Shown piece by piece: positions 1 through 64,000 of a DNA stretch of 64,000 nt. The stretch's first letter is position 1; every line of letters starts with the position of its first letter. Origin of the DNA: an uncultured Gammaproteobacteria bacterium (GTDB taxonomy: Bacteria; Pseudomonadota; Gammaproteobacteria; HK1). The translations under genes and the position numbers were made by a program. Where the stretch lies: the NCBI GenBank assembly GCA_958295465.1, contig OY282353.1, positions 4,207,001 to 4,271,000 of the forward strand, in the 5' to 3' direction. Under the pieces are notes generated by a model that was not told the origin of the DNA, searched no databases, and saw only the letters and a list, made by a program, of their open reading frames with translations.

Positions 1-673
1 CGGTGGTGATTTCCGACGCCGCGGCCCGGCTTCCAGTGTAGACGGCGAGCTTGCTTTCAAAATCTTCTCGAAAACCGGGGTCGTCGGCTCGCCGCCCCAT
101 GATTTCGAGAATGTCGCGGCCCGCAGCCTCTATTCGCGGATCGGTAAACACCGCCTCGGCCAAAGCATCGCGGGTCGCTTCACGGTAAGGGGGGTGTTCT
201 TCGCGATAAGGCAATTGCAGCAACTCGGTACGGATCAGCCAGTCGAGCTCGCGGGCGACGTCGGTCTTCAGGATGAATTTCTGTTCACACTTGTCCAGCC
301 TGCCGTCCCGGTCCCATCCGGCACGCCGCGCCGAACGGGAGCCCATCTGCAACATGAGCCGAGGAACCGCCAACACCACATTGGCCGGAGCGCGCGCCAA
401 ATCCCAACCGATCGCCCGCCGATGCAGGTCACACGCGCCGGGGAACGAAAAGTGATCATCGACGAAGGGGGCGATGCGTTCGTGTGCCGCCGCCAGGTAG
501 CGATCGATCGCGGCCTCGACGATTTCGCGAGCGAGAGGCTCGTCGAAGCCTTTCAACGATTCCATCGCGCCAGCGGACTCGGGCATGACGGCCACGAGGC
601 GATCGGCATCGAGCGAGGAGCAAGACCGCGCGCCACGATCACGACTCGCCGTCACCCGGACAGGTGATTCCAT
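1..673 (-). CDS. DUF6635-like protein, 3' end beyond the window
   Basis: An open frame of 224 codons runs off the left edge, so the C-terminus is missing. The ATG at 673 has a GGAGAG ribosome site about 9 bases upstream. The sequence around residues 45-105 (REIVEAAIDRYLAA, then FVDDHFSFPG, then RRAIGWDLARAP) resembles the uncharacterised DUF6635 family of membrane-associated bacterial proteins; this is from memory of the family pattern. No catalytic motif is visible. The same frame stays open upstream through an oxygenase remnant to 1201, so a longer chimeric product is possible, but the ribosome site favours 673. Function unknown. Confidence 0.55.
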   Translation of the reverse strand, partial: MESPVRVTASRDRGARSCSSLDADRLVAVMPESAGAMESLKGFDEPLAREIVEAAIDRYLAAAHERIAPFVDDHFSFPGACDLHRRAIGWDLARAPANVVLAVPRLMLQMGSRSARRAGWDRDGRLDKCEQKFILKTDVARELDWLIRTELLQLPYREEHPPYREATRDALAEAVFTDPRIEAAGRDILEIMGRRADDPGFREDFESKLAVYTGSRAAASEITT

Positions 674-1201
674 GGATTTGCTCTCCGTTCGTTGAGGGCT
701 TGGACTGGGACCGGGCCGATGCGGCGGCAAGCATATAGCGAACCTGGTGAAGGGTGAGTAGGACATGACGTTGGCGCGGGCCAGCGGGTCGTCCATCAGG
801 TACAGCCGCGGCTTGCGCAGGACCCGGGCCAGAAACCCGGCAAGCGGCGTCCACTCATAGATCCGGTGGACCGCGGCGCCGGTCATCCGGTCGTCGCAGA
901 GGGTCCGGTTCACGGTCTCGAAGCGGCGTAGCGCGGGGTGGTCCTCCGTGGCGCCCTCGCCGCGGTCCAGGAAATAGACGTTGTGCGAGCGGGCGTGCCG
1001 GAAGGAGGCGGTCTCCATCAGCGGCTTCAGATCGGCCACGCAGCGCGCGACGGCGGTCGGCCGCATCAGGCCCTCCAGGTTGAACAGGCGGTCACGGTCG
1101 AGCGCGGCGCGGCATTCCGCCACCAGCGCCCTGCCCCGCGGGCTCGCCGGCCTGTCCAGCGGATACCGGTCCAGGTCGAGGACGTCGCCGATGTCCTCCA
1201 T
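674..1201 (-). pseudogene. N-terminal fragment of a 2OG-Fe(II) oxygenase-like protein
   Basis: From the ATG at 1201 the frame reads like the N-terminal half of a non-haem iron 2-oxoglutarate oxygenase group (motifs LFNLEGLMRP, FETVNRTLCDD, YEWTPLAGFLA, DDPLARANVMSY). Homology stops right after NVMSY, before the His-x-Asp iron ligands, so no enzyme can be made. The frame continues without a stop through about 28 unrelated codons into the DUF6635-like gene at 673. The family assignment rests on remembered motif similarity and is moderate; the truncation is clear if the assignment holds. Confidence 0.4.
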
Positions 1202-1268
1202 CTCTCCCACCTCCCGCTGTCCCCTGCCTGTCGGCGGGTGTGAAAAGCTTTCGGACTCGACCGAAGCC

Positions 1269-1440
1269 GAGCCCGCCCCGCCACAGTCGCGCCACGAAGT
1301 CCTCGGCCGGCAGCACGTCGATGCCGTCCTCGGTGCGCCTTGGCCGCGGCTCCAGGCACACCGGCACGCGACGAGCGACCTCGGGGTGATCTTGCGCGAA
1401 GCTGCGCAGCCCTTTCAGATGGCGATTGGCGATACGCGCG
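1269..1440 (-). pseudogene. C-terminal tail of an AAA/DUF4143-type ATPase
   Basis: About 57 codons match the usual C-terminus of AAA ATPases with a DUF4143 domain (LKGLRSFAQDHPEV, then VCLEPRPRRTEDGI, VLPAEDFVARLW). No Walker motifs or N-terminal part are present upstream, where the ABC transporter operon begins. It is a leftover from a deletion or rearrangement next to the oxygenase remnant. Confidence 0.4.
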
Positions 1441-1614
1441 TCGGCCCTGGCCTCCCCGGCCGTTGGGCCAAGCGCGGTCCGAGGTCCCACGTTTCCGGCT
1501 GCCGGGTCTCCGCCGCCGAATTTCCGGCCGGCTCGGCTCTCGTGCAGTGGTTCGCCTGAGCCGTCGTCCGGGATCCCCGGTCCCACTCGGGAGTCGCGTT
1601 CGGAACAGCTCCGT

Positions 1615-2715
1615 TCACTCCCCCGGCAGGACGTGGACGTCCTCCGCCGGCCACGACGCCCACATCGTCGCGCCCACTTCGAGAGCCAGCGTATCGAGTT
1701 CGCGCTGCTGCTTCTGCGCCCGGAACGGGCTGCCGTCGGAGGCTTCGAAGTGCAGCGTCACCACCGAACCGATGAACTCCTCGCTGATGAGTGCGAGGCG
1801 CACTTCGTTGCCCGCTCCCGCGGGCTGCCCGCTCAGTGCGATCCGATCGGCGCCGACCACGAACGTGATCCCGCCGCCCGGAGTGCGCGCAACGTCGCCG
1901 GTGACCGTCGCCCGGAGCATGCCGAGCGCGGTCTCCGCCGTCACGACGCCTTCGCGGTAATCGGTGACGATGCCGGAGATGATGTTGTTGGCGCCGACGA
2001 ATTCCGCGACGAACCGGTTCGCGGGGCTGCGATAGACCTGCTGGGGCGTACCGATCTGCTCCACGACCCCGCGGCTCATGATGACCACGCGGTCCGCCAT
2101 CGCGAACGCCTCGGACTGGCTGTGCGTCACGTATACGAAGGTGATCCCGAGATCGCGCTGCAGGCGTGCGAGCACCGCCTGCATGCGCACGACGAGGTTC
2201 GCGTCGAGCGCGCTCATGGGCTCGTCGAGCAGCAGGATGCGGGGCTCGGTGACCAGTGCGCGGGCCAGCGCCACCCGCTGGCGCTGGCCGCCGGAGAGCT
2301 GGGCCACGTCGCGATCGGCGAGCTCCGCGATCTCCATGCGATCGAGCCAGGCCATCGCCTTCTCGCGCCGGGCCGGCGCAGGGATGCCGCGCATCCTGAG
2401 GCCGAACTCCACGTTCCGGCGCACGTCGAGAAACGGAAACAGGGCCAGCGTCTGCCACACCATGGGGGTGTCGCGCTCGGCCGGGCTCAGCTCGTTGACC
2501 CGGCGGCCCTCGATCCGGATCTCGCCCTCGCTCGGGCGCTCCAGGCCCGCGAGCATGCGTAGCGTGGTCGTCTTGCCGCAGCCGCTCGATCCCATGATCG
2601 CGACGAACTCGCCCTCGCCGATCGCGAGGTCCATGCGCTCCACCGCGACGGTGTCGCCGAAGCGCCTGGTCACGCCCTCGAAGACCACCAGCGGCTCATG
2701 TCCGGGCTCAGGCAC
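1615..2715 (-). CDS. ABC transporter ATP-binding protein, polyamine type (PotA-like)
   Basis: ATPase of a spermidine/putrescine-type importer. All ABC motifs are intact: Walker A GSSGCGKTT (42-50), Q-loop WQ (87-88), signature LSGGQ (140-144), Walker B LLLDEP (161-166) and the H-loop His198. The C-terminal 100 residues form the TOBE/MOP-like regulatory domain expected at 366 residues. It overlaps the upstream permease gene by 8 bases and is the last gene of a potD-potB-potC-potA operon. Substrate could be a polyamine, betaine or related amine. The puuA/puuD genes elsewhere in the window fit a polyamine, but this is inference. Confidence 0.9.
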   Translation of the reverse strand: MPEPGHEPLVVFEGVTRRFGDTVAVERMDLAIGEGEFVAIMGSSGCGKTTTLRMLAGLERPSEGEIRIEGRRVNELSPAERDTPMVWQTLALFPFLDVRRNVEFGLRMRGIPAPARREKAMAWLDRMEIAELADRDVAQLSGGQRQRVALARALVTEPRILLLDEPMSALDANLVVRMQAVLARLQRDLGITFVYVTHSQSEAFAMADRVVIMSRGVVEQIGTPQQVYRSPANRFVAEFVGANNIISGIVTDYREGVVTAETALGMLRATVTGDVARTPGGGITFVVGADRIALSGQPAGAGNEVRLALISEEFIGSVVTLHFEASDGSPFRAQKQQRELDTLALEVGATMWASWPAEDVHVLPGE

Positions 2716-3502
2716 GCCGGGGCGCCTTCGTCATGATGAGGATCTGGGCGACGACCACCAGGGTCATGGAGGTGATGAACACGATGCTCCCGATCGCGTT
2801 GATCTGCGGATCGACGTTGCCCTGGAGGATCTCGAGGATGATGACCGGCACCGTCTTGTTGAGCCCGGAGACGAACCAGGCGACGGCGAACTCGTCGAAC
2901 GAGACCGCGGCGGTGAGGCAGAGCGCCGCCACGATCGCGGGCGCGGTGAAGGGGAGGATCACCGCCCCCATCGCCTGCCATTCGCTCGCTCCCAGGTTCC
3001 ACGCCGCCGCCTCCAGGCTGGGGTCCATCTGCGCGAGCCGGAGCCGGATGACGGCCATCGCGAAGGGCGAGCAGAGGACGACGTGCGCCACGATGATCGA
3101 GTCGAGCCGGCCGGACATCCCGATGCGCGAGAGCAGCGCGAGCATCGCGAGCCCCATGATCACGAGCGGGATGGTGGGCGGCAGCAGCGCGAGCCCGAGA
3201 TATGCGCTCTTGCCGAAGAACCTGAAGCGGTAGTCGGTATACGCGGTGCAGAAGCCGATGAACGTCGCGATCACCGCGGTGCACGCCGACACGATCGCGC
3301 TGTTGGCGAACGCTTCCCATACGTCGGGGTCGTTGAAGATGGTCTCGTACCAGTGCAGCGTGAAGTGTCCGAGCGGAAGGGTCGGAAAGCGATCGGAGTT
3401 GAACGAGAACACGAAGCTCGCCGCGATGGGCGCGAACACGAATGCGAACACCACCACGACGTAGCCGCGGAGGAACCAGGCGGTGGCGCGCTCGGCGCTC
3501 AT
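2708..3502 (-). CDS. ABC transporter permease, PotC-like
   Basis: Inner-membrane permease of 264 residues with six predicted hydrophobic segments. The EAA loop (EAAAWNLGASEWQAMGAVILP, about 164-184) docks the ATPase. The ATG at 3502 overlaps the stop of the upstream permease by four bases (ATGA), the usual sign of translational coupling, and fixes the start even though the frame is open further upstream. Works as the second half of a heterodimeric permease with the PotB-like gene. Confidence 0.9.
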   Translation of the reverse strand: MSAERATAWFLRGYVVVVFAFVFAPIAASFVFSFNSDRFPTLPLGHFTLHWYETIFNDPDVWEAFANSAIVSACTAVIATFIGFCTAYTDYRFRFFGKSAYLGLALLPPTIPLVIMGLAMLALLSRIGMSGRLDSIIVAHVVLCSPFAMAVIRLRLAQMDPSLEAAAWNLGASEWQAMGAVILPFTAPAIVAALCLTAAVSFDEFAVAWFVSGLNKTVPVIILEILQGNVDPQINAIGSIVFITSMTLVVVAQILIMTKAPRRA

Positions 3503-4353
3503 GCGCGCCTGCGGTACGCGAGCGCGACCGCGGTGAAGGCCACGGCGAACAGGGTGGCGATCATCGTCACCGCGACCACCGCCGCGCGCGGCCACTGCTG
3601 GCCCGACTTCGTGGTGTCGACGATGAGGATGCTCAACGTCGGCGGCTTGCTGCCGCCGAGGTAGTAGGGGCTCACGAAGTCGCCGAAGGAGAGGATGAAG
3701 CAGAACGTCGCCGCGATGATCAGCCCCACCTTCGCCAGCGGAACGATCACCACGAACACCGCCTTCAGCCGGCCGCAGCCGAGGTTCCACGCCGCCTCGA
3801 CGAGATTGCGGTCCACGCTCGCCAGGCTGAAGAGCTGCAGGACCACCACCAGCGGAAGGCTGAGCGTGAGATAGCCGATCAGCGTCCCGAACCTGGTGTT
3901 GAGCATCGGCCAGGGACCGACCCCGACGGCCGAGAGCAATCCGTTGATGACTCCCGTATCGCCGAGAAAGATCTGCCACGAGTAGGCGCGCACGAGGTAG
4001 CTCGTGAAGAACGGGATGATGAGGAAGAACATCGCCCACCGACGCACCGCCGGCGAGGTCCTGAACGCCAGCGCGCAGGCGCAGGGGAAGGCGAGGATGC
4101 TGGTCACCGCGGTCGAGAGCAGCGCCATCGTGAAGGTGAAACCGAAGGCGTCCCAGAAATATCCGCGCGAGTACATCTTGACCCAGTTGACGGTGTCGAA
4201 CCCCGGCACCATCCGGTAGTTCCTGACCAGCCAGAACGTGAGCGCGAGGAGGAAGCACAGCGGAAAGACGAAGAACACGAGCTGCCACAGGACCATCGGC
4301 ATGGCCCAGGTGAGACCGTAGAACGAGACGGTTCTGACGCCTCTGGCCTGCAT
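3499..4353 (-). CDS. ABC transporter permease, PotB-like
   Basis: Permease of 284 residues with six hydrophobic segments and an EAA loop (EAAWNLGCGRLKAVFVVIVP). Pairs with the PotC-like subunit, to which it is coupled by an ATGA overlap. It is separated from the solute-binding gene by 345 bases that hold only a GC hairpin near the binding-protein stop, so the two membrane genes and the ATPase may be expressed at a lower level than the binding protein. Confidence 0.9.
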   Translation of the reverse strand: MQARGVRTVSFYGLTWAMPMVLWQLVFFVFPLCFLLALTFWLVRNYRMVPGFDTVNWVKMYSRGYFWDAFGFTFTMALLSTAVTSILAFPCACALAFRTSPAVRRWAMFFLIIPFFTSYLVRAYSWQIFLGDTGVINGLLSAVGVGPWPMLNTRFGTLIGYLTLSLPLVVVLQLFSLASVDRNLVEAAWNLGCGRLKAVFVVIVPLAKVGLIIAATFCFILSFGDFVSPYYLGGSKPPTLSILIVDTTKSGQQWPRAAVVAVTMIATLFAVAFTAVALAYRRRA

Positions 4354-4666
4354 TGCTCACCGATTCCCGTCTGCCGCCGCTCTCGGCACGACGCCGCCCG
4401 GCCCGGGGCAGCCGGAACCGGAAGCCGGTTCACGAACGCCTCCGCACCCTGTGTCGAAATTCGAGCGCCAAGGGTTCGAATTGCCCGCGGGCTCCGGCTC
4501 CGCCCTCTCCGGCGAATCCGCCCGCCGGCCCGGTGGTCTGCCGGTCCATTCCACTGCTTCCGGCCGGTCCGTGTCCCCGCTACGCCTGCCGGCGGGAAAT
4601 GCAGGCCGGCCTCGGTCCGGTTTCGGGAGATCCGCGAGGAGGGCACACATTCCCGATAGATCGGGA

Positions 4667-4687
4667 CGGGCGGCGGCAGGCCGCCCG
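4667..4687 (-). terminator. GC hairpin behind potD-like gene
   Basis: An 8-base perfect stem (CGGGCGGC / GCCGCCCG) with a 5-base loop begins 12 bases after the binding-protein stop. There is no U tract, so it is more likely a partial terminator or an mRNA 3'-end stabiliser that lets the binding protein be made in excess over the permease. Confidence 0.45.
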
Positions 4688-4698
4688 CCCGCGCCACG

Positions 4699-5850
4699 TC
4701 ATGCGTTCTTGTATTCGGACCAGAAGTCGTTCCAGTCCTCGAGGCTCTGCTGCCTGGGGATGTCGCGGAAGTGGATGTGTCCCTCCCGGCGGAGATCCAC
4801 GGCGTTCCTCTTGCCGGAGACCATGCCCTGGCGCTCGGCCTCCGCGGGGTTCGCCGCCTGCAGCGCCTTCCAGCCCGACCGATAGGGGAGGATGCCGGGG
4901 TATGCCGCCATCTGGGCGGAGCGCACCTGGCCCGGACCTGAGGTCATGTACTGGATGAACGTCTTCACGAGGTCCTGCTTCTTCGATCCCTTGCCGATCG
5001 AGAACGACTCCGTCCACTGGATGCCGCCCTGCTTCGGAACCACCGAATCGACCGGCGCTCCGTCCTTCTGCAGCACGCCGGTGATCCAGTCTCCAATCCC
5101 GCACATCGCGTGGATCTGGCCGTTCTTGAGCGACGAGAACGTGCCGCCGTAGTCGAAGAAACCGCCGACCTGGGGTTTCAGCGAGAGGGTCGTCTCCCGG
5201 AGCCGTTTCCACTGGCCGTCGCCGATGTCGAAGGGGCTCGGGTCGTTGTTCCCGTCGCGCAGGCTCAGGCAGCCGAGGTTCGGCAGATGCCAGTCGAAGT
5301 GACCGACCTTGCCCGCGAGCTTTTCCTCCCACAGCACGTTGTAGTCGCTCGCTTCCTCGTGGCTGACGATCGTGGTGTTGAACGACACCCCGAGATAGCC
5401 GAAGCGGACGATCACCGAGTAGAGCCTGCCGTCCTTCCAGTGCCCCGGGAAGTTCCGGTACTCGGGAAACAGATCGTCGAGGGGATAGTCGGCGGGGTTC
5501 ATCTCCTCGATGTAGCCGGCCGCGTCGAGCTGCTGCACGAACTCGGCGTCGGAGAGGATGACGTCGTACGTCCCCGGCGGCGACTGTGCGATGAGCGCCA
5601 GCATGTTGTCCCCGCCCGCGTAGTACTTGGGCTTGAACTTCACGTTGTGCATCTTCTCGAACTCGTCGACGACGTCCGGCTCGCCGTGGCCGTACCAGGC
5701 AAGCATGTTGATCTCGGTCGGGGCCGCGAACGCCTTGCGGCCGGTGAGTACGAGCGGCGCGGCGAGCACGCCGGCCACTGCACCGCCGGTCTTGAGAAAG
5801 TTCCGGCGGGAGGTCTGCTGGAGCGCCGTCCGGCGCCGTTTCTCGGTCAT
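4699..5850 (-). CDS. Periplasmic solute-binding protein, spermidine/putrescine type (PotD-like)
   Basis: Extracytoplasmic binding protein of 383 residues. The N-terminus has a twin-arginine signal (SRRNFLKTG, Arg15-Arg16) followed by a hydrophobic stretch and a likely cleavage after residue 42-43, so it is exported folded by Tat. The start at 5850 has a GAGGAGAGG ribosome site; the frame is open further upstream but without support. The body (MLAWYGHGEPDVVDEFEK, DVILSDAEFVQQL) is typical of PotD/PotF-type binding proteins. First gene of the importer operon. Ligand not determinable from sequence. Confidence 0.9.
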   Translation of the reverse strand: MTEKRRRTALQQTSRRNFLKTGGAVAGVLAAPLVLTGRKAFAAPTEINMLAWYGHGEPDVVDEFEKMHNVKFKPKYYAGGDNMLALIAQSPPGTYDVILSDAEFVQQLDAAGYIEEMNPADYPLDDLFPEYRNFPGHWKDGRLYSVIVRFGYLGVSFNTTIVSHEEASDYNVLWEEKLAGKVGHFDWHLPNLGCLSLRDGNNDPSPFDIGDGQWKRLRETTLSLKPQVGGFFDYGGTFSSLKNGQIHAMCGIGDWITGVLQKDGAPVDSVVPKQGGIQWTESFSIGKGSKKQDLVKTFIQYMTSGPGQVRSAQMAAYPGILPYRSGWKALQAANPAEAERQGMVSGKRNAVDLRREGHIHFRDIPRQQSLEDWNDFWSEYKNA

Positions 5851-6031
5851 TGGATCCTCTCCTCGTACGAATGGCGTGCTCTCATGAATTTTCCGGGGGC
5901 GGAGCCGCGGCAGCGAGCGGACCGGCCCGCTACGCGGGATCGCCGCGGCGATGGTAGCCTGCATTTCCCGCCAATTCACGGTTGCGGGCACAGGGCCGTG
6001 TCCGATGGATGTTCCGGGAGGGGGCGACGCC

Positions 6032-7393
6032 GTGAACCGATTCGAATTCCGAAAACGATTCAAGACGGTGGGACCCGCGGTGCTGCCGGTCATCCACGCA
6101 CGGGACCGCGGGCAGGTCGTTCGCAACGTGCGGGTCGCGGTGCGCGAGGGCGCGCACGGTGTTTTCCTCATCAACCACGATTTCGAGCTTGAGCGGCTGC
6201 TGCCCATCGTTCGCGAGGTGCGCGAGCGGTTCCCCTCGCTCTGGTTCGGTGTCAACTTCCTCGCCGTGACCGGGGCGCGGGCGTTCCCGGTGCTGGGGGA
6301 CCTCGAACGCTCGGGCTGCGTGGTCGATGCGTACTGGGCCGACGACGCCCGCATCGACGAGCGCGCGGACGTGCAACGCGAGGCTGTCGCGACCGCCGAG
6401 GCGCGCCGGGAGAGCGGCTGGAGCGGACTCTATCTCGGCGGCGTCGCCTTCAAGAAGCAGCGGGCGGTGGCGCCGGAGGACTTCGAGACCGCGGCGAGGA
6501 TCGCGGCCCGGCACATGGATGCGGCCACCACCTCGGGGGCCGCGACGGGACGATCGGCGGAGCGCTCCAAGATCGAGGCGTTCCGCGCGGGATGCGCGGA
6601 TCAGGCGCTCGCCGTCGCCTCCGGCGTCACGCCGGACAACGCCGGCTCGTACGCCGAGCTCGTGGACGCGGTCCTCGTCGCCACCGGCATCAACCGCCCG
6701 GGGAACTTCTACGACATCGAGCCGATGCGGCTGCGCCGGCTCCTGGCGGTATGCCGCGAGGCCGGCGCGGGAGAGCCGGAGCCGGGCCCCGACGCCGGCT
6801 GGTACCTGCCGCTCATGGCTCCGAACGTTCGAGGCGAGCGGTTCGCGTGGCTGGATCCGTCGTCGATCTACATCAACGCGAGCGCATTTCATGCACTGGT
6901 CGATGATCTGGCCGCGCCCTTCGACCCCTCGAAGATCGACGTGGTCGCCGGCTTCGACGCCATGGGGTTCGTGCTCGGAAGTGCGATCGCGACCCGTCTC
7001 GGCAAGGGGTTCCTGACCATTCGCAAGGCCGGGAAGATGCCGGTCGACACCGACTCGGTCGATTTCGTGAACTACTCCGGCCGCACCCAGCAGATGGAGA
7101 TGCGCAAGCCGGCGTTCGCGCCGGGGACCCGGGTGCTGCTCGTCGATCAGTGGGTGGAGACCGGCGGCACGATGGACGCCGGCATCCGGCTCGTCGAGCG
7201 TCAGGGGGGTGTGGTCGCAGGCGTCGCCGCCGTGTGTATCGAGGAGACCGGCGGGGGCGCCGTCTGCCGCGGCCGGTACCGGTGCTCGACCGCGGTGGTC
7301 CCGGGGACGGCGGAGCAGGAACAGTGCAACCGCAAGACGATGGACCACTTCGCGGACTTCGATCCCGCCTGCTGTTTTCCGGAAATCTCGTAG
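6032..7393 (+). CDS. BtpA-like TIM-barrel fused to a phosphoribosyltransferase
   Basis: Two-domain protein of 453 residues. Residues about 1-240 look like the BtpA/SgcQ TIM-barrel family (VLPVIHARDRGQVVRN, WFGVNFLAVTG). The C-terminal part is a type I phosphoribosyltransferase with the PRPP loop VLLVDQWVETGGTM near residues 367-380, ending in a Cys-rich tail. The GTG at 6032 is chosen because GGGAGGGG lies about 8 bases upstream; an ATG at 6005 lacks a ribosome site. It stands alone, divergent from the potD-like operon. It may couple nucleobase or nucleoside salvage to a second reaction; the substrate is unknown. Confidence 0.7.
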   Translation: MNRFEFRKRFKTVGPAVLPVIHARDRGQVVRNVRVAVREGAHGVFLINHDFELERLLPIVREVRERFPSLWFGVNFLAVTGARAFPVLGDLERSGCVVDAYWADDARIDERADVQREAVATAEARRESGWSGLYLGGVAFKKQRAVAPEDFETAARIAARHMDAATTSGAATGRSAERSKIEAFRAGCADQALAVASGVTPDNAGSYAELVDAVLVATGINRPGNFYDIEPMRLRRLLAVCREAGAGEPEPGPDAGWYLPLMAPNVRGERFAWLDPSSIYINASAFHALVDDLAAPFDPSKIDVVAGFDAMGFVLGSAIATRLGKGFLTIRKAGKMPVDTDSVDFVNYSGRTQQMEMRKPAFAPGTRVLLVDQWVETGGTMDAGIRLVERQGGVVAGVAAVCIEETGGGAVCRGRYRCSTAVVPGTAEQEQCNRKTMDHFADFDPACCFPEIS

Positions 7394-7434
7394 CGCCCTT
7401 GCGAACCGGCCAATCCGGGCTTCAGCGTGACGTG

Positions 7435-7692
7435 GCATGCCGTCGCCGGACGCTCGCAACGAGCCGTCCCGTGAGGGTGCCGAGCGAACGGTGGCCAACA
7501 CCGAAGACCGTCTCACCGCGGGTGACCGGGACCTCCGGCGAGCAACACGATATGGGGCGGTCGCCGCATGCCGTCGCCGGGCGCTCGCAACGAGCCGTCC
7601 CGTGAGGGTGCCGAGCGAACGGTGGCCAACACCGAAGACCGTCTCACCGCGGGTGGTCAGAACCTCCGGCGAGCAACACGATATGGGGCGGC
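7435..7692. repeat. Tandem direct repeat, two 131-bp units
   Basis: The unit starting GCATGCCGTCGCCGG is present twice, at 7435-7565 and 7566-7692, with only a few mismatches (near GTGACCGGG versus GTGGTCAGA). Neither strand shows a convincing gene. It fills the gap between two convergent genes. Confidence 0.85.
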
Positions 7693-7782
7693 AGTCGAAG
7701 GCGGCGAAGCAGGCAGCCAGGTGCCGGGGGACGAATGCCGCCGCCTCGCCGCATCGGGGAACGGATGCGGGGCGCGCATCGA

Positions 7783-8664
7783 TCACTCGTGCGGCCGCCG
7801 GCGCCTGAAATCGTCGGCGACCTCACGCATCGTGACAAAGCGCACCCCCGGCTTCGAGCGCATGTGCTCGAACAGCCGCTCGTGCATGGACAGCACCTGC
7901 GGCCGACCGGAGACGTCGGGGTGAATGGTCATGGGGAAGACCGCGTAGTCGTACTTGCGGTAGACCCAGTCGAACGCATCGCGCCACGTCTCCTCGACGA
8001 CTCTCGGGCTTTCGAACCCCTGGCTGTTCGGCACCGTCTTCATGAACATGAGCGGCACCATGTCGTCGAGATGCCAGCTCGCGGGGATTTCGACGAGATC
8101 CGTCTCCCGGCCCCGCACGAGCGGCTTCATCCAGTGCCCGGCGGGCTTCGAGTAGTCGATCTTCGTCCACGTGTCGCCGGTGCGGACGTAGTACGGGTGG
8201 AAGTCGTCGTGCATGAGGCTGTGGTCGTACTCGATGCCGCGGGCGAGCAGCAGCTCCGCCGTCACCGCGCTGAACTCCCACCACGGCGCGACGTAGCCCG
8301 CGGGCCGCTCACCGGTCAGCCTTTCGAGCAACTCGATGCAGCGATCGAGGACCGCCTCTTCCTGGTCCGGCGTCATCGCGATCGGATTCTCGTGGCTGTA
8401 GCCGTGCAGGCCGACCTCGTGGCCGGCCTCGACGATCGCGGCCGCCTGCTCGGGAAACGTTTCGACGGAGTGTCCCGGAACGAACCAGGTCACGGGGATG
8501 GCGAACTCGCGGAAGAGGTCCAGCAACCGCGGGACGCCGACCTCGCCGGCGAACAGTCCACGCGAGATGTCGAGCGGCGAGTCCTCTCCTCCGTAGGAGC
8601 CCAGCCAGCCCGCGACGGCATCGAAATCCACGCCGTAAGCACAGAGAATCTCTTTCTCGGCCAT
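7783..8664 (-). CDS. Polysaccharide deacetylase family protein (HpPgdA/PuuE-like)
   Basis: A NodB-fold metal-dependent deacetylase of 293 residues. The metal and catalytic motifs are visible: VDFD (Asp13, Asp15) and HGYSH (His87, His91), followed by YVAPWWEF. The pattern is that of the cytoplasmic HpPgdA/allantoinase PuuE branch rather than secreted chitin deacetylases, and no signal peptide is present. The start at 8664 has a GGGAGA ribosome site 8 bases upstream; a frame to 8721 has none. Substrate may be a small amide or N-acyl compound. Monocistronic. Confidence 0.8.
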
Positions 8665-8815
8665 GTGTCGTCTCCCGATCGGATGGACAGCATGCTCCCC
8701 CAGTTTCATGCGGGCGTCCATTTCTCAGCGTGATCCTGACCGCCATCCCCGGTCTCTTGATCTCGGTGGAGTGCGCCCTGACTCATCTTTACCACCCCAT
8801 CCCACAATTTCTCAT

Positions 8816-9228
8816 TGTGCGCAGGCCGAGCTGGTCCATCGTCCACAGGCCGGCGTGCTCCACGCCGACCGAGCGGGGGCGAATCAGCTCCAGGGAGTCG
8901 ACGTCGACGGGTTGGAAGTCGCGCCTCTGGCTCGCCGGCGAGGGTGCAGCGCCGATGCGCTTATCGGCGAGCAGCAGCGCGGTGATGCGTTGGGCGTGTG
9001 ATTCGAGCGCCGGGGGCCATCGGGTGGCAGTGGCCATTGACCGGTGAGGAGCTCGTCGATGCGCCGGCACAGCACCGGCCATTCGCTTGGTGCGACGTCG
9101 AAGTGTCGTCCCAGGTTGAGCAAGGTGCGTTGGCGCACCTTCGAGCCGATGCGCTCGGAGCGCACGAGGCGGAAGGTGAAGGACTCGCCGATGCTGCGGG
9201 TACGGGTGCGCCGGATGAACATGCACAC
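8816..9228 (-). pseudogene. Truncated, frameshifted IS1634-family transposase
   Basis: The N-terminus (MFIRRTRTRS, YRLVRSERIG-like, KVRQRTLLNLGRHFD) matches IS1634/IS4-group transposases. Homology switches frame near 9010-9040 (then HAQRITALLLADKRIG and SVGVEHAGLW) and stops near 8816, so only about the first 140 codons remain. No inverted repeats or catalytic DDE part remain. Confidence 0.7.
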
Positions 9229-9444
9229 ACGGTATCGGGGGGCGGGTCAGGCGCAAGACATCAAATACATTACATGGCACTACATCTGCTTCCTCGACGA
9301 CACATCAATCACCTACACGCGAAAATCGGCGAAATCGCGACGAATCCCCACCCAATCGCGGCTCGCAGTGGTAAAGATGGGCTAACTTGTTTTCCGATCT
9401 GGGAGTCTGCGCCGCAGAAAGATAGCCCGGCCCGGAACGATGCT

Positions 9445-9472
9445 GTAGGGGCGACGCATGCGTCGCCCCTAC
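9445..9472. repeat. 28-bp perfect palindrome (REP-like)
   Basis: GTAGGGGCGACGCA is followed directly by its exact reverse complement, giving a 14-bp stem with no loop. Palindromes of this type occur as dispersed repeats in many environmental genomes. It lies in a 580-bp gene-free stretch between the transposase remnant and the enolase-superfamily gene. Confidence 0.85.
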
Positions 9473-9570
9473 CGACGGTGATGTCCCCGTGTTTGGCGAC
9501 ACCGCGGTACGGCGCCAATCCAACGACCGACCAGTGCGGGCGCCGGTACTCCGACGCGTAAGGGGTAGCC

Positions 9571-9676
9571 GAAGCGGCGGCGGTCCGTCGAGGGGCATCA
9601 CTGGAACTTACGCAGCAGTCATTCGGCAGGCCGGGCGGAGAAGCGGCGGCGGCCCGTCGAGGGGCATCACTGGAAC
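9571..9676. repeat. Two 37-bp direct repeats
   Basis: The same 37-base sequence (GAAGCGGCGGCGG then Y, then CCGTCGAGGGGCATCACTGG-AAC) is found at 9571-9607 and 9640-9676 with one mismatch, separated by 32 bases. No gene is seen here. Confidence 0.8.
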
Positions 9677-9809
9677 CGCGCTTCCGCGCCATTGCGGGGC
9701 TCGCGCGCACCCGCGATCGCACCGAGCTCCAGCGGATGTTCGACACGTACCGAGCGCCGTCCTTGCTCGAAGTTCTTCAACATCGTGGTCCCACCACCGG
9801 CGGCGCGTC

Positions 9810-10904
9810 ATGAGCCACACCGCCAGCTTGTTCGCGGCATCGCTCCACTATCCGCCGGACCTCGTCCTCCACACCGCGGCATCCGGCGCGATCGCCGGGC
9901 TCGATGAGCTCTACCTGCTGATCGAACGTGACGGCGAGACCGTCGGACTCGGCGAGGTTCGGGAGAACGTCGAATACCTGACCGGCGTTCCCCCGGCTCG
10001 CATCCGCGCCGACGTGGCCGCAATGCTCGAATGCATCGACTGGAGCGTTCCGCCCCCACCGGAGGAGATCCACGCCCGGTTCCCCGACACCTGCACGCCC
10101 GCGCGCTGCCTCATCGACTGCACCCTGCACGACGTGCACGCCCGCCGTGCAGGGATCCCGCTCGGCGAGTATCTGGGCGGAAGGTTCACCGGGCGGATCG
10201 CCTCCAACCACTGCATCTCCTGGGGCGACGACGCCACTCTCGAACGTCTTGCGAAGCGCTGCGTCGACCGCGGATTCGAGAAGCTCAAGCTCCGGGTCGG
10301 GGTCGCGAGTTTCGACCGCGATCTCGAACGGCTCGCGAAGCTGCGCGCCCTCATCGGGAGCGGGCGTTCATTGGCGGTCGATGCGAACGCGCGCTGGACC
10401 GCCGGCGAAGCCGGAGAGCGGATGCAGGCGATGCGGGTGTTCAATCTCGACCATGTCGAACAGCCGCTCGCGCGCGACGACTGGAAGGGTCTCGACATGC
10501 TGGTCGAGGAGCTGGACACACCGATCATGCTCGACGAGGGCGTCGACTCGCTCGCGGCGGTGGACCGCGTCATCGGCTACCGCGGCCGCGTATGGGCGCA
10601 CCTCAAGCTCGTGAAGCTCGGCGGCATCGTCCCGGTGCTCGAAGCGGCACGGCGCCTGCGCGCGCACGGAGTGCCGTTCATGCTTGGGCAGATGAACGAG
10701 GGAAGCGCCGCCACCGCCGCGGCGATCCACACCGCGATGGCGGTGCGCGCGCCGATGGCGGAGCTCTACGGCGCGGACGGGCTCCGCGACGATCCCGTGA
10801 CCGGAGTCTGGTACGAGCGGGGCGGCGCGTGCGTGAAGCAAGGCGCGGGGCTCGGTACGGCTCTCGACCCCCGGGGGCTGAGACTGATTGCCCGATTTCG
10901 ATAA
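9810..10904 (+). CDS. Enolase-superfamily enzyme (mandelate racemase/muconate lactonizing type)
   Basis: A 364-residue member of the enolase superfamily, which abstracts a proton next to a carboxylate with Mg2+ help. Visible active-site residues: KLK (Lys158, Lys160), metal ligands Asp191, Glu217 and Asp242, and a second catalytic Lys at 266 or 269 (HLKLVKLGG). This places it in the MLE subgroup (cycloisomerase, dipeptide epimerase or o-succinylbenzoate synthase types). Start ATG at 9810 is the one that begins the conserved region, but its ribosome site is weak. No pathway neighbours; substrate unknown. Confidence 0.8.
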   Translation: MSHTASLFAASLHYPPDLVLHTAASGAIAGLDELYLLIERDGETVGLGEVRENVEYLTGVPPARIRADVAAMLECIDWSVPPPPEEIHARFPDTCTPARCLIDCTLHDVHARRAGIPLGEYLGGRFTGRIASNHCISWGDDATLERLAKRCVDRGFEKLKLRVGVASFDRDLERLAKLRALIGSGRSLAVDANARWTAGEAGERMQAMRVFNLDHVEQPLARDDWKGLDMLVEELDTPIMLDEGVDSLAAVDRVIGYRGRVWAHLKLVKLGGIVPVLEAARRLRAHGVPFMLGQMNEGSAATAAAIHTAMAVRAPMAELYGADGLRDDPVTGVWYERGGACVKQGAGLGTALDPRGLRLIARFR

Positions 10905-11284
10905 GAGCCGGAACCCCGGCACTCACCGGAAGCCCGCACTTCCCTGCTTTGCGTCGGAGGTGGCTTGCGGGTGTGCCGGACCCGTATCCGGCACTGCAAC
11001 GAGCCCCGCCGGCCACCCCTCGGCATGGACGGGCGCGACCCGCATCGCGCGAACGTCGCTCGGACCGGCGAACGCCGGCCGCGGGACGGCGCGCCTCCGC
11101 GTGAGCCGGGGCGGACGTCCGCTCGCCGGATCACATCGGGCAAGTTCCGTTGTCTGGTCCTCGCGCGTGGAGTAGCGTTGGGACGAGCGGCTCGAACACA
11201 CGAAAGGGCCGCGAAGCGGTGATACCGCCGGCATGCGTCCGGCTCTCGAATCCGGGCGAAAACGAGAAACCGAGGAGATCGACG
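10905..11284. other. Gene-free stretch
   Basis: 380 bases between the enolase-superfamily and HD genes. Short open frames on both strands have no ribosome site or family resemblance. I see nothing specific beyond the GAGGAG ribosome site at about 11270. Confidence 0.5.
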
Positions 11285-11887
11285 ATGGCCGAGGTCGAGG
11301 AACTGCGAAAGGTGGGCTACGTGCGGATGGATGAAGGCACGGTCGAAGATTACGCACTCGAGGCGGCGCTCGCAAAGCCGTTCATGGCTGCAACCCCGGA
11401 GCGGATTCTCGCCTTCATGGAATCGCTGCACTACACGTTCCCGGGCGGGCGGATCGATCGCCATGCGCACTGCCTGCAAACCGCGACCCGGGCCGAGGAC
11501 GCAGGCGAGTGCGAGGAGGTCATCGTCGCGGGACTCCTGCACGACATCGGCGATTCGCTCGCCCCGCGCAACCACGCGGCCGTCGGCGCGGACGTCCTGC
11601 GTCCGTTCGTGTCGCGGCATACGTACTGGATGCTCACGCACCACGACATCTTTCAGGGGTATTACTTCTGGGACAAGATTGGACTGGACAAGAATGCGCG
11701 CGATCGCTTCCGGGACCATCCGGCGTACGAGATGACGGTGCGTTTCACAGGCGACTACGACCAGATGGCGTTCGACCCGGGCTATGAGACCCGTCCCCTC
11801 GAGTACTTCGAGCCGATGGTCAGGCGCATCTTCGCCCGCGAGCCCTGGGGCGCACAGACGAGGGAGGACTGGCCGGTCGAGGATTGA
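11285..11887 (+). CDS. HD-domain protein, PhnZ/inositol-oxygenase-like group
   Basis: A 200-residue HD-fold protein. His60/His62 and the HD pair His86-Asp87 (GLLHDIGD) are present, then NHAAVGADVLRPFVS and HHDIFQGYYF. This resembles the HD-domain set related to the mixed-valent diiron oxygenase PhnZ and to inositol oxygenase, rather than nucleotide phosphohydrolases; that closeness is from memory. The start at 11285 follows GAGGAG at the right spacing. Standing alone; the substrate cannot be told. Confidence 0.7.
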   Translation: MAEVEELRKVGYVRMDEGTVEDYALEAALAKPFMAATPERILAFMESLHYTFPGGRIDRHAHCLQTATRAEDAGECEEVIVAGLLHDIGDSLAPRNHAAVGADVLRPFVSRHTYWMLTHHDIFQGYYFWDKIGLDKNARDRFRDHPAYEMTVRFTGDYDQMAFDPGYETRPLEYFEPMVRRIFAREPWGAQTREDWPVED

Positions 11888-11939
11888 TCCGGGGCATGCT
11901 GAACGGGCCGGCCAGCGGAAGGGTGATGGCGGAGCTGCT

Positions 11940-12147
11940 CTGCGACTGAGCATCGTCATGTACGACCAGCTCCGGTGGGACTACCTGTCCTGCTACGACC
12001 ACCCGCACCTGGAGACCCCGAACATCGACCGGCTCGCCGCACGCGGGGTGCGGTTCACCCGCGCCTGCTGCGATGTCGGCGGACTTCCTGTTCGGGATGG
12101 GACCGGAGCGCGACGCGCGTCTCGGGATCATGATCGATCACTGGTAG
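11940..12147 (+). pseudogene. Sulfatase remnant (N-terminus joined to a C-terminal scrap)
   Basis: Frame 11940-12085 reads as a sulfatase N-terminus (SIVMYDQLRWDYLSCY, then TPNIDRLAARGVRF). The Cys/Ser region that is converted to formylglycine is absent. Near 12085 the sequence jumps to another frame ending FLFGMGPERDAR...IDHW at TAG 12147, which looks like the tail of the same gene. Most of the roughly 1.5 kb gene is deleted. Confidence 0.6.
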
Positions 12148-12170
12148 CCGCTTCCAGCGCCCGGTTCCGG

Positions 12171-13673
12171 TTACCCCGACTCACGGGAGGACTCCGCCTC
12201 CGCGCTCCGGCGCTCGCGGATCAGGGCGCCCACGTGGGCCAGCAGGCTCACCACGATGATCGCGAAGATCGTCGCGGAGATGGGGCGGTCGATGAAGTCG
12301 AGCGGGGTCTCGACCCGCGCGAGGCTCGCGCGGAACTTCTCGTCCATGATCCGGCCGAGCACCATGCCGAGCACGATGGGGACCAGCGGCAGGTCGAGCC
12401 GCCGGAGAATGAAGCCGAACATGCCGAAGGCGGCGGCCACCGCGCAGTCGATCAGGTTAGCGCGCAGCGAATAGACCCCCACCAGCGACAGGGTGAGCAC
12501 CGCGACCCCGAGATACCGGGACGGCACCCTGACCACCTGCACCAGCCATCCGGTGGAGAGCTTCAGGAACGCCAGCACCAGCACGTTGACGGCGAGCAGG
12601 ACGACGAACAGGCTTTGCAGGAAGTGGGGCTGGGTCTCGAACAGCTTCGGCCCCGGAATCACCCCATGGACGTGGAACACCGACAGCATCATGGCGGTCA
12701 GCGCCTCGCCGGGGATCCCCAGCGCGAGCAGCGGGATCATGGCGGCGGCGGGCACCGCGTTGTTGGCCGCTTCCGAGGCGATCAGCCCTTCCGGTGAGCC
12801 GCGGCCGATCAGATCGGGATGACGCGAGGTCTTCTGGGCGAAGGTGTACGAGAAGAACTGCGCAAGGAACTCGCCGACCCCGGGGATGATGCCCATGACC
12901 ACGCCGAAGGACGACGAGACACCGGCGAGCCGCGGGTGTCGTGCGATCTCGCGAAACCCGCCACCGCGTCCCGGCTCCATGCGCGGCAACCGGGGCGGGG
13001 GCTCCCGGTCCACCAGCAGCTTGAACGCCTGCGAGATCGCGAACAGCCCCAGGATGACCGTGATCAGGTCGAAGCCCGGGTTCAGCCAGGACTGCCCGAA
13101 GGTGAACCGGTGGCTGAAGCGAACCCCTTCGAGGCCGACGGTGTTCAGGAACATGCCGAGCGACACCAGCATCGCGGCGGCGACGGTCTGCCGCCGATGC
13201 GCGAGCACGACCATCACCACGCCCAGCAGTGCGGCCATGAAGACGTCGCGCGAGCCGAAGTACGGCGCGACGCGCGCGAGGTACGGGGACAGGGCCAGCA
13301 GGCAGGCCACCGAGAACACCCCGCCGACGAACGAGGCGCTGCAGGCGACGGACAGCGCCCGCCTCGCCTCGCCGCGCCGGGTCATCGCGTATCCGTCGTA
13401 GGTGGTCAGCGCGTTGACCGGCGTGCCGGGGGTGTTGATCAGGATGGCCGGCACCGCCCCGCCGAACATCGAGGCTCCGTAGATGCCGAGCAGCAGGGTG
13501 ATCCCGACCAGCGGCTCGAACTGGAACGTCGCGGGCAGGAGGATGGCGATGGCCACCGCCGGCCCCACCCCCGGGATGGCGCCGATGACGACGCCGCCCA
13601 CCGCCCCGATCGTGACCGCCAGCGCCACGTCGAGCCGAATGATCTGCTCGGCGACCGCGATCGATTCCTGCAT
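12171..13673 (-). CDS. Tripartite tricarboxylate transporter large membrane subunit (TctA family)
   Basis: A 500-residue protein with about 12 hydrophobic segments and the TctA (DUF112) hallmarks: GAIPGVGPAVAIAILLP near residues 32-48, LINTPGTPVNALTTYDGY, and a second copy of the GIIPGVGEF motif in the middle. It forms the channel-like subunit of a secondary, sodium- or proton-driven importer that takes ligand from a TctC-type periplasmic protein. It is the last gene of a minus-strand operon (dioxygenase, tctC-like, then after the HigBA insertion tctB-like, tctA-like). Confidence 0.9.
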   Translation of the reverse strand: MQESIAVAEQIIRLDVALAVTIGAVGGVVIGAIPGVGPAVAIAILLPATFQFEPLVGITLLLGIYGASMFGGAVPAILINTPGTPVNALTTYDGYAMTRRGEARRALSVACSASFVGGVFSVACLLALSPYLARVAPYFGSRDVFMAALLGVVMVVLAHRRQTVAAAMLVSLGMFLNTVGLEGVRFSHRFTFGQSWLNPGFDLITVILGLFAISQAFKLLVDREPPPRLPRMEPGRGGGFREIARHPRLAGVSSSFGVVMGIIPGVGEFLAQFFSYTFAQKTSRHPDLIGRGSPEGLIASEAANNAVPAAAMIPLLALGIPGEALTAMMLSVFHVHGVIPGPKLFETQPHFLQSLFVVLLAVNVLVLAFLKLSTGWLVQVVRVPSRYLGVAVLTLSLVGVYSLRANLIDCAVAAAFGMFGFILRRLDLPLVPIVLGMVLGRIMDEKFRASLARVETPLDFIDRPISATIFAIIVVSLLAHVGALIRERRSAEAESSRESG

Positions 13674-13689
13674 GGATCCGTGGCCCCGG

Positions 13690-14421
13690 TCAGAAGTTCC
13701 GGATCAGGAAATTGCGCACTTGCGGAGGAAAGAGGTCGTAGAGCGCCCCGGGCGGCATGCGCACCTCCAGGCCGGTCTTGAAGACGAGCACGATCCCGAT
13801 GCCCAGCCCCGCCAGCAGGCCCAGGCCGGAGGGGGAGCGGATGCCGGTCCGCAGCCCCAGCAGCGGCATGAAGACCGCCGTCGAGAGCAGATACCCGAGC
13901 CACGGTATCGAGGCGGCGTAGGCGACGAAGTACAGGGCGAACTCCAGCGGGCGCAGCCAGCGCAGCAGCTCGCCGGCCGGCAGCAACGAGGTGTCGAGAT
14001 GGTCCGGGCGCCCCCCGGCCAGCGGCGACCGCTGGCGCGGTCGCCTGGCGATTCCGCTACGCGGACTCGCGGGCGTCCCGGCCAGCGACGTAGACGGGCG
14101 TGGTCGCCTCCCAGCCGACGCCGCAGATGGGCGAGGAACGGTCCTGTTCCATGCGAGCCAGCTTTGCATCAGGTGGAGACCGGAGAAGAGCGTGAACGCG
14201 CCGAGGACGACCGCGGGCCAGAAGCGGGGCTGCAACGGCAGATCGACCCGGTCGAACCACCGGGTCTCGGCCGGGAGCCGGCTCAGCAGGAACAGGGCGA
14301 GGACGAACAGGAGGCCCGCGAAGAAGAGGTCTCCGGGGCGGCGCCGAACGGCGAACAGCTCCGGCGCCGGCACCGCGCCGGCTTCGGTGTCGGCGCCGGA
14401 ATTGCCGTCGTCCTGCCGCAT
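13690..14421 (-). CDS. Tripartite tricarboxylate transporter small membrane subunit (TctB family) with an inserted repeat
   Basis: A 243-residue protein with hydrophobic segments near 33-47, 66-84 and in the C-terminal third (YFVAYAASIPWLGYLLSTAVF). TctB proteins are usually about 150-180 residues. The excess is a charged Arg/Pro/Ser-rich loop at about 88-140, most of it (about 88-134) encoded by the dispersed repeat at 14021-14159, which keeps the frame open. The loop lies between membrane segments, so function may survive. The ATG at 14421 is chosen because homology begins after it; the frame is open to 14640. Ends 16 bases before tctA-like. Confidence 0.75.
   Translation of the reverse strand: MRQDDGNSGADTEAGAVPAPELFAVRRRPGDLFFAGLLFVLALFLLSRLPAETRWFDRVDLPLQPRFWPAVVLGAFTLFSGLHLMQSWLAWNRTVPRPSAASAGRRPRPSTSLAGTPASPRSGIARRPRQRSPLAGGRPDHLDTSLLPAGELLRWLRPLEFALYFVAYAASIPWLGYLLSTAVFMPLLGLRTGIRSPSGLGLLAGLGIGIVLVFKTGLEVRMPPGALYDLFPPQVRNFLIRNF
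14021..14159 (-). repeat. Dispersed palindromic repeat, copy A, inside tctB-like gene
   Basis: One end carries the hairpin GCGACCGC-TGGC-GCGGTCGC (from 14025), the other end reads GTTCCATGCGAGCC on the plus strand. A second copy of the same design, about 109 bp, lies at 63299-63407 in inverse orientation. The copies share about 75-80% by eye over the common part; copy A has about 30 extra internal bases. It sits in frame inside a coding gene. Confidence 0.75.
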
Positions 14422-14698
14422 GGCGTCACCCGCTCCGCAAGCGAAGATACGAACGTCTCGCGGGCGAAACGCCCGCGGCGGCGCGACGATCCAGCCACAT
14501 GAAAAGCGACCGACGTTACTCGGCAGTTGGCCGGGGCGCGGCAAGATCGCGAGTTCGGCCTTTACCGAAGACTGCTCATCCTGTTCGTGTTCGAGCCAAG
14601 CGCGCAGGAGGATGACTTCGACGAGAAAACAGAACGGCACATCGCGTCAGCGAGAGCCGCACCGGGGCGACGCTGACGAACACCCCGCCGGGCGCCGA
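14422..14698. other. Short gene-free stretch between tctB-like gene and higA
   Basis: 277 bases with no credible gene. This is where the HigBA pair, together with its flanks, has separated tctC-like from tctA/B-like genes. Confidence 0.4.
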
Positions 14699-15016
14699 TT
14701 ATGGCGACGTGTCCGCGGCGGGCGCGGCTGGCCGAGGTGCCGCGGCGGCGCCATCGCGTTGCCGACGTTCCCTCGCCAGTTCATGGGCTGCCTGCATCCG
14801 CATCCACACTTGCGCGTTGCCTATGCCTTTGCCCTCGAGGTCGAGCGCCAACCGCGCTGAAACGCCCCCATGCCCGTTCAGAATGCGCGAGAGCACTTGA
14901 CGGGTCATGCCAACCTCCGCAGCCGCTTTCGAGACCGTCCACCCCAACGCTTCGATTTCCTCGCGCAGGATTTCACCAGGATGGGCCGGATTGATCATTG
15001 CTACGCTTTCGTCCAC
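14699..15016 (-). CDS. higA: HigA-family antitoxin
   Basis: A 105-residue helix-turn-helix antitoxin. MINPAHPGEILREEIEALG and the recognition helix MTRQVLSRILNG are signatures of HigA (XRE family). It should bind HigB and repress the operon through the palindrome at 15311-15335. A GTG at 15016 has GGAGG 5 bases upstream and begins 13 bases after the toxin stop; the in-frame ATG at 14998 is the alternative. Toxin-first order is the normal higBA arrangement. An Ala/Pro/Arg-rich tail of about 25 residues follows the HTH domain. Confidence 0.85.
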   Translation of the reverse strand: MDESVAMINPAHPGEILREEIEALGWTVSKAAAEVGMTRQVLSRILNGHGGVSARLALDLEGKGIGNAQVWMRMQAAHELARERRQRDGAAAAPRPAAPAADTSP

Positions 15017-15029
15017 GTTCGCCTCCGCT

Positions 15030-15305
15030 TCAGTGGTAGTCCACAAGGTCCACCTCCACCGCTTCGCCGCTCTCGAAGCGGAAGACCACGCGCCAATTGC
15101 CGGATGCTCGCACGGCCCAGTATCCGCGACGGTCACCCTTGAGAGGATGCACTCGCAAGCCCGGCCAATTCGCCAGTTCGGCTGGACTGGTCGCGGCTTG
15201 AAGCCTCGTGAGGATGTGCCGCAGTCGCGGCGCCAGATTGGCAGGAACACCCGCCGCCGCATCGGTCATCGCAAGCGCGCGCAGCCCCTTGTGCTTGAGC
15301 TTCAT
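15030..15305 (-). CDS. higB: HigB/RelE-like toxin
   Basis: A small ParE/RelE-superfamily mRNA interferase of about 91 residues. Conserved features: RLRHILTRLQAA, WPGLRVHPLKGDRRGYWAV and NWRVVFRFESGEAVEVDLVDYH, the usual C-terminal strand and final His. Starts possible at ATG 15305 or GTG 15311; neither has a clear ribosome site and the operator abuts the start, so the mRNA may be leaderless. Partner of the downstream higA. Confidence 0.85.
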   Translation of the reverse strand: MKLKHKGLRALAMTDAAAGVPANLAPRLRHILTRLQAATSPAELANWPGLRVHPLKGDRRGYWAVRASGNWRVVFRFESGEAVEVDLVDYH

Positions 15306-15310
15306 ACCCA

Positions 15311-15335
15311 CATTGTCATATGTCGTATGACAATG
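15311..15335. promoter_or_regulatory. Palindromic operator of higBA
   Basis: A perfect 10-bp inverted repeat, CATTGTCATA / TATGACAATG with a 5-bp spacer, lies directly upstream of the toxin start. AT-rich in a GC-rich window, it is the expected site for HigA autoregulation. Confidence 0.75.
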
Positions 15336-15383
15336 GCAACCGAATGACGGTCCCGGGCTCCCCGGGACCGTCGCCGGATCAGG

Positions 15384-16367
15384 CTACAGATCGCCCATGC
15401 GTTCGAACATCTCCCGGATCTTCTCGTAGTCGGCGTCGATGCGGGCCGCAGCCTGGTTCGCGTCCTGCCAGTAGACGAGCGCCCCGGTCTCCTTCGAGAG
15501 CTTGCGGGCCTCGTCGCTCATGACCACGCGCCTGGCCACCGCCGCGAGCTTGTCCTTGGCCGCCTGCGGCGTGCCCTTGGGGACGAACAGCCCGTTCCAC
15601 AGCGAGATGTCGAGTCCCGGCACCTGCTCGGACAGGGTGGGGGTGTCCGGCAGGAGCGCGATGCGCTCCTCCGTGATCGCCGCCAGCGGCTTGATCCCGT
15701 CCAGGCAGGGAAGCACGAGCTGGAGCGTGGTGTTGATGACGTCGGCGTCGTCGGCCGCGAGCGTATTGCAGTCCAGGGCGTCGAAGGCGGCCTCGCTGCC
15801 GAACTCGAAGCCGAGCTCCATCGCCGCGATGAGCGAAGCCCGGGTCGGCACCAGGCCGTAGCCGAAGTGCCCCAGCGCGACCTTGTTGCCCTTCGCATGG
15901 GCGGCGAGACCGGCCATGTCGGAGTACGGCGCGTCCCCGCCCGCGGCCAGCACGAAGGGATAGGTGAGGAAGATGCCGACCGGCTCGAACGTGTCACGTG
16001 TGATGCCTTCGATCCCGAGCAGGGCTCCGACGGTGGGGACGCCGATGACGAACGAGCCCACCGTGTAGCCGTCGGCCGGCGCCCGCGCGACCTCGGCCGC
16101 GCCCGGGAAGGGTCCCCCTCCCCCGCCCGGCTTGTTCACCACCGCGGCGGCGACGCCGGTCTCGTTCTGGAGCTCCTCCGCGATCATGCGGGTCAGCACG
16201 TCTTCGAGATCGCCGGGGGGCCAGGGCACGATGAACTGCACCGGCTTCTCGGGATACTCGGCACGTGCGGCGCCGGCCGGAGCCATGGCCAGGGTCGTGG
16301 CAAGCACCGTGGCGAAGGTCATGGCGGCGGCGCGCGCCGTCGCGCCCGGTGTCGACCTGTGTTTCAT
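15384..16367 (-). CDS. Tripartite tricarboxylate transporter substrate-binding protein (TctC/Bug family)
   Basis: A 327-residue periplasmic protein. Signal peptide at about 1-36 (hydrophobic TFATVLATTLAMAPAGA, cleavage near ARA-EYPEK), then the Bug-family start YPEKPVQFIVPWPPGD and VVNKPGGGGG. Binds an organic anion for the TctA/TctB-like carriers encoded downstream past higBA. ATG at 16367 has a strong AGGAGGAG site and overlaps the dioxygenase stop by four bases (ATGA), so the two are co-translated. Ligand likely an aromatic or carboxylic acid degraded by that enzyme (inference). Confidence 0.88.
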   Translation of the reverse strand: MKHRSTPGATARAAAMTFATVLATTLAMAPAGAARAEYPEKPVQFIVPWPPGDLEDVLTRMIAEELQNETGVAAAVVNKPGGGGGPFPGAAEVARAPADGYTVGSFVIGVPTVGALLGIEGITRDTFEPVGIFLTYPFVLAAGGDAPYSDMAGLAAHAKGNKVALGHFGYGLVPTRASLIAAMELGFEFGSEAAFDALDCNTLAADDADVINTTLQLVLPCLDGIKPLAAITEERIALLPDTPTLSEQVPGLDISLWNGLFVPKGTPQAAKDKLAAVARRVVMSDEARKLSKETGALVYWQDANQAAARIDADYEKIREMFERMGDL

Positions 16368-17281
16368 TGCTCTCCTCCTGTAGTTGAAGTGATCGAATCG
16401 CCGGAGTTGCTCCAGCCCTCGGCCGGGCGGTCGAACCAGACGTGCACCTGGCCGGTGCCGGCGGCGTTCTCGTAGGCGCTGAACCGCCTTCCGGCCGCGA
16501 TGCAGTCGCGGCCGCCCAGAGCGGACACCATCATCAGGTAGTGGCCGAACATCCCCTCGGGCTTGTGCGGGCGGTATGCGTCCATCGAGTCGATGACCGC
16601 CGCGTGGTCGCCCTGCGCCCACCAAGCCAAGCGTTGCTCGTCGGCGGCCCTCGCCTCGGGGGTGCGGATATGGATCGGATCGGAGGCCTCGTGCCGCTCG
16701 AACTCGGACAGGGGCCAGAACCGATGGCTCATGCCTCCGCTCGCGAGCAGGACCACCCGTGCGTCCGATTCGCCGACGGCCTGCCCGAGGGCCGCGCCCA
16801 CCGCCAGGAAGTCGTCGTCCCGCGCGGTCTGGCAGATGCTGACGGAGATCCACCGTTCGCCGCGGTCGAGGTAGTGCGCGAGGTTGACGGTCGGGTAGTG
16901 GATCGGAAGGCAGTCGTCGTCGTTGGCGGTACAGCGAACGGCGGTGTGCTCGCCCACCTTCGCCGCGATGCGCCTCGCCAGGGCCGGATCCCCGGCGAGA
17001 TCGTAGGGGAGCCGGCGGATGACGCGGGGAAGCTCTTCGGACGTGTAGCGGCCCGCGCGCCGCGCGTGGGCGGTCACCACGAACTCCACGGTGGTGAACC
17101 AGTGGGTGTCGAAGACCACGAAGGTATCGGGCCGGATCTCGTCGAGCACCTCGCGGCGAAGCCGTTCGAGCCCGGGCACGAGGCTGATCTCGTGGCCCTC
17201 GTTCAGCGCGCGCCGGGTCTTCTCCGGCAGCATGATGGTCGGCACGTGCGACAGAAAGCCGGCGCCTGCGATGTCTCCCAA
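16364..17281 (-). CDS. Class III extradiol ring-cleavage dioxygenase (LigB/HpcB-like)
   Basis: About 305 residues. GAGFLSHVPTIMLPEK at the N-terminus, DTHWFTTVEFVVTAH, and SGGMSHRF match class III (LigB-type) Fe(II) extradiol dioxygenases close to 3,4-dihydroxyphenylacetate 2,3-dioxygenase. Start chosen as TTG 17281: GGAGGAG lies 6 bases upstream and the product then begins as in relatives (LGDIAGAGFL). The frame is open to 17458 but that part is low-complexity. It is fused in an operon with the TctC-like binding protein, suggesting uptake and cleavage of the same aromatic acid or its catechol. Confidence 0.8.
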   Translation of the reverse strand: MGDIAGAGFLSHVPTIMLPEKTRRALNEGHEISLVPGLERLRREVLDEIRPDTFVVFDTHWFTTVEFVVTAHARRAGRYTSEELPRVIRRLPYDLAGDPALARRIAAKVGEHTAVRCTANDDDCLPIHYPTVNLAHYLDRGERWISVSICQTARDDDFLAVGAALGQAVGESDARVVLLASGGMSHRFWPLSEFERHEASDPIHIRTPEARAADEQRLAWWAQGDHAAVIDSMDAYRPHKPEGMFGHYLMMVSALGGRDCIAAGRRFSAYENAAGTGQVHVWFDRPAEGWSNSGDSITSTTGGEQ

Positions 17282-17467
17282 CGTCCTCTCCTCCGGGGTC
17301 GCGGCAGCCGTCGCTGCCGCGTCTGCCGCCGGGTCCGTCACCGGCCTTGCCGGCCACTCCCGCCACGCCCCGGTCCGGTATCGAGACTCGATTCCCGACC
17401 CGGCATGACCGGACCGGAGGATCCGGTATCCATCCCGATTCTGCGCCATCGGAATCAAGAGCCGGTT

Positions 17468-17667
17468 GGAGAATCACCCCTCGTCATCTTGTTCGAACGT
17501 TCATGGGCAGGAATCCGGCACGGTCCGGCGATCCGGACGTCGAACCGTGGCTGCTTCCGAATGTTCTGGAGAATCACTCCTCGTCATCTCGTTCGAACGT
17601 TCGCGAGCAGGAGACCGGCATGTTCCGGCGATCCGGACGTCGAACCGCGGCTGCTTCCGAATGTTCT
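17468..17667. repeat. Tandem direct repeat, two 100-bp units
   Basis: The unit GGAGAATCACYCCTCGTCAT... ending CGAATGTTCT occurs at 17468-17567 and 17568-17667, about 90% identical. No coding gene is evident between the dioxygenase start (17281) and P450 start (17877). Confidence 0.85.
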
Positions 17668-17876
17668 CGTGCCCGACGGAAACTCCCCCGGCTCATGCCC
17701 GCGATGGACATTTCGTTCGGTTCCAAACTATCATGCCGCCGGTTCATTCGCAACCGAACGACAGCCATGCCGGCAATGCCCGCCAAGCGTGAAAACGTCC
17801 GAAGTTCCGCCACGATCAGGCGCTGTCGGAACCGGCGCGACATCGCGTCGTGGCGTTGGCGGGAGCCGATGTAGCC

Positions 17877-19148
17877 ATGTCCGTCTCCGTATCCTCCGCA
17901 TCCCCTGAATCGCGGGACGTCGCCGATCTCTCCTCCCACGATGCGTTCGTTGCCGGCGTCCCCCACCGGACCTTCGAGACGCTGAGGCGCGAGGACCCGG
18001 TGGCGTGGTTCGAGGAGCGGGAGGGCTCCGGATTCTGGGCGATCACCCGCCACGCGGACATCGTCGCTGTCAACCGGAACTTCCGGCGCTTCAGCTCGCG
18101 CCAGGGGATCCGGCTGGAGGAGATGTCGGAGGAGGAGCGCGTCGCCCGGCTCACCATGATGGAGCACGATCCGCCCGAGCACACCCGGCTGCGCCGCTTC
18201 GTCAACCGCGGCTTCGCGCGCCCGTTCATCGAGACCTGCGAGAAGCGGGTGCGGGACCTCGTGGGCGACATGCTCGACAAGGCCCTGGTCCGGGACGAGT
18301 TCGACTGCGTCGCGGAGATCGCGAAGCCCCTTCCGTTGAAGATGCTGGCCAGCGTGCTCGGGGTCTCCGAGGAGGACGGGGCCTGGCTGGCCGCCAAGGG
18401 CGACGAGATGATCGGGAACAGCGATCCGGACTTCACCGATCACGTGGTCGATCGGGTCGATACCGACGCCTTCCGGCTGATGCCCTTCCGCTCCCCGGCC
18501 GGGGCGGAGGTCTTCGAGTACGCGGAGCGCCAGGCGGAGGTCCGGCGCCGGCAGCCGCGCGACGACGTGATCAGCCTCCTGCTGGAGCCGCTCGCCGACG
18601 GGAAGCCTCTCGACGATCTCGAATTCAAGAACTTCTTCACCCTGCTGATCGCGGCAGGAAACGACACCACGCGCTACGCGATCGCCTCCGCCATCCACGT
18701 CCTCGCCAACCGCCCGCCCCTGTTCGAGCAGCTTCGCGGCGCCGGCGAGCGGCTATGGAGCACCGCGGTGGAGGAGCTGCTGCGCACGAGCTCCCCGACC
18801 ATGCACTTTCGCCGTACCGCGACGGAGGATTGCGAGATGCACGGGCGCACCATCGAAGCGGGCGACAAGGTGCTCCTGTGGTTCATCTCCGGCAACCATG
18901 ACGAATCGATGTTCGAGGATCCCTTCCGCGTCGACCTCACCCGCGATCCGAACCCCCACATGGCCTTCGGCCGGGGCGGGCCGCACGCCTGCCTGGGCAT
19001 GTGGCTGGCGCGCCTGGAGCTTCGGGTCGTGCTGCAGGAGCTCGCGGGACGGGTCCGATCCATCCGCCAGGCCGGCCCCGAGGCACGGCTCCGCTCGAAC
19101 TTCATCAACGGCATCAAGTCCCTGCCGGTGGCGGTGGCCCGGGAATGA
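17877..19148 (+). CDS. Cytochrome P450
   Basis: A 423-residue soluble bacterial P450 monooxygenase. I-helix oxygen-activation motif AGNDTT (260-265), K-helix ExxR (Glu300-Arg303) and haem loop FGRGGPHACLG with Cys372. HDPPEHTRLRRFVNRGF (97-113) is typical of the CYP124/125/142-like branch acting on sterols, terpenes or branched lipids; that branch assignment is by motif memory. ATG 17877 has GGGAG about 10 bases upstream. No ferredoxin or reductase nearby. Its 3' end abuts an integrase remnant on the other strand. Confidence 0.92.
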   Translation: MSVSVSSASPESRDVADLSSHDAFVAGVPHRTFETLRREDPVAWFEEREGSGFWAITRHADIVAVNRNFRRFSSRQGIRLEEMSEEERVARLTMMEHDPPEHTRLRRFVNRGFARPFIETCEKRVRDLVGDMLDKALVRDEFDCVAEIAKPLPLKMLASVLGVSEEDGAWLAAKGDEMIGNSDPDFTDHVVDRVDTDAFRLMPFRSPAGAEVFEYAERQAEVRRRQPRDDVISLLLEPLADGKPLDDLEFKNFFTLLIAAGNDTTRYAIASAIHVLANRPPLFEQLRGAGERLWSTAVEELLRTSSPTMHFRRTATEDCEMHGRTIEAGDKVLLWFISGNHDESMFEDPFRVDLTRDPNPHMAFGRGGPHACLGMWLARLELRVVLQELAGRVRSIRQAGPEARLRSNFINGIKSLPVAVARE

Positions 19149-19149
19149 A

Positions 19150-20086
19150 GCGCGCTGACGGCCTCGAGGTCGCTGACGGCGTGGGCGATGGCGTCGAGCT
19201 GATCGAAGGTGACGCCGGGGTTGAGGAAGCGCTGGGCGTTGTCGAGGGACTTGAGCTTGTCGTAGGGGGTCATCACGTCGCTGTCGCGGTAGCGCTTCGT
19301 GACCCGCCCCTTGTCGTCGAGTGCGTGGGTGGGGAACAGGCAGGGGCGGTGGGAGTCGAGGAAGGGCGAGAGTGTGTTGCGGGTGAACTCGTTGACCAGG
19401 GGGGCGAAGCGGCGCGGGATGTGGCCGTGGCCGATGGATTTGCGCACCACGCCGGCGTTCTTGCTCTCGGCGAGAGCCTGCCCCCGGCTTGACCGGGGGG
19501 CGTTGTCGTTGCAGTGGCGGGGGCGTGATTTGGTGAACTCCCCGATGCGCAGCTTGTTGAGCAGGGCGGCGACGCGGTGGTTGATGTACTCGGAGCCGTT
19601 GTCGGCGTGAATGCCCTGAATCACAAAGGGAAACGCCTCGATGAGTCCTTCGGGCACCGGCAGCAGGAACCTCTCGGAGATGGCCTCCACGGTCCCCACG
19701 AACTGGAACTGGGTCACCTCATCGACCGCGTTGATGTGGTAGACGCCCTTGGCCCCGTCCTGGTCGCCCTGGTGGACGGTATCGACGCGCACATAGCCGG
19801 GTTGGCCGTCAGGCTGGGGCTCGCGCCGTTGCCCGATGGTGCTGTGCGTCGCCTGGGTCCTGGTCACCACCGTGCGCCGGCGCCGATACGTCGCCGACCG
19901 GCGCAGGTTGTACAAGTGACCGTTCGACAGCCCCGCCAAACGCTCGAATCGCGTGTCGCCGAACACCGCATACCGGCGCCGCATCAGCGCCCGCGTGGCC
20001 GGCCCCGACATCTGGCCCAACGCCGCGTCCACCGCCGCCGGTGGCCCGATGTCGGCCCGCGTGTAGCGCCGCTCGAAGCCGATGCC
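19150..20086 (-). pseudogene. Integrase-core transposase, truncated at both ends
   Basis: About 310 codons of an rve-type DDE transposase: YVRVDTVHQGD (first Asp), IHADNGSEYIN (second Asp), and ALAESKN (Glu). The frame has no start after the junction with mutH near 20086 and no own stop before it enters the P450 gene at 19148, so both ends are cut. An extra eight codons containing a hairpin (19477-19500) lie just before the catalytic Glu, and one extra Gly follows NKLRI. No terminal inverted repeats seen. Confidence 0.75.
19477..19500. repeat. 24-bp in-frame hairpin insert in integrase remnant
   Basis: CCCCCGG-CTTGA-CCGGGGG stem-loop, encoding about eight extra residues (PRSSRGQ region) between NDNA and LAESKN on the minus strand, compared with the usual integrase sequence. 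The frame is preserved. Confidence 0.6.
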
Positions 20087-20762
20087 TGAGCCGCGCCGCG
20101 TCCTTCCGCCCCGTAGCGAAGCCGAGCTCCTCGCCCGCGCCGACGCCCTGGCCGGGCGCACCCTCGGCGACGTCGCGGTCGAGCACGGGCTGGCCGTGCC
20201 GGCGAACACCCGCCGCGGCAAGGGCTGGACCGGCACCGTCATCGAGCACGCGCTCGGCGCGAACGCCGGCTCGCGGCCGGAGCCGGACTTCCGGCTGATC
20301 TCCGTCGAGCTGAAGACCATCCCGGTCGGACCCGACCGCCGGCCGCTCGAATCGACCTACGTATGCACCGTCCCGCTCGCGGGTGACGCCGCTCCGGACT
20401 GGCGGGACTCGAACGTGCGCCGCAAGCTCGCGCGCGTGCTGTGGATGCCCTTCGAAGGAGACCGCGCGATCACGCTGCCCGAGCGCCGGATCGGCGCCCC
20501 GCTGTTGTGGAGCCCGTCCCCCGGCGAGGAGCTGGCGCTGGCGAGCGACTGGGAGACGCTGATGGATCGAGTCATGCTCGGGAGGGTGGAGGAGATCTCG
20601 GCCCGGGAGGGCGAGTGCCTTCAGATCCGCCCGAAGGCCGCGAATGCCGCGTCGCGGCGCCTCGCGGTCGGTGCGAGCGGCGCGCGGGAGCCGACCCTGC
20701 CGCGGGGGTTCTACCTGCGGGCGAGCTTCACCGCCGCGATCCTGGAGCGGTACTACGCATGA
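20082..20762 (+). CDS. mutH: DNA mismatch repair endonuclease MutH
   Basis: A 226-residue MutH, which nicks the unmethylated strand at hemimethylated GATC after MutS/MutL activation. Active site D-x6-E-x-K is intact as Asp69, Glu76 and Lys78 (PDFRLISVELKTIPV), with the downstream STYVCTVPL and GRVEEISAREGECLQIRPKA regions. MutH is limited to Dam-containing gammaproteobacteria, so it helps place the organism. The start at 20082 touches the integrase remnant, so the native promoter may have been altered. Confidence 0.93.
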   Translation: MPEPRRVLPPRSEAELLARADALAGRTLGDVAVEHGLAVPANTRRGKGWTGTVIEHALGANAGSRPEPDFRLISVELKTIPVGPDRRPLESTYVCTVPLAGDAAPDWRDSNVRRKLARVLWMPFEGDRAITLPERRIGAPLLWSPSPGEELALASDWETLMDRVMLGRVEEISAREGECLQIRPKAANAASRRLAVGASGAREPTLPRGFYLRASFTAAILERYYA

Positions 20763-20936
20763 TCCGGGATTCGGCGAACCCGGCTACGTCCGCACCTGCC
20801 GCACTGCTTCGCCCTCGCCATGAAGCGGACTACACTGGATGACTACCGGCAGAGGGAACGAGGAGCCATGCATACAAGCCTTGGCCAAGGCGAAATCGAG
20901 GCGTGGCGGTCATACGGATCGTGCGGCGTGATCCGT

Positions 20937-21128
20937 TCAACCGATCATCAGGATCATCAGCACCACGAACCCGGCCACGAGCAGGATCGGCACGAGCGCC
21001 GCCTTCCAGTCGCCTGCATCGGCCTTCGGCGCCTTCTCCACCGCCCGCTTCGCGCCCGGCCCGAAGAAGAACAGGACGATGAGCACCAGCACCCCGGCGA
21101 GGATCGCTTCCCAGAGCTCGATCTGCAT
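20937..21128 (-). CDS. Small two-helix membrane protein
   Basis: 63 residues with two hydrophobic segments (about 7-24 and 44-62) around a basic, Lys-rich loop. ATG 21128 has an ACGGAG site. No family recognised. It lies between mutH and the glutaminyl cyclase gene. Confidence 0.6.
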   Translation of the reverse strand: MQIELWEAILAGVLVLIVLFFFGPGAKRAVEKAPKADAGDWKAALVPILLVAGFVVLMILMIG

Positions 21129-21209
21129 TGACGTCTCCGTCGTGTCCAGGATCTTTCGTCGTGCGCTCCGCCCTGCTGCCGGCGCGGCCATCCGGAGCGG
21201 AAGGGTCCC

Positions 21210-21968
21210 TCAGCGGCGCAGCTCCAGCCCGTAGACCGAGCGCCAGAGCTTTCCCGTCACGTAGAGCAGGCGCCCGTCCCAGGCGATGCCGTTGGCCACG
21301 CCGGCATCACCGGCGTTGCGCTCGCGCTCGGCGATCGGCGCGAGATCGAGCCATCCGGTGACGGCGCCGCCCGCCGGGTCGATGCGCGCCACCCGGTCGG
21401 AGCGCCAGACGTTGGCGTACACCGCGCCCTCGACGAATTCGAGCTCGTTGAGCGAGCCGATCGCGCGGGCGCCGTCGCGCACTTCGACCTCGCGTTCGAC
21501 GCGGAAGGTGAGCGGGTCACGGAACCGAAGCGTCGCACTGCCGTCACTCATCACCAGCTTCTCGCCGTCCCAGGCGAGACCCCAGCCCTCCCCCGCGTAG
21601 CGGTGCTCGCGCACGAGCGAGAAATCCTCGACCCGCAGCACGAACGCCCGGCCCGCGGTCCACGTGAGCTGGTACAGCGCGTCGCCGACCAGCGCAAGAC
21701 CTTCGGCGAAAAGGCGGTCGGACAGCCGCCGCTTGCGGACGACCCGTCCGGTGGCCGGCTCGACCTTGCGCAGCGACGACCGCCCCCGCAGACCCGTGCT
21801 CTCGTACAGGGCGCCGCGGTGGAAGACGAGCCCCTGGGTGAACGCCGCCTTGTCGTGGGGATGTTCGACGGCGATCCGGTAATCGATCGGCGGCGCCTCG
21901 GCGCGGATGGAGCAGGAGACGAGCAGGCACGCGAAGAGCGCGTACCCCCGGCCCGCCACGGCATGCAT
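21210..21968 (-). CDS. Glutaminyl-peptide cyclotransferase, beta-propeller type
   Basis: A 252-residue protein of the plant/bacterial glutaminyl cyclase family, converting N-terminal Gln to pyroglutamate. Signature FTQGLVFHRGALYESTGLRG and the end YVTGKLWRSVYGLEL are clear. The N-terminus has a hydrophobic stretch ending LVSC-S, compatible with a lipobox (Cys19), so it is probably an outer-membrane or periplasmic lipoprotein. Its ATG follows the ilvD stop with no gap, so the two are co-transcribed, a chance-looking but tight arrangement. Confidence 0.85.
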   Translation of the reverse strand: MHAVAGRGYALFACLLVSCSIRAEAPPIDYRIAVEHPHDKAAFTQGLVFHRGALYESTGLRGRSSLRKVEPATGRVVRKRRLSDRLFAEGLALVGDALYQLTWTAGRAFVLRVEDFSLVREHRYAGEGWGLAWDGEKLVMSDGSATLRFRDPLTFRVEREVEVRDGARAIGSLNELEFVEGAVYANVWRSDRVARIDPAGGAVTGWLDLAPIAERERNAGDAGVANGIAWDGRLLYVTGKLWRSVYGLELRR

Positions 21969-23651
21969 CTATTCGTCGGTCACGCACCCGCGCGAGGCGT
22001 CGGACACGTTCTTGATGTACTTGTACAGGGTGCCGCGCGTCTCCTTGTACGGGGGCATGGTCCAGGCTGCGCGGCGCCTCGCCATCTCGCCGTCCGGGAC
22101 CGCGACGCTGATGGAGTTCGCCTCCGCGTCGATGGCGATGACGTCACCGGACTCGATCAGCCCGATGGGACCGCCTTCCTGCGCCTCGGGCACCACGTGC
22201 CCGATGATGAAGCCGTGCGACCCGCCGGAGAAGCGCCCGTCGGTGATCAGGGCGACGTCGGACCCCAACCCGGCCCCCATGACCGCCGAGGTCGGGGTCA
22301 GCATCTCCGGCATCCCCGGCCCGCCCTTCGGCCCTTCGTAGCGGATGACGATCACGTCGCCCTTCGCGATCTTCCCCTCCTCCAGGGCGCGCAGCATGTC
22401 CTCCTCGGAGTCGAAGACCCTGGCCGGACCCTCGAAGCGCAGCCCTTCCTTGCCGGTGATCTTCGCCACCGCCCCGCCGGGCGCGAGGTTGCCCCGCAGG
22501 ATGCGGATATGCCCGCTCTCCTTGATGGGGGCGGCGAGCGGGGCCACGATGCGCTGGCCCTCGGCCAACGGGGCCGCGCCCTCCAGGTTTTCGGCGATCG
22601 TGCGGCCGGTGCAGGTCAGGCAGTCTCCGTCGATCAGGCCCTCGGCGAGGAGGTACTTCATGACCGCCGGCACCCCGCCGACCCGGTGCAGGTCCTCCAT
22701 GACGTACTTGCCGCTGGGCTTCAGGTCCGCGATGTAGGGGATCCGGTCGCTCACCGACCGGAAATCGTCGATGGCGAGCTCGACCCCTACCGCACGCGCC
22801 ATCGCGATGAGGTGCAGCACCGCGTTGGTGGAGCCGCCGAGCGCCATGACCATCACCATCGCGTTCTCGAACGCGGCGCGGGTCATGACGTCGCGCGGCT
22901 TCAGGTCCTTCTCCATCAGCGCCCGCACCACGGCGCCGGCCCGCCGGCATTCATCGATCTTGGCGGGGTCCGTGGCGGGGGTGGAGGAGCTGTAAGGCAG
23001 GGACATGCCCATCGCCTCGATGGCGGTGGCCATGGTGTTCGCGGTGTACATGCCGCCGCAGGCCCCGGCCCCCGGGCAGGCGTTGCGCACGATCTCGGCC
23101 CGCTCGTCCTCGTCGATGGTGCCGGCGAGGAGCTGGCCGTAGCTCTGGAAGGCGTTGACGATGTCCACGGTCTGGCCGTTCGCGGTGCGCCCGCCCCGGA
23201 TGGTGCCGCCGTAGACCATGATCGACGGGCGGTCGATCCGGCCCATCGCCATCAGGCATCCGGGCATGTTCTTGTCGCAACCGGGGATGGTGACGAGGCC
23301 GTCGTACCACTGGCCGCGGGTCACCGTCTCGATCGAGTCCGCGATGAGATCGCGCGACTGGAGCGAGAACGACATCCCCTCGGTGCCCATCGACATGCCG
23401 TCCGACACCCCGACGGTGTTGAAGCGCATCCCCTTCACCCCGACCGCCTCGACCCCTTCCTTCACCTTCGCGGCCAGGTCGAGCAGGTGCATGTTGCAGT
23501 TGTTGCCCTCGTACCAGACGCTGGCGATCCCGATCTGCGCCTTGTCGAGGTCCGCCTCGGTGAACCCGGTGGCGAAGAGCTGGGCCTGGGACGCGCCTTG
23601 GGACTTGGGCTGGGTGATGCGGGCGCTGAAACGGTTGATCGGGCCTGCCAT
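21969..23651 (-). CDS. ilvD: Dihydroxy-acid dehydratase
   Basis: A 560-residue IlvD, third step of valine/isoleucine synthesis. Fe-S cluster cysteines are visible in [18 protein letters not shown] and [10 protein letters not shown], and the substrate region [15 protein letters not shown] is intact. The length and three-cysteine pattern fit the shorter IlvD branch with a [2Fe-2S] cluster. Start at ATG 23651 begins the conserved [14 protein letters not shown]. No other branched-chain genes are nearby. Confidence 0.95.
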
Positions 23652-23830
23652 GACGGACTCCGGTTCGAGTGGGATGGTACGCGCCGACTGTAGTAGCACG
23701 ATTCCGAAAAAACCAGAACGGCGCGGCGTGTCGTCCCATGCAGGGCGTTCGATCGAGATCCCTGGCGCCGGCGGCCTGTCCGCGCCGCCCTTCGCCCACT
23801 CGTATTCACCAATGGAAGCGGTAGTGCCCT

Positions 23831-23887
23831 TTCATGCTCACATAGCGTTGGATTCAGCCCTTTAGTTCATGCTCATATAGCATTGGA
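23831..23887. repeat. Two 22-bp direct repeats
   Basis: TTCATGCTCAYATAGCRTTGGA at 23831-23852 and 23866-23887, AT-richer than its surroundings, in the 350-bp gap upstream of a PIN-domain remnant. Could be an old operator pair or a fragment of a mobile element. Confidence 0.6.
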
Positions 23888-24000
23888 CAGTTCTCCTGAC
23901 CTTGACGGCAACTCGATAGGGAAAGATCCTCGTGGACGACAGCATTCTGGAGCCGCGCCGGAGGAAGAGTTGGCGCTCTGGGAAGGCCGTGCGCAAGCGA

Positions 24001-24161
24001 TGCGCCTCTTGCTGGACACGCACGCTTTCCTCTGGTGGCCGGCTGGAAATGCGCGGCTGTCGATGAGCGCCCGTCGCGCCATGGAAGATCCGGACAACGA
24101 TGTCATCGTGAGTGCCGCGACCCGTTCAGACTCGCCACTCGTACGGTGCGCCGAAGTATGA
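24001..24161 (+). pseudogene. VapC-like PIN toxin, N-terminal fragment
   Basis: MRLLLDTHAFLWW with the first PIN Asp, then ARLSMSARRAMEDPDNDVIVSAA, matches VapC toxins; after about 40 residues the similarity ends and a stop follows at 24161. Full VapC is about 130 residues with three more acidic residues, which are missing. The 13 codons before it (PEEELALWEGR) look like an antitoxin tail. Confidence 0.65.
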
Positions 24162-24303
24162 TCCCGCCGCCGCGGTTTCGCGATCCGGACACCGGCGTAT
24201 CGTTCGGCCGCGCGGTTGCAGTGCGGGTCACCATTCGGGCAGCGCCCGATCCGTGCCGCGAACCGCTTCGACCCGCTTTCGATTTCGGGATGACGGAGCC
24301 CAG

Positions 24304-25863
24304 GTGAAGCAAGGCGCCACGTCCATTCGCCCCGCCGGACCCCGGCGCCGAACCGGCGCACGCGCGCGCAAGCGGCGGCGAGCCTTCGCCGGCCCCCCGG
24401 CGGTGGCCGGAGTGCAACGCAAGATTCCGGTCTATCGCCTGTTGAGCGAGGAAGGGCTGGATCTGATCGATCGGACCACCGACCGGATCCTCAGGGACGT
24501 TGGCATCGAGTTTCGCGGCGATGCCGCCGCGCTGGCGTTGTGGCGGGAGGCAGGCGCCGACGTACGGGGGGAGCGCGTGCGCTTCGACCCCGGGTTTCTC
24601 AAGGCGATCATCGCCGGGACGGCTCCGCGGAGCTTCGTCCAGCACGCCCGCAATCCCGAGCGTTCCGTGCTGATCGGGCAGGACAACGTGGTCTTCGCGC
24701 CGGCTTACGGGGCGCCCTTCGTGCACGACATGGACGGCGGCAGGCGATACGGCACGCTGGCCGACTTCGAGAACCTCGTCAAGTTGACCTTCGATTCGCC
24801 CTGGCTGCACCACTCCGGCGGCACGATATGCGAGCCGGTGGATCAACCGGTCAACAAGCGCCATCTCGACATGGTCTACGCCCATCTGCGCTACAGCGAC
24901 AAGCCCTTCATGGGGTCCGTGACCACTCCGGAGCGGGCGGAGGACTCCATCGCCATGGCCCGCATCGTGTTCGGCGAGCGGTTCACCGACGAGCACTGCG
25001 TGGTCATGGGCAACATCAACATGAACTCGCCGCTGGTCTACGACCGCGCGATGTCCGGCTCGCTGAGGGCCTATGCCCGTGCGAACCAGTGTCCGGTGGT
25101 GGTTCCCTTCATCCTCGGCGGTGCCACGGGTCCGGTGTCCATGGCCGGCGCGGTTGCGCAATCGCTCGCCGAGGTCATGGCGGGGGTGGCGCTGGGCCAG
25201 CTCGAGCGCCCGGGCTCCCCCGCGGTGTTCGGCAACTTCCTGACCACCGTGAACCTGAAGACCGGCTCGCCGACCTTCGGCACGCCGGAGTCCGCCCTCG
25301 GCTCGTTCGCCGCCGCGCAACTGGCGCGCAGGATCGGGCTCCCGCTTCGATGCAGCGGCGCCTTCACGTCGTCGAAGCTTCCCGATGCCCAGGCCATGCA
25401 GGAGAGCGTCACGTCCCTCCATACCGCGCTCCTGTGCGGCGCCAACTTCATTCTGCACGCGGCCGGTTGGCTGGAAGCGGCGCTCACCATCGGGTACGAG
25501 AAGCTGGTGCTGGACGCGGACCATCTGGGCGCCGTCCACACGCTGCTCGCCGGGCTTGCGCTGGACCCCGGCGCGCTTGCGTTCGATGCCTTCAGGGAGG
25601 TGGGCCCCGGGAACCACTTCTTCGGCTGTACCCATACCCTGTCCCGCTACGAGACCGCCTTTCACGAGTGTGAGATCGCCGATACCGGCTCCTACGAGAG
25701 CTGGTGTGAAGCCGGCAGCAAGGATTCCATGATGCGCGCCAATGCGAAGTGGAAGGAGACCCTGTGGGCCTACGAGCCGCCACCGCTCGATCCCTCCGTG
25801 GACGAGGCGCTCGGGGAGTTCATGGCCAGAAAGAAGGCGTCCATGCCGGATATCTGGCATTGA
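24304..25863 (+). CDS. Trimethylamine methyltransferase (MttB) superfamily, non-pyrrolysine
   Basis: A 519-residue MttB-superfamily protein that moves a methyl group from a quaternary amine to a corrinoid protein. Features: VYRLLSEEGLDLIDRTTDRIL near the N-terminus, PVVVPFILGGATGPVSMAGAVAQ, and GTPESALGSFAAAQLARRIGLP. There is no in-frame amber codon, so it belongs to the Pyl-independent branch (glycine betaine, carnitine, proline betaine or similar). Start chosen as GTG 24304 after CGGAG; the frame is open upstream to 24112. No corrinoid protein gene is adjacent. Basic, Arg-rich first 35 residues are unusual. Confidence 0.85.
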   Translation: MKQGATSIRPAGPRRRTGARARKRRRAFAGPPAVAGVQRKIPVYRLLSEEGLDLIDRTTDRILRDVGIEFRGDAAALALWREAGADVRGERVRFDPGFLKAIIAGTAPRSFVQHARNPERSVLIGQDNVVFAPAYGAPFVHDMDGGRRYGTLADFENLVKLTFDSPWLHHSGGTICEPVDQPVNKRHLDMVYAHLRYSDKPFMGSVTTPERAEDSIAMARIVFGERFTDEHCVVMGNINMNSPLVYDRAMSGSLRAYARANQCPVVVPFILGGATGPVSMAGAVAQSLAEVMAGVALGQLERPGSPAVFGNFLTTVNLKTGSPTFGTPESALGSFAAAQLARRIGLPLRCSGAFTSSKLPDAQAMQESVTSLHTALLCGANFILHAAGWLEAALTIGYEKLVLDADHLGAVHTLLAGLALDPGALAFDAFREVGPGNHFFGCTHTLSRYETAFHECEIADTGSYESWCEAGSKDSMMRANAKWKETLWAYEPPPLDPSVDEALGEFMARKKASMPDIWH

Positions 25864-26272
25864 CGTCGTTTCGGCACCCGCGGCCCGGTCTCCGCCGCGG
25901 GTTCCGGCTCCGTGCGCACGGCGCGTTGTCCGGCTCTTCCGGCACGACCTGCAATGCCGGCATGACCGGCCCGGAAGCATTGACCGCCGCGCCCCGCGCG
26001 ACGCGGGCGCCGGAGGCGGACGAACCCCCGACGGTGCCTGTGGCGTCACCGATGTGTCCACGAAGCCGGGCAGCGTCCACGCTGCCAGCCGCCCGGAGAT
26101 CCCGCCACACGTTCCGGACACAATCCCCGGCGACTCCGGGCCCCGAAAGGCGGGCACGGGGCGGAGGCCGGTGAACGTGGGGGCGGACAAGCGCGGAAAG
26201 CGGAGGCGCTGGTATAAGATCGCCGCGGTTCCGGCCGGAGGCCGCGGCGGAGGCGCCGCGGAAGGCAATCCC
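25864..26272. other. Gene-free stretch
   Basis: 409 bases between the MttB-like gene and puuD-like gene. Open frames exist on both strands but have no family resemblance. The ribosome site for the downstream gene (GGAAGG) lies at its end. Confidence 0.4.
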
Positions 26273-27061
26273 ATGAACCGTCCCATCGTCGGCATCACCG
26301 CGTGCCGGATCGAGGTCGATGGCCGCATCCACCACGCCGCCCTGGAAAGGTACGTCGGCGCGGTGAGCGCGGCGGCGGGGGCGCTGCCGCTCCTCGTCCC
26401 CGCCGTCGGGCGCACCGTCGCCGGCGACGACCTGCTCGACGCGATCGACGGCCTCCTGTTCACCGGCAGCCCTTCCAACGTGCTGCCCCGCCACTACGAC
26501 ACTCCGCCCAGCCGCCCCGGCACCCGGCACGACCCCCATCGCGACGAGACCACGCTGCCGCTCGTGCGCGGCTGCCTCGAGCGCGGGGTGCCGCTGCTCG
26601 CGGTCTGCCGGGGCTTCCAGGAAGTGAACGTCGCGCTCGGCGGGACGCTTCACCAGCACGTCCAGGAGCTGCCGGGGATGCTCGACCATCGCGTGGACCC
26701 GTCCCTCGACCTCGCCGGCCAGTACGCGCCGGTACACGCGGTGCAGGTGGTGCGGGGCGGATTCCTCCACCGGCTCGTCGGCCGGGAGGCGATCGAGGTC
26801 AACTCGCTGCACTCGCAGGGCATCGACCGGCTCGCCGGGCGGCTGGTGGTCGAGGCGCGGGCGCCGGACGGTCTCGTCGAGGCGGTGAGCATTGCGGGAG
26901 CCGCGTCGTTCGCCCTCGCGGTGCAGTGGCATCCGGAATGGAACGCGCTGAAGGATCCGGCCTCGCGCGCGATGTTCGAGGCGTTCGGGGCGGCGGTTCG
27001 CGAGCGCGCCGAATGGCGGCACGGCGGCCCGGCCGAGACGCCACGGCTCCGGAGCGTATGA
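26273..27061 (+). CDS. puuD: Gamma-glutamyl-gamma-aminobutyrate hydrolase-type peptidase C26 (PuuD-like)
   Basis: A 262-residue class I glutamine-amidotransferase-fold hydrolase. Nucleophile Cys112 (AVCRGFQEVNV), His220 and Glu222 (VQWHPEW) make the triad. In the Puu pathway it frees GABA from gamma-glutamyl-GABA. ATG 26273 follows GGAAGG; upstream in-frame codons have no support. A puuA-like ligase lies 480 bases downstream on the same strand, separated by a small inserted gene, which supports the polyamine role. Confidence 0.82.
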   Translation: MNRPIVGITACRIEVDGRIHHAALERYVGAVSAAAGALPLLVPAVGRTVAGDDLLDAIDGLLFTGSPSNVLPRHYDTPPSRPGTRHDPHRDETTLPLVRGCLERGVPLLAVCRGFQEVNVALGGTLHQHVQELPGMLDHRVDPSLDLAGQYAPVHAVQVVRGGFLHRLVGREAIEVNSLHSQGIDRLAGRLVVEARAPDGLVEAVSIAGAASFALAVQWHPEWNALKDPASRAMFEAFGAAVRERAEWRHGGPAETPRLRSV

Positions 27062-27102
27062 CGACGGGTAGGGAGTGTTTCGCGAGGGCGCAATCGTAGC
27101 GA

Positions 27103-27378
27103 TTACGGGACAAACAGCCTTACCGCCGCGAACGCGACTCCGATCGCCGCCGGTACGGCCACGCCAATGGCCGCAATCACACCAACCAAGAACCATACCT
27201 TGATTTTCTGGATGTCTTCGCGCGTCGCCACGTGTTCCATCTGCGCTTCGATTCTGGCGAGCCGCTTTCCGAATTCGTCGTCCCGAAGGCCATTGCCCGA
27301 TGGACCCTTGGCGCCAGGGAAGCGGGAAATGTTGTTCTCGTGTTCGCCACTCATTGGTGTTTCCGCAGCCATTCCCAT
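27103..27378 (-). CDS. Small coiled-coil protein with C-terminal membrane helix
   Basis: About 91 residues: a polar N-half, a short coiled coil (RLARIEAQMEHVATREDIQKIK) and one hydrophobic C-terminal segment of about 28 residues. The pattern is DUF1640-like. It is antisense to the puuD-puuA operon and sits between the two genes, so it is probably an insert. ATG 27378 or 27372 both possible. A protein of the same design is found at 35680-36126. Confidence 0.6.
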   Translation of the reverse strand: MGMAAETPMSGEHENNISRFPGAKGPSGNGLRDDEFGKRLARIEAQMEHVATREDIQKIKVWFLVGVIAAIGVAVPAAIGVAFAAVRLFVP

Positions 27379-27462
27379 ATCGCCTGCCGCTTTTGGGTGG
27401 AGTCTCCGATCCCGCATTTCGATATTCCGGTATTCTGCGAAATGGCGCAACATCCCTGCCAG

Positions 27463-27618
27463 GAGCATGCGATCACCGAGGTCGAGGCGCTCATGCCCGA
27501 CATGGCGGGGTCGTGCCATGAAACACGCGATGCGGCAAGCGGCATGAACTCCATCGAGCACTGGTGCCGGGAGCACGCGATCACCGAGGTCGAGGCGCTG
27601 ATGCCCGACATGGCGGGG
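27463..27618. repeat. Partial tandem duplication of the puuA-like 5' end
   Basis: GAGCAYGCGATCACCGAGGT...CCCGACATGGCGGG (48 bases) occurs at 27463-27510 and again at 27571-27618, 108 bases apart, i.e. exactly 36 codons. The second copy is the true N-terminus of the gene; the first encodes an in-frame duplicate of residues 10-25. Confidence 0.85.
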
Positions 27619-28878
27619 GTCGCCCGCGGCAAGATCATGCCGGTGGCGGCCTATTGTCGGGGCCTCGCGGTCAACCTCCCCGAGGCGCTGGTGCTCCAGA
27701 CCGTGACCGGCGACTACCCCGAGGACTGGAGCGCGGTCGATCCCTCCGACCGCGACATGGTGCTGCGCCCCGACGAGCACACCATCCGGCTCGTGCCGTG
27801 GGCGGCGGAGCCCACCGCGCAGGTCATCCACGACTGCTTCCACGCCGGCGGCGCTCCGGTGACCACCACGCCCCGATACGTGCTGCGCCGGGTGCTCGAT
27901 CTCTACCGTGAGCGGGGCTGGCGGCCCGTGGTCGCGCCGGAGCTGGAGTTCTACCTCGTCAAGCGCAACAACGACGCGGACTACCCGCTGGAACCGCCGG
28001 CAGGGCGGTCCGGGCATGTGGAGCGGGGGCGCCAGTCCTACGGCATCGACGCACTGAACGAGTACGACCCGCTCATCGACGACGTCTACGACTTCTGCGA
28101 GGCCCAGGAGATCGAGCTCGGCACCCTGAGCCACGAGGCCGGGGCCGCCCAGCTCGAGATCAACCTCTCGCACGGCGACCCCCTGGAGCTCGCGGACCAG
28201 GCGTTCCTGTTCAAGCGCACCGTACGCGAGGCGGCGACGCGGCACGGCGTCTACGCCACGTTCATGGCCAAGCCCATGGAGCGCGAGCCGGGCAGCGCCA
28301 TGCACGTCCACCAGAGTGTGGTCGACGCGCATACGGGCGAGAACGTGTTCGCGACCCGCGACGGCGAGCGGACCCCGCTGTTCCACGCGCACGTCGGCGG
28401 CCTGCAACGCTACCTGCCGGCGGCGATGTCGTTCCTCGCCCCCAACGTCAACTCCTACCGCCGGATCACGAAGTACCTGGCCGCGCCGATCAACGTGCAG
28501 TGGGGGATCGACAACCGCACCGCCGGCCTGCGGGTGCCGCTGGGCGACCCCGCCTCCACGAGGGTGGAGAACCGGGTCGCGGGCGCCGACGCGAACCCCT
28601 ACCTGGCCATCGCCGCGTCCCTCGCCTGCGGGCTGCTCGGCATGACCGAGGACGTCGAGCCGACCCCCGCCGTCGAGGGCAGCGCATACAGGATGCCCTA
28701 CGCGCTGCCGCTCAGCCTCGCCGAGTCGTTGCGGGCGTTGCGTGAATGCCCGCCCCTCATCGACGTGCTCGGCGAACGCTTCGTCCGCGCCTGGAGCGCG
28801 GTGAAGGAATGCGAATTGCGGGCGTTCCTCCAGGTCATCAGCTCGTGGGAGCGGGAGTTCCTGCTGCGCAACGTCTGA
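27544..28878 (+). CDS. puuA: Glutamine synthetase family protein (gamma-glutamylputrescine synthetase-like)
   Basis: A 444-residue GS-fold ligase. ATP/Glu-site motifs: VAPELEFYLV, HEAGAAQLEINLSHGDP, MHVHQSV, NVNSYRR and NRTAGLRVPLGDP. The sequence and the nearby puuD point to gamma-glutamylation of putrescine or another amine; this GS branch also includes other amine ligases, so specificity is inferred. ATG 27544 is chosen because it begins the conserved HWCREHAITEVEALMPD part; the ribosome site is weak. The frame is open upstream through a duplicated 36-codon segment, so a longer product starting at 27442 is conceivable. Confidence 0.85.
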   Translation: MNSIEHWCREHAITEVEALMPDMAGVARGKIMPVAAYCRGLAVNLPEALVLQTVTGDYPEDWSAVDPSDRDMVLRPDEHTIRLVPWAAEPTAQVIHDCFHAGGAPVTTTPRYVLRRVLDLYRERGWRPVVAPELEFYLVKRNNDADYPLEPPAGRSGHVERGRQSYGIDALNEYDPLIDDVYDFCEAQEIELGTLSHEAGAAQLEINLSHGDPLELADQAFLFKRTVREAATRHGVYATFMAKPMEREPGSAMHVHQSVVDAHTGENVFATRDGERTPLFHAHVGGLQRYLPAAMSFLAPNVNSYRRITKYLAAPINVQWGIDNRTAGLRVPLGDPASTRVENRVAGADANPYLAIAASLACGLLGMTEDVEPTPAVEGSAYRMPYALPLSLAESLRALRECPPLIDVLGERFVRAWSAVKECELRAFLQVISSWEREFLLRNV

Positions 28879-28978
28879 TCCCCCGGCGAGGAAGGCAAAC
28901 CCACGTAGGTCTGGATGATGGTCCACGGATGGTCCTCTGCCCATGAGCGCATAACGAAACCCTGACGGGTAAGGGGAA

Positions 28979-30106
28979 GTGGCAAACACCGACGAGCGGC
29001 TGGACGTGTTCCTGCATGGCGAGCGCGTCGGGGCACTGTGGAAGACACGCGAGAGCCTGGTGTTCGCGTACGAGCCGACATACCTCGCGCGGCCCGACGC
29101 GACGGCACTGTCCGCGCGGCTGCCGCTGAAGGCAGGCCCCTCGGCGTGGCGCGAGGCGGGCAAGTGGTTCGAGGGACTGCTGCCCGAAGGCGAGCAACGC
29201 GAGCGGATCGCTCGCCAGGCGCCCGCCGCCTCGATGTCCACGTACTCGATGCTCCGGGCCATCGGAGCGGAGTGCGCGGGCGCGGTGGAGGTGCGCGTCC
29301 CCGGGGAGCCACGACGCGCAGGGAAAGAGCCGGCAAGCACCGAGGAGATCGAACACTACATCCGCCGGATGGACCGGTTCCCGCTCCGTTCGGGGGAAAG
29401 ACGCCTGACGCTGTCGCTGGCCGGGGCGCAGGCCAAGTTCGCCCTCGTCAAGGAGAAGGAAGGCTGGAGCTGGCCGATCGGAGGGTACGTCTCCAGCCAC
29501 ATCGTGAAGCCGGAGCAACAGGGGTTCCCGGGACTGGTCGCGAACGAACACACCTGCATGGAGATCGCACGACGGGCAGGTCTGCGAGCCGCGAAGACGA
29601 GTATCGAACGGTTCGGAGCATGCAGCGCCCTGGTCATCGAGCGGTTCGACCGCAGTGAAGACGGGAGCAGGATCCACCAGGAGGACTTCGCACAGGCGCT
29701 CGGCACACGCGGGAAATACCAGAAGGACGGAGGACCGTCACTCGAAGACTGCTTCACACGCACCGGAGTCGGTGGATGGGAACTCTGGGACCATGTGATG
29801 TTTGCATGGCAAGAACTTCTCGATCCAATCCCAGCGGGGAGGCGCGCCGCCTCGCACCGTCTACGATGCCGTATTGCACCCTTGCGTACCCGGCGGAGCT
29901 GGATAGAGGGATGGCAATGAAGATCGGCAGAGCCTGGCAAGTACGGGAGGTCGATGCGAAGAGCGATCCGGAACGAAGCCGGGAAGTGCGGACTGCGGCG
30001 GATGAAGCGGTCGAGCGGCTGCACGCACTCGCCGGGCGGGTACGAGGACGCCGTGGAAGAGATGAAGGAGTCGGGATGGGACCTCGGGACCTTGGAAGCC
30101 GCTGAA
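28979..30106 (+). pseudogene. HipA-like toxin kinase, catalytic loop deleted and frameshifted
   Basis: From GTG 28979 (after AAGGGGAA) about 265 codons match HipA-family Ser/Thr kinases: VGALWKTRESLVFAYEPTYL, ARLPLKAGPS, WFEGLLPEGEQR, SLAGAQAKFALV, SSHIVKP, VIERFDR. After ELWDHVMFAW the stretch holding the catalytic Asp loop (normally GNADAHAKN) is gone and the frame breaks; GKNFSIQ, RRLAPS and CTLAYP..LDRGMAMKIGRAW follow in other frames to about 30106. No hipB partner precedes it. Certainly inactive as a kinase. Confidence 0.8.
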
Positions 30107-30244
30107 TCGACACCGCCTGGATTCCTCGAAGGCAACAGCAGGCGGCTCCAGTTCGCCCGAACGATGACTGCTCCCAGCCAATTCCCGCTAAGCCCGAAAA
30201 CGTCATCGAGCCGCCCGCAATGTCTTCTACTGCGCAGACTCCTT

Positions 30245-30334
30245 GATGGCTGCTATAGTTCCCGGTGCCGCCGTGCATGGTCGGTGTCAACGCCCTGGGC
30301 CTTTCGACCAGACACTTATCGGATGAGCGTGATC
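30245..30334 (+). promoter_or_regulatory. Conserved leader of precursor module 1
   Basis: The 90 bases before the first precursor (TATAGT at 30254-30259, then CGACCAGACACTTATCGG, then GTGATC-ATG) are nearly identical to those before the fourth precursor (36818-36905). Conservation outside the coding part suggests a promoter and 5' UTR copied as a unit. No good -35 is visible. Confidence 0.55.
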
Positions 30335-30513
30335 ATGGCTGACGAAAACTCATCCCCCCCCCCCCCCCCCCCCCCCTCCGAGACCGGGCTGACCGACACG
30401 CCAGAAAGCCGTGGGCCAAGCCGACCGTCCGGGTCATCGGAGAGACGCTTCACCATATCAATCGGTGTCTATCGGAACAACTCGAGAACGACACATACAG
30501 TCCAGATTCTTAG
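30335..30513 (+). pseudogene. Lasso-like RiPP precursor 1, out of frame (phase-off)
   Basis: Starts MADENSS followed by seven prolines encoded by a run of 23 C (30354-30376), then SETGLTDTP. Compared with its sisters one C is missing in the following codons, so the frame is lost before KPWAKPTVRVIGET; start to stop is 179 bases, one short of a multiple of three. Read in the restored frame, the product would end in RCLSEQLENDTYSPDS. One base gained in the C run would reconnect start and core. Could be phase-variable, a decaying copy, or a homopolymer error. Confidence 0.6.
30354..30376. repeat. Mononucleotide tract, 23 C
   Basis: Uninterrupted run of 23 C inside precursor 1, just after codon 6. 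Runs of this length are prone to slipped-strand mispairing. Matching runs: 32317-32339 (23 C), 36927-36945 (19 C) and an interrupted 8C-T-6C at 31708-31722. Confidence 0.9.
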
Positions 30514-30623
30514 ACGCCCAAGTTCCAACAAGCTGATCCTCCCGTCGCCGCAGGTCGAGGACACGGCTCCCCGACGGCCGCGGCCCGGAGCGCGTGATCA
30601 GAATCCGCATGAGTTACGCACAA

Positions 30624-31507
30624 TCAGGGCGTGCTGCGCCCCTCCGTCACGATGGTCGTAGCCCGAAGTAAGTCGAGCACGTCCCGATGCCGCCGGAACA
30701 CCCGGTTGAAGGCCGCGAGCTGTTCAGCGTCGAGGCGCGCGATATGCCGGGCGTTCATGTCGGTGAGCATCTCGTCGTACCTCTTCACCGCCAGGCGCCG
30801 GCGCAGGTTCAGGTCGTCGAGCGCGGGGACCACCCCCCCCCCCGCCCCCCGCCCGGATCGCGTGCGCCACCCGCTCGGGCTCCGCGCACATCGTCTCGTA
30901 GGTGAAGAAGACCCCGCGCTCGCGGTACGCCTCGACGTTTGCGGCGCTGCCAGGCCAGGCAGGTGGCGACGTGGATCGCAGCGGGCCCCTCGGGGCAGGT
31001 GGCGGGCGGATCCCGGCACGGGCCGTGGGGCTCGCGCAGGCCCGGCAGATGCTCTCGCAGACCGCGTAGGGTTGCGCACCACGAACAGGAATCTGGCATT
31101 GCGGAAGTGGCGCGCCAGCGCGCCGACGTTGAGCAGGAACGGCGGGGACTTGGTGGTGAACACCGTTGCGGCGGGGTCGCGGGCGTATGCCTGGAAGTAC
31201 CACGCCTCGCGGGTGCGGCGCCAGTCGCAGGGCGCCCTCGTCTCGTCAAGGTGTCGAGCCAGCGTTGCTCGGCGGCCCAGATCCAGCGGGGAACCGCCGG
31301 TCCGGGCAGCGGACGCGCCGCGCCAGGTGGCGGGTCCCGCGAAGCCGTGGACGGCCTGTCCTTCCCGCGGCAGGTTCCAGGTCGCCCGGCTGGTGGCGAG
31401 GGTCGTGCTGCCAGGAAGGTGGAGCCGCTGTTTGTTCGGGGAGATCGCGAACAGGTGGGTGGTGATCGTGCGCTCCAGGTCGCGGCCGGCGCCGTAGACA
31501 TGGTCAT
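30624..31507 (-). pseudogene. Sulfotransferase, multiply frameshifted, with a G tract
   Basis: Pieces in all three frames assemble into a PAPS-dependent sulfotransferase: HVYGAGRDLERTITTHLFAI, then NSGSTFLAA (5'-phosphosulfate loop), then LATSRATWNLPREGQAV, KSPPFLLNVGALARHFRN, ARFLFVVRNPYAV (3'-phosphate loop), YRERGVFFTYETMC, and the tail VPALDDLNLRRRLAVKRYD...TTIVTEGRSTP. At least four frame changes occur; one lies at a run of 11 G on the coding strand (30833-30843) next to a second run of six. GGAGG precedes the start. A neighbouring copy of its 5' end (MNHVYGAG at 32116) shows that one base is missing at codon 2 here. Likely tailoring enzyme of the RiPP locus. Confidence 0.7.
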
Positions 31508-31582
31508 CGGGCCTCCTTCGACCACCTCATGGGCACCGTCCCCGCGGGCGGGGTGGTCTGGCCTGCTGTTGGCGATCCGGTC

Positions 31583-31610
31583 TTGATACCCGCTCGATTG
31601 CGGCTATTAT
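31583..31610 (+). promoter_or_regulatory. Sigma70-type promoter of precursor 2
   Basis: TTGATA (31583-31588), 16-bp spacer, TATTAT (31605-31610). The same promoter with the same spacing recurs at 32193-32220 before the in-frame precursor, within a longer duplicated block. It faces away from the sulfotransferase start, so the two are divergent. Confidence 0.7.
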
Positions 31611-31685
31611 CCTCGGCGCTGTCAGAGGGAGTTCTGACAAAGCCCCTGAACCTTCCGCTCGGAACGCTTCCCGGAGGACATGAGG

Positions 31686-31863
31686 ATGGCTGACGAAACT
31701 CATCTCGCCCCCCCCTCCCCCCGAGACCGGGCTGACCGACACACCCAGGAAGCCGTGGGCCAAGCCGACCGTCCGGGTCATCGGAGAGACGATGGACGAT
31801 ATCCAAAGCGGCCCCTACGGCACAGATCCTGTCGAGACGGCATCCTACACTGCCGAGAGCTGA
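31686..31863 (+). pseudogene. Lasso-like RiPP precursor 2, out of frame (phase-off)
   Basis: Starts MADETHLAPP after GGAGGACATGAGG. The tract here is 8 C, T, 6 C (31708-31722) and puts the rest one base out of frame (178 bases start to stop). In the other frame the conserved TPRKPWAKPTVRVIGET leader segment is followed by MDDIQ and the candidate core SGPYGTDPVETASYTAES (acidic residues at 7 and 10, or at 9 if Gly is residue 1). The interrupting T should make this tract more stable than its sisters. Confidence 0.6.
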
Positions 31864-31983
31864 TCCTTCCCTCGCCGCAGGTCGAGACACGATGCCCCGA
31901 CCGGCCGCGGCCCGGAGCGCGCGATCGGAATCCGCGAACCCGGCCGGGCGTCTCGCCGAACCGCAGCCGCGTACCGCAACCGC

Positions 31984-32116
31984 TCACCAATCGAGAAACT
32001 GCAAGGCGTTGCACACCAGCATGTTCTGCCGGTCGGCCCGGATCCGGTCCGCATCCAGGCTGTCCAGCAGACGCGCCACGTCCACGTAGCACGCCCGCGC
32101 CGTAGACATGGTTCAT
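31984..32116 (-). pseudogene. Chimeric scrap: sulfotransferase 5' end joined to lasso cyclase 3' end
   Basis: From ATG 32116 the first eight codons (MNHVYGAG) equal the start of the sulfotransferase. After the junction the sequence is the last 40 codons of the lasso cyclase (ARACYVDVARLLDSLDADR..., ending NALQFLDW, stop at 31984), readable from ATG 32109 in another frame. It is the scar of a recombination that deleted the middle of both genes. Confidence 0.75.
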
Positions 32117-32192
32117 CGGGCTTCCTTCGACCACCTCATGGCGCACTGTCCTCGCGGGCGGGACGGCTTGGCCCGCTGTTGGCGATCCGGTC

Positions 32193-32220
32193 TTGATATT
32201 CGCTCGACTGCGGCTATTAT
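32193..32220 (+). promoter_or_regulatory. Sigma70-type promoter of precursor 3
   Basis: TTGATA (32193-32198), 16-bp spacer, TATTAT (32215-32220), then about 75 bases of leader to the precursor ATG. Almost the same as 31583-31610. Confidence 0.7.
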
Positions 32221-32294
32221 CCCCGGCGCTACCGGAGAGAAGTCGGACAAAGACCCCGGGCCTTCCGCTCGGATGCTTCCAAGAGGACATGAGG

Positions 32295-32477
32295 ATGGCT
32301 GACGAAACTCATCTCGCCCCCCCCCCCCCCCCCCCCCCCGAGACCGGGCTGACCGACACGCCCAGGAAACCGTGGGCCAAGCCGACCGTCCAGGTCATCG
32401 GAGAAACGATTCTCCATACCCTATCCGGTGCCACCCCGGAAAACAACGAGATACGCTACTACAATCCACAATCGTAG
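32295..32477 (+). CDS. Lasso-peptide-like RiPP precursor 3, in frame
   Basis: A 60-residue precursor: MADETHLA, seven prolines from a run of 23 C (32317-32339), ETGLTDTPRKPWAKPT, VQVIGETILHTL, then the predicted core SGATPENNEIRYYNPQS. The KPW-x-KP-x4-G-x5-T pattern is that of lasso leaders (aromatic, Pro and Gly recognised by the RRE; Thr at -2). With Ser as residue 1, Glu9 would close a 9-residue macrolactam ring. A polyproline tract in a lasso leader is not something I know from described examples. GAGG lies 5-12 bases before ATG 32295; an in-frame ATG at 32289 is also possible. The cyclase gene is convergent, 142 bases downstream. Confidence 0.75.
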   Translation: MADETHLAPPPPPPPETGLTDTPRKPWAKPTVQVIGETILHTLSGATPENNEIRYYNPQS

Positions 32478-32619
32478 ACGCCCAAGTTCCAACAAGCTGA
32501 TCCTTCCCTCGCCGCAGGTCGAGACACGGTTCCCCCACCGTGCCGCGGACCGGAGCGTGATCGGAACCCGCTGACCTAGCCGGGCGCCTCGCCGAACGGC
32601 CGCCGCGTACCGCAACCGC

Positions 32620-34482
32620 TCACCAATCGAGAAACTGCAAGGCGTTGCAAAGCGGAGCGTTCTGCCGGCCGGCCCGCATCCGGTCCGCATCCAGGCTGTC
32701 CAGCAGACGCGGCACGTCCACGTAGCACGCCCGCGGCGGCGGCGATGCCCGGGCGGCAAGATCCTCCCCGACGGCCGACATCGCCCGGATGGAAGCATCG
32801 CGCAACGGCTCGTGCCGGGCCGGATCGTCCTTGACCAGGTGCCGGCAGACCTCCGGCGGCAGCACCGCACGCAGCGCGTGGCGCATCAGCCACCGGCTCC
32901 ACCGCCCCCGCCGGAACTGTTCCGGCGGCAGGCCCAGGGCGAACTCCAGCACCCGCCGGTCCAGCAACGGATAGCGGTACTCGATGCCCCGGCGCGCCCC
33001 GCTCGCCGCCCACCCCTCCATGCGCGCGCTCAGATGCGCGCTCTGCAACAGCCACGACTGGGTGTACCGCACGCCGAGATAGCGGAGCGGCGGCTCCGCC
33101 CGCGGCTTCAGCCGCCGCCTGAACGCCGGGTCGACAACCCCCCGCCGGGAGCGCAACGTCTTGCCCCGCCGCAGCCTCCGAAGGTCGAGCATCAGGTCGG
33201 GAAACGCGAGCGGGAGGACGCAGTCGAGCAGGAACCGCCGCGGGCCCATGCCCCGGGCCCGGCATTCGGCCGCCAACCTCCGCCAGCGCCCGCTCAGCAG
33301 CAGATGCTGGAGATGGCCGCGGCCGTTGAACGACGCGCCCTCGTCCCCGCCCCAGCCCGACAGCAGCACCCGCACCCCCGATGCCGCCGCGCAGCGCTGC
33401 ACCGCTTCCTCGTTCATCTGGACATGTACCCCGGGCAAGGCGCCGTCGCGACGCAGCACGGCAACCACGTCACCGGGGCTCAGCGCGCAGTGCGACACCT
33501 GCAAGTCTTCCTGGGCGCACACCGCGTCGATGAGCGCGTACTCCTTCGCATGTGCCGGCGCCGGCGCCTCGCCGTCCAGCGCCGGCAGCCAACTGAACAC
33601 GGGCGGCGGCGGGTGCCCCCGGCGGCGCAACCCCCGGGCCGCGAGCACCGCGATGCCCGACGAGTCCAGGCCCCCGCTCAGATGCGCGCCCACGGGGCCG
33701 GGGCCACGCAACCGGTCCTCCACCGCCCGCGTGCAGACCTCCAGGAGCTCCTCCGCGTACGCATCGTCGGAGGCCGCCCGCGCCCGCGGCGCGTGTTCCG
33801 GGCGCCAGTACCGTTCCGGCCGGGCCGGGGAGCGCGGGGAGGAAGCCTCTCGCCGGACGGAATCGCAGTCCACGGTGAGCGCATGGCCCGGCGGCAGCTT
33901 GCGCACCGCCTTGAAGAACGTGCGGGTGGTCGTCAGCAGGGCGATGCCCGTCAGATGCTCCGCCACCGACTCCTCGTCCAGCTCGCCGGAGACGCCCGGC
34001 GCGGCGAGGACGCCTTCCACCGCGCCGGCGAAGACGAAACCGCCCGGAGGAAAGGCGTAGTAGAAGGGCCTGGCGCCGACGTGGTCCCGAGCGCAGAAGA
34101 GCGTGCGCTTCGCCGCGTCCCACACGGCGAAGGCGTAGTCGCCGAGCAGGTGGTTCGGGCAGTCCCGCCCCCAGCGCCTCCAGGCCCGCACGATGAGGTC
34201 CCCGTCGGCGAGGCGGCCACGGGCCGCGGGAGGCACGCCGAGCGCGCCGCAGAGCGCGTCGCGATCGTCGAGCCGGGCGTCTGCGGCCACCGCGAGGCCG
34301 GGCTCGACGCACAGCGGTGGATCGGCGCCCCCGCCCGATGGCCCGCGCCGGCCACCGAGGACGACGGGGCCGCCCGCCCACTCGTCGGCGTGCGCTCCGT
34401 AGCCGGCGAGCGCCGCCAAGACGGCGGCCATGTCCTTCGCTTCGCCCGGCGCTTCCCGAAGGAGTCCGCAGATCGCGTTCAT
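32620..34482 (-). CDS. Asparagine-synthetase-like lasso peptide cyclase (C protein)
   Basis: A 620-residue AsnB-homologue. N-terminal Ntn-like domain (about 1-200: HLLGDYAFAVWD, ARDHVGARPFYY) lacks the catalytic Cys at residue 2 (begins MNAICGLL), so no glutaminase is expected. The ATP-pyrophosphatase loop SGGLDSS (269-275) and SGWGGDEG are intact, so it can adenylate a carboxylate. With the lasso-type precursors alongside, it should activate the Asp/Glu side chain and form the macrolactam. No obvious ribosome site; ATG 34482 is supported by the identical start of the duplicate at 38520. No B1/B2 genes are adjacent. Confidence 0.82.
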   Translation of the reverse strand: MNAICGLLREAPGEAKDMAAVLAALAGYGAHADEWAGGPVVLGGRRGPSGGGADPPLCVEPGLAVAADARLDDRDALCGALGVPPAARGRLADGDLIVRAWRRWGRDCPNHLLGDYAFAVWDAAKRTLFCARDHVGARPFYYAFPPGGFVFAGAVEGVLAAPGVSGELDEESVAEHLTGIALLTTTRTFFKAVRKLPPGHALTVDCDSVRREASSPRSPARPERYWRPEHAPRARAASDDAYAEELLEVCTRAVEDRLRGPGPVGAHLSGGLDSSGIAVLAARGLRRRGHPPPPVFSWLPALDGEAPAPAHAKEYALIDAVCAQEDLQVSHCALSPGDVVAVLRRDGALPGVHVQMNEEAVQRCAAASGVRVLLSGWGGDEGASFNGRGHLQHLLLSGRWRRLAAECRARGMGPRRFLLDCVLPLAFPDLMLDLRRLRRGKTLRSRRGVVDPAFRRRLKPRAEPPLRYLGVRYTQSWLLQSAHLSARMEGWAASGARRGIEYRYPLLDRRVLEFALGLPPEQFRRGRWSRWLMRHALRAVLPPEVCRHLVKDDPARHEPLRDASIRAMSAVGEDLAARASPPPRACYVDVPRLLDSLDADRMRAGRQNAPLCNALQFLDW

Positions 34483-35153
34483 CGGGAACGAATTGTGAAC
34501 GATCGCATGACCGCCGGCACGCCTTGATCCTCGACGATGCGCATTGCGCCGGCGACCTTCGCGAGCGGAGGGAGGCTACCGCCGACGATCCGCGGTTACG
34601 GTCGATCCGGACTGCGCCCTACAGACTTGGCTTGTCCGGCTCAACCTCCCGCTGCTCGCCGTCGTCCGCGATCTACAGTGCCGAGCGCCTGGCGGCGCCC
34701 TTCGGGTTGCTCATAATCGCCGATTACGCGCTATGCCTGTCCCGCAAAAGCTCGCTTCGCTACGGGACAGGCACAGTCCGCTTTGCCGCGTAATCAGCAA
34801 TATGACCAATCGGCGCGTCGCATCTGCCGATGCAGGCACTCACCTACGTATCCCTACGGTCGGCTCGTTCCTCGCACGACCTTCGGGACACTCCGGCGAG
34901 TGATGACCAACGGCCGGGGTTGATTGTGCAGCGCCTCGACCTCGAGCGCGCCAGCGCCAAGTTATACCGACCGGAGCGGTCCCCGAGGAAGGCGTTCGGC
35001 AGGATGGTTAGGTCGCGGCCGTCTTATCTACGCCGATTACGGTCCGGCCAGGGCAGTGACGGAGCCCTCGAAATTGGGGTTGACACCCGATCGGTGGTCG
35101 CCAAGGGTATTCACGCCGCTTGAAGCGCGGCATCAACCGACAGGAGAGAACCG
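34483..35153. other. Intergenic region with a long stem-loop
   Basis: 670 bases without a credible gene. Holds an interrupted stem-loop at 34722-34795 and, near the end, TTGACA at 35080-35085 and the AGGAGAG ribosome site (35142-35148) of the NHLP precursor. Confidence 0.5.
34722..34795. repeat. Long imperfect stem-loop
   Basis: Outer arms GATTACGCG / CGCGTAATC and inner arms TGCCTGTCCCG / CGGGACAGGCA are perfectly complementary, separated by an asymmetric internal bulge and an 18-base loop. Looks like a mobile palindromic repeat or a structured RNA. Confidence 0.7.
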
Positions 35154-35432
35154 ATGGAGACACCGGATGAAATGCGGGCGAAGGTCGCGGACAAGGCAGC
35201 CACGGATGCCAACTTCCGCGCCCGGCTGGTCAGCGACCCGAAGGGCGCAATTAGGCAGGAGCTGGGCATCACCATCCCGGAGACGCTGACGATCGAGGTT
35301 CACGAGGAGAGCGCCGAGACCGCTCACCTTGTGCTTCCCCCCGACGGCACGCTGAGCGAAGGCGATCTGCAGCAGATCAGTGGCGGTTTTGGCATCGTCA
35401 ACGAACAGCATCGCCGGGAGCTCAACTGGTAA
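35154..35432 (+). CDS. NHLP-type (nitrile hydratase-like leader) RiPP precursor
   Basis: A 92-residue protein. The leader DANFRARLVSDPKGAIRQEL, then GITIPETLTIEVHEE and LVLPPDGTLSEGDLQQISGG, is the alpha-subunit-like nitrile hydratase leader peptide (NHLP, TIGR03793-type) used by several RiPP classes, ending in a double-Gly cleavage site. The core would be FGIVNEQHRRELNW (14 residues, no Cys, one Asn). It has a strong AGGAGAG site, a TTGACA element about 70 bases upstream, and a strong hairpin after the stop, so it is an independent transcription unit. No NHLP-exporter or maturase is in the window. Confidence 0.82.
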   Translation: METPDEMRAKVADKAATDANFRARLVSDPKGAIRQELGITIPETLTIEVHEESAETAHLVLPPDGTLSEGDLQQISGGFGIVNEQHRRELNW

Positions 35433-35451
35433 TCCGGCCAGACTGGTAATC

Positions 35452-35493
35452 GTGACGGGGCGAGCCCTCACCCCCCGAGGCTCGCCCCGTCAC
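35452..35493 (+). terminator. Strong hairpin after NHLP precursor
   Basis: Perfect 15-bp stem GTGACGGGGCGAGCC / GGCTCGCCCCGTCAC with a 12-base loop, 19 bases after the stop. No U tract follows. Confidence 0.8.
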
Positions 35494-35679
35494 CGCTCCG
35501 GCCAGGGCGCTACATCAGCAGCAGCCCGGCAACCGCCAGCCCCAGAAGCGCCGACCGCGACCATGACCGCGCCGAAGCCACGGCAGCGGGCGCAGCCGGA
35601 GAATCCCGGCGTCCGCCATATCTGACGTTATCGGGTATCGGGAGCTGTCCTGCGGAGGGGCGGTGCGGCAGGCACTGGG

Positions 35680-36126
35680 TCAGATCAACCCGAACACTCG
35701 AAGGCCGATGGCGAACAGGAACGCGGCGATCAAGCCGACCGTCCATCGGATCGTCCCGAGCTCGGAGCGCACGCCGGCGATCTCTGCCTTCGTGGCGGCC
35801 CGGAACTCGGCAAGCTCGTTTTTCGTGGCGAGCGGTTCGACGGCGGCGTGAAGGTTCGCCTGCATGTCTGCCCGAAGCTCGGCGAGGTCGGCGCGGAGCT
35901 CTGCGAGGTCCGCCTTCGTCGCTAGAGCTTCCCGCTCGGCGGCGGTGGCGGTGCGGACCGTGCCGGCGATGGCTTCGGCTTGTCGGCGCTCGATGCCGGC
36001 CGCTTCAAGGTCGCGTGCGGCGGTGAGGGTGTCGAAAGCGGTCGCGAGCAAGGCGTTTTCTCCGGTGACCGTGCGACGGGCAGGATAACCGTCGTTGCGC
36101 CATCGTGCTACTCGACCATGCGGCAT
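35680..36126 (-). CDS. DUF1640-like coiled-coil membrane-anchored protein
   Basis: About 148 residues from ATG 36126; a shorter start near VTGENALL is possible. TAFDTLTAARDLEAAGIERRQAEAIA is the usual DUF1640 opening, followed by heptad-rich ALATKADLAELRADLAELRA and a C-terminal membrane helix (VGLIAAFLFAIGLRVFGLI). Function unknown; such proteins occur in phage and repeat-rich regions. It lies within an inverted-repeat pair. An unrelated but similarly built small protein is at 27103-27378. Confidence 0.65.
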   Translation of the reverse strand: MPHGRVARWRNDGYPARRTVTGENALLATAFDTLTAARDLEAAGIERRQAEAIAGTVRTATAAEREALATKADLAELRADLAELRADMQANLHAAVEPLATKNELAEFRAATKAEIAGVRSELGTIRWTVGLIAAFLFAIGLRVFGLI

Positions 36127-36483
36127 CCCCGATGGCGGGCGCTGTGGGTCCCGTGCTGTTACCCGCCGTTGCGCGGCCGGTGCCGGTACGCAGTGCTCGA
36201 CGACGTCGGGCACGCGGGGGAACGCGCGACGTGCCATCAGGCGCGACGTTCCGCCCCGCACTGGTAGGACTTCGGGGGGCCCGTGGCTGAGAACGGCGTG
36301 TAGACGCCAATCCTGCGAAGTAGCGCGGAGGATGCGCGCGGGCAGGCGCGAGGCAAGGGCCGGAGGCGGTGATGGAGCGGGCTCGATGAGGCGCATCGTG
36401 AACCGCGCGGCGCTGGTCGTGGCCGTGGCGCTGGCGTTGCAGGTCGTGGGGTGGGCGCTGGCCAGCTTCCTTCACGCTACGGG

Positions 36484-36627
36484 ATGGTGTTGGACGCTAA
36501 ACCCTGCGCCTGCGGTGCGCCGGCGACGCCGGGATTCTCCGGCTGCGCCCGCTGCCGTGGCTTCGGCGCGGTCATGGTCGCGGTCGCGCTTCTGGGGCTG
36601 GCGGTTGCCGGGCTGTTGCTGATGTAG
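36484..36627 (+). CDS. Small zinc-ribbon plus membrane-helix protein
   Basis: 47 residues: CACG and CARC pairs (Cys8/Cys10, Cys21/Cys24) form a possible zinc ribbon, then a hydrophobic helix AVMVAVALLGLAVAGLLLM. Another frame from ATG 36386 encodes a hydrophobic segment (ALVVAVALALQVVGWALASFL) that overlaps it and could be a separate small protein. Low certainty; no ribosome site is clear. Its 3' half forms the right arm of the inverted repeat. Confidence 0.35.
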   Translation: MVLDAKPCACGAPATPGFSGCARCRGFGAVMVAVALLGLAVAGLLLM

Positions 36628-36817
36628 CGCCCTGGCTTCCTGCCGAACGCTTAGCGGATGGTTCTCGGACGGTGACGATGAGGCGTGCCCTGCCGTGCCC
36701 TCGGTGCTACAGGTGGCGGCGCATCCGGGATGGTGACGCCCAGCTCCTGCCCGATCGCTTCCTTGCGGCGGGGTGGCCAAGCCCGCGCCAGTCCTATCTT
36801 CAATGAGGGTGGCCGAG

Positions 36818-36905
36818 ATGGCTGCTATAGTTCCCGGCACCGCCCGTGCATGGTTGGGTCAACGCCCCGGGCCTTTCGACCAGACACTTATCGGAGAACG
36901 TGATC
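36818..36905 (+). promoter_or_regulatory. Conserved leader of precursor 4
   Basis: TATAGT at 36826-36831, then the same 5' UTR as module 1 (CGACCAGACACTTATCGG, GTGATC) leading to the ATG. The match to 30245-30334 spans nearly 90 bases. Confidence 0.55.
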
Positions 36906-37089
36906 ATGGCTGACGAAACCCATCAGCCCCCCCCCCCCCCCCCCCGAGACCGGGCTGACCGACACGCCCAGAAAGCCGTGGGCCAAGCCGACCGTCCGGG
37001 TCATCGGAGAGACGATTCACGATACCCAAGCCGCCTCCGATCCAAACGCCGCGGAGCAAGGTAATGACATTTACACTCCCGAGAGCTGA
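36906..37089 (+). pseudogene. Lasso-like RiPP precursor 4, out of frame (phase-off)
   Basis: MADETHQ, then a run of 19 C (36927-36945), one more than fits the frame (184 bases start to stop). In the corrected frame it encodes ETGLTDTPRKPWAKPT, VRVIGETIHDTQ and the core AASDPNAAEQGNDIYTPES; Thr is at -2, Ala is residue 1 and Glu9 could close a 9-residue ring. Loss of one C would switch it on. It is paired with a broken cyclase copy downstream on the opposite strand. Confidence 0.65.
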
Positions 37090-37209
37090 TCCTCCCGTCG
37101 TCGCAGGTAGAGACACGGCTCCCTGACCGGCCGCGGCCCGGAGCGCGCGATCGGAACCCGCTGACTTGGCCGGAAGCCTCGCCGAACGGCAGCGGCGTAC
37201 CGCAACCGC

Positions 37210-37488
37210 TCACCAATCGAGAAACTGCAGGGCGTTGCAAAGCGAAGTGTTCTGCCGGCCGGCCCGCACCCGGTCCGCATCCAGGCTGTCCAGCAGACGC
37301 GCCACGTCCACGTAGCACGCCCGCGACGGCGGCGATGCTCGGGCGGCAAGATCCTCCCCTATGGCCGACAGCGCCCGGGTGAGAACATCGCGCAACGGCT
37401 CGTACCGGGCCGGATCATCCTTGACCAGATGCCGGCAGACCTCCGGCGGCAGCACCGCACTTAGCGCGTGGCGCATCAGCCACCGGCT
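37210..37488 (-). pseudogene. Lasso cyclase copy 2, C-terminal fragment
   Basis: About 92 codons nearly identical to the end of the intact cyclase (SRWLMRHALSAVLPPEVC, KDDPARYEPLRDV, RACYVDVARLLDSLDADR, NALQFLDW). The match ends abruptly at about 37488, where the ankyrin gene begins. The N-terminal part of the same copy is at 38265-38520. Confidence 0.88.
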
Positions 37489-37490
37489 CC

Positions 37491-37949
37491 CTATGTGCTC
37501 TTGGCGCCTGCCTCGGCCGTTTTGCTGCCCGAGAACGACTCGATTACAACCGCGCATGTTACTGACCCGTTCAACATCGCGAGGTCATACGCGGTCCACC
37601 CACCTTCCGTTGTTCGGATGCTCGGATCAGCTCCGTGCTCGAGCAGTGCCATGCACACTTCTGTGAGTCCTTTCACGGCTGCCCGGTGCAGTGCCGTTTG
37701 TCCTTTCCAGTCCCCTTCTTCCCGCCAGTTGGGGTTTGCCCCTGCCTCAAGGAGAACTTGTATGCATGCAACGTCGCTCTCTTTTGCCACAGCGATGAAT
37801 AGTGGGGGGACTCCCCATCCATCCACCTCGTTCGGATCGGACCCCAGCGCGAGTAGCTTCCGGCACTTCTCGGTGTCTCCCTCATGTGCTGCGAGGCAGA
37901 GGTGCCCTTTCCCTGCTACCAGCCGTGCGAGGTGTTTCAGCATCCCCAT
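37491..37949 (-). CDS. Ankyrin-repeat protein
   Basis: 152 residues with three to four ankyrin repeats (CLAAHEGDTEKCRKLLALGS, PLFIAVAKESDVACIQVLLE, ALHRAAVKGLTEVCMALLEHG, TAYDLAMLNGSVTCAVVI). No signal peptide. AGGAG lies 9 bases upstream of ATG 37949. It replaces the middle of a lasso cyclase copy. Its base composition (about 57% GC) is lower than the neighbours, a sign of recent transfer. Role could be protein binding or host interaction; unknown. Confidence 0.8.
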   Translation of the reverse strand: MGMLKHLARLVAGKGHLCLAAHEGDTEKCRKLLALGSDPNEVDGWGVPPLFIAVAKESDVACIQVLLEAGANPNWREEGDWKGQTALHRAAVKGLTEVCMALLEHGADPSIRTTEGGWTAYDLAMLNGSVTCAVVIESFSGSKTAEAGAKST

Positions 37950-38264
37950 GATGAGTTACTCCTGTCCGTTCGTATGTGATCCCCTCTACGTCGGGGTCAT
38001 TCTTCGCACAGCATACTCGCGCCGCGGTCCCCCCTTCGTGTGTGTTGTGTGTGTTGCACCGCAAATTTCGGTAGCTACCGCTCTCCCTTTCGGCTCGCCC
38101 GGACAAGGGTCGAGGGGCCAACGGCACCCTCGTCCGCGGTCTGGCGGTCCAGCTTGTACGCGCCACGTTTTGGTATCTCGCCTGTCTCGTCGTGTCCGCC
38201 TGGGCGCATTCCTGCCTCCGGTGCGGCCGGACGGACCATCAGGCAGCCAGCCCAGAAAACGCGC
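37950..38264. other. Part of the insert between cyclase fragments
   Basis: 315 bases of lower GC with a GTGTGTTGTGTGTGTTGC run. One minus-strand frame (38075-38239, 54 residues, ETGEIPKRGAYKLDRQTADE) may be a small gene, but it lacks a ribosome site and I do not recognise it. Confidence 0.35.
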
Positions 38265-38520
38265 CGGGAGGCACGCCGAGCGCGCCGCAGAGCGCGTCGC
38301 GGTCGTCGAGCCGGGCGTCCGCGGCCACCGCGAGGCCGGGCTCGACGCACAGCGGCGGATCGGCGCCCTCGTCCGATGGCCCGCGCCGGCCACCGAAGAC
38401 GACGGGGCCGTCCGACCACTCGTCGGCGTGCGCTCCGTAGCCGGCGAGCGCCGCCAGGACGGCGGCCATGCCCTTCGCCTCGCCCGGCGCTTCCCGAAGG
38501 AGTCCGCAGACCGCGTTCAT
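38265..38520 (-). pseudogene. Lasso cyclase copy 2, N-terminal fragment
   Basis: The first 85 codons of a second cyclase (MNAVCGLLREAPGEAKGMAA, then GYGAHADEW, ADARLDDRDALCGALGVPP) about 95% identical to the intact gene, and the same upstream sequence (TTCACAATTCGTTCCCG). The match stops at about 38265. Confidence 0.88.
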
Positions 38521-38669
38521 CGGGAACGAATTGTGAACGATCGCATGACCGCGGGCACGCCTTGAGCTTCGACGAAACGCATGCGGCGCCGATACGTCCG
38601 CCGTGACGACAATCCTCCGGATCGGGCCGGCTTGCCACGACACGATCGCCGGAGACCCTCCACGGCGCC

Positions 38670-38675
38670 TATAAT
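38670..38675 (+). promoter_or_regulatory. Possible -10 element of argA
   Basis: TATAAT, 33 bases before the GTG start; no matching -35 at the right distance. Confidence 0.35.
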
Positions 38676-38707
38676 TACCCAATCCTCCGGACGTACGTGA
38701 AGGCGCG

Positions 38708-40051
38708 GTGAGCGATTCCAGCCCGGCAGGCGGCGCGGTGGGCTTCGTCGAGTGGTTCCGCCGCGCCGCGCCCTACATCGGCGCCCACCGCGGGCGGACC
38801 TTCGTCATCGAGATCGGCGGGGAATCGATCGACGATCCCCGGCTTCACGGCGCCGTCCACGATCTCGCGCTGCTGCGCAGCCTGGGGATGGATCTCGTGG
38901 TCGTCCACGGCGCCCGGCCGTGGATCGAGCGGCGCATCGAGGCCCAGGGCCTCGCGCCACGCCACGCCGGAGGCGTGCCCGTCACCGACGCCGGCGCCCT
39001 CGGCGCGGTCAAGGAGGCGATCGGCGCGGCGCACGTCGAGCTCGAAGCGCTGCTCTCGATGGGGGTGGCGAACTCCCCGATGGCCGGCGCGAGGGTACGG
39101 GTCGCTTCCGGCAATTTCGTGACCGCACGGCCGATCGGGATCCGGGACGGGGTGGACTTCGAGCACACCGGCGAAGTGAGGCGCATCGACGTCGAGGCGA
39201 TCCGGCAACGCCTCGCCGGCGGCGCCATCGTGCTCGTCTCCCCTCTCGGCTACTCCCCCACCGGTGAGGTCTTCCACCTGCGAGCCGGGGAGGTGGCGAC
39301 GGCGATCGCGGCCGAGATGCGCGCCGCGAAGCTCGTATTCCTCTGCGACCGGCCCGGGGTGCTCGACCCGGGGGGAACGCTCGTACGCGAGCTCACCTTC
39401 GAGGAGGCGAAGGCCCTCGCCGCCGATCTCCGCCGCGCCGGAGACGGCCGCGACGACGATCTCGGGAGCCGGCTCGAGCTGTCGATCCACGCCTGCCGCA
39501 ACGGGGTCAGCCGGGTCCACGTCATCGACCGGCGGATCGACGGAGCCCTGCTGCTGGAGCTGTTCTCCCGCGACGGCATCGGCACCATGATCAACGCCGA
39601 CGCCTACGATTCGATCCGGCGCGCGACCATCGACGACGTGGGAGGCATCCTGGAGCTGATCCGCCCGCTGGAGGAATCCGGCGCCCTGGTGCGCCGCTCC
39701 CGCGAGAAGCTGGAGACGGAGATCTCCCACTTCAGCGTCGTCGAGCGCGACGGCGCGGTGGTCGCGTGCGCCGCGATGTACCCCTACCCGGAGGACCGGC
39801 TCGCCGAGCTCGCCTGCCTCGCCGTGGACGGCGCGTACCGCGGCGGGCAGTACGGCGAACGGCTGCTCGATCTCGTCGAACGCGAGGCCCGGGCGGCCGG
39901 GGCGGAACGGCTCTTCGTGCTGACGACCCAGGCGTCGCACTGGTTCAGGGAGCGTGGCTTCGTCGAGGCCGGCCACTCGGCCCTGCCGCGCGAGCGGCGG
40001 GACCTCTACAACTTCCAGCGCCGTTCCCGAATACTCGTCCGAGCGTTGTAG
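38708..40051 (+). CDS. argA: N-acetylglutamate synthase
   Basis: A 447-residue two-domain ArgA, first step of arginine synthesis (acetyl-CoA + glutamate). Residues 1-290 form the amino-acid-kinase domain (FVIEIGGESID, VVVHGARPWIERR) and 300-447 the GNAT acetyltransferase domain (AELACLAVDGAYRGGQYGERLL, RERGFVEAG). GTG 38708 is preceded by AAGG. Feedback inhibition by arginine is usual for this family. Ends 110 bases from the convergent pyrF. Confidence 0.93.
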   Translation: MSDSSPAGGAVGFVEWFRRAAPYIGAHRGRTFVIEIGGESIDDPRLHGAVHDLALLRSLGMDLVVVHGARPWIERRIEAQGLAPRHAGGVPVTDAGALGAVKEAIGAAHVELEALLSMGVANSPMAGARVRVASGNFVTARPIGIRDGVDFEHTGEVRRIDVEAIRQRLAGGAIVLVSPLGYSPTGEVFHLRAGEVATAIAAEMRAAKLVFLCDRPGVLDPGGTLVRELTFEEAKALAADLRRAGDGRDDDLGSRLELSIHACRNGVSRVHVIDRRIDGALLLELFSRDGIGTMINADAYDSIRRATIDDVGGILELIRPLEESGALVRRSREKLETEISHFSVVERDGAVVACAAMYPYPEDRLAELACLAVDGAYRGGQYGERLLDLVEREARAAGAERLFVLTTQASHWFRERGFVEAGHSALPRERRDLYNFQRRSRILVRAL

Positions 40052-40161
40052 ACGCCGCACGGATGCGGGGGCGCGGGGATGCGGGGGGCGCGGGAGACGG
40101 CCGCCTCCCACGGACCTGCTTTCCGTTTCTTCGCGGGCGCCGTGCAGGCGCCGGAGTCCGA

Positions 40162-40890
40162 TCAGTCGTCGGCCGCTGCGACATCGCGCTCGATTGCGTC
40201 GAGCACGGCAAGCGGATCCCGCGCCCTGGTGACCGGCCGGCCGACGACGAGATAGTCCGCGCCGGCGCGAACCGCATCCCCGGGGGCCGTGACCCGGCGT
40301 TGATCGTCCGTGCCGCCCTTGAACCTGATCCCCGGGGTAACCCGGAGGAAGCCGGCATCGAGACGGTCGCGCAGATGCCCGAGGTCCGCGGCCGAGCACA
40401 CGATCCCGTCGAGGCCGCAGTCGTACGAGAGCCGCGCGAGCGAGCACACCTGGTCGGACAACGCGATGGTGACACCGATCTCCAGGAGATCGCCGCGACC
40501 CATGCTGGTCGGTACCGTCACCGCGATGACCAGCGGCCGGCCGTCACCGCCGCCTGCCGCCTCACGGGCCGCTTCCATCATGCGCCTCCCGCCGCCCGCG
40601 TGGACGTTTACCATCCATACGCCGTGCGAGGCGGCGGCCCGGCACGCACCGGCGACGGTGTTCGGGATATCGTGAAGTTTGAGATCGAGGAAGGTGTCGA
40701 AACCGAGCCGGTGCAGGCCCTCCAGGATCGCGGGACCGGCCGCGGTGAACAGCTCCATGCCGACCTTGACCCGGCATCGCATCGGATCGATCCGCATGGC
40801 CATCGCCAGCGCCTCGCCCGCCGACGGGAAGTCGAGCGCGATCACGATCCGAGGACCGCCCGCCCGGGCCTCGCTACGCCCCAACGTCAC
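40162..40890 (-). CDS. pyrF: Orotidine 5'-phosphate decarboxylase
   Basis: A 242-residue group I OMP decarboxylase, last step of UMP synthesis. Signature [13 protein letters not shown] with the catalytic Lys/Asp set, and TPGIRFKG with [11 protein letters not shown] for phosphate binding. It overlaps lapB by four bases, as in many gammaproteobacteria where lapB-pyrF form one unit. Confidence 0.95.
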
Positions 40891-42080
40891 TCTCCTTCAA
40901 CGCCCTGGATGGGTCTGATCGAGGTCCAGTGCTTGCAGCCCGGGCACTGCCAGTGCAGCGACTTCGCGGGGAACCCGCAGTGACGGCACTTGTAGACCGG
41001 GCGCTCGAACAACAGCTCCGAGGTCAGCCCCTTCAGGATATCGAGATGCCCGCCCATTTCGCCGGTATCGGACCGGTCCTCGATCTCCAGGTCGAGCAAA
41101 CGATCGAGACTGCGCACCGACGCGCGCTGGCGCAGCCGATCGGTGATGAAGCGAATCGCCTCGCGACGACCGTCGCACTCACGCTTGATGTCCGCCAGCG
41201 CCAGAGCCAGGCTGCTCCAGCCGTAGCGTCTCAACAGCTTCGAGAGGTAGTCGTCGAGCGCGCCGATTCGGTCCAGGGCATGGAACGAACGATACAGCCG
41301 GCCGACCGCCTCGGGCAGGTAGTCGGGATCCTGCTCCTCTATCCGCTGCAGTGAGTGAATCGCCCGTTCATGCTCTCCGCGTTCGGCATGGATGTCCGCT
41401 TCGAGCAGGCTTGCCCGCACGCACGCGGCGTGTATGTTGCGCGCTTGCTGGGCGTACTTGAGCGCACGCTCCAGATCGCCTTCGGCGCAGTGCTGGCCGG
41501 CCTGCTCGCAGCAGTAGTGCGCGATGATCCATCCGAGCTGGTTCCCGGTCGCCTGCTCGAGCTTGCGCGCGCTCGCGATCGCCTTCGGCCAGTCCTTCTC
41601 CCGCTCATAGATGTCGACAAGCTGGCGTAACGCCTGCATGCGATAGTCCGCGTCCACCGCAATCTCGCTGAAGAGGTCCTCGGCACGGTCGAGCACACCG
41701 GCGCTCATGTAATCCTGTCCGAGCTCGAGGAGCGCCTCGGTGCGTTGCGAGGTACTCAGGGACTCACGGGCGATGAGATTCTGGTGAATACGGATGGCAC
41801 GGTCCACGTCGCCACGGCGACGGTACAGGTTCCCGAGCGCGAGATGCGTCTCCACCGTGTCGCTGTCGACTTCGATGAGCTTGATGAAGACTTCGATCGC
41901 CTTGTCCGGCTGCTCGTTGAGAAGGTAGTTGATGCCCTGGAAGTAGTCGGATCGGAAACCGCCGCTCTCGCGCTCCCGGGTCGCCCGGCGCGTGGCGTTG
42001 CGTGCCGCCCACCAGCCGGTACCCGCTGCCACCGGCAACAGCAGCCACAACGCCTCGAGCCCGATGAGCGACTCGATCAT
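40887..42080 (-). CDS. lapB: Lipopolysaccharide assembly protein B
   Basis: 397 residues: N-terminal membrane helix ([15 protein letters not shown]), TPR repeats through about 340, and a C-terminal rubredoxin-like Cys4 metal site (CRHCGF...CPGCKHW). In E. coli LapB (YciM) works with FtsH to control LpxC and so LPS level. The usual preceding gene lapA is absent here: ihfB follows directly upstream with 129 bases between. Confidence 0.93.
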
Positions 42081-42209
42081 CGCCGGGCGCGGCCCGCACC
42101 GGCAGGCGTCGCCGGGCGCGAGAATACGGCTGCCGTGCCGGCCGTCGTTGGTGTGCCCGCCAGGCGGGACGCATCCATCTGCGTATGCCGGCGACGGCCC
42201 GGTGGCCGA

Positions 42210-42551
42210 TCAGCCCGGCGTGACGTCGATGGCGGCGTCCGGATGCGACTCGGCCTCCCGCTCCGATGGAGCATTCCGATTGACGCGCTCGCGCAACTTC
42301 TTGCCCGGCTTGAAGTGGGGAACGTGCTTCGCGGGAAGAAACACCGGCGCACCGGTCTTGGGATTTCGGCCGACCCGCCCGGATCGGAAATGGAGGGAGA
42401 AGCTGCCGAAACCCCGGATCTCGATCCGGCCGCCACCCGCGAGACACTCCCCCATGTGCTCCAGAATCGTCTTGACGGCCAGCTCGACGTCATGGGGGAC
42501 GAGCTGGGATTGCTTGTATGCAATCCGTTCGATCAGTTCCGACTTCGTCAT
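42210..42551 (-). CDS. ihfB: Integration host factor subunit beta
   Basis: 113 residues: [14 protein letters not shown], then [20 protein letters not shown] (DNA-binding arm with the intercalating Pro in GRNPKTG) of the HU/IHF family. An acidic, Pro-containing tail of about 20 residues follows the normal ~94-residue domain. Lies downstream of rpsA as in most gammaproteobacteria. Partner IhfA is outside the window. Confidence 0.93.
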
Positions 42552-42686
42552 CTCCTCGTTCTCCCATCATCCGGCGCGAAGTCACGACGGTCCGGCGCTC
42601 CTCGGTCTTCAAGGGATGGTGAAACGGTTGACGACGCAACGCCGGGGGGTGCTCTCCGGCGCCCCCTCCCGTCTGTCGATTCCCGT

Positions 42687-44378
42687 TCAGTCGTCCTGCG
42701 CATCCTCCGCGCGGCTACCGCTCATCTGCTCCTTGATGAGGTCGCCGAGGGTCGTGGCGCCGGACGGAACGCTCGTGGCGTATTCCTGTATCGCCTGCGC
42801 TTCCTCGTCGCTCTCCTTCGCCTTGATCGAAAGGGAAGGTATGCGCTTCTTTCTGTCGACGCCCACGAACTTCGCCTCGATCTCGTCACCGACCTTCAGG
42901 ACGGTGCGGACGTCGTCGGCCCGATCGCGCGCAATCTCCGACGTGCGGAGATAGCCTTCGACGCCCTCTGCGAGCTCCACCAGCGCACCCTTGGCGTCGA
43001 CCTCGATCACCCGGCCGCGAACGATCGCCCCCTTGGGATTCCGGGCCAGGAAGCTGGAGAACGGGTCCTTGTCGAGTTGCTTGACACCGAGCGAGATCCG
43101 CTCACGCTCCGCATCCACGCTGAGCACCACGGTCCGGAGCTCGTCTCCCTTCCGGTAGCGCCGGATGGTCTCCTCCCCCGGCTCGTTCCAGGAGAGGTCG
43201 GACAGGTGCACGAGGCCGTCGATTCCGCCGTCGAGTCCTACGAAGACCCCGAAATCGGTGATCGACTTGATGGCGCCGGTCACGTGATCGCCCTTCTTGT
43301 AGTTCGCCGCGAAGTCTTCCCAGGGGTTCGGTGTGCACTGCTTGATGCCGAGCGAGATCCGGCGGCGGTCCTCGTCGATGTCGAGCACTACGACCTCGAT
43401 CTCGTCGCTGAGCTGCACGACCTTGTTCGGGTGGATGTTCTTGTTCGTCCAGTCCATCTCCGAGACGTGGACCAGCCCCTCCACGCCCTCTTCGATCTCG
43501 ACGAAGCAGCCGTAGTCGGCGATGTTCGTCACCCGTCCGAACAACCGCGTGCTCTCCGGATAGCGCCGGGAGATGTCCACCCATGGATCGGCGCCGAGCT
43601 GCTTCAGCCCGAGCGACACGCGCGAACGCTCACGATCGAATCTGAGCACCTTGACCTCGATCTCGTCGCCGACGTTGACGACTTCGGTCGGGTGCCTGAC
43701 CCGCTTCCACGCCATATCGGTGATGTGCAGGAGGCCGTCGATCCCGCCGAGGTCCACGAATGCGCCGTAGTCGGTCAGGTTCTTGACCACGCCGGGCAGC
43801 ACCGCCCCTTCCTGGAGACTCTCGAGCAACGCTTCGCGCTCGGCGGAGTTCTCCTGCTCGACCACCGCCCGCCGCGAGACGACGACGTTGTTGCGGCGGC
43901 GATCGAGCTTGATCACCTTGAACTCCAAAGGCTTGCCTTCGAGGTAGGAGGTATCGCGCACCGGACGCACGTCGACCAGCGATCCGGGCAGGAACGCCCG
44001 GATGTCGTTGATATCGACGGTGAATCCACCCTTGACCTTGCCGTTGATGACCCCGGTCACGGCTTCCTCGCCTTCGAACGCGGCCTCTAGCTGACCCCAC
44101 GCCTTGGCTCTCTTCGCCTTCTCTCGCGAGAGCCTGGTGGAGCCGAACCCGTCTTCCACCGTGTCGAGCGCTACCTCGACACGGTCGCCGACCGCGACCT
44201 CCATCTCGCCGTTCTCGTTTCTGAACTGATCGACCGGGATGGTCGATTCGGATTTCAGACCCGCGTGGACCGTGACGTATTCGGACCCGACCGCCAGCAC
44301 CATCCCCTCGATGATGACTCCCGGCCGCATCTTCTTCTCGACTTCACTCTGCTCGAGCAGATCCGCAAAGCTTTCCAT
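42687..44378 (-). CDS. rpsA: Ribosomal protein S1
   Basis: 563 residues with six S1/OB repeats (each with the G-x-V-x...YGAFVDLGG type motif at about 20-90, 105-170, 190-260, 275-345, 362-432 and 449-518). Brings mRNA to the 30S subunit. ATG 44378 ([14 protein letters not shown]) is the family start; the extra codons to 44399 are not. Between cmk and ihfB in the conserved order. Confidence 0.96.
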
Positions 44379-44472
44379 ACCCGTAAGAGACTCTCCCACC
44401 CTCTCGTTCGTCGCCGAACCTCATGCCGTTCCGCGCGCCGGGGGCAATGCGCACGAAAGGCGTTCCCGATCT

Positions 44473-45180
44473 TCATTCATCGCGAGACACCACCGCCATC
44501 CGCAGCCGTGCGATTTCGAGCACTCGTGCCACCACGAAATCGACATCCAGCCCGGTCGTATCGACGACGACGGCATCCTCGGCCGGTTTCAGGGGAGCGA
44601 CCGCACGCTCGCGATCCCGTCTGTCGCGTTCGGCCAGTTCCCTGAAAAGGCGAGCGACACTAACATCGATACCTTTAGCCATCAATTGTTTATGCCGTCT
44701 CTCGACCCTCACCCCCGGGGCCGCGGTCAGAAACACCTTCACCGGCGCATCGGGAAAGACGACGCTCCCCATGTCCCGCCCGTCCGCGACCAGCCCCGGG
44801 GGACGGCGGAACCCTCGCTGCCGCACCAGCAACGCATCACGCACCTCGGGACAGGCGGAGACGTGCGAGGCGTCGTTTCCGCACTGCTCGGTGCGGATTT
44901 CGCGGGTGACGTCCACTCCGGCGAGCAGGGTGCGCACAGGATCCGTGGCGTCACCCGCGGCAAACGCGACGTCGAGGCGATCCGCCAGATGCGCAAGGGT
45001 CCCGGCGTCCTCGAAGGACGCTCCCCGCGCGCGAGCCGCCAGCGCGAGAACACGATAGAGGGCGCCGCTGTCGAGGAGCAGGAACCCGAGCTCGGCGGCG
45101 ACGCGATGGGCCACGGTGCCCTTCCCGGAGCCGACCGGACCGTCGATCGCGATCACCGGAACATCCTCAGCCGCCGGCAT
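44473..45180 (-). CDS. cmk: Cytidylate kinase
   Basis: 235 residues. P-loop GPVGSGKGT (14-22), LLLDSGALYRVLAL, ADGRDMGSVVFPDA and ERRHKQL are standard. Phosphorylates CMP/dCMP. It overlaps the aroA stop by 14 bases, so the two are translationally coupled. Confidence 0.94.
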   Translation of the reverse strand: MPAAEDVPVIAIDGPVGSGKGTVAHRVAAELGFLLLDSGALYRVLALAARARGASFEDAGTLAHLADRLDVAFAAGDATDPVRTLLAGVDVTREIRTEQCGNDASHVSACPEVRDALLVRQRGFRRPPGLVADGRDMGSVVFPDAPVKVFLTAAPGVRVERRHKQLMAKGIDVSVARLFRELAERDRRDRERAVAPLKPAEDAVVVDTTGLDVDFVVARVLEIARLRMAVVSRDE

Positions 45181-46561
45181 CGACGACCTCGACGTCGAGT
45201 CCGACGGAGTTGGCCAGGGTCCGGAAGCCGGGAAAGGAAGTCGCCACGTTGCGGCAGTCGCGTATCCGCACCGGAGCCGCGGCCGCCGCCGTCGCGAACG
45301 CCATCGCGATGCGATGGTCTCCCGCGCTGTCCACCTCCCCCCCCGACATCGTTCCGCCCTCGATCACCATGCCGCCGTCGCCGGTGGTCCGGGCCCGGAC
45401 CCCGAGCGCGGCCAGGCCGGCGGCGCTCACCGCCAGCCGATCGCTCTCCTTCACCCGCAGCTCCCCGGCCCCGGTGACGCGGGTGGCGCCGCGGGCGGTG
45501 GCCGCGGCGGCGAACACCGCCGGGAACTCGTCGATCGCCGACGGCACCAGCGCCGGGGCGACGTCGACACCGTGCAGCACCGTGCCGCGCACCCGCAGAT
45601 CCGCAACCGGCTCCCCCCCGGAGGTGCGACGGTTCGATTGCGAGATGTCCGCTCCCATCTGCTCGAGGATGGCCAGTATTCCGGTACGGGTGGGGTTCAC
45701 CCCGACACCACGGACGAGCAGATCCGAACCGGGGCGGCCCGCTGCCGCCGCGAGAAGGAACGCGGCGGAGGAGATGTCCCCGGGCACGTCGATCTCCGTC
45801 GCGGCGAGGCGCCCTCCCCCCTCGATGCGCACGCGCGATCCTTCGCCGGCGGGTGCCCGCTCATGAGAGGGCAGGCCCTCGCGGGTGGAGGCGTCCTCAC
45901 GTGTGAGGGCGGCGCCGAACGCGGCCAGCATCCTTTCGGTGTGGTCGCGCGTCGGCACCGCCTCCGTCACGCAGGTCCGCCCGTTCGCGTACAGCCCCGC
46001 GAGAAGGATGCTCGACTTCACCTGGGCGCTGGCCACCGGGGTCGTGTAGCCGATCGGCGCAAGCCCGTCGCGGGCACGGATCACGAGTGGCGGGGTGCCT
46101 CCGTCCGCGGTCTCGATCCGCGCCCCCATGCGCGCCAGCGGCTCGGTGATCCGGCGCATGGGGCGGCGGTTGAGCGAGGCGTCGCCGACCAGCGTGCAGT
46201 CGAACCCCTGTCCCGCGAGCAGGCCCGCGAGCAGGCGCATCGCGGTGCCGGAGTTTCCGAGGTCGATGGCCGCCGCCGGCGCGCGCAGCCCCTCCCGTCC
46301 GACCCCGTGAACGACCGCTTCGCCATCCTCCGGTCCGTCGATCTCCACGCCCAACGATCGGAACGCCGCCACCGTGGCGAGCACGTCTTCTCCTTCGAGC
46401 AGCCCCCTGACCCGGGTGTCACCGTCGGCAACCGCGCCGAGCATGATGCACCGGTGGGAGATCGACTTGTCGCCGGGCACGCGGATCTCGCCACGCAACG
46501 GACCCGAGGGGCGCACGATGTAATCGACGTTGGCAGGCGCGGATTTTTTCACGGAAAACAT
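45167..46561 (-). CDS. aroA: 3-phosphoshikimate 1-carboxyvinyltransferase (EPSP synthase)
   Basis: 464 residues, shikimate pathway step 6. PGDKSISHRCIML near residue 31-43, DLGNSGTAMRLLAGLL, and RVKESDRLAVSA are the two signature regions. ATG 46561 begins MFSVKKSAPANVDYIVRP; upstream frame to 46798 has no support. Separated from tyrA by 79 bases; in many pseudomonads tyrA and aroA are fused, but here they are distinct. Confidence 0.94.
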   Translation of the reverse strand: MFSVKKSAPANVDYIVRPSGPLRGEIRVPGDKSISHRCIMLGAVADGDTRVRGLLEGEDVLATVAAFRSLGVEIDGPEDGEAVVHGVGREGLRAPAAAIDLGNSGTAMRLLAGLLAGQGFDCTLVGDASLNRRPMRRITEPLARMGARIETADGGTPPLVIRARDGLAPIGYTTPVASAQVKSSILLAGLYANGRTCVTEAVPTRDHTERMLAAFGAALTREDASTREGLPSHERAPAGEGSRVRIEGGGRLAATEIDVPGDISSAAFLLAAAAGRPGSDLLVRGVGVNPTRTGILAILEQMGADISQSNRRTSGGEPVADLRVRGTVLHGVDVAPALVPSAIDEFPAVFAAAATARGATRVTGAGELRVKESDRLAVSAAGLAALGVRARTTGDGGMVIEGGTMSGGEVDSAGDHRIAMAFATAAAAAPVRIRDCRNVATSFPGFRTLANSVGLDVEVVDAGG

Positions 46562-46640
46562 CGAAGAACCTGTCTGTCGAGAATCCCGCGTCAAGTCCGA
46601 AGAAATGCGTGGGTCGGGTTCCGGAACCGGCGCTGCCGGA

Positions 46641-47495
46641 TCAAGAGTATTCGTCACGGACCGACTTCGCACGGGTGAACGCCCGGTGTACGAACTCGCC
46701 GTCCCCGCGGCGGATCGCGCCGGCGAGCCGGTCGAGCTCGGAGCCGAAACGCTCGATGGCCTCCGCCACCGCGTCGCGGTTCGCGAGGCAGATGTCACGC
46801 CACATCCGCGGATCGCTGGATGCGATGCGGGTGAAGTCGCGAAGCCCGCCCGCCGAAAAACGGAAGATCTCGGCCCGCTCCTTCATGCCGCCGAGCACGT
46901 CCACCAGCGTGTACGCCAGCATGTGCGGCAGATGGCTGGTGGCGGCGAGGATCTCGTCGTGGCGGGTGACGTCCATCTCGACCACTTCCGCCCCGACCGT
47001 CTCCCACATCCGCGACACGCGCTCGAGCGCGTCCGCGCCGGTTTCCGTGGTCGGCGTCAGGATGACCCGCCGGCGTTCGAACAGACGCTCGATCGACGCA
47101 TCGACCCCGAAGTGCTCGGTCCCGGCGATGGGATGCGCGGGCACGAACCGCGGCAGCCGCGGGCCGAGAACGGAGCACGCCGCGGCCACGACGCTGCCCT
47201 TCACGCTCCCGACGTCGGTGATGATCGCGTCATCGTCGACCGCGTCGCGAATTCGCTCGAACACGCCCGGTATCGCCCCGAGCGGCACCGCGACGACGAC
47301 CATGTCCGCGCCGGCCACCGCGCGCGCAACGTCGACGTCGAAGCGGTCGATGACCCCGAGCTCGACCGCACGCTCGAGGTTGGCCGCGTGGCGGCTCGAA
47401 CCCACCACCTCCGCGACCTTTCCCAGTCTTCTCAAATCGCGCGCGAGCGAGCCCCCGATCAGGCCGGTCCCGACGATGCAGAGCCTGCGGATCAT
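46641..47495 (-). CDS. tyrA: Prephenate/arogenate dehydrogenase
   Basis: 284 residues. Rossmann motif GTGLIGGSLARDL, DVGSVKGSVV, PAHPIAGTEHFGVDAS, and the catalytic-His region ATSHLPHMLAYTLVD. Makes the tyrosine precursor. ATG 47495 with a GAGAG site; a hisC gene that normally lies between pheA and tyrA is missing here. Confidence 0.92.
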   Translation of the reverse strand: MIRRLCIVGTGLIGGSLARDLRRLGKVAEVVGSSRHAANLERAVELGVIDRFDVDVARAVAGADMVVVAVPLGAIPGVFERIRDAVDDDAIITDVGSVKGSVVAAACSVLGPRLPRFVPAHPIAGTEHFGVDASIERLFERRRVILTPTTETGADALERVSRMWETVGAEVVEMDVTRHDEILAATSHLPHMLAYTLVDVLGGMKERAEIFRFSAGGLRDFTRIASSDPRMWRDICLANRDAVAEAIERFGSELDRLAGAIRRGDGEFVHRAFTRAKSVRDEYS

Positions 47496-47535
47496 TGGGC
47501 ACTCTCTTGCGCCGGCCGCTCCGTCGCTGCCGTGC

Positions 47536-48348
47536 TCATACCGGGCGCCCGTCGGCGCCGGCGTTCGGATACGCGCCCAGGACCACGCCGCCGCACTCCG
47601 CAACGAGCCGCATGAGCCGCGATTCGTCCGCGTGCATGGACACCTCGACGATGGACGACGAGGCCCGGCCCGCGATCGGAGTCGAACGCAGGCGCAGACC
47701 CGAGGCGCCGCACCAGGACTCGATGGTCGCCGCCCGCCGCGTCGAGACCACGAGTGACGTCCAGTCGTCCCCGGTGGGGGGGACCGGCTCGTGCCCGATC
47801 ACCACGTATCGCCGCCCGTCTCTCGCGTACCACTCGCCGCACAGCGCAAGCCCCCATCGGGGAAGGTCCGCGATGTCCGGGGACGCGGCGCCGGCCGGGG
47901 AGAACTCGATCACCGCGTAGTCGTAGCGGGAGGCGGCGACGGCGGCGGCCGCTTCCGGGGTATCCGGCGCCGCATGGATCTCGACGGCGCCACCGAAGTG
48001 GCCGGCGGCGGCGCAGGCCTCCCCCACCGTCGTGCAGCCGACCACCAGCCGCTGCTCCAGCGTGCGGCAGGTCGAGACGATCTCGCGAAACAGCCGCATC
48101 ACCTCGGCATCGGGCAGCGGCCCCTCGTTCATTGACGCGAGGCGCCGGAGCAGCGCCGCCTCGCGCTCCGGACGATAGTAACGGGGCTCGGCTTCGCGGC
48201 TCTTGACCGACGCCACCTCCAGCACCGCGCGCCCGCGCCGGTTGAGCAGATCGAGCAGCTCGGCGTCGAACGCATCGATCTCGCGGCGAATCGCATCGAG
48301 CCGGGCGTCGCGATCGGTCACGATGCGGCTCCGGACCTCGGGCGACAT
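47536..48348 (-). CDS. pheA: Chorismate mutase fused to a reduced prephenate dehydratase/ACT region
   Basis: 270 residues; full bifunctional P-proteins are about 360. Residues 12-90 form an intact AroQ chorismate mutase (LDAIRREIDAFDAELLDLLNRR, YRPEREAALLRRL). The following part is related to PDT (VGCTTVGEACAAAGHFGGAV, YDYAVIEFSP) but the GP-x-GTF opening and the TRF catalytic loop are absent (the region reads DGRRYVVIG), and about 90 residues of PDT are gone. An ACT-like tail (DDWTSLVVSTRR) remains. Likely still a mutase; dehydratase activity doubtful. Starts 19 bases after gyrA. Confidence 0.8.
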   Translation of the reverse strand: MSPEVRSRIVTDRDARLDAIRREIDAFDAELLDLLNRRGRAVLEVASVKSREAEPRYYRPEREAALLRRLASMNEGPLPDAEVMRLFREIVSTCRTLEQRLVVGCTTVGEACAAAGHFGGAVEIHAAPDTPEAAAAVAASRYDYAVIEFSPAGAASPDIADLPRWGLALCGEWYARDGRRYVVIGHEPVPPTGDDWTSLVVSTRRAATIESWCGASGLRLRSTPIAGRASSSIVEVSMHADESRLMRLVAECGGVVLGAYPNAGADGRPV

Positions 48349-48367
48349 GGACGGCGGAGACGCCGCC

Positions 48368-50929
48368 TCAGCCGGATCCTGACGGATCTTCGTCGATCTC
48401 TTCCTGATCGTCGGCGATCCGCTCCAGGCCGACAAGGCGCTCGCCGTCCGCGAGACTGATGAGCTTGACCCCCTGGGTGTTGCGTCCGAGCACGCGCACT
48501 TCGTTCACCCTGGTGCGCACGAGCTTGCCGCCGTCGGTGATCAGCATGATTTCGTCGTTCTCCTCGACGAGCTGCACGCCGATCACCGCCCCGTTGCGCC
48601 CGCTCGTACGGATGGAGATGATTCCCTGCCCCGCCCTTCCCTGCCGCCGGTACTCCGCTGCCGGCGTGCACTTGCCGTAGCCGTTCTCGGTCGCGGTCAG
48701 CACCAGACCCTCGGGCGCGATCATCAGGGAGATGACCCGCGTCCCGCGTCCGAGGCGCATGCCGCGCACGCCTCTCGCGGTCCGGCCCATCGCCCGCACG
48801 TCGCTCTCGGGGAAGCGAATCAGCTTGCCGTCGCTCGCCGCGAGCATGACGTCGCAGCCGCCGTCCGTCACCGCGACCCCCACCAGGTGATCGTCGTCGA
48901 GCAGATCGACGGCGATGAGCCCGGTGGAGCGAGGCCGGGAGAAATCGGCGCACGGCGTCTTCTTCACGATGCCCAGCGACGACGCCATCAGCACGAAGCC
49001 GTCCTGATCGACCTCCCTCATCGGCAGAACGGCGCTGATTCGCTCGCCCTCGTCGAGCGGCAGGACGTTCACCAGCGGCCTGCCGCGGGCGGTGCGCGTT
49101 GCCTGCGGCAGCTTGTAGACCGGGACCCAGTAGACCTTGCCCCGGCTGGAGAAGAACAGCACAGTGTCATGCGTGTTGGCGACGAAGAGCCGCTCGACGA
49201 AGTCCTCCTCCTTCGTGGTCGCCGCGGTCTTGCCGCGGCCGCCCCGGCGCTGCGCGGAGTAGTCGCCGAGCGGCTGCCATTTCACGTAGCCGTGGTGCGA
49301 CATCGTGACCACGACGTCCTGCGGCTTGATGAGGTGCAGAATGTCCATTCCTTCGCGATGCGGCTCGATCTCGGTGCGCCGGGCATCGGCGAACTGCTCC
49401 TTCACCTCCAGCAGCTCGCCACGCACGACCTCGCGCAGGCGGTCGGGGTTGACGAGGATCTCGAGCAGCCCGCGGATACGGTCGAGGAGCCCGTCGAACT
49501 CGTCGATGATCTTCTCCTGCTCCAGCCCGGTCAGGCGGTGCAGCCGGAGATCGAGGATCGCCTGGGCCTGCGCCTCGCTCATCCGGTAACCGTCCTCGCC
49601 GAGCCCGAACCCCTCCGGAAGGTCGTCGGGCTTCGAGGTGTCGGCGCCGGCGCGATCGAGCATGTCCCGCACCGATCCGGGCGCCCAGACGCGCTCCTGC
49701 AGACGCTTCCTGGCCTCGGCCGGGTTGGCGGAGGTGCGGATGAGCGCGATGACCGGATCGATGTTCGCGAGTGCGACCGCCAGGCCCTCCAGGACGTGCG
49801 CCCGTTCCCTCGCCTTCCGCAGCTCGAAGATGGTCCGCCGCGTCACCACCTCGCGGCGGTGGCGCACGAACGCCTCGATCATCTGCCGGATACCGAGCAA
49901 CCGGGGCTGTCCGTCCACCAGCGCGACGAGGTTGATGCCGAACACCGTCTCCATCGAGGTGAGCTGGTACAGGTTGTTCAGCATCACCTCCGCGTTCTCG
50001 CCGCGGCGCAGCTCGACGACGACGCGCATCCCGTCCTTGTCGGACTCGTCGCGCAGGGCCGAGATACCCCCGATCCGCTTCTCCTTCACCAGCTCCGCGA
50101 TCTTCTCCAGCAACCGCGCCTTGTTCACCTGGTACGGAAGCTCGCTGACGACGATGCGCTCGTGGACTCCGCCTTCGACCGCCTCGACCCCGGCTCGCGC
50201 GCGAACGTAGATCCGTCCCCGCCCGGTGCGGTACGCCTCGTGGATCCCCGCCGCCCCGTTGATGATCCCCGCGGTCGGGAAGTCGGGACCCGGCATGATC
50301 TCCATGATCTCGTCGGCGCCGAGGTCGGGGTCGTCGATGAGGGCGATGCAGACGTCGACGACCTCGGCGAGGTTGTGGGGGGGGATGTTGGTGGCCATGC
50401 CCACCGCGATCCCCGACGAGCCGTTGACGAGCAGGTTGGGGAATCGGGTGGGGAAGACCGAGGGCTCGACCTCGGAGCCGTCGTAGTTGGGGGCGAAGTC
50501 GACCGTTTCCTTGTCGATGTCGGCAAGCAGCTCGTGCGCGACCTTGGCCTTGCGCACTTCGGTATAACGCATCGCGGCCGGGGGGTCGCCGTCGACGGAG
50601 CCGAAGTTCCCCTGCCCGTCGATGAGCATCACCCGCATCGAGAACGGCTGTGCCATGCGCACGAGCGCGTCGTACACCGCGCCCTCGCCGTGGGGGTGGT
50701 ATTTGCCGATGGTGTCGCCGACGACCCTGGCCGATTTCTTGTAGGGCTTGTTCCAGTCGTTCCCGAGCTCGCGCATCGCGTGCAGCACGCGCCGGTGGAC
50801 CGGCTTCAGGCCGTCCCGGACATCGGGGAGCGCCCTGCCCACGATCACGCTCATGGCGTAATCGAGGTAGGACTGCTTCATCTCCTCCTCGATGTCTACG
50901 GGAACGACTTCCTTCGCGAAATCAACCAT
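48368..50929 (-). CDS. gyrA: DNA gyrase subunit A
   Basis: 853 residues. Catalytic Tyr122 in [14 protein letters not shown] and [10 protein letters not shown] are intact; the C-terminal half has the six beta-pinwheel repeats including the GyrA-box-like QRRGGRGK. The quinolone-determining loop reads [10 protein letters not shown]: residue 83 is Gly where E. coli has Ser, and residue 87 keeps Asp. Forms a unit with pheA downstream in the conserved gene order. Confidence 0.96.
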
Positions 50930-51308
50930 ATGGGAATACCTGTGCTCGCGCCGCGCGGGGAGCGCGGGTACCCGCGCCGGCCGTGTCCCGGCGGACGCGC
51001 GATCTTATCACGAGGAGCCGCCCGGACCGTCGCGACCGGGGCCCGGGCAACAATCCCCGCCAGGTCCGAAGACGCCCGTCGAACCGCCACGACCGGACGG
51101 CAGGGACGGCGACGAAACCCCGATGACACGGCCGGGTCCGGGGCGTTGGCGGGAGTTGCCGATGCCCGGGTCAGTGGCCGGATGTGGATCCGGGAGGTTC
51201 CGGCCCGCTGTCCCGGACATCGGAATCCCGCGATCGGTCCGCCCCCGGGATCGCCCACTCGGCAGGCAGGGTGCGCTGTCCGGTCATCGGCGCATGGGGG
51301 CCGACTAC
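50930..51308. other. Gene-free stretch between mtnA and gyrA
   Basis: 379 bases, GC-rich; both flanking genes read leftward. It probably holds the gyrA promoter, but I find no convincing -35/-10 pair. Confidence 0.4.
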
Positions 51309-52379
51309 TCAGCCATCGGCAAGCAGCGCGGCAATTCGCTCACGGTCCGGTGCCTGCACGACGCCGCGCTCGGTCACCAGCGCATCGACCAGGGTGGCCG
51401 GGGTGACGTCGAACACCGGGTTCCACGCCCCGGCCCCGACGGGGGCGACGCGGGCGCCGGCGTGCGAGAGCAATTCGTCCTCCCCGCGCATCTCGATGGG
51501 GATGTCGGCGCCGCTCGCGCAGCCGGGATCGATCGTCGAGGTGGGGGCGACGACCATGAAGCGCACGCCGTGGTGGCGCGCGCTCACCGCAAGCGAACAG
51601 GTGCCGATCTTGTTCGCCACGTCGCCGTTGGCCGCGATCCGGTCCGCCCCGACGATCACCCAGCGCACCCGTCCTTGGCGCATCGCCCAGGCCGCCGCCC
51701 CGTCGGCGATCAGGCTCACCGGGATGCCGGCTTCGACCAGCTCGTAAGCGGTGAGCCGCGCTCCCTGGAGCCATGGCCGGGTCTCGCCGGCGAAGACGTG
51801 CGCGATCCGGCCCGCCGCATGGGCGGCGCGGATGACCCCGAGGGCGGTGCCGTAGCCGGCGGTGGCGAGTGCGCCCGCGTTGCAGTGGGTGATGACCTCG
51901 CAACGCGATGCGATGAGGGCGGCGCCGAGCTCGCCCATGCGCCGGTTCGCGGCGACGTCCTCGGCGTGCATGGTGCGTGCGGTATCGAGGAGTGCAGGCT
52001 CGGGATCGATATTGGCCGGGATGGCGCCGATCGCGCCCCGCATCCGATCGAGCGCCCATCCGAGGTTGACCGCCGTCGGCCGCGACGCGGCGAGGCGATC
52101 GAGATCGGCTTCAATCCGCTCGCGCCACGCGGCGGGCGACTCCGCGTAGCGTTGCCGCGCCGCGAGCACCACCCCGTACGCGGCAGTCACCCCGATCGCG
52201 GGTGCGCCGCGCACGACCATGTCCCGGATCGCGTCCGCCACGCCCGCGCAGTCGGTGTAGCGCCGCGTCACCGACTCCCCCGGCAGGAGGCGCTGATCGA
52301 GGAGCGCAAGGGCGCCGTCGCGCCAGGCGATCGCGTCCAACGGCGGTTGGCCGTCCCCTGATTGGGCGTCCCTGCTCAA
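51309..52379 (-). CDS. mtnA: Methylthioribose-1-phosphate isomerase
   Basis: 356 residues. Catalytic Cys in [21 protein letters not shown] and Asp in [18 protein letters not shown] are present. Methionine salvage enzyme. Upstream of gyrA and, in relatives, divergent from mtaD; here about 4.2 kb of inserted DNA separates it from mtaD. Confidence 0.94.
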
Positions 52380-52607
52380 TGCGCCGTCTCCTCTTGCACC
52401 GGATCCGCCCGCCCGAGGCCGTAGCGGGCATCCGATCCAGGGCCGGATCGCCGGGCGGAGTTCATGGCCTGCTCCCGGCTGGAAGTGAAGGCATATCCCA
52501 ATCTGCCATCCTGAAACATCGATCGCGGTGCCGTGCCGGCACCCGTCCCCTCGAAGTCATCACTGATCGCAACCGGCCGAAACCTCAGGCGAAGCCTGTT
52601 GGCCGAT

Positions 52608-52885
52608 GCCCTGTGCGAAGCCCGTAGGGTGATCCAAGCGAACCGGGAGGCGTCGTGCCGGGCATCACACCGTCGTCATCGATACCTGCCGCCCCGGCGC
52701 GATCCTACCCCACGCCCAAGCGCACTCGGCCTGTTCCGCATACCGGATCGGCAAGCACCGCGGCACGTGGTCCTGCCTCGACTCGCCAACGCCCACATCC
52801 ATGCAGGCATGACCCTGCCGTGGGGCTTCGCCGACGATCTGCCGCTCATGCGCCGGCTCGAAGAGCACGTCCGGTCGGTCGAGCG
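52608..52885 (+). pseudogene. Degenerate 5' copy of mtaD
   Basis: Sequence corresponding to about codons 8-100 of the intact mtaD 4 kb to the right: CATCACACCGTSGTCATCGA, CGCCAACGCCCACAT-CATGCAGG-like and TTCGCCGACGATCTGCCGCT align, with indels that break the frame. The similarity also extends left of the gene start (about 52465-52600 against 56430-56540). Marks the left border of an insertion. Confidence 0.75.
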
Positions 52886-53139
52886 TACACGGGATCGACA
52901 TCGGCGCGATCGGGGCCGGCCAATGGCGGAACGTCCTTGCCGGCGCCCATCGGCCTCGGGATTGCCGTCAACAACCGGAATGACTACTCTGACGAGCGGA
53001 ACCGGCGCACCTTCGATGGATGCCCGTGTGGCCCCGGATACTCCGGCCTCTTGGTGATGGATCGATTTTCGAAGATCGCACGAGGATCGAATGAATTTCA
53101 CGAATAGCGCCCTTGCCGGCTTGATGGCGGCACCCCCCG

Positions 53140-53241
53140 ATGCACTACAAGCCCGATGCACTACAGATCGCGGCGGAGCAAGCCAATCTTTGCATGGAGG
53201 AACGGATCAGCGCGGCGCGGCAGGCGACGTACGAGGAGTGA
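53140..53241 (+). CDS. Short ORF coupled to the next gene
   Basis: 33 residues (MHYKPDALQIAAEQANLCME...), ending TGA directly before the next ATG, with GAGGAG inside its last codons acting as the ribosome site of that gene. May be a remnant or a small coupled peptide. Not recognised. Confidence 0.3.
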   Translation: MHYKPDALQIAAEQANLCMEERISAARQATYEE

Positions 53242-54111
53242 ATGGGAGATCCGGAAGCATGGGATGACTGGCGAAGCAACCACCACCGCTACGTGCAGAA
53301 CGAGGTTCGCCGCCGGGATACGCTCAGTGCCGCCTTCACCGACGGGGAGCCTTCGCTCAGACCCGGCATCGAGCCGAACCAGTGCCTTTGCCGCGTGGAG
53401 CGGATCGATGGATTGCTCGACAGATACCCGCCGGCGACGGGCGGGCCGGTGGGAGTCGAGCAAATCAACGGATGGATCTCGGCCCGAGACTCCGCCCTGT
53501 CGGGTGAGAGGACAGTGGACAGTCTCCAGGATCTCGGCCGTTTGGTGTCCGGTGATTCGCCTTCTCCGGAGGTTGCCGCGTTGCAGGGGTTGACGGAGTT
53601 CTTCAACGCCGAACGCAGGGACAGACGCCCGAGCTTCGTCGTCTTCGAAGCAGAATTTCCCCGGCTGAAGGAGCGCCCCGACTGGGCGGAACATCTATGC
53701 GAGCGTTGCGGGCTTGCGCATTTCTTTACGGATGGCCCGGTGACGCTCGCCCTGTTCCGCTACCAGGCACAAGAGGTCCTGGACGCTCGCTCCGATGCCG
53801 AGAAGAGGATGAACGCAGCCGTGTTCGCCGTACCCACCGTGATCGACCAGCCGATGTCCGACGTCTATTTCACTGCGCCGAAGGCCATGGACTGGGGACA
53901 CGCGGTCGGTTTGCAACCGGAACCGGATTGCCGTCATCTTGCCGCCGAGCTGATCCACGCCAGGATGGACTATCGGCCGGACCATTGGGTTGCGGTGGAT
54001 ACGCTGGAGAGGAGCAGCCTGTCCACCGGAGACGTCGCGCGGCTGCGCGAAGCGCACCTCGACTGCATCCGTCGCAGTCCCGGTAATGCCGACTACGGCA
54101 GGAATTGTTGA
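53242..54111 (+). CDS. Uncharacterised protein, first gene of an inserted cassette
   Basis: 289 residues, soluble, acidic, no signal peptide or membrane segment. I recognise no domain. Aromatic- and Cys-containing stretch WAEHLCERCGLAHFF at about 152-166 and a conserved-looking FVVFEAEFPRLKERPDW before it. Ends 12 bases before the TPR gene, so both are one operon. GC is lower than in the core genes, and the cassette sits between duplicated mtaD borders. Function unknown; a defence or host-interaction role would be a guess. Confidence 0.6.
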   Translation: MGDPEAWDDWRSNHHRYVQNEVRRRDTLSAAFTDGEPSLRPGIEPNQCLCRVERIDGLLDRYPPATGGPVGVEQINGWISARDSALSGERTVDSLQDLGRLVSGDSPSPEVAALQGLTEFFNAERRDRRPSFVVFEAEFPRLKERPDWAEHLCERCGLAHFFTDGPVTLALFRYQAQEVLDARSDAEKRMNAAVFAVPTVIDQPMSDVYFTAPKAMDWGHAVGLQPEPDCRHLAAELIHARMDYRPDHWVAVDTLERSSLSTGDVARLREAHLDCIRRSPGNADYGRNC

Positions 54112-54123
54112 GGCAGGGGCGGA

Positions 54124-56370
54124 ATGGGCACTTTCGGAGACGCGATGGGCCGGGATTCCACAACCCCCCGGGATTCCATAAACCCCTTTGTCTTATGGGG
54201 CAATTTGCTGCTGGACGACCCCGGAGTCGGCCTCGACGATCTCCTCTCCGGACGGGGCGCGCGCGGTGCGCAGCAACGCGCGGAGCCCGAGGATTTCCTC
54301 GCGGATCTCCTGGCCCACCCGGTCTGGGCAGGGGCGACACGTGAGAGGTTGATCGGGAAGTTGGATACGGCTTTGCTGAATTGGCTCAAGGCACGGTTCG
54401 GCTGGTCTTTATCCGACATCGGCACGTTCGGGACGCGAGCCTATGCAGCCCAGATGTCGGACGCCCTGACGGTCGCCGCACGGTTGCCCCTGACGGATAC
54501 GGCGCAGGATCTCATCCACGATCAAGCCATATGGGACAACCGCTTCCGCGGCCTTCGCTGGCCCGGTGACATCGACCTGCTCCGACAGTTCAACCTGGTG
54601 CTGGCACGACATCAAACCGACACTCGCTTCGTGTCCCGCTGGTTCGCTACGTGTGACGATGCCGCCTGGGGCAGCCCCCACTGGCGGACCGATCTGAGCA
54701 CCGGTCTCCTGGGGCTGAGAAAGCTCCCGGAAACGGCCGATACCGAACCGGAGAGAAGGGTGGCTGCTGCGCTGGCGCGGTTCGGGGTGCTGGCGCTCGA
54801 ACGAGGAATGAATTCCCTGGAAGTCGAGGCCACGATTCGGCGCCGGGCTGCCACCTTGACCGTGCTGTATCCCCGCCATGAAGGGCATTGGCAGGATGTC
54901 TGGGGCAGAGTGCTCGAAGGCCTTCCATCGTCGATCCAGGAAAATACGTCCGCCATGCTTGCGCATTGGCTCGGCCCTGTGCCGACCCGAGGAGGCGCCG
55001 GTGACGTACGGCCGCTCGGAGGCCGTCAACGGGTTGCCGATCGTGTCGCCGTACACCGAGCTCCGCTACCCGATGCGGAGAGACGTCATCAAATTGCAGG
55101 CAAAATAAACAGAGCGCAGTCCCTGTATGACGGGCTTTGGAAAGAAACACAGACGCTGATTCGCGAACACTGGCTCTATGCATCGGTGTCCGGCGAGACA
55201 TACTACGCCGTTCGCACCACCCACAATCTTTACGATCGGATCCTGCAGCTCCGGCCGGCCAGGGCGTGTCTCGCCGAAATGCACGTTCGGACCTTGCAGG
55301 CTATCGAGGCAGAGCCGGGAAACCCATACATCTGGGATCTCTGGGCGAAGGTGCTCTCTGCATCGGGCCGGGACGAGACCTCCCTTTCGGTCCGGTGGGA
55401 ATCGGCGCGAAGGTTTCCGGAAGACTGTGTGCTCAGAAATTCGCTGGCCGAGGCTCTGCGGGAACACGGCCGAATGCCACTCGCGGAGCATCTGCTCCGG
55501 GAGACCATGCGGGACTTCCCGAACGACGAAGTATGCCGGGACATACTGGCCAGACTGTTGATCTCGACCGGGCGCAGGGCCGAGGCGGAGGATCTGCTCA
55601 GGGAGGCCATTCGGAACTTCCCGAAGAACGAAGTATTCCGGAACATGCTGGACGAATTATCGAGCACGACCGAACGCCATGAGGATCGTGGCGCGGAAAC
55701 CGATGCCGCTACGAAGGGTCGACTCGCCGCTCCCGGACAAGCAGAGGAACAGGAAATCGAGGGTGACAGCGGCGGGATGGATTCGGCGATCCGGACATAT
55801 CTTGGTCGATTGATGGATCAGGTTCCTCTGCTGGAAGCCTACTTTGCGCCTTCGGCGAGCGCGAGTGACGCCGGCGCCATGCTCGAAACGCCAAGTCCGG
55901 AGACGGCTCTGCCCCTGGAGCTCGCACTGGTGGCGGCGCACAGAGCCGGACGGATGGAAGGCTCCGGACGCGAATATCTTGAAACTTGGGTAAAGGCACG
56001 CCCCTTGTCCTACAGTGCACGGCTGCTACTCGCCTGGCGGGGAGGGGAAGGCAATGGACTGGACGATGCGGCCATGTCCGGAATCTCCGCGGATTTTCCG
56101 GAAAATCACCACTGGAACAAGTGGTTGTGCTACGGATTCGTCTCCGGGGAAGAACGCGGCAAACTTCGGCGGGAGGCCATGAACGGCGGAGATGGCAACG
56201 GCAAGACTTCCTGGCGAGGGCGCTTGAGCGTGGTCTACCCGGACTTGCAGACGGAGGGGGAAAGCAATGAAGATGGGATGAGCCATGACCCGGTCGCGAT
56301 GAGGCGGCTGCTGGAGGACGTTGCCTTCGCCGGCGCCGATCGGACCGTGCCCAGCATCCCGCTCCCATGA
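54124..56370 (+). CDS. Large TPR-containing protein of unknown function
   Basis: 748 residues. The middle (about 400-530) holds tetratricopeptide-like repeats with the recurring HLLRETMRDFPNDEVCRDIL and DLLREAIRNFPKNEVFRNML pattern. The N-terminal 380 residues (DDPGVGLDDLLSGRGARG, HPVWAGATRERLIGKLDTAL) match nothing I can name. No signal peptide or membrane segment, no enzyme motif. Starts soon after the preceding unknown gene and runs to the right border of the insert. Likely a protein-interaction scaffold that works with the upstream protein. Confidence 0.65.
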   Translation: MGTFGDAMGRDSTTPRDSINPFVLWGNLLLDDPGVGLDDLLSGRGARGAQQRAEPEDFLADLLAHPVWAGATRERLIGKLDTALLNWLKARFGWSLSDIGTFGTRAYAAQMSDALTVAARLPLTDTAQDLIHDQAIWDNRFRGLRWPGDIDLLRQFNLVLARHQTDTRFVSRWFATCDDAAWGSPHWRTDLSTGLLGLRKLPETADTEPERRVAAALARFGVLALERGMNSLEVEATIRRRAATLTVLYPRHEGHWQDVWGRVLEGLPSSIQENTSAMLAHWLGPVPTRGGAGDVRPLGGRQRVADRVAVHRAPLPDAERRHQIAGKINRAQSLYDGLWKETQTLIREHWLYASVSGETYYAVRTTHNLYDRILQLRPARACLAEMHVRTLQAIEAEPGNPYIWDLWAKVLSASGRDETSLSVRWESARRFPEDCVLRNSLAEALREHGRMPLAEHLLRETMRDFPNDEVCRDILARLLISTGRRAEAEDLLREAIRNFPKNEVFRNMLDELSSTTERHEDRGAETDAATKGRLAAPGQAEEQEIEGDSGGMDSAIRTYLGRLMDQVPLLEAYFAPSASASDAGAMLETPSPETALPLELALVAAHRAGRMEGSGREYLETWVKARPLSYSARLLLAWRGGEGNGLDDAAMSGISADFPENHHWNKWLCYGFVSGEERGKLRREAMNGGDGNGKTSWRGRLSVVYPDLQTEGESNEDGMSHDPVAMRRLLEDVAFAGADRTVPSIPLP

Positions 56371-56568
56371 CTGCAAAGGAATTTCGCTTGTCGATGATGA
56401 CGGCACTACCGTTCATGCCTCAAGGACCAGGACCGTCTTCCCGGCTGGAAGCGAAGGTACGTCGCGATCCGTCATCGTGAACCACCGCCCGCGTCACCGC
56501 GCCGGCGCCTGCCCTTCCGAACCCACCACCTCGCAACCCGCCACCACCATTCAATCGCTGCCGCCACC

Positions 56569-57891
56569 ATGCAATCGGTCGATACCCTGATCGAAGCCCG
56601 CTGGGTGCTCCCGGTCGAGCCGGAAGGCGTGGTGCTGGAGCATCACACCGTGGTCATCGACGATGGCCGCATCGGCGCGGTCCTGCCCCACGCGCAGGCG
56701 CGCTCGGCCTTTTCCGCGAACCGGACCGTCGAGCTCGGCGAACACGTGCTCCTGCCGGGGCTCGTCAACGCCCACACCCATGCAGGAATGACCCTGCTGC
56801 GGGGCTTCGCCGACGATCTGCCGCTGATGCGCTGGCTCGAAGAGCACGTCTGGCCGGTCGAGCGGCGCTGGGTCAGCGAGGAGTTCGTGCGGGACGGGAC
56901 GATGCTCGCGGTCGCCGAAATGTTGCGGGGCGGCACGACCTGCTTCAACGACATGTACTTCTATCCGGGCGAGGCGGGGCACGCAGCGGCGGCGGCCGGG
57001 ATGCGCTGCGTGCTCGGCATGATCGTGCTCGACTTTCCCTCGGTGTGGGCGAAGGACGCGGGCGAATACCTGTCCCGCGCGACGGAGATCCACGACGAGT
57101 TCCGCTCCCACCCCCTGGTCGATACCGCGTTCGCCCCGCACGCGCCGTACACGGTGTCGGACGGGCCGCTCGAACGCATCCGGACCCTGGCCGACGAGCT
57201 GGACGTGCCGATCCACATCCATCTGCACGAGACGGCCGGGGAGGTGGAGGATGCGCTCGCGCGGGGAGACGTGCGCCCGTTTGCACGCCTGGACCGGCTG
57301 GGGCTCGTGTCGCCGCGGCTCATGGCGGTGCACATGACGGCGCTGGAGGACGGCGAGATCGGCCGGCTCGCGGAGTGCGGCGCGCACGTGGTGCACTGCC
57401 CCGAGTCCAACCTCAAGCTCGCGAGCGGCTTCTGCCCGGTCGCGAAGCTGCTCGCGGCGGGGGTCAACGTCGCGCTGGGCACCGACGGTGCCGCCAGCAA
57501 CAACGACCTCGACATGATCCAGGAGATGCGCACCGCGAGCCTCGTCGCCAAGGCGCTCGCCCGCGACGCGACCGCGGTGCCCGCCCACCGGGCGATCGCG
57601 ATGGCGACGATCGCGGGCGCCCGTGCGCTCGGCAAGGATGACGCCATCGGCAGCCTCGCGCCCGGAAAGGCGGCGGACATGATCGCGATCGACCTCTCCG
57701 CGATCGAGTCGCAGCCGGTGTACGACGCGGCCTCGCAAGTGGCGTTCTCGGCGTCGCGGCGGCAGGTCAGCCACGTCTGGATCGCCGGCCGCCCGGTGCT
57801 CGCCGAGGGAGCGCTTCTCACCGTCGATGAAGGCCAGGTGCTGGAACGGGCGGCGCATTGGCGGCAGCGGATCGGCGGGGAGCCGCGATGA
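56569..57891 (+). CDS. mtaD: 5-methylthioadenosine/S-adenosylhomocysteine deaminase
   Basis: 440-residue amidohydrolase-superfamily protein (TRZ/ATZ group). Metal site HTH (His69, His71) in LVNAHTHAGM, HLHETAGEVEDA, and LGTDGAASNND with the final Asp. Deaminates MTA/SAH. Together with mtnA it supports methionine salvage. The gene keeps its normal neighbour order with ubiG and gph, although a 2.6-kb insert now parts it from ubiG. Confidence 0.92.
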   Translation: MQSVDTLIEARWVLPVEPEGVVLEHHTVVIDDGRIGAVLPHAQARSAFSANRTVELGEHVLLPGLVNAHTHAGMTLLRGFADDLPLMRWLEEHVWPVERRWVSEEFVRDGTMLAVAEMLRGGTTCFNDMYFYPGEAGHAAAAAGMRCVLGMIVLDFPSVWAKDAGEYLSRATEIHDEFRSHPLVDTAFAPHAPYTVSDGPLERIRTLADELDVPIHIHLHETAGEVEDALARGDVRPFARLDRLGLVSPRLMAVHMTALEDGEIGRLAECGAHVVHCPESNLKLASGFCPVAKLLAAGVNVALGTDGAASNNDLDMIQEMRTASLVAKALARDATAVPAHRAIAMATIAGARALGKDDAIGSLAPGKAADMIAIDLSAIESQPVYDAASQVAFSASRRQVSHVWIAGRPVLAEGALLTVDEGQVLERAAHWRQRIGGEPR

Positions 57892-57994
57892 GTCTCGACC
57901 CTCACCCATCGGAGCGGGCTTGCCACCGCGTCGGGACTCGGCTGCTACGACTTCGGCGCGGCCCGGGCCGCGTCGAGGCATTGCGCCGGCGCTT

Positions 57995-59038
57995 TCAGAG
58001 CGGATAGCCGAGACGTTCGAGCCCCGGCCTGCACGCTTCGGCGAGTGCGGCCCGATCAACGGCTCCGAGCTTCTCGAACTTCGACGGCGTGGGCCGCGGA
58101 ATCGCGGACACCTCGCGCAGCCATACCTCGTCTTCCAGATCCGACCCGATGAAGCGGATGAGACGCCGGATTTGAGCGTCCGGCGCCGCCTGCACGTCCT
58201 CGAACCTGACGTTCAACAGCCGCCCGGTCGGGAGGTGGCCGAGCATGCGGTTCCCCCTCTCGATCATGGCGCTCCAGAGCATCCCGAAATGCGGGAGGGT
58301 CAGACTGTCCCAGGGCAACCGTTCCGGGGTGCACAACACCCTCGTCAACGGCTCCAGCCGGAAGCTGAGTCGTTCCCAGTGCTTCCCTCGCGCCAGGGAA
58401 GTCATGGCGTCGAAGCCGAACGACCGAAGCGCCAGCATGGTCGCCGCGATCAAGCGAAAGAGGTAATGGCGGCTCATCGAGATGGCCGTTTCCCGCCCGT
58501 CGCGGAACACGTGGATCACCCGCGCATCGGGAAACTCGTGCAGCAGTCGGGACGCGAACAACAAGGAGCCACCCGAACGCTCGACCCAGACGGTGCAGCC
58601 GAAGCGTTGGCACAGCCATTCGAAGAGATGCCGGAAGTGGCCGGCAGGCGGCTGCCGGGGTTGATCCCGGACGACCGGCTCGATCTCATCGAACAGCTCC
58701 TCGTACCGTTCGGTGAGGTGCGGGAGCGTGGCGCACAGGATCGGAGGCACGTCGTGCTGCGAGAAGCGGGCGAGCGGATCGTCGAGAGGATAGAGCAGCT
58801 CCTCGTACCGTCCGCGCAACATGAGGCGGGTTCGATGCTGTTGCCGGCTATAGAGGTTCCACATCCAGTTCCCGGTCGGCCGGCGACGGCTGAACGATCG
58901 GATCCCGATGTAGCTGATGAACTCGGAGAGGCTGAGAACGCGCGGATGCCGGTTCAGGATGTTCGACACCATGGTCGAGCCGCAGCGTCCGGTGCTGAGA
59001 ACGAAGACGGGGGGACCCGCGACGGAAAGCCCTACCAC
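57995..59038 (-). CDS. Sulfotransferase family protein
   Basis: About 347 residues. PAPS 5'-phosphosulfate loop FVLSTGRCGSTMVSN near the N-terminus and the 3'-phosphate region ARVIHVFRDGRETAISMSRHY are intact. Cytoplasmic. GTG 59038 overlaps the end of the DUF2236 gene and has GGAGA about 10 bases upstream. It is a different lineage from the broken sulfotransferase of the RiPP locus. Acceptor unknown. Confidence 0.8.
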   Translation of the reverse strand: MVGLSVAGPPVFVLSTGRCGSTMVSNILNRHPRVLSLSEFISYIGIRSFSRRRPTGNWMWNLYSRQQHRTRLMLRGRYEELLYPLDDPLARFSQHDVPPILCATLPHLTERYEELFDEIEPVVRDQPRQPPAGHFRHLFEWLCQRFGCTVWVERSGGSLLFASRLLHEFPDARVIHVFRDGRETAISMSRHYLFRLIAATMLALRSFGFDAMTSLARGKHWERLSFRLEPLTRVLCTPERLPWDSLTLPHFGMLWSAMIERGNRMLGHLPTGRLLNVRFEDVQAAPDAQIRRLIRFIGSDLEDEVWLREVSAIPRPTPSKFEKLGAVDRAALAEACRPGLERLGYPL

Positions 59039-60201
59039 GGGCTGGTCTTCTCCGCCTCCAGCCGATCCGGCAACCGGTAACTGAGATCGGGGATCATGGA
59101 AGCGTCGAGCAGGAAGGCGAAGTTGTTCCCGCGCCAATGTCCGGCCATGCGCGGGGCCAGCCGGTGGGCAACCCCCAGGATGCCGCGCTTCCACCGCAGC
59201 CATGCCAGCAGCCCTGCCGTCCGCTGCCGGGGAAACCGCAGTCGATCGGCCACTTCGTTGCCGAGCAGGGCACGGGAGACCCGGAATACGTGAAGCGCCA
59301 TTTTCCGCTGCTCGACCGGATCGACGACGCCGGCCACCTGAGGCACGGCGTTGACCAGCGCATTTGCGATGACGGCCGATTCGTCGCCGGGAGGCGGTTC
59401 GCAGGCGGTGGCGATCCGGTGCAGCTCGGCGGTTCTCGATTCGTCGCCTTCGAACAGAAGCGGCTCCGGAGAGCCGATCAACCATGAGGCGTAGCGCCAT
59501 ATCTGCATGAAGCTGGCACGGGACTCGGCGCCCGGACGCGCTCCGAGCCGCTCTGCCTGCCACAGCATCGTTGCGGAGAAGTTGGCCGAAGAGAGCGCCA
59601 TGTGCGCGGCGCTGAGCGGCACGCCGAACTCCGCCTCGTCCCAATTGCCCGAAACGCGAAGAAGCCGCCGAACCTGCGCATGCACCAGCCGGATGCGCAC
59701 GGACAGCTTCCAGCCTTCGCCGTGCCGTTCGAGCGCGCCCGGAAGCATGATCTCGATGAAGTGCCGGGTGTTCTGCCGAATGCGGCGGAGGCCGTGCGTG
59801 GTCTTCACCCGGCCCGTCATGTAAAACGCCTTGCTGATCAACGTGGCGGCGTTCTGCAAGGTGACGACGAAGAACGCGGGGATGAACAGGTCCGAATACT
59901 CGTGGAAGGCGCGGCAGCCGGCATGGACCGAGTCCGGATCGAACCATGGGGGCGGCGTCTCGATCCTCTCGAAGAACTCCCGAAGTGCCAATGGCGCGTC
60001 CGCCAGGGCCTTTGAATCCTGTTCCATGCCGGCCTGGATGAACCGATGCGCCTCCCGCTGATCGAAGGAGGCCAGCGCGTCGACGACGTCATCGGCTTGC
60101 GGATCGCCGACGGCCGTATGCTCGACGTATTCCGCGGCAAGCTCGGGATTCAGCGCCCGCGCTTTTTCGTATCCGCTCCGATATGCCGAGGGGATCTTCA
60201 T
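59032..60201 (-). CDS. DUF2236 (MpaB/latex-clearing oxygenase-like) protein
   Basis: 389 residues of the all-helical DUF2236 family, some of which are haem b oxygenases (rubber oxygenase Lcp, MpaB). PPPWFDPDSVHAGCRAFHEYSDLF, FYMTGRVKTTHGLRRIRQNT and RIRLVHAQVRRLL carry the family pattern with the conserved HAQVRR. ATG 60201 has GGAGG. Coupled to the sulfotransferase by overlap, so oxidation followed by sulfation of one compound is plausible (inference). Confidence 0.8.
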   Translation of the reverse strand: MKIPSAYRSGYEKARALNPELAAEYVEHTAVGDPQADDVVDALASFDQREAHRFIQAGMEQDSKALADAPLALREFFERIETPPPWFDPDSVHAGCRAFHEYSDLFIPAFFVVTLQNAATLISKAFYMTGRVKTTHGLRRIRQNTRHFIEIMLPGALERHGEGWKLSVRIRLVHAQVRRLLRVSGNWDEAEFGVPLSAAHMALSSANFSATMLWQAERLGARPGAESRASFMQIWRYASWLIGSPEPLLFEGDESRTAELHRIATACEPPPGDESAVIANALVNAVPQVAGVVDPVEQRKMALHVFRVSRALLGNEVADRLRFPRQRTAGLLAWLRWKRGILGVAHRLAPRMAGHWRGNNFAFLLDASMIPDLSYRLPDRLEAEKTSPW

Positions 60202-60557
60202 TGGGCCTCCGAGGGTATTTTGTGGTTCCAATGCTTTGAAGCTACTCTGTTTCAGTGGGCAGTCAAGAGCCTGGGTTCCATGCAGCATCCTGGTATGTCT
60301 TCTTTGAAAACCATCAAGGACCGTCGCCCGAGGCAGGGAAGGATGGCGCCGATGACTTCAGAGGGCTCGATGCAGGCGATGAGGCGCAGTCGGCTTCCAC
60401 GGTGGGGGCAGCGTTCCATTTCATGCAAAGCCATTGTGAGCCGCACACGAGCTTCCGGCCGGGGGCGGGCCACCCGTGCAAGGCGCCTCCCCGTCCATCC
60501 GGGCCGGACGTCCGGGCGGGCGGAGTGCCGGCGGCAGCGGATCGGGGGGGAGCCGCG
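60202..60557. other. Border region with degenerate repeat
   Basis: 356 bases between the divergent DUF2236 and ubiG genes. The last 60 bases repeat the mtaD/ubiG junction. A GGGGGAG ribosome site for ubiG lies at 60545-60552. Confidence 0.45.
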
Positions 60558-61301
60558 GTGAGCCTCGACCCTCCATCGGCGGGCACGGCGGGTACGGCAG
60601 GCGCCAACGTCGACGAGGACGAGGTCGCGAAGTTCTCCGCCCTCGCCTCGCGCTGGTGGGATCCGGACGGCGAGTTCCGCCCGCTGCATCGGCTCAATCC
60701 GATCCGCACCGACTACGTGGCGAGCCGCGTCGATCTCGCCGGTGCGAGCGTTGCCGACGTCGGCTGCGGCGGCGGGCTGCTCAGCGAATCGCTCGCGGCC
60801 CGGGGCGCGGTGGTCCTGGGCATCGATGCGTCCGCGGACACCCTCGCGGCCGCCCGCGCGCACCTGGAGGAGTCGGGCCTCCACGTCGACTATCGCGCGA
60901 CCACCGCCGAGGCGCTCGCCGATTCCCATCCGGGGCGCTTCGACCTCGTCACCTGCATGGAGCTGATCGAGCACGTGCCGGACGCCGCCGGTCTCGTCGC
61001 CGCGTGCGCGCGGCTCGTCCGCCCGGGGGGGACGGTGGTCTTCTCGACCATCAACCGGAACCCCAGGTCCTACGCGCTCGCGATCGTCGCGGCCGAGTAC
61101 GTCCTCGGCATGCTTCCACGGGGCACCCACGACTACGCCCGCTTCGTGCGGCCCTCGGAGCTCGCGGCGTGGGGCCGCGCCGCGGGCCTGCGGCTCGCCG
61201 ACGTCACCGGCGTCGCCTGGTCCGCCCTCACGGACCGCTTCCGGCTGCGCCGGGATCCCGCGGTCAACTATCTCGCGGCGTTCGAGGCGGATGCAGGCTG
61301 A
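60558..61301 (+). CDS. ubiG: Ubiquinone biosynthesis O-methyltransferase
   Basis: 247 residues. NVDEDEVAKFSALASRWWDP (UbiG N-terminal signature), SAM motif VADVGCGGGLLSESLA and VTCMELIEHVPD. Does both O-methylations of ubiquinone synthesis. GTG 60558 follows GGGGGAG. Overlaps gph by 11 bases. Confidence 0.94.
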   Translation: MSLDPPSAGTAGTAGANVDEDEVAKFSALASRWWDPDGEFRPLHRLNPIRTDYVASRVDLAGASVADVGCGGGLLSESLAARGAVVLGIDASADTLAAARAHLEESGLHVDYRATTAEALADSHPGRFDLVTCMELIEHVPDAAGLVAACARLVRPGGTVVFSTINRNPRSYALAIVAAEYVLGMLPRGTHDYARFVRPSELAAWGRAAGLRLADVTGVAWSALTDRFRLRRDPAVNYLAAFEADAG

Positions 61302-61995
61302 CGCGGCGGAGCCGGCGCGGCGGCTCGAAGCGGTACTCTTCGACCTCGACGGCACGCTGGCCGACACCCTCCCCGATCTGGCCGGCGCCCTCGAAGCGGT
61401 GGCCCGCGAGACCGGCGCCGGCACGGTGGACGAGGCGCGGCTGCAGCCTCTGGTGTCGCGCGGCACCCGGGCGATGCTCGCGAGCGTGTTCGCCCACGAA
61501 TCCGACCACGCGCGGCTCGACCACGCGCGGCGCCGGTTCCTCGAACGCTACCGCGAGGGCGTCGCGGTCCGCACCCGGCTCTTTCCCGGAATGGACGCGG
61601 TCCTGGACACCATCGAACGGCGCGGCGGGCGCTGGGGCGTCGTCACCAACAAGCACGCCTGGCTGACCGAGCCGCTGCTCGAAGCCCTCGGCCTGCGCCG
61701 GCGGGCGGCGTGCGTGGTGAGCGGCGACAGCGCGGCGCACCCCAAGCCCCACCCCGCCCCGTTGCTGCTCGCCTGCGAGCGCCTGTCCATCGCGCCGGGC
61801 GCCGCCGCCTACGTGGGAGATTCCCGCTCCGACGTCGAATCGGGCCGGGCCGCCGGGATGGTCACCCTGAGCGCGGGATGGGGCTACTTCGACCCTGACG
61901 ATCCACCGGAGAGCTGGGGGGCCGACGTGGGCGCCGGCACGCCGGGCGACTTGCTCGACTGGGTCCGGTCGGCGCTCGCCGGGCGGGGAGGATGA
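61291..61995 (+). CDS. gph: HAD-family phosphatase (Gph or MupP type)
   Basis: 234 residues. HAD motifs FDLDGTLADT, VVTNK, HPKPHPAP and YVGDSRSDVESG. Annotated as phosphoglycolate phosphatase in many genomes; the gene in this place after ubiG in Pseudomonas is MupP (MurNAc-6-P phosphatase of the peptidoglycan recycling path), so that function is an equal candidate. Translationally coupled to ubiG. Confidence 0.88.
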   Translation: MQADAAEPARRLEAVLFDLDGTLADTLPDLAGALEAVARETGAGTVDEARLQPLVSRGTRAMLASVFAHESDHARLDHARRRFLERYREGVAVRTRLFPGMDAVLDTIERRGGRWGVVTNKHAWLTEPLLEALGLRRRAACVVSGDSAAHPKPHPAPLLLACERLSIAPGAAAYVGDSRSDVESGRAAGMVTLSAGWGYFDPDDPPESWGADVGAGTPGDLLDWVRSALAGRGG

Positions 61996-62111
61996 TCTCC
62001 GGAGCCGGCATGGATCCTTGGCGTTCCGATCTCATGTAAGGTTCCGAAGGAATTCATGGACGCATTCCAGGTTCCGGGGATGCCGGAGCGGACAAGCAAC
62101 GAGAACTTCCC

Positions 62112-63281
62112 ATGCGCGCGCTCGACAGCATCACCGTCAAGGGATTCAGGAGCATTGCTTCCATCGAATGCCTGCGCCTCTGCCCGATCAACGTGCTGAT
62201 CGGCGCGAACGGGTCCGGCAAATCCAATTTCCTGGAAATCTTCTCGTTCCTTCACGCCATCCGCGCCGGACATCTGCGAAATTATGTGTCCAGGGCGGGA
62301 GGAGCCGACAGAGTCCTGCACTTCGGCTCCAAGGTCACGCAGGAGTTGACGATCCACGTTTCATTCGAGGACAGCAGGCATGAATACGGCATCACGCTTG
62401 CCGCATCCGATACCGACGAGCTCTATCCGCTGTCACTCTATCCGCTGTCAGAGGATCTTTTCTTCTGGAAGAGGGAGAAGTACTCCAAACCCGTTCGGCG
62501 AGGGCTTTCCCGAAGCGGTGGCGAAGCCGGGATCAGCGATCCCGAGAGAAACAGGAGAAACATGATCGGCCGATACGTCCGCGAGCACCTCGATCGCTGG
62601 CGTCTCCATCATTTCCAGGACACGAGCGCCACGTCGCCGATCAGGAAGACGACCGACCTGAACGACAACCACCATTTGCGCCCCGACGGATCGAATCTCG
62701 CGGCGTTTCTGTATTACTTGCAGCGCAAGCATGAAGCCTCATACGACATGATCCGGCGTACCGTGCGGCTCGTCGCGCCGTTCTTCGATGATTTTCACCT
62801 CCGACCCCAGGCGCTGAACGAAGACAAGATCCGTATCGAGTGGCTTCACAAGGGATCCGAGGCGTACTTCGATGCCGCCTCGCTCTCCGACGGCTCGCTC
62901 CGGTTCATCGCCTTGGCGACGTTGCTGCTTCAGCCGGTATCGCATCGCCCCTCGGTCATCCTTCTGGACGAACCCGAGCTGGGGCTGCACCCCCGCGCGA
63001 TCACGGCTCTGGCCTCCTTGGTCAAGCAGGCTTCGGTGGAGACCCAGATCATCCTTTCAACGCAGTCGCCGCTGCTCCTGGATCACTTCCGGCCGGACGA
63101 CGTACTCGTCGCCGAGAGGATGAACGGCGCCACGGAGCTGACCAGACTCAACGGAGCGGACCTCGACAGGTGGCTGCAGGACTACAGCCTCGGCCAGCTC
63201 TGGGAGAAGAACGAGCTCGGCGGCCGCCCTGTCCCGGAGGGAGTGGACGGAGGACCCCCGACATTGACCCCGGAGCGGTGA
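62112..63281 (+). CDS. AAA (RecF/OLD-like) ATPase of a putative defence pair
   Basis: 389 residues. Walker A GANGSGKSN (31-39), ABC-type signature SLSDGSLRFIAL, Walker B VILLDEPELGLHPRAI, and the D/H-loop LSTQSPLLLDHF. This is the AAA_21-type ATPase that often precedes a TOPRIM-like DUF4276 protein. Its partner begins 157 bases further on, with a repeat element in between. Likely acts as the sensor/motor of a two-gene anti-phage module (inference from family context). Confidence 0.82.
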   Translation: MRALDSITVKGFRSIASIECLRLCPINVLIGANGSGKSNFLEIFSFLHAIRAGHLRNYVSRAGGADRVLHFGSKVTQELTIHVSFEDSRHEYGITLAASDTDELYPLSLYPLSEDLFFWKREKYSKPVRRGLSRSGGEAGISDPERNRRNMIGRYVREHLDRWRLHHFQDTSATSPIRKTTDLNDNHHLRPDGSNLAAFLYYLQRKHEASYDMIRRTVRLVAPFFDDFHLRPQALNEDKIRIEWLHKGSEAYFDAASLSDGSLRFIALATLLLQPVSHRPSVILLDEPELGLHPRAITALASLVKQASVETQIILSTQSPLLLDHFRPDDVLVAERMNGATELTRLNGADLDRWLQDYSLGQLWEKNELGGRPVPEGVDGGPPTLTPER

Positions 63282-63298
63282 CGGTGGCGGACCCGGCA

Positions 63299-63407
63299 GG
63301 CTCGAATGGAACAAAACCGTTGTTCTCCCCTCATCCGCTGCGCTGGTTGGGGCGCCTGCGATTCCGCACAGCGAAATCGCCAAGCGACCGCGCCAGCGGT
63401 CGCCGCT
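63299..63407 (+). repeat. Dispersed palindromic repeat, copy B
   Basis: Same design as 14021-14159, in the opposite orientation: GGCTCGAATGGAAC at the left end, the hairpin GCGACCGC-GCCA-GCGGTCGC at the right end. Length 109 bp. It lies between the AAA ATPase and DUF4276 genes. Confidence 0.75.
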
Positions 63408-63438
63408 CGAAGGGAACAGGCAGGGGAGGAGCCCTGCA

Positions 63439-64000
63439 TTGACCCGGCTGCTGGTCCATGTCGAAGGCGAAACCGAAGAGAGCTTCGTCAATGAAGTGCT
63501 CTCAACGCATCTCTACCGTCGGGGCTACTCCATCGTCAGCGCCCGCCTGATGGGAAACGCGCGCCAGAGACATCGACGAGGCGGGGCCAGGGCTTGGACG
63601 GCAGTACGAAAAAACATCCTGAACCACCTGCGGGAAGATTCGGAGAGCTTCGCCACCACCATGGTGGACTACTACGGTTTGCCGAAAAGCGGACCCCGAG
63701 CCTGGCCCGGTCGCGAAACCGCGGCCGGAGTCGCGTCCTCCGACAAGGGGAAGACAGTCGAAGCCGCACTCCTTGCGGACGTCCGCGAACAGATGGGCGC
63801 TGGCTTCAACCCGCACCGGTTCCTTCCGTACGTCATGATGCACGAGTTCGAGGCACTGCTGTTCAGCGACTGTCAAGGGTTTGGCCGCGGTATCGGCCGT
63901 CCGGAGATCGCCGCGGATCTTCAAAAGATCCGGGACGACTTCCCGAACCCGGAAGCGATCGACGATTCACCGGACACCGCACCATCCAAACGTGTGGAGG
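63439..64000 (+). CDS. DUF4276 (TOPRIM-like) protein, partial
   Basis: From TTG 63439 (GGGGAGGAG 8 bases upstream) 187 codons remain before the window edge, no stop. MTRLLVHVEGETEESFVNEVL with the acidic VEGETEE (TOPRIM-like Glu), VDYYGLP, and MMHEFEALLFSD (family marker) identify DUF4276. Companion of the AAA ATPase; probably the nuclease or effector. Start is unusual, but no ATG is in the right place. Confidence 0.8.
   Translation, partial: MTRLLVHVEGETEESFVNEVLSTHLYRRGYSIVSARLMGNARQRHRRGGARAWTAVRKNILNHLREDSESFATTMVDYYGLPKSGPRAWPGRETAAGVASSDKGKTVEAALLADVREQMGAGFNPHRFLPYVMMHEFEALLFSDCQGFGRGIGRPEIAADLQKIRDDFPNPEAIDDSPDTAPSKRVE

Follow-up and report, generated by a model that had tools for sequence, protein, structure and literature searches.

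A recurrent pair of a BtpA-like barrel and a class I phosphoribosyltransferase, fused in an uncultured gammaproteobacterium, with a UMP-synthase-like architecture

What might a cell do with a protein that joins a TIM barrel distantly related to BtpA/SgcQ to a phosphoribosyltransferase (PRT)? The question is raised by a gene in a 64,000-nucleotide stretch of DNA from an uncultured Gammaproteobacteria bacterium (the window), where a reading of the whole stretch places an open frame at 5951-7393 on the + strand (Table 1). The earlier note, made from the sequence alone, had proposed that a barrel and a PRT are fused between 6032 and 7393, and Pfam, NCBIfam, Foldseek and copies in other genomes bear this out. 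The GTG at 6032 was chosen as the start because the residue aligned with it is the first residue of the separately annotated barrel genes in the plasmid loci L033 and L034. The fused gene is present over its full length in a second genome of the genus (G002, 87% identity) and in one of the same family (G015, 70%); in a third genome (G003, 85%), the match begins at residue 147 of the fused protein. The full-length homologues rule out a frameshift or assembly artefact as the source of the fusion, and the gene is therefore confirmed as real.

Some repeated DNA was observed around the gene and elsewhere in its genome. Just downstream of the fused gene, at 7435-7691, a 131-base unit stands twice, head-to-tail, the two copies being 96% alike. 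At about 3.79 Mb of the same genome (G000 C1; L039 10062-10448) lies a partial copy of the fused-gene region from which most of the gene is missing: it corresponds to window positions 5934-5994 (92%) followed closely by the 3' end of the gene (7248-7399, 92%), and beside it there is 77% similarity to window positions 9230-9382.

Table 1. Features of the fused-gene locus in the window and, in the last row, positions of the PCxxC-less deaminase paralogues in other loci
Feature	Position	Strand	Basis or remark
Fused gene, BtpA-type barrel and class I PRT	6032..7393	+	GTG start, 453 aa
N-terminal TIM barrel, residues 1-245 (predicted)	6032..6766	+	AlphaFold2 model, Foldseek/VIA matches
C-terminal PRT domain, residues 258-453	6803..7390	+	Pfam PF00156; Foldseek
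PRPP loop VLLVDQWVETGGTM, residues 368-381	7133..7174	+	Seven residues invariant in 71 PRT rows
PotD-like substrate-binding protein, divergent from the fused gene	4699..5850	-	Homologue in 67/80 loci (best 80 of 158)
PotB-like permease	3499..4353	-	Operon HMM 466 bits
PotC-like permease	2708..3502	-	Operon HMM 485 bits
PotA-like ABC ATPase	1615..2715	-	Operon HMM 549 bits
PCxxC-less deaminase paralogue	L046 2156-2554; L052 9101-9529; L094 1150-1521; L107 3231-3713; L108 5866-6249		

By profile scores, the N-terminal domain is a distant relative of BtpA. The Pfam BtpA entry (PF03437) matches residues 135-238 with 28.8 bits, just below its gathering cut-off of 30 bits, which the separately encoded relatives in L033 and L034 exceed (36.9 and 38.1 bits), and the window protein stays under the cut-offs of both NCBIfam BtpA models (TIGR00259, 29.9 against 153.4 bits; NF045918, 32.4 against 400 bits). 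The earlier assignment to BtpA/SgcQ holds as a domain call, by a weak profile match. Searching the barrel sequence against solved structures returned nothing meaningful. For the whole protein, AlphaFold2 with 121 window and locus sequences predicts a barrel, a poorly modelled linker at about residues 249-252 and the PRT (mean pLDDT 92.8, pTM 0.65); residues 1-246 alone reach a pLDDT of 95.0 and a pTM of 0.92. The folds nearest to the barrel model are RPE, TrpA, TrpF and KDPGal aldolase in Foldseek, to which VIA-align adds 3-hexulose-6-phosphate synthase and OMP decarboxylase, all tightly grouped at Z scores of 17-19.6 (RPE 3ovq_A, 18.3, 3.1 Å over 205 residues; TrpF 1nsj, 18.0, 2.8 Å over 194 residues; KDPGal aldolase 2v81, 19.4, 2.4 Å over 198 residues; OMP decarboxylase, 17.2). 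As modelled, the domain belongs to the ribulose-phosphate-type barrels, and its reaction cannot be read from the predicted fold; RPE, TrpF and OMP decarboxylase bind ligands of the phosphopentose type.

Across 60 barrels, among them three from loci in which no PRT was found (L096, L101 and L078), 44 positions are invariant. More distant homologues, with about 32-36% identity to the barrel of L096, were observed on large plasmids of Variovorax, Bosea, Pseudomonas and Delftia (L035, L036, L123 and L124), mostly among hypothetical genes; on the Variovorax plasmid, the gene next to the homologue matches TrpF (PF00697, 3.5e-6).

The C-terminal domain is recognized by Pfam Pribosyltran (PF00156) at residues 289-406, with 38.5 bits against a cut-off of 26.3, and the top Foldseek match of the whole model is E. 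coli APRT (2dy0, E 2.2e-13). The best NCBIfam matches are adenine PRTs, all under the apt cut-offs (NF002634, 110.8 against 170 bits; TIGR01090, 94.9 against 185.85 bits), and the orotate PRT model TIGR00336 gives 14.4 bits against a cut-off of 106.8, so that the domain does not score as the OPRT type of UMP synthase. The PRPP loop that the earlier note had read as VVETGGTM is present, with one letter to be corrected, the actual sequence being VLLVDQWVETGGTM. Within it, D372, Q373, W374, E376, T377, G378 and G379 are identical in all 71 PRT rows and T380 in 70 of the 71; D372, T377-G378-G379 and T380 supply the acidic residue (D/E) and the TG(G/A)T of a class I PRT loop.

The active site departs from that of adenine PRTs at several positions. 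The comparison set consisted of APRTs of relatives, 22 of 25 candidate loci having passed a filter on the PRPP-loop pattern; because the filter asked for this pattern, TGGT itself is no evidence, and the D and A positions lay outside the filter. As the second acid of the loop, all 22 APRTs have D, against Q (Q373) in 70 of 70 PRT rows, and before TGGT they have Ala, against E (E376), again 22 of 22 versus 70 of 70. Within the FRDI stretch, 21 of the 22 APRTs have Arg or Lys (the other has a gap), where each of the 70 rows has L. The LEYG loop contributes a Glu in all 22 APRTs, and a Tyr faces it in each of the 70 rows. 6-Oxopurine PRTs use the residue preceding TG as their catalytic acid. From these residues, we infer that the domain is probably a working PRPP enzyme acting on a base other than adenine. 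The genome holds a second, apt-like gene at C1:5269042.

Scanning genome contigs with the barrel yielded 158 relatives. The best 80 of them serve here as loci, each with a stretch of up to 10 kb on each side of the barrel, many clipped by contig ends. By record title, they derive mostly from alpha- and gammaproteobacteria, with three of Comamonadaceae type and one labelled Arcticimaribacter (L090). The fusion stands out less than the earlier note had supposed: in these best 80 of 158 loci, the same two proteins are encoded by adjacent separate genes in 53, fused in 22 and apart in one (L057), and in the remaining four no PRT was found within the stretch (L062, in which the contig ends shortly after the barrel, L078, L096 and L101). 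A quick tree of 83 barrels, in which 33 of 78 inner branches are weakly supported, has at least six switches between fused and not fused. The pair is constant and the fusion variable. Among 238 genomes sampled from the family, the barrel-PRT unit occurs in nine, with both genes adjacent in all nine, and among 299 sampled from the phylum it occurs in the window's own genome only.

The earlier note would have counted an architecture both common and characterized as its refutation; the architecture does recur, and titles and abstract starts in the open-access literature yielded no study of the barrel-PRT pair. Titles and abstract starts likewise showed no enzyme study of BtpA/SgcQ, BtpA being treated mostly in connection with photosynthesis and Brucella, and nothing on the pair in work on creatinase with cytosine or creatinine deaminase; nor did we find an open-access paper on cytosine deaminase, importer and PRT together in Roseobacter. 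As far as these searches show, the pair is uncharacterized, with an architecture like that of UMP synthase.

The neighbourhood gives the pair a metabolic setting. The leader of the PotD-like protein has an RR motif, which we take to be of the Tat type, and in the best 80 of 158 loci the rest of the importer recurs as well, the two permeases in 63 and 60 loci and the ATPase in 55. The same loci hold regulators of the LysR type (42 of 80) or GlxA type (7 of 80), a PuuE-like hydrolase (33 of 80), a PRPP synthetase (15 of 80, all 15 with split barrel and PRT genes) and DUF1989 (12 of 80). The operon setting looks like nucleobase uptake and catabolism.

A polysaccharide-deacetylase gene beside the fusion, at 7783-8721 of the window, was considered as the PuuE-like gene of the operon and rejected as belonging to another subgroup: it scores 341 bits against 454-588 in the 33 counted copies and has as its nearest structure 3qbu, a peptidoglycan deacetylase entry (3e-143), as opposed to 3rxz for the operon copy of L085. 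The window also encodes an enolase-superfamily (MR_MLE_C) protein at 9489-10904, near the fused-gene locus. Three loci labelled Neomegalonema (L068, L069 and L072) have the split pair followed by a zinc alcohol dehydrogenase; L069 and L072 also have a KduD-like dehydrogenase, and L069 adds a PfkB kinase.

Two unrelated types of cytosine deaminase recur in these operons, the yeast type in 26 and the CodA type in 13 of the best 80 of 158 loci, never both in one locus and neither within the stretch in 41. The deaminase of L077 aligns over nearly its full length with yeast cytosine deaminase (5e-45, against 1.2e-16 for TadA), and the CodA copy of L083 reaches 710.8 bits against the cut-off of 438 of the cytosine deaminase model PRK07572. 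When genes far from the unit are counted too, the 54 unit-bearing genomes (G000, G002, G003, G015 and the genomes of 50 of the 80 loci) comprise 31 with the yeast type, 28 with the CodA type, five with both and none with neither; the corresponding numbers in the phylum sample of 299 genomes, which includes the window's own genome and is unmatched for kinship, are 35, 56, 1 and 209, with either type in 90. Two unrelated deaminases thus replace one another, which, though uncorrected for kinship, is good evidence that the reaction common to both is part of the pathway.

In the window's own genome, the yeast-type deaminase gene (C1:4205881-4206312) falls outside the window, 0.7 kb short of its start and roughly 2.3 kb past the ATPase gene; in G002, a distance of about 57 kb separates the fused gene from a yeast-type deaminase gene that stands beside a UPRT gene (L128). 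The family sample of 238 genomes, where only the yeast type was considered, has this deaminase in four of nine unit genomes, and seven of 11 deaminase genomes are without the unit; the overlap has a hypergeometric p of 2.8e-4, uncorrected for relatedness, and with four genomes shared between nine and 11, most occurrences of either are apart. In five loci, a second deaminase paralogue without the PCxxC motif directly precedes the intact one (Table 1) and is possibly a dead partner subunit; L097 has instead a single long deaminase frame (396 bits) resembling two copies.

A further link to pyrimidines is seen in UPRT, which is encoded in seven of the best 80 of 158 loci, each of the seven also having the yeast-type deaminase. 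Within the same 80 loci, URC1 occurs in six and URC4 in three, and both stand beside the unit in L094, L097 and L115; of the copies scanned, URC1 of L108 matches GTP_CH_N and GTP cyclohydrolase II, and URC4 of L097 matches DUF1688. The yeast URC route leads from uracil through ribosylurea to urea and has a uracil PRT among its genes (PMC7530994). A general dependence of the unit on this route was rejected: URC4 (DUF1688) occurs in 17 of the 54 unit-bearing genomes, the window's own included, and was not found in the other 37, so the unit probably does not depend on URC4.

How, then, might barrel and PRT work together? With a confidence just short of even, we favour a two-step pair of the UMP synthase kind, in which the PRT would attach phosphoribose to an imported base and the barrel would process the resulting ribotide. 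The divergently encoded PotD-type importer would bring in a nitrogen base, for which a pyrimidine-type ring of the cytosine or uracil kind, or a close cyclic amide, is the likeliest candidate; the PRT would convert this base with PRPP into a 5'-phosphoribosyl derivative. The barrel would then act on this ribotide, the likeliest outcome being that ribose-5-phosphate is released while the base is altered or afterwards, and the PRPP synthetase, in operons that have one, would recharge the ribose-5-phosphate. The proposed substrate draws on a second kind of neighbour: L096 and L101, two of the loci with no PRT in the stretch, encode a kinase resembling ribokinase (70.5 and 75.9 bits, where the cut-off is 299.65) along with further transporter genes, L096 also encodes a D-ribose pyranase (124.9 bits; cut-off 93), and in Pararhizobium a classical BtpA gene directly follows a ribokinase gene. 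Because a PRT and a kinase can each supply a 5-phosphoribosyl compound by its own route, such a compound would be what the barrel acts on. The coupling of a nucleobase step to a sugar-phosphate step that the earlier note had imagined fits both the operon and the predicted barrel fold, the particular substrate and chemistry being those that we propose here.

There are arguments against this best reading. A ribotide made only to be cleaved would be futile unless the base were changed in between; in L115, UPRT with URC1 and URC4 should suffice for uracil, so the PRT would need another base there; and creatinase is even more enriched than the deaminases, which misfits a pure pyrimidine pathway. 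Also against it stand the 41 loci that show neither deaminase within the stretch, the inclusion of deaminase genes far from the unit in the count of 54 genomes, the position of the deaminase gene outside the window in the window's own genome, the weaker link with the yeast type in the family sample, the 37 genomes in which URC4 was not found, and a domain placement that differs from that of UMP synthase. A more elaborate version, in which import and deamination are followed by PRPP-dependent ribosylation and ring processing on the ribose carrier, after which the barrel releases ribose-5-phosphate and a dedicated PRPP synthetase recharges it, we consider unlikely; if true, this way of breaking down pyrimidines or cyclic amides would let Roseobacter-type operons run without URC1 and URC4.

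It is the creatinase that makes creatinine a serious rival for the substrate, though not for the two-step logic. Creatinine would then be the substrate of the deaminases, while the PRT and barrel would handle a hydantoin or amidine derived from it; such a pathway of creatinine and creatine we think quite improbable as a whole. Enzymes of the cytosine deaminase type may also deaminate creatinine, and creatinase is encoded in 12 of the best 80 of 158 loci, directly after the fused gene in six; the copy in L056 matches 1chm at 1e-175, and L078 brings together creatininase (365.3 bits, cut-off 235), creatinase and the barrel. Creatinase is also present in 48 of the 54 unit-bearing genomes, against 18 of the 299 phylum genomes, a contrast that is in part kinship, since 11 of those 18 belong to one family and the sample, which includes the window's own genome, is unmatched for kinship. 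The constant company of UPRT and the yeast-type deaminase, in all seven UPRT loci and again in L128 of G002, points instead to a path from cytosine through uracil to UMP, and we know of no creatinine route that uses PRPP.

Other alternatives keep the phosphoribosyl compound and change what the barrel does to it. In a pair resembling TrpD and TrpF, an exocyclic amine would receive phosphoribose from the PRT, and the barrel would isomerize the product in an Amadori-type reaction, as TrpF and HisA do. The place of TrpF 1nsj among the nearest barrel folds, weak matches of PF00697 (PRAI) to two separately encoded barrels (E 0.004 and 0.098) and a ketopentose phosphate as a possible catabolic product speak for this, but the TrpF fold is no better than RPE, HPS and KDPGal aldolase (within about 2 Z), TrpD has a different PRT fold, and APRT-like enzymes, which the window PRT resembles, ribosylate ring nitrogens; we judge the idea to be rather a poor prospect. 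Still less probable, in our view, is a barrel acting like OMP decarboxylase, changing the base of the ribotide, for example by decarboxylation, and leaving the nucleotide to ordinary salvage: the domain order is that of trypanosomatid UMP synthase and OMP decarboxylase is among the near barrel folds, whereas the PRT is APRT-like and not OPRT-like, as the TIGR00336 score indicates. We give hardly any credence to an ordinary adenine salvage enzyme with an unrelated barrel. Adenine PRTs are indeed its best NCBIfam matches, but the PRT falls under the cut-off of every apt model listed and lacks the residues common to the APRTs of relatives in all 70 rows, grounds on which we reject a plain APRT identity; moreover, the genome already has its apt-like gene, and no adenine-specific gene was recognized among the recurrent neighbours.

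Both the pairing, with the PRT fused or adjacent in 75 of the 80 loci, and the operon suggest a phosphoribosyl base as the ligand to test. Were our favoured two-step reading confirmed, it would supply a reaction for the BtpA/SgcQ family, whose proteins bear a photosystem name, and nucleobases might turn out to have a second catabolic route tethered to ribose.

The pair resembles several known systems, each in a different respect. TrpD and TrpF likewise consist of a PRT followed by a phosphoribosyl-binding TIM barrel, but their PRT is of another class. BtpA/SgcQ (PF03437) is the same barrel family by the weak profile match, and a classical member likewise has its gene beside that of a ribokinase; here, however, the barrel is coupled to a PRT and scores below the NCBIfam cut-offs, and we would not expect the photosystem role of the family name to apply. 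APRT is the nearest PRT in both sequence and fold, from which the window PRT differs in having DQWVETGGT in place of DDxxATGGT as its PRPP loop, and Leu and Tyr facing the Arg/Lys of FRDI and the Glu of LEYG. The URC system (UPRT, URC1 and URC4) also joins a base to phosphoribose before degrading it, and its genes share a locus with the unit in L094, L097 and L115, whereas barrel and PRT are not URC genes and most unit-bearing genomes yielded no URC4. An architectural parallel is the trypanosomatid UMP synthase (PDB 3qw4), which likewise carries an N-terminal phosphate-binding TIM barrel and a C-terminal class I PRT in one chain, a fusion of OMP decarboxylase and orotate PRT (described for trypanosomes in PMC3591441) that makes a ribotide and then changes it. 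Aligned by Foldseek to the Leishmania enzyme, also barrel then PRT, the whole model covers 499 alignment columns at an rmsd of 16.4, so the placement of the domains is not shared. The window protein differs in combining an APRT-like PRT with a BtpA-like barrel and in having an operon that is apparently catabolic, not biosynthetic.

Follow-up and report, generated by a model that had tools for sequence, protein, structure and literature searches.

The window analysed in this work is a stretch of 64,000 nucleotides from the chromosome of an uncultured gammaproteobacterium (a single contig of 5,675,689 bases, referred to here as the host genome), and it carries two copies of a small palindromic repeat. 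Copy 1 is located at positions 14023-14157 on the plus strand (135 bp, or 45 codons; nhmmer profile E 2e-19), inside an open reading frame at 13690-14640 on the minus strand, which Pfam assigns to a TctB-like transporter subunit and which has its probable start at an ATG near 14421. The repeat is antisense to this gene, the plus strand reading ...WNRTVPRPSAASAGRRPRPSTSLAGTPASPRSGIARRPRQRSPLA, and it is open in the frame of the gene, in agreement with the initial annotation, which had described a stop-free repeat at 14021-14159, a range that adds a few flanking bases to the exact element. Copy 2 is located at 63301-63405 on the minus strand (105 bp; profile E 6e-26), between two genes of the same strand and with the target TTCGAG at 63406-63411; the initial annotation had placed it correctly between genes, at 63299-63407.

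With the insert in place, only residues 160-223 of the TctB-like protein match the Pfam TctB model (PF07331), at profile positions 71-137, and leaving the insert out yields one continuous match over profile positions 4-137, which is near full length. The loop is foreign to the TctB family, because the match grows in this way upon its removal. The expectation that the loop would be missing elsewhere is borne out by the family profile, which closes without it, and the orthologue of the sister genome does carry the loop. This sister genome, OY282378.1, belongs to an uncultured member of Gammaproteobacteria of the same genus and has 5,732,555 bases; its TctB orthologue has the element at the same place as a 102-bp copy, and the two copies differ by 33 bases, exactly 11 codons, with the frame kept. 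No recognisable TctB orthologue was found in other members of the family by the search made, and the TctB site is compared within the sister pair.

The mobile repeat unit is usually 102 bp long, which corresponds to 34 codons, and has three hairpins. Its boundaries, CGGCGACCGC...GTTCCATGCGAG, and its ends, CGGCGACC...CATGCGAG, are fixed because four loci are empty in the sister genome, and a profile built from the genome copies has the 108-position consensus GCGAGCGGCGACCGCTGGCGCGGTCGCTTGGCGATTCCGCTGCGCGGAATCGCGGGCGCCCCGGCCAGCGCCGCGGACGGGCGGGGAACGGTTTTGTTCCATGCGAGC. Copy 1 consists of the 102-bp unit and a 33-bp in-frame internal extension. Its 3' end had been proposed as GTTCCATnCGAGCC, which is right up to GCGAG, the final CC being host DNA. 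Hairpin 1 (GCGACCGC-TGGC-GCGGTCGC, 14025-14044, plus strand) adjoins the left end of copy 1 and is followed by hairpin 2 (GGCGATTCCGC...GCGGACTCGC, 14047-14071, plus strand). Among 44 copies, hairpin 1 has 8 pairs, with 96.9% of the cells paired and three pairs changed on both sides, hairpin 2 has 10 pairs, with 93.6% of the cells paired, and compensatory changes affect four pairs of the two together. Hairpin 3 (GGAAC...GTTCC, 14137-14151, plus strand), which is near the right end and imperfect in copy 1, is weaker than the other two, helices 3 and 4 being paired in 80-88% of the cells in these 44 copies. The right terminal motif GCGAG (14153-14157, plus strand) is identical to the preferred target according to tallies of flanks and ends in 86-89 copies. 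A recurrent 72-bp variant of the repeat (for example at L100, L101, L104, and L184) has no hairpin 2, and its length is often a multiple of three as well.

The repeat occurs about 140 times in the host chromosome. Further copies, which the initial annotation proposed to seek in the whole genome, are numerous: the hairpin 1 pattern has 122 matches genome-wide against 1 and 2, or 3 in all, in a reversed-pattern control, and in the searched part of the host genome the profile detects 138 copies distributed over 100 sites, a site count in which both window sites are counted again in the loci that overlap the window. The sister genome yields 125 copies, spread over 106 sites, in the fifth of its chromosome that was profiled, which is a lower bound. 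Three other congeners have no copy, and six copies are present in a genome from a different genus of the same family. An exact 33-base pattern matches only OY282378.1 among 84,980 species genomes, a set that may lack close records, and plasmid and phage collections gave no convincing copy, the best being a Nonomuraea record with 53% coverage, 81% identity, and E 0.002. The host and sister chromosomes are about 96% identical in shared stretches and heavily rearranged, and several repeat sites match the sister on one flank only, as at breakpoints.

The flanks of the repeat sites of the host genome were searched in the sister genome for empty sites, and four loci are empty there (a slash marks the point of insertion): L164, GTTTTGAG/GCGC, in a gene read as cobalamin-reductase-like; L097, CTGTGA/, where the host genome has a three-copy array before biotin carboxylase; L110, GCTGCGAG/CGTG, in a Fic gene with two empty paralogues; and L106, GCAAG/CTCGC, in a Rossmann epimerase. 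The Fic gene is the clearest of them, with ...MAALEAAS/VRQEIGPF without the element and ...MAALEAAS[34 aa]VRREIGPF with it. An apparent empty site at L178 looks like a decayed copy and is not counted, and L092 and L099 align to the sister on one flank only.

The unit inserts directly 3' of a [T/G]GCGAG-like target, without target-site duplication. Among 86 isolated copies, most have [T/G]G[C/T]GAG in the six positions immediately 5' of the unit, the flank in this position of copy 1 being GGCCAG (14017-14022, plus strand; consensus [T/G]GCGAG), and the 3' flank of these copies is nearly free, with little beyond a C at +1. The 3' end of the element itself copies the target motif. Target and 3'-end tetramers are uncorrelated (145 matches against 145.5 after shuffling, P 0.61), which argues against a target-site duplication, and at L164 the empty site is TGAG but the element ends in CAAG.

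Exact 102-base head-to-tail arrays are present, and their copy number differs between the sister genomes at the same sites. Two processes would account for these arrays: a new insertion behind a copy already in place, whose own 3' end is the target, or slippage from one GCGAG repeat to another. At L103 and L155 the tandem unit includes neighbouring host sequence, therefore local tandem duplication also happens.

In-frame residence was accepted when both flanks have coding potential in the same frame and no stop occurs through the element. There are 43 such sites in the two genomes, which correspond to at least 31 distinct genes once shared sites are merged. The genes stay open upon insertion, since a unit adds 34 whole codons and usually has no stop. 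Most of the host genes scanned have Pfam support, and they encode two amidases, PepN, FolC, a multihaem cytochrome, SNF2 helicases, two hydantoinase A proteins, XdhC, an indolepyruvate oxidoreductase, an AMP-binding (Acs-like) ligase, UvrA, oligopeptidase B, and an epimerase, as well as RecD, HsdR, GlnD, imelysin, and a radical-SAM CofGH-like protein in the sister genome. The Fic insertion was confirmed separately, and two in-frame candidates, L115 and L141, have no Pfam match. Residues 19-216 and 280-704 of the Acs-like ligase align to 3-200 and 204-628 of 5gxd, a structure homologue without the insert, whose alignment reaches both margins of the 65-residue insert of the ligase; the alignment of oligopeptidase B has a gap at the element, and that of the amidase stops before the element and resumes after it. 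Judging from sequence, the proteins with inserts are presumably made and work.

The UvrA copy is in frame at L126:2001-2085, near position 2,455,963 of the host genome. An SNF2-type helicase gene at L183 (5,402,245-5,407,717 of the host genome) has three separate in-frame insertions, two of them partial, which are common to the sister genome. At L097:1995-2308 and L096:1995-2104 copies sit exactly at the stop-start junction of two genes, where the downstream gene may obtain a new start codon from the element.

Lengths divisible by three are found in 25 of 26 in-gene copies and in 76 of 103 copies elsewhere (P 0.015). For 15 shared insertions in 13 genes, dN/dS is 0.29 in the host parts and 0.69 in the inserts, at equal dS (Fisher P 0.001; three host segments overlap at L183, and P is 0.002 after two of them are dropped). 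The host parts are under purifying selection and the inserted peptides are relaxed. The reading frames occur as the codon phases of the target would predict, save one sense frame that is in excess. The repeat consensus is open in all six frames, but no selection for this openness is claimed, since 36% of dinucleotide shuffles are equally open.

The repeat is likely to be a miniature, non-autonomous mobile element, about 102 bp long and containing three hairpins, which recognizes a [T/G]GCGAG-like target, is most likely moved by single-strand cut-and-join, keeps the frame in genes, and evolves nearly freely afterwards. Insertion beside the target would most probably proceed through an HUH/Y1 enzyme in an IS200/IS605-like manner, a route to which the layout points, the target lying beside the left end and its motif recurring at the right end. 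Landing in a gene would add a peptide of roughly 34 residues rather than destroy the gene, and copies in tolerant places would be kept and then evolve nearly freely, the rest being mostly intergenic. IS608 and ISDra2 have subterminal hairpins, a target that flanks the left end, and a right end similar to the target. The element is comparable to IS200/IS605-derived MITEs in having subterminal hairpins at both ends, the target at the left end, no target duplication, and a right end that resembles the target, but no parent element was found here and a guide-target pairing shows no covariation (P 0.80). This pairing is suggestive, as the CTTG before hairpin 2 can pair with CGAG, CAAG, or TGAG. The sole Y1 transposase of the host genome is IS200-type and its surroundings have no element ends, so that no transposase with matching ends was found in this genome. 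Candidate pairs for an autonomous long version between split ends were listed and none was chosen; the 1.2-kb LE/RE pair found in L183 is contained in a single helicase gene and is read as separate insertions. No replication-strand bias is readable, as the GC skew is too weak.

Movement of the same selfish in-frame element by a different enzyme is rather unlikely. The candidates would be a bridge-RNA recombinase of the IS110 type, a rolling-circle transposase of the IS91 type, and a DDE transposase that strictly requires CGAG and duplicates 4 bp. IS110 transposases are present in the host genome, in the sister genome (G002), and in a further genome (G005), but no element-like ends were found near those IS110 and Y1 genes that were inspected. 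The reverse complement of the target, CTCG/CTTG, resembles IS91 targets, but no IS91 transposase was found in a search made without positive control. CGAG at both ends is readable as a 4-bp duplication in some copies; however, a DDE transposase with target-site duplication is rejected, as the end motifs do not correlate and the empty site at L164 differs from the element end. The unit has neither this duplication nor terminal inverted repeats, unlike classical DDE-type MITEs.

A functional RNA or DNA module kept by selection, such as a terminator, an mRNA stabiliser, or a nucleoid binding site, whose presence in genes would be incidental, is improbable. The strong conserved hairpins with some compensatory changes are compatible with it, as is the location of most copies outside confirmed genes, mainly in intergenic regions. 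Against such a module, the insertions in genes occur in either orientation, the tandem arrays vary in copy number between the sister species, the repeat is absent in the three congeners, and Rfam has no credible match near copy 1.

Recruitment of the repeat by selection for linkers or new protein surfaces is very improbable. The dN/dS of the inserts is below 1 in total, but the hairpin constraint on the DNA could alone lower it, and the dN of the inserts is 2.5 times that of the host parts at equal dS. The frame in excess, ASGDRWRGRLAIP..., is over-represented relative to the target phase (P 0.0002); against adaptive peptides, the host genes are unrelated to each other, internal indels accumulate while the frame is kept, and in-gene copies are strongly depleted, being 31 of about 168 sites against 67% of the target motifs in coding DNA. 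Chance similarity or an assembly artefact is already refuted, since the two separate assemblies share many repeat sites with flanks about 96% identical and the match counts are about 40 times those of the control.

Several families of small bacterial repeats resemble the element in part. MIRU repeats of mycobacteria are small, dispersed or tandem, and sometimes located at stop-start junctions of operon genes, as are the copies at L097 and L096. RU/ERIC repeats of enterobacteria are also small and dispersed or tandem, and RU repeats are described as forming reading frames inside genes (PMC2759123). Both differ from the element in sequence, which is unrelated as far as known, and here many copies are deep within enzyme domains. 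Hairpin repeats with GTAG and CGTC tags are the subject of a 2013 survey, according to which some are intragenic, uvrA included, and CGTC repeats have no dedicated transposase (PMC3733652). The element shares with these REP/REPIN (RAYT) repeats the hairpins, a conserved tetranucleotide at the foot, and some intragenic copies, that in UvrA being a parallel to the intragenic repeats reported in uvrA of other bacteria. However, its tag is GCGAG, neither GTAG nor CGTC, it is a 102-bp three-hairpin unit of single orientation and not a 20-40 bp single or inverted pair, and no RAYT with matching ends was found here.

The closest behaviour is that of Rickettsia palindromic elements (RPEs), which are palindromic repeats in frame in many unrelated genes and between genes (PMC10969869, PMC3733652), end in CGTC in R. 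conorii (PMC3733652), and stand out for the unusual frequency of their in-frame fusions according to a 2024 review (PMC10969869). The element is likewise a palindromic repeat, falls into the size class of about 100-150 bp, and is scattered over the genome in numerous copies, in frame in many unrelated protein genes and also between genes. It differs from RPEs, which are compared by description, in its ends CGGCGACC and GCGAG, without CGTC tag, in its lineage, and in its three separate hairpins, defined target, empty sites, and exact boundaries. It is set apart as a new variant because ends and target differ. The likeness is thus one of behaviour, and the element is regarded as an analogue rather than a member of the family. 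The proposal of the initial annotation, a selfish RPE-like palindromic repeat tolerated in proteins, is supported by a copy number above 120, by clean empty sites, by in-frame residence in 31 distinct genes, and by relaxed selection on the inserts.

It is possible, though doubtful, that the element represents a single-strand system independent of Rickettsia, with a known target pentamer, which seeds frame-keeping 34-residue peptides across the proteome. Its right end would recreate its own target, therefore head-to-tail arrays would be possible, also inside proteins. The question of how palindromic repeats come to reside in proteins has been discussed chiefly for Rickettsia, in which neither the moving enzyme nor the exact ends are clear. 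The pair of sister genomes gives exact boundaries, a target motif, and empty sites, and selection on hosts and inserts is measured separately. The element can thus serve to examine whether proteins gain something new from small mobile repeats or simply tolerate them.
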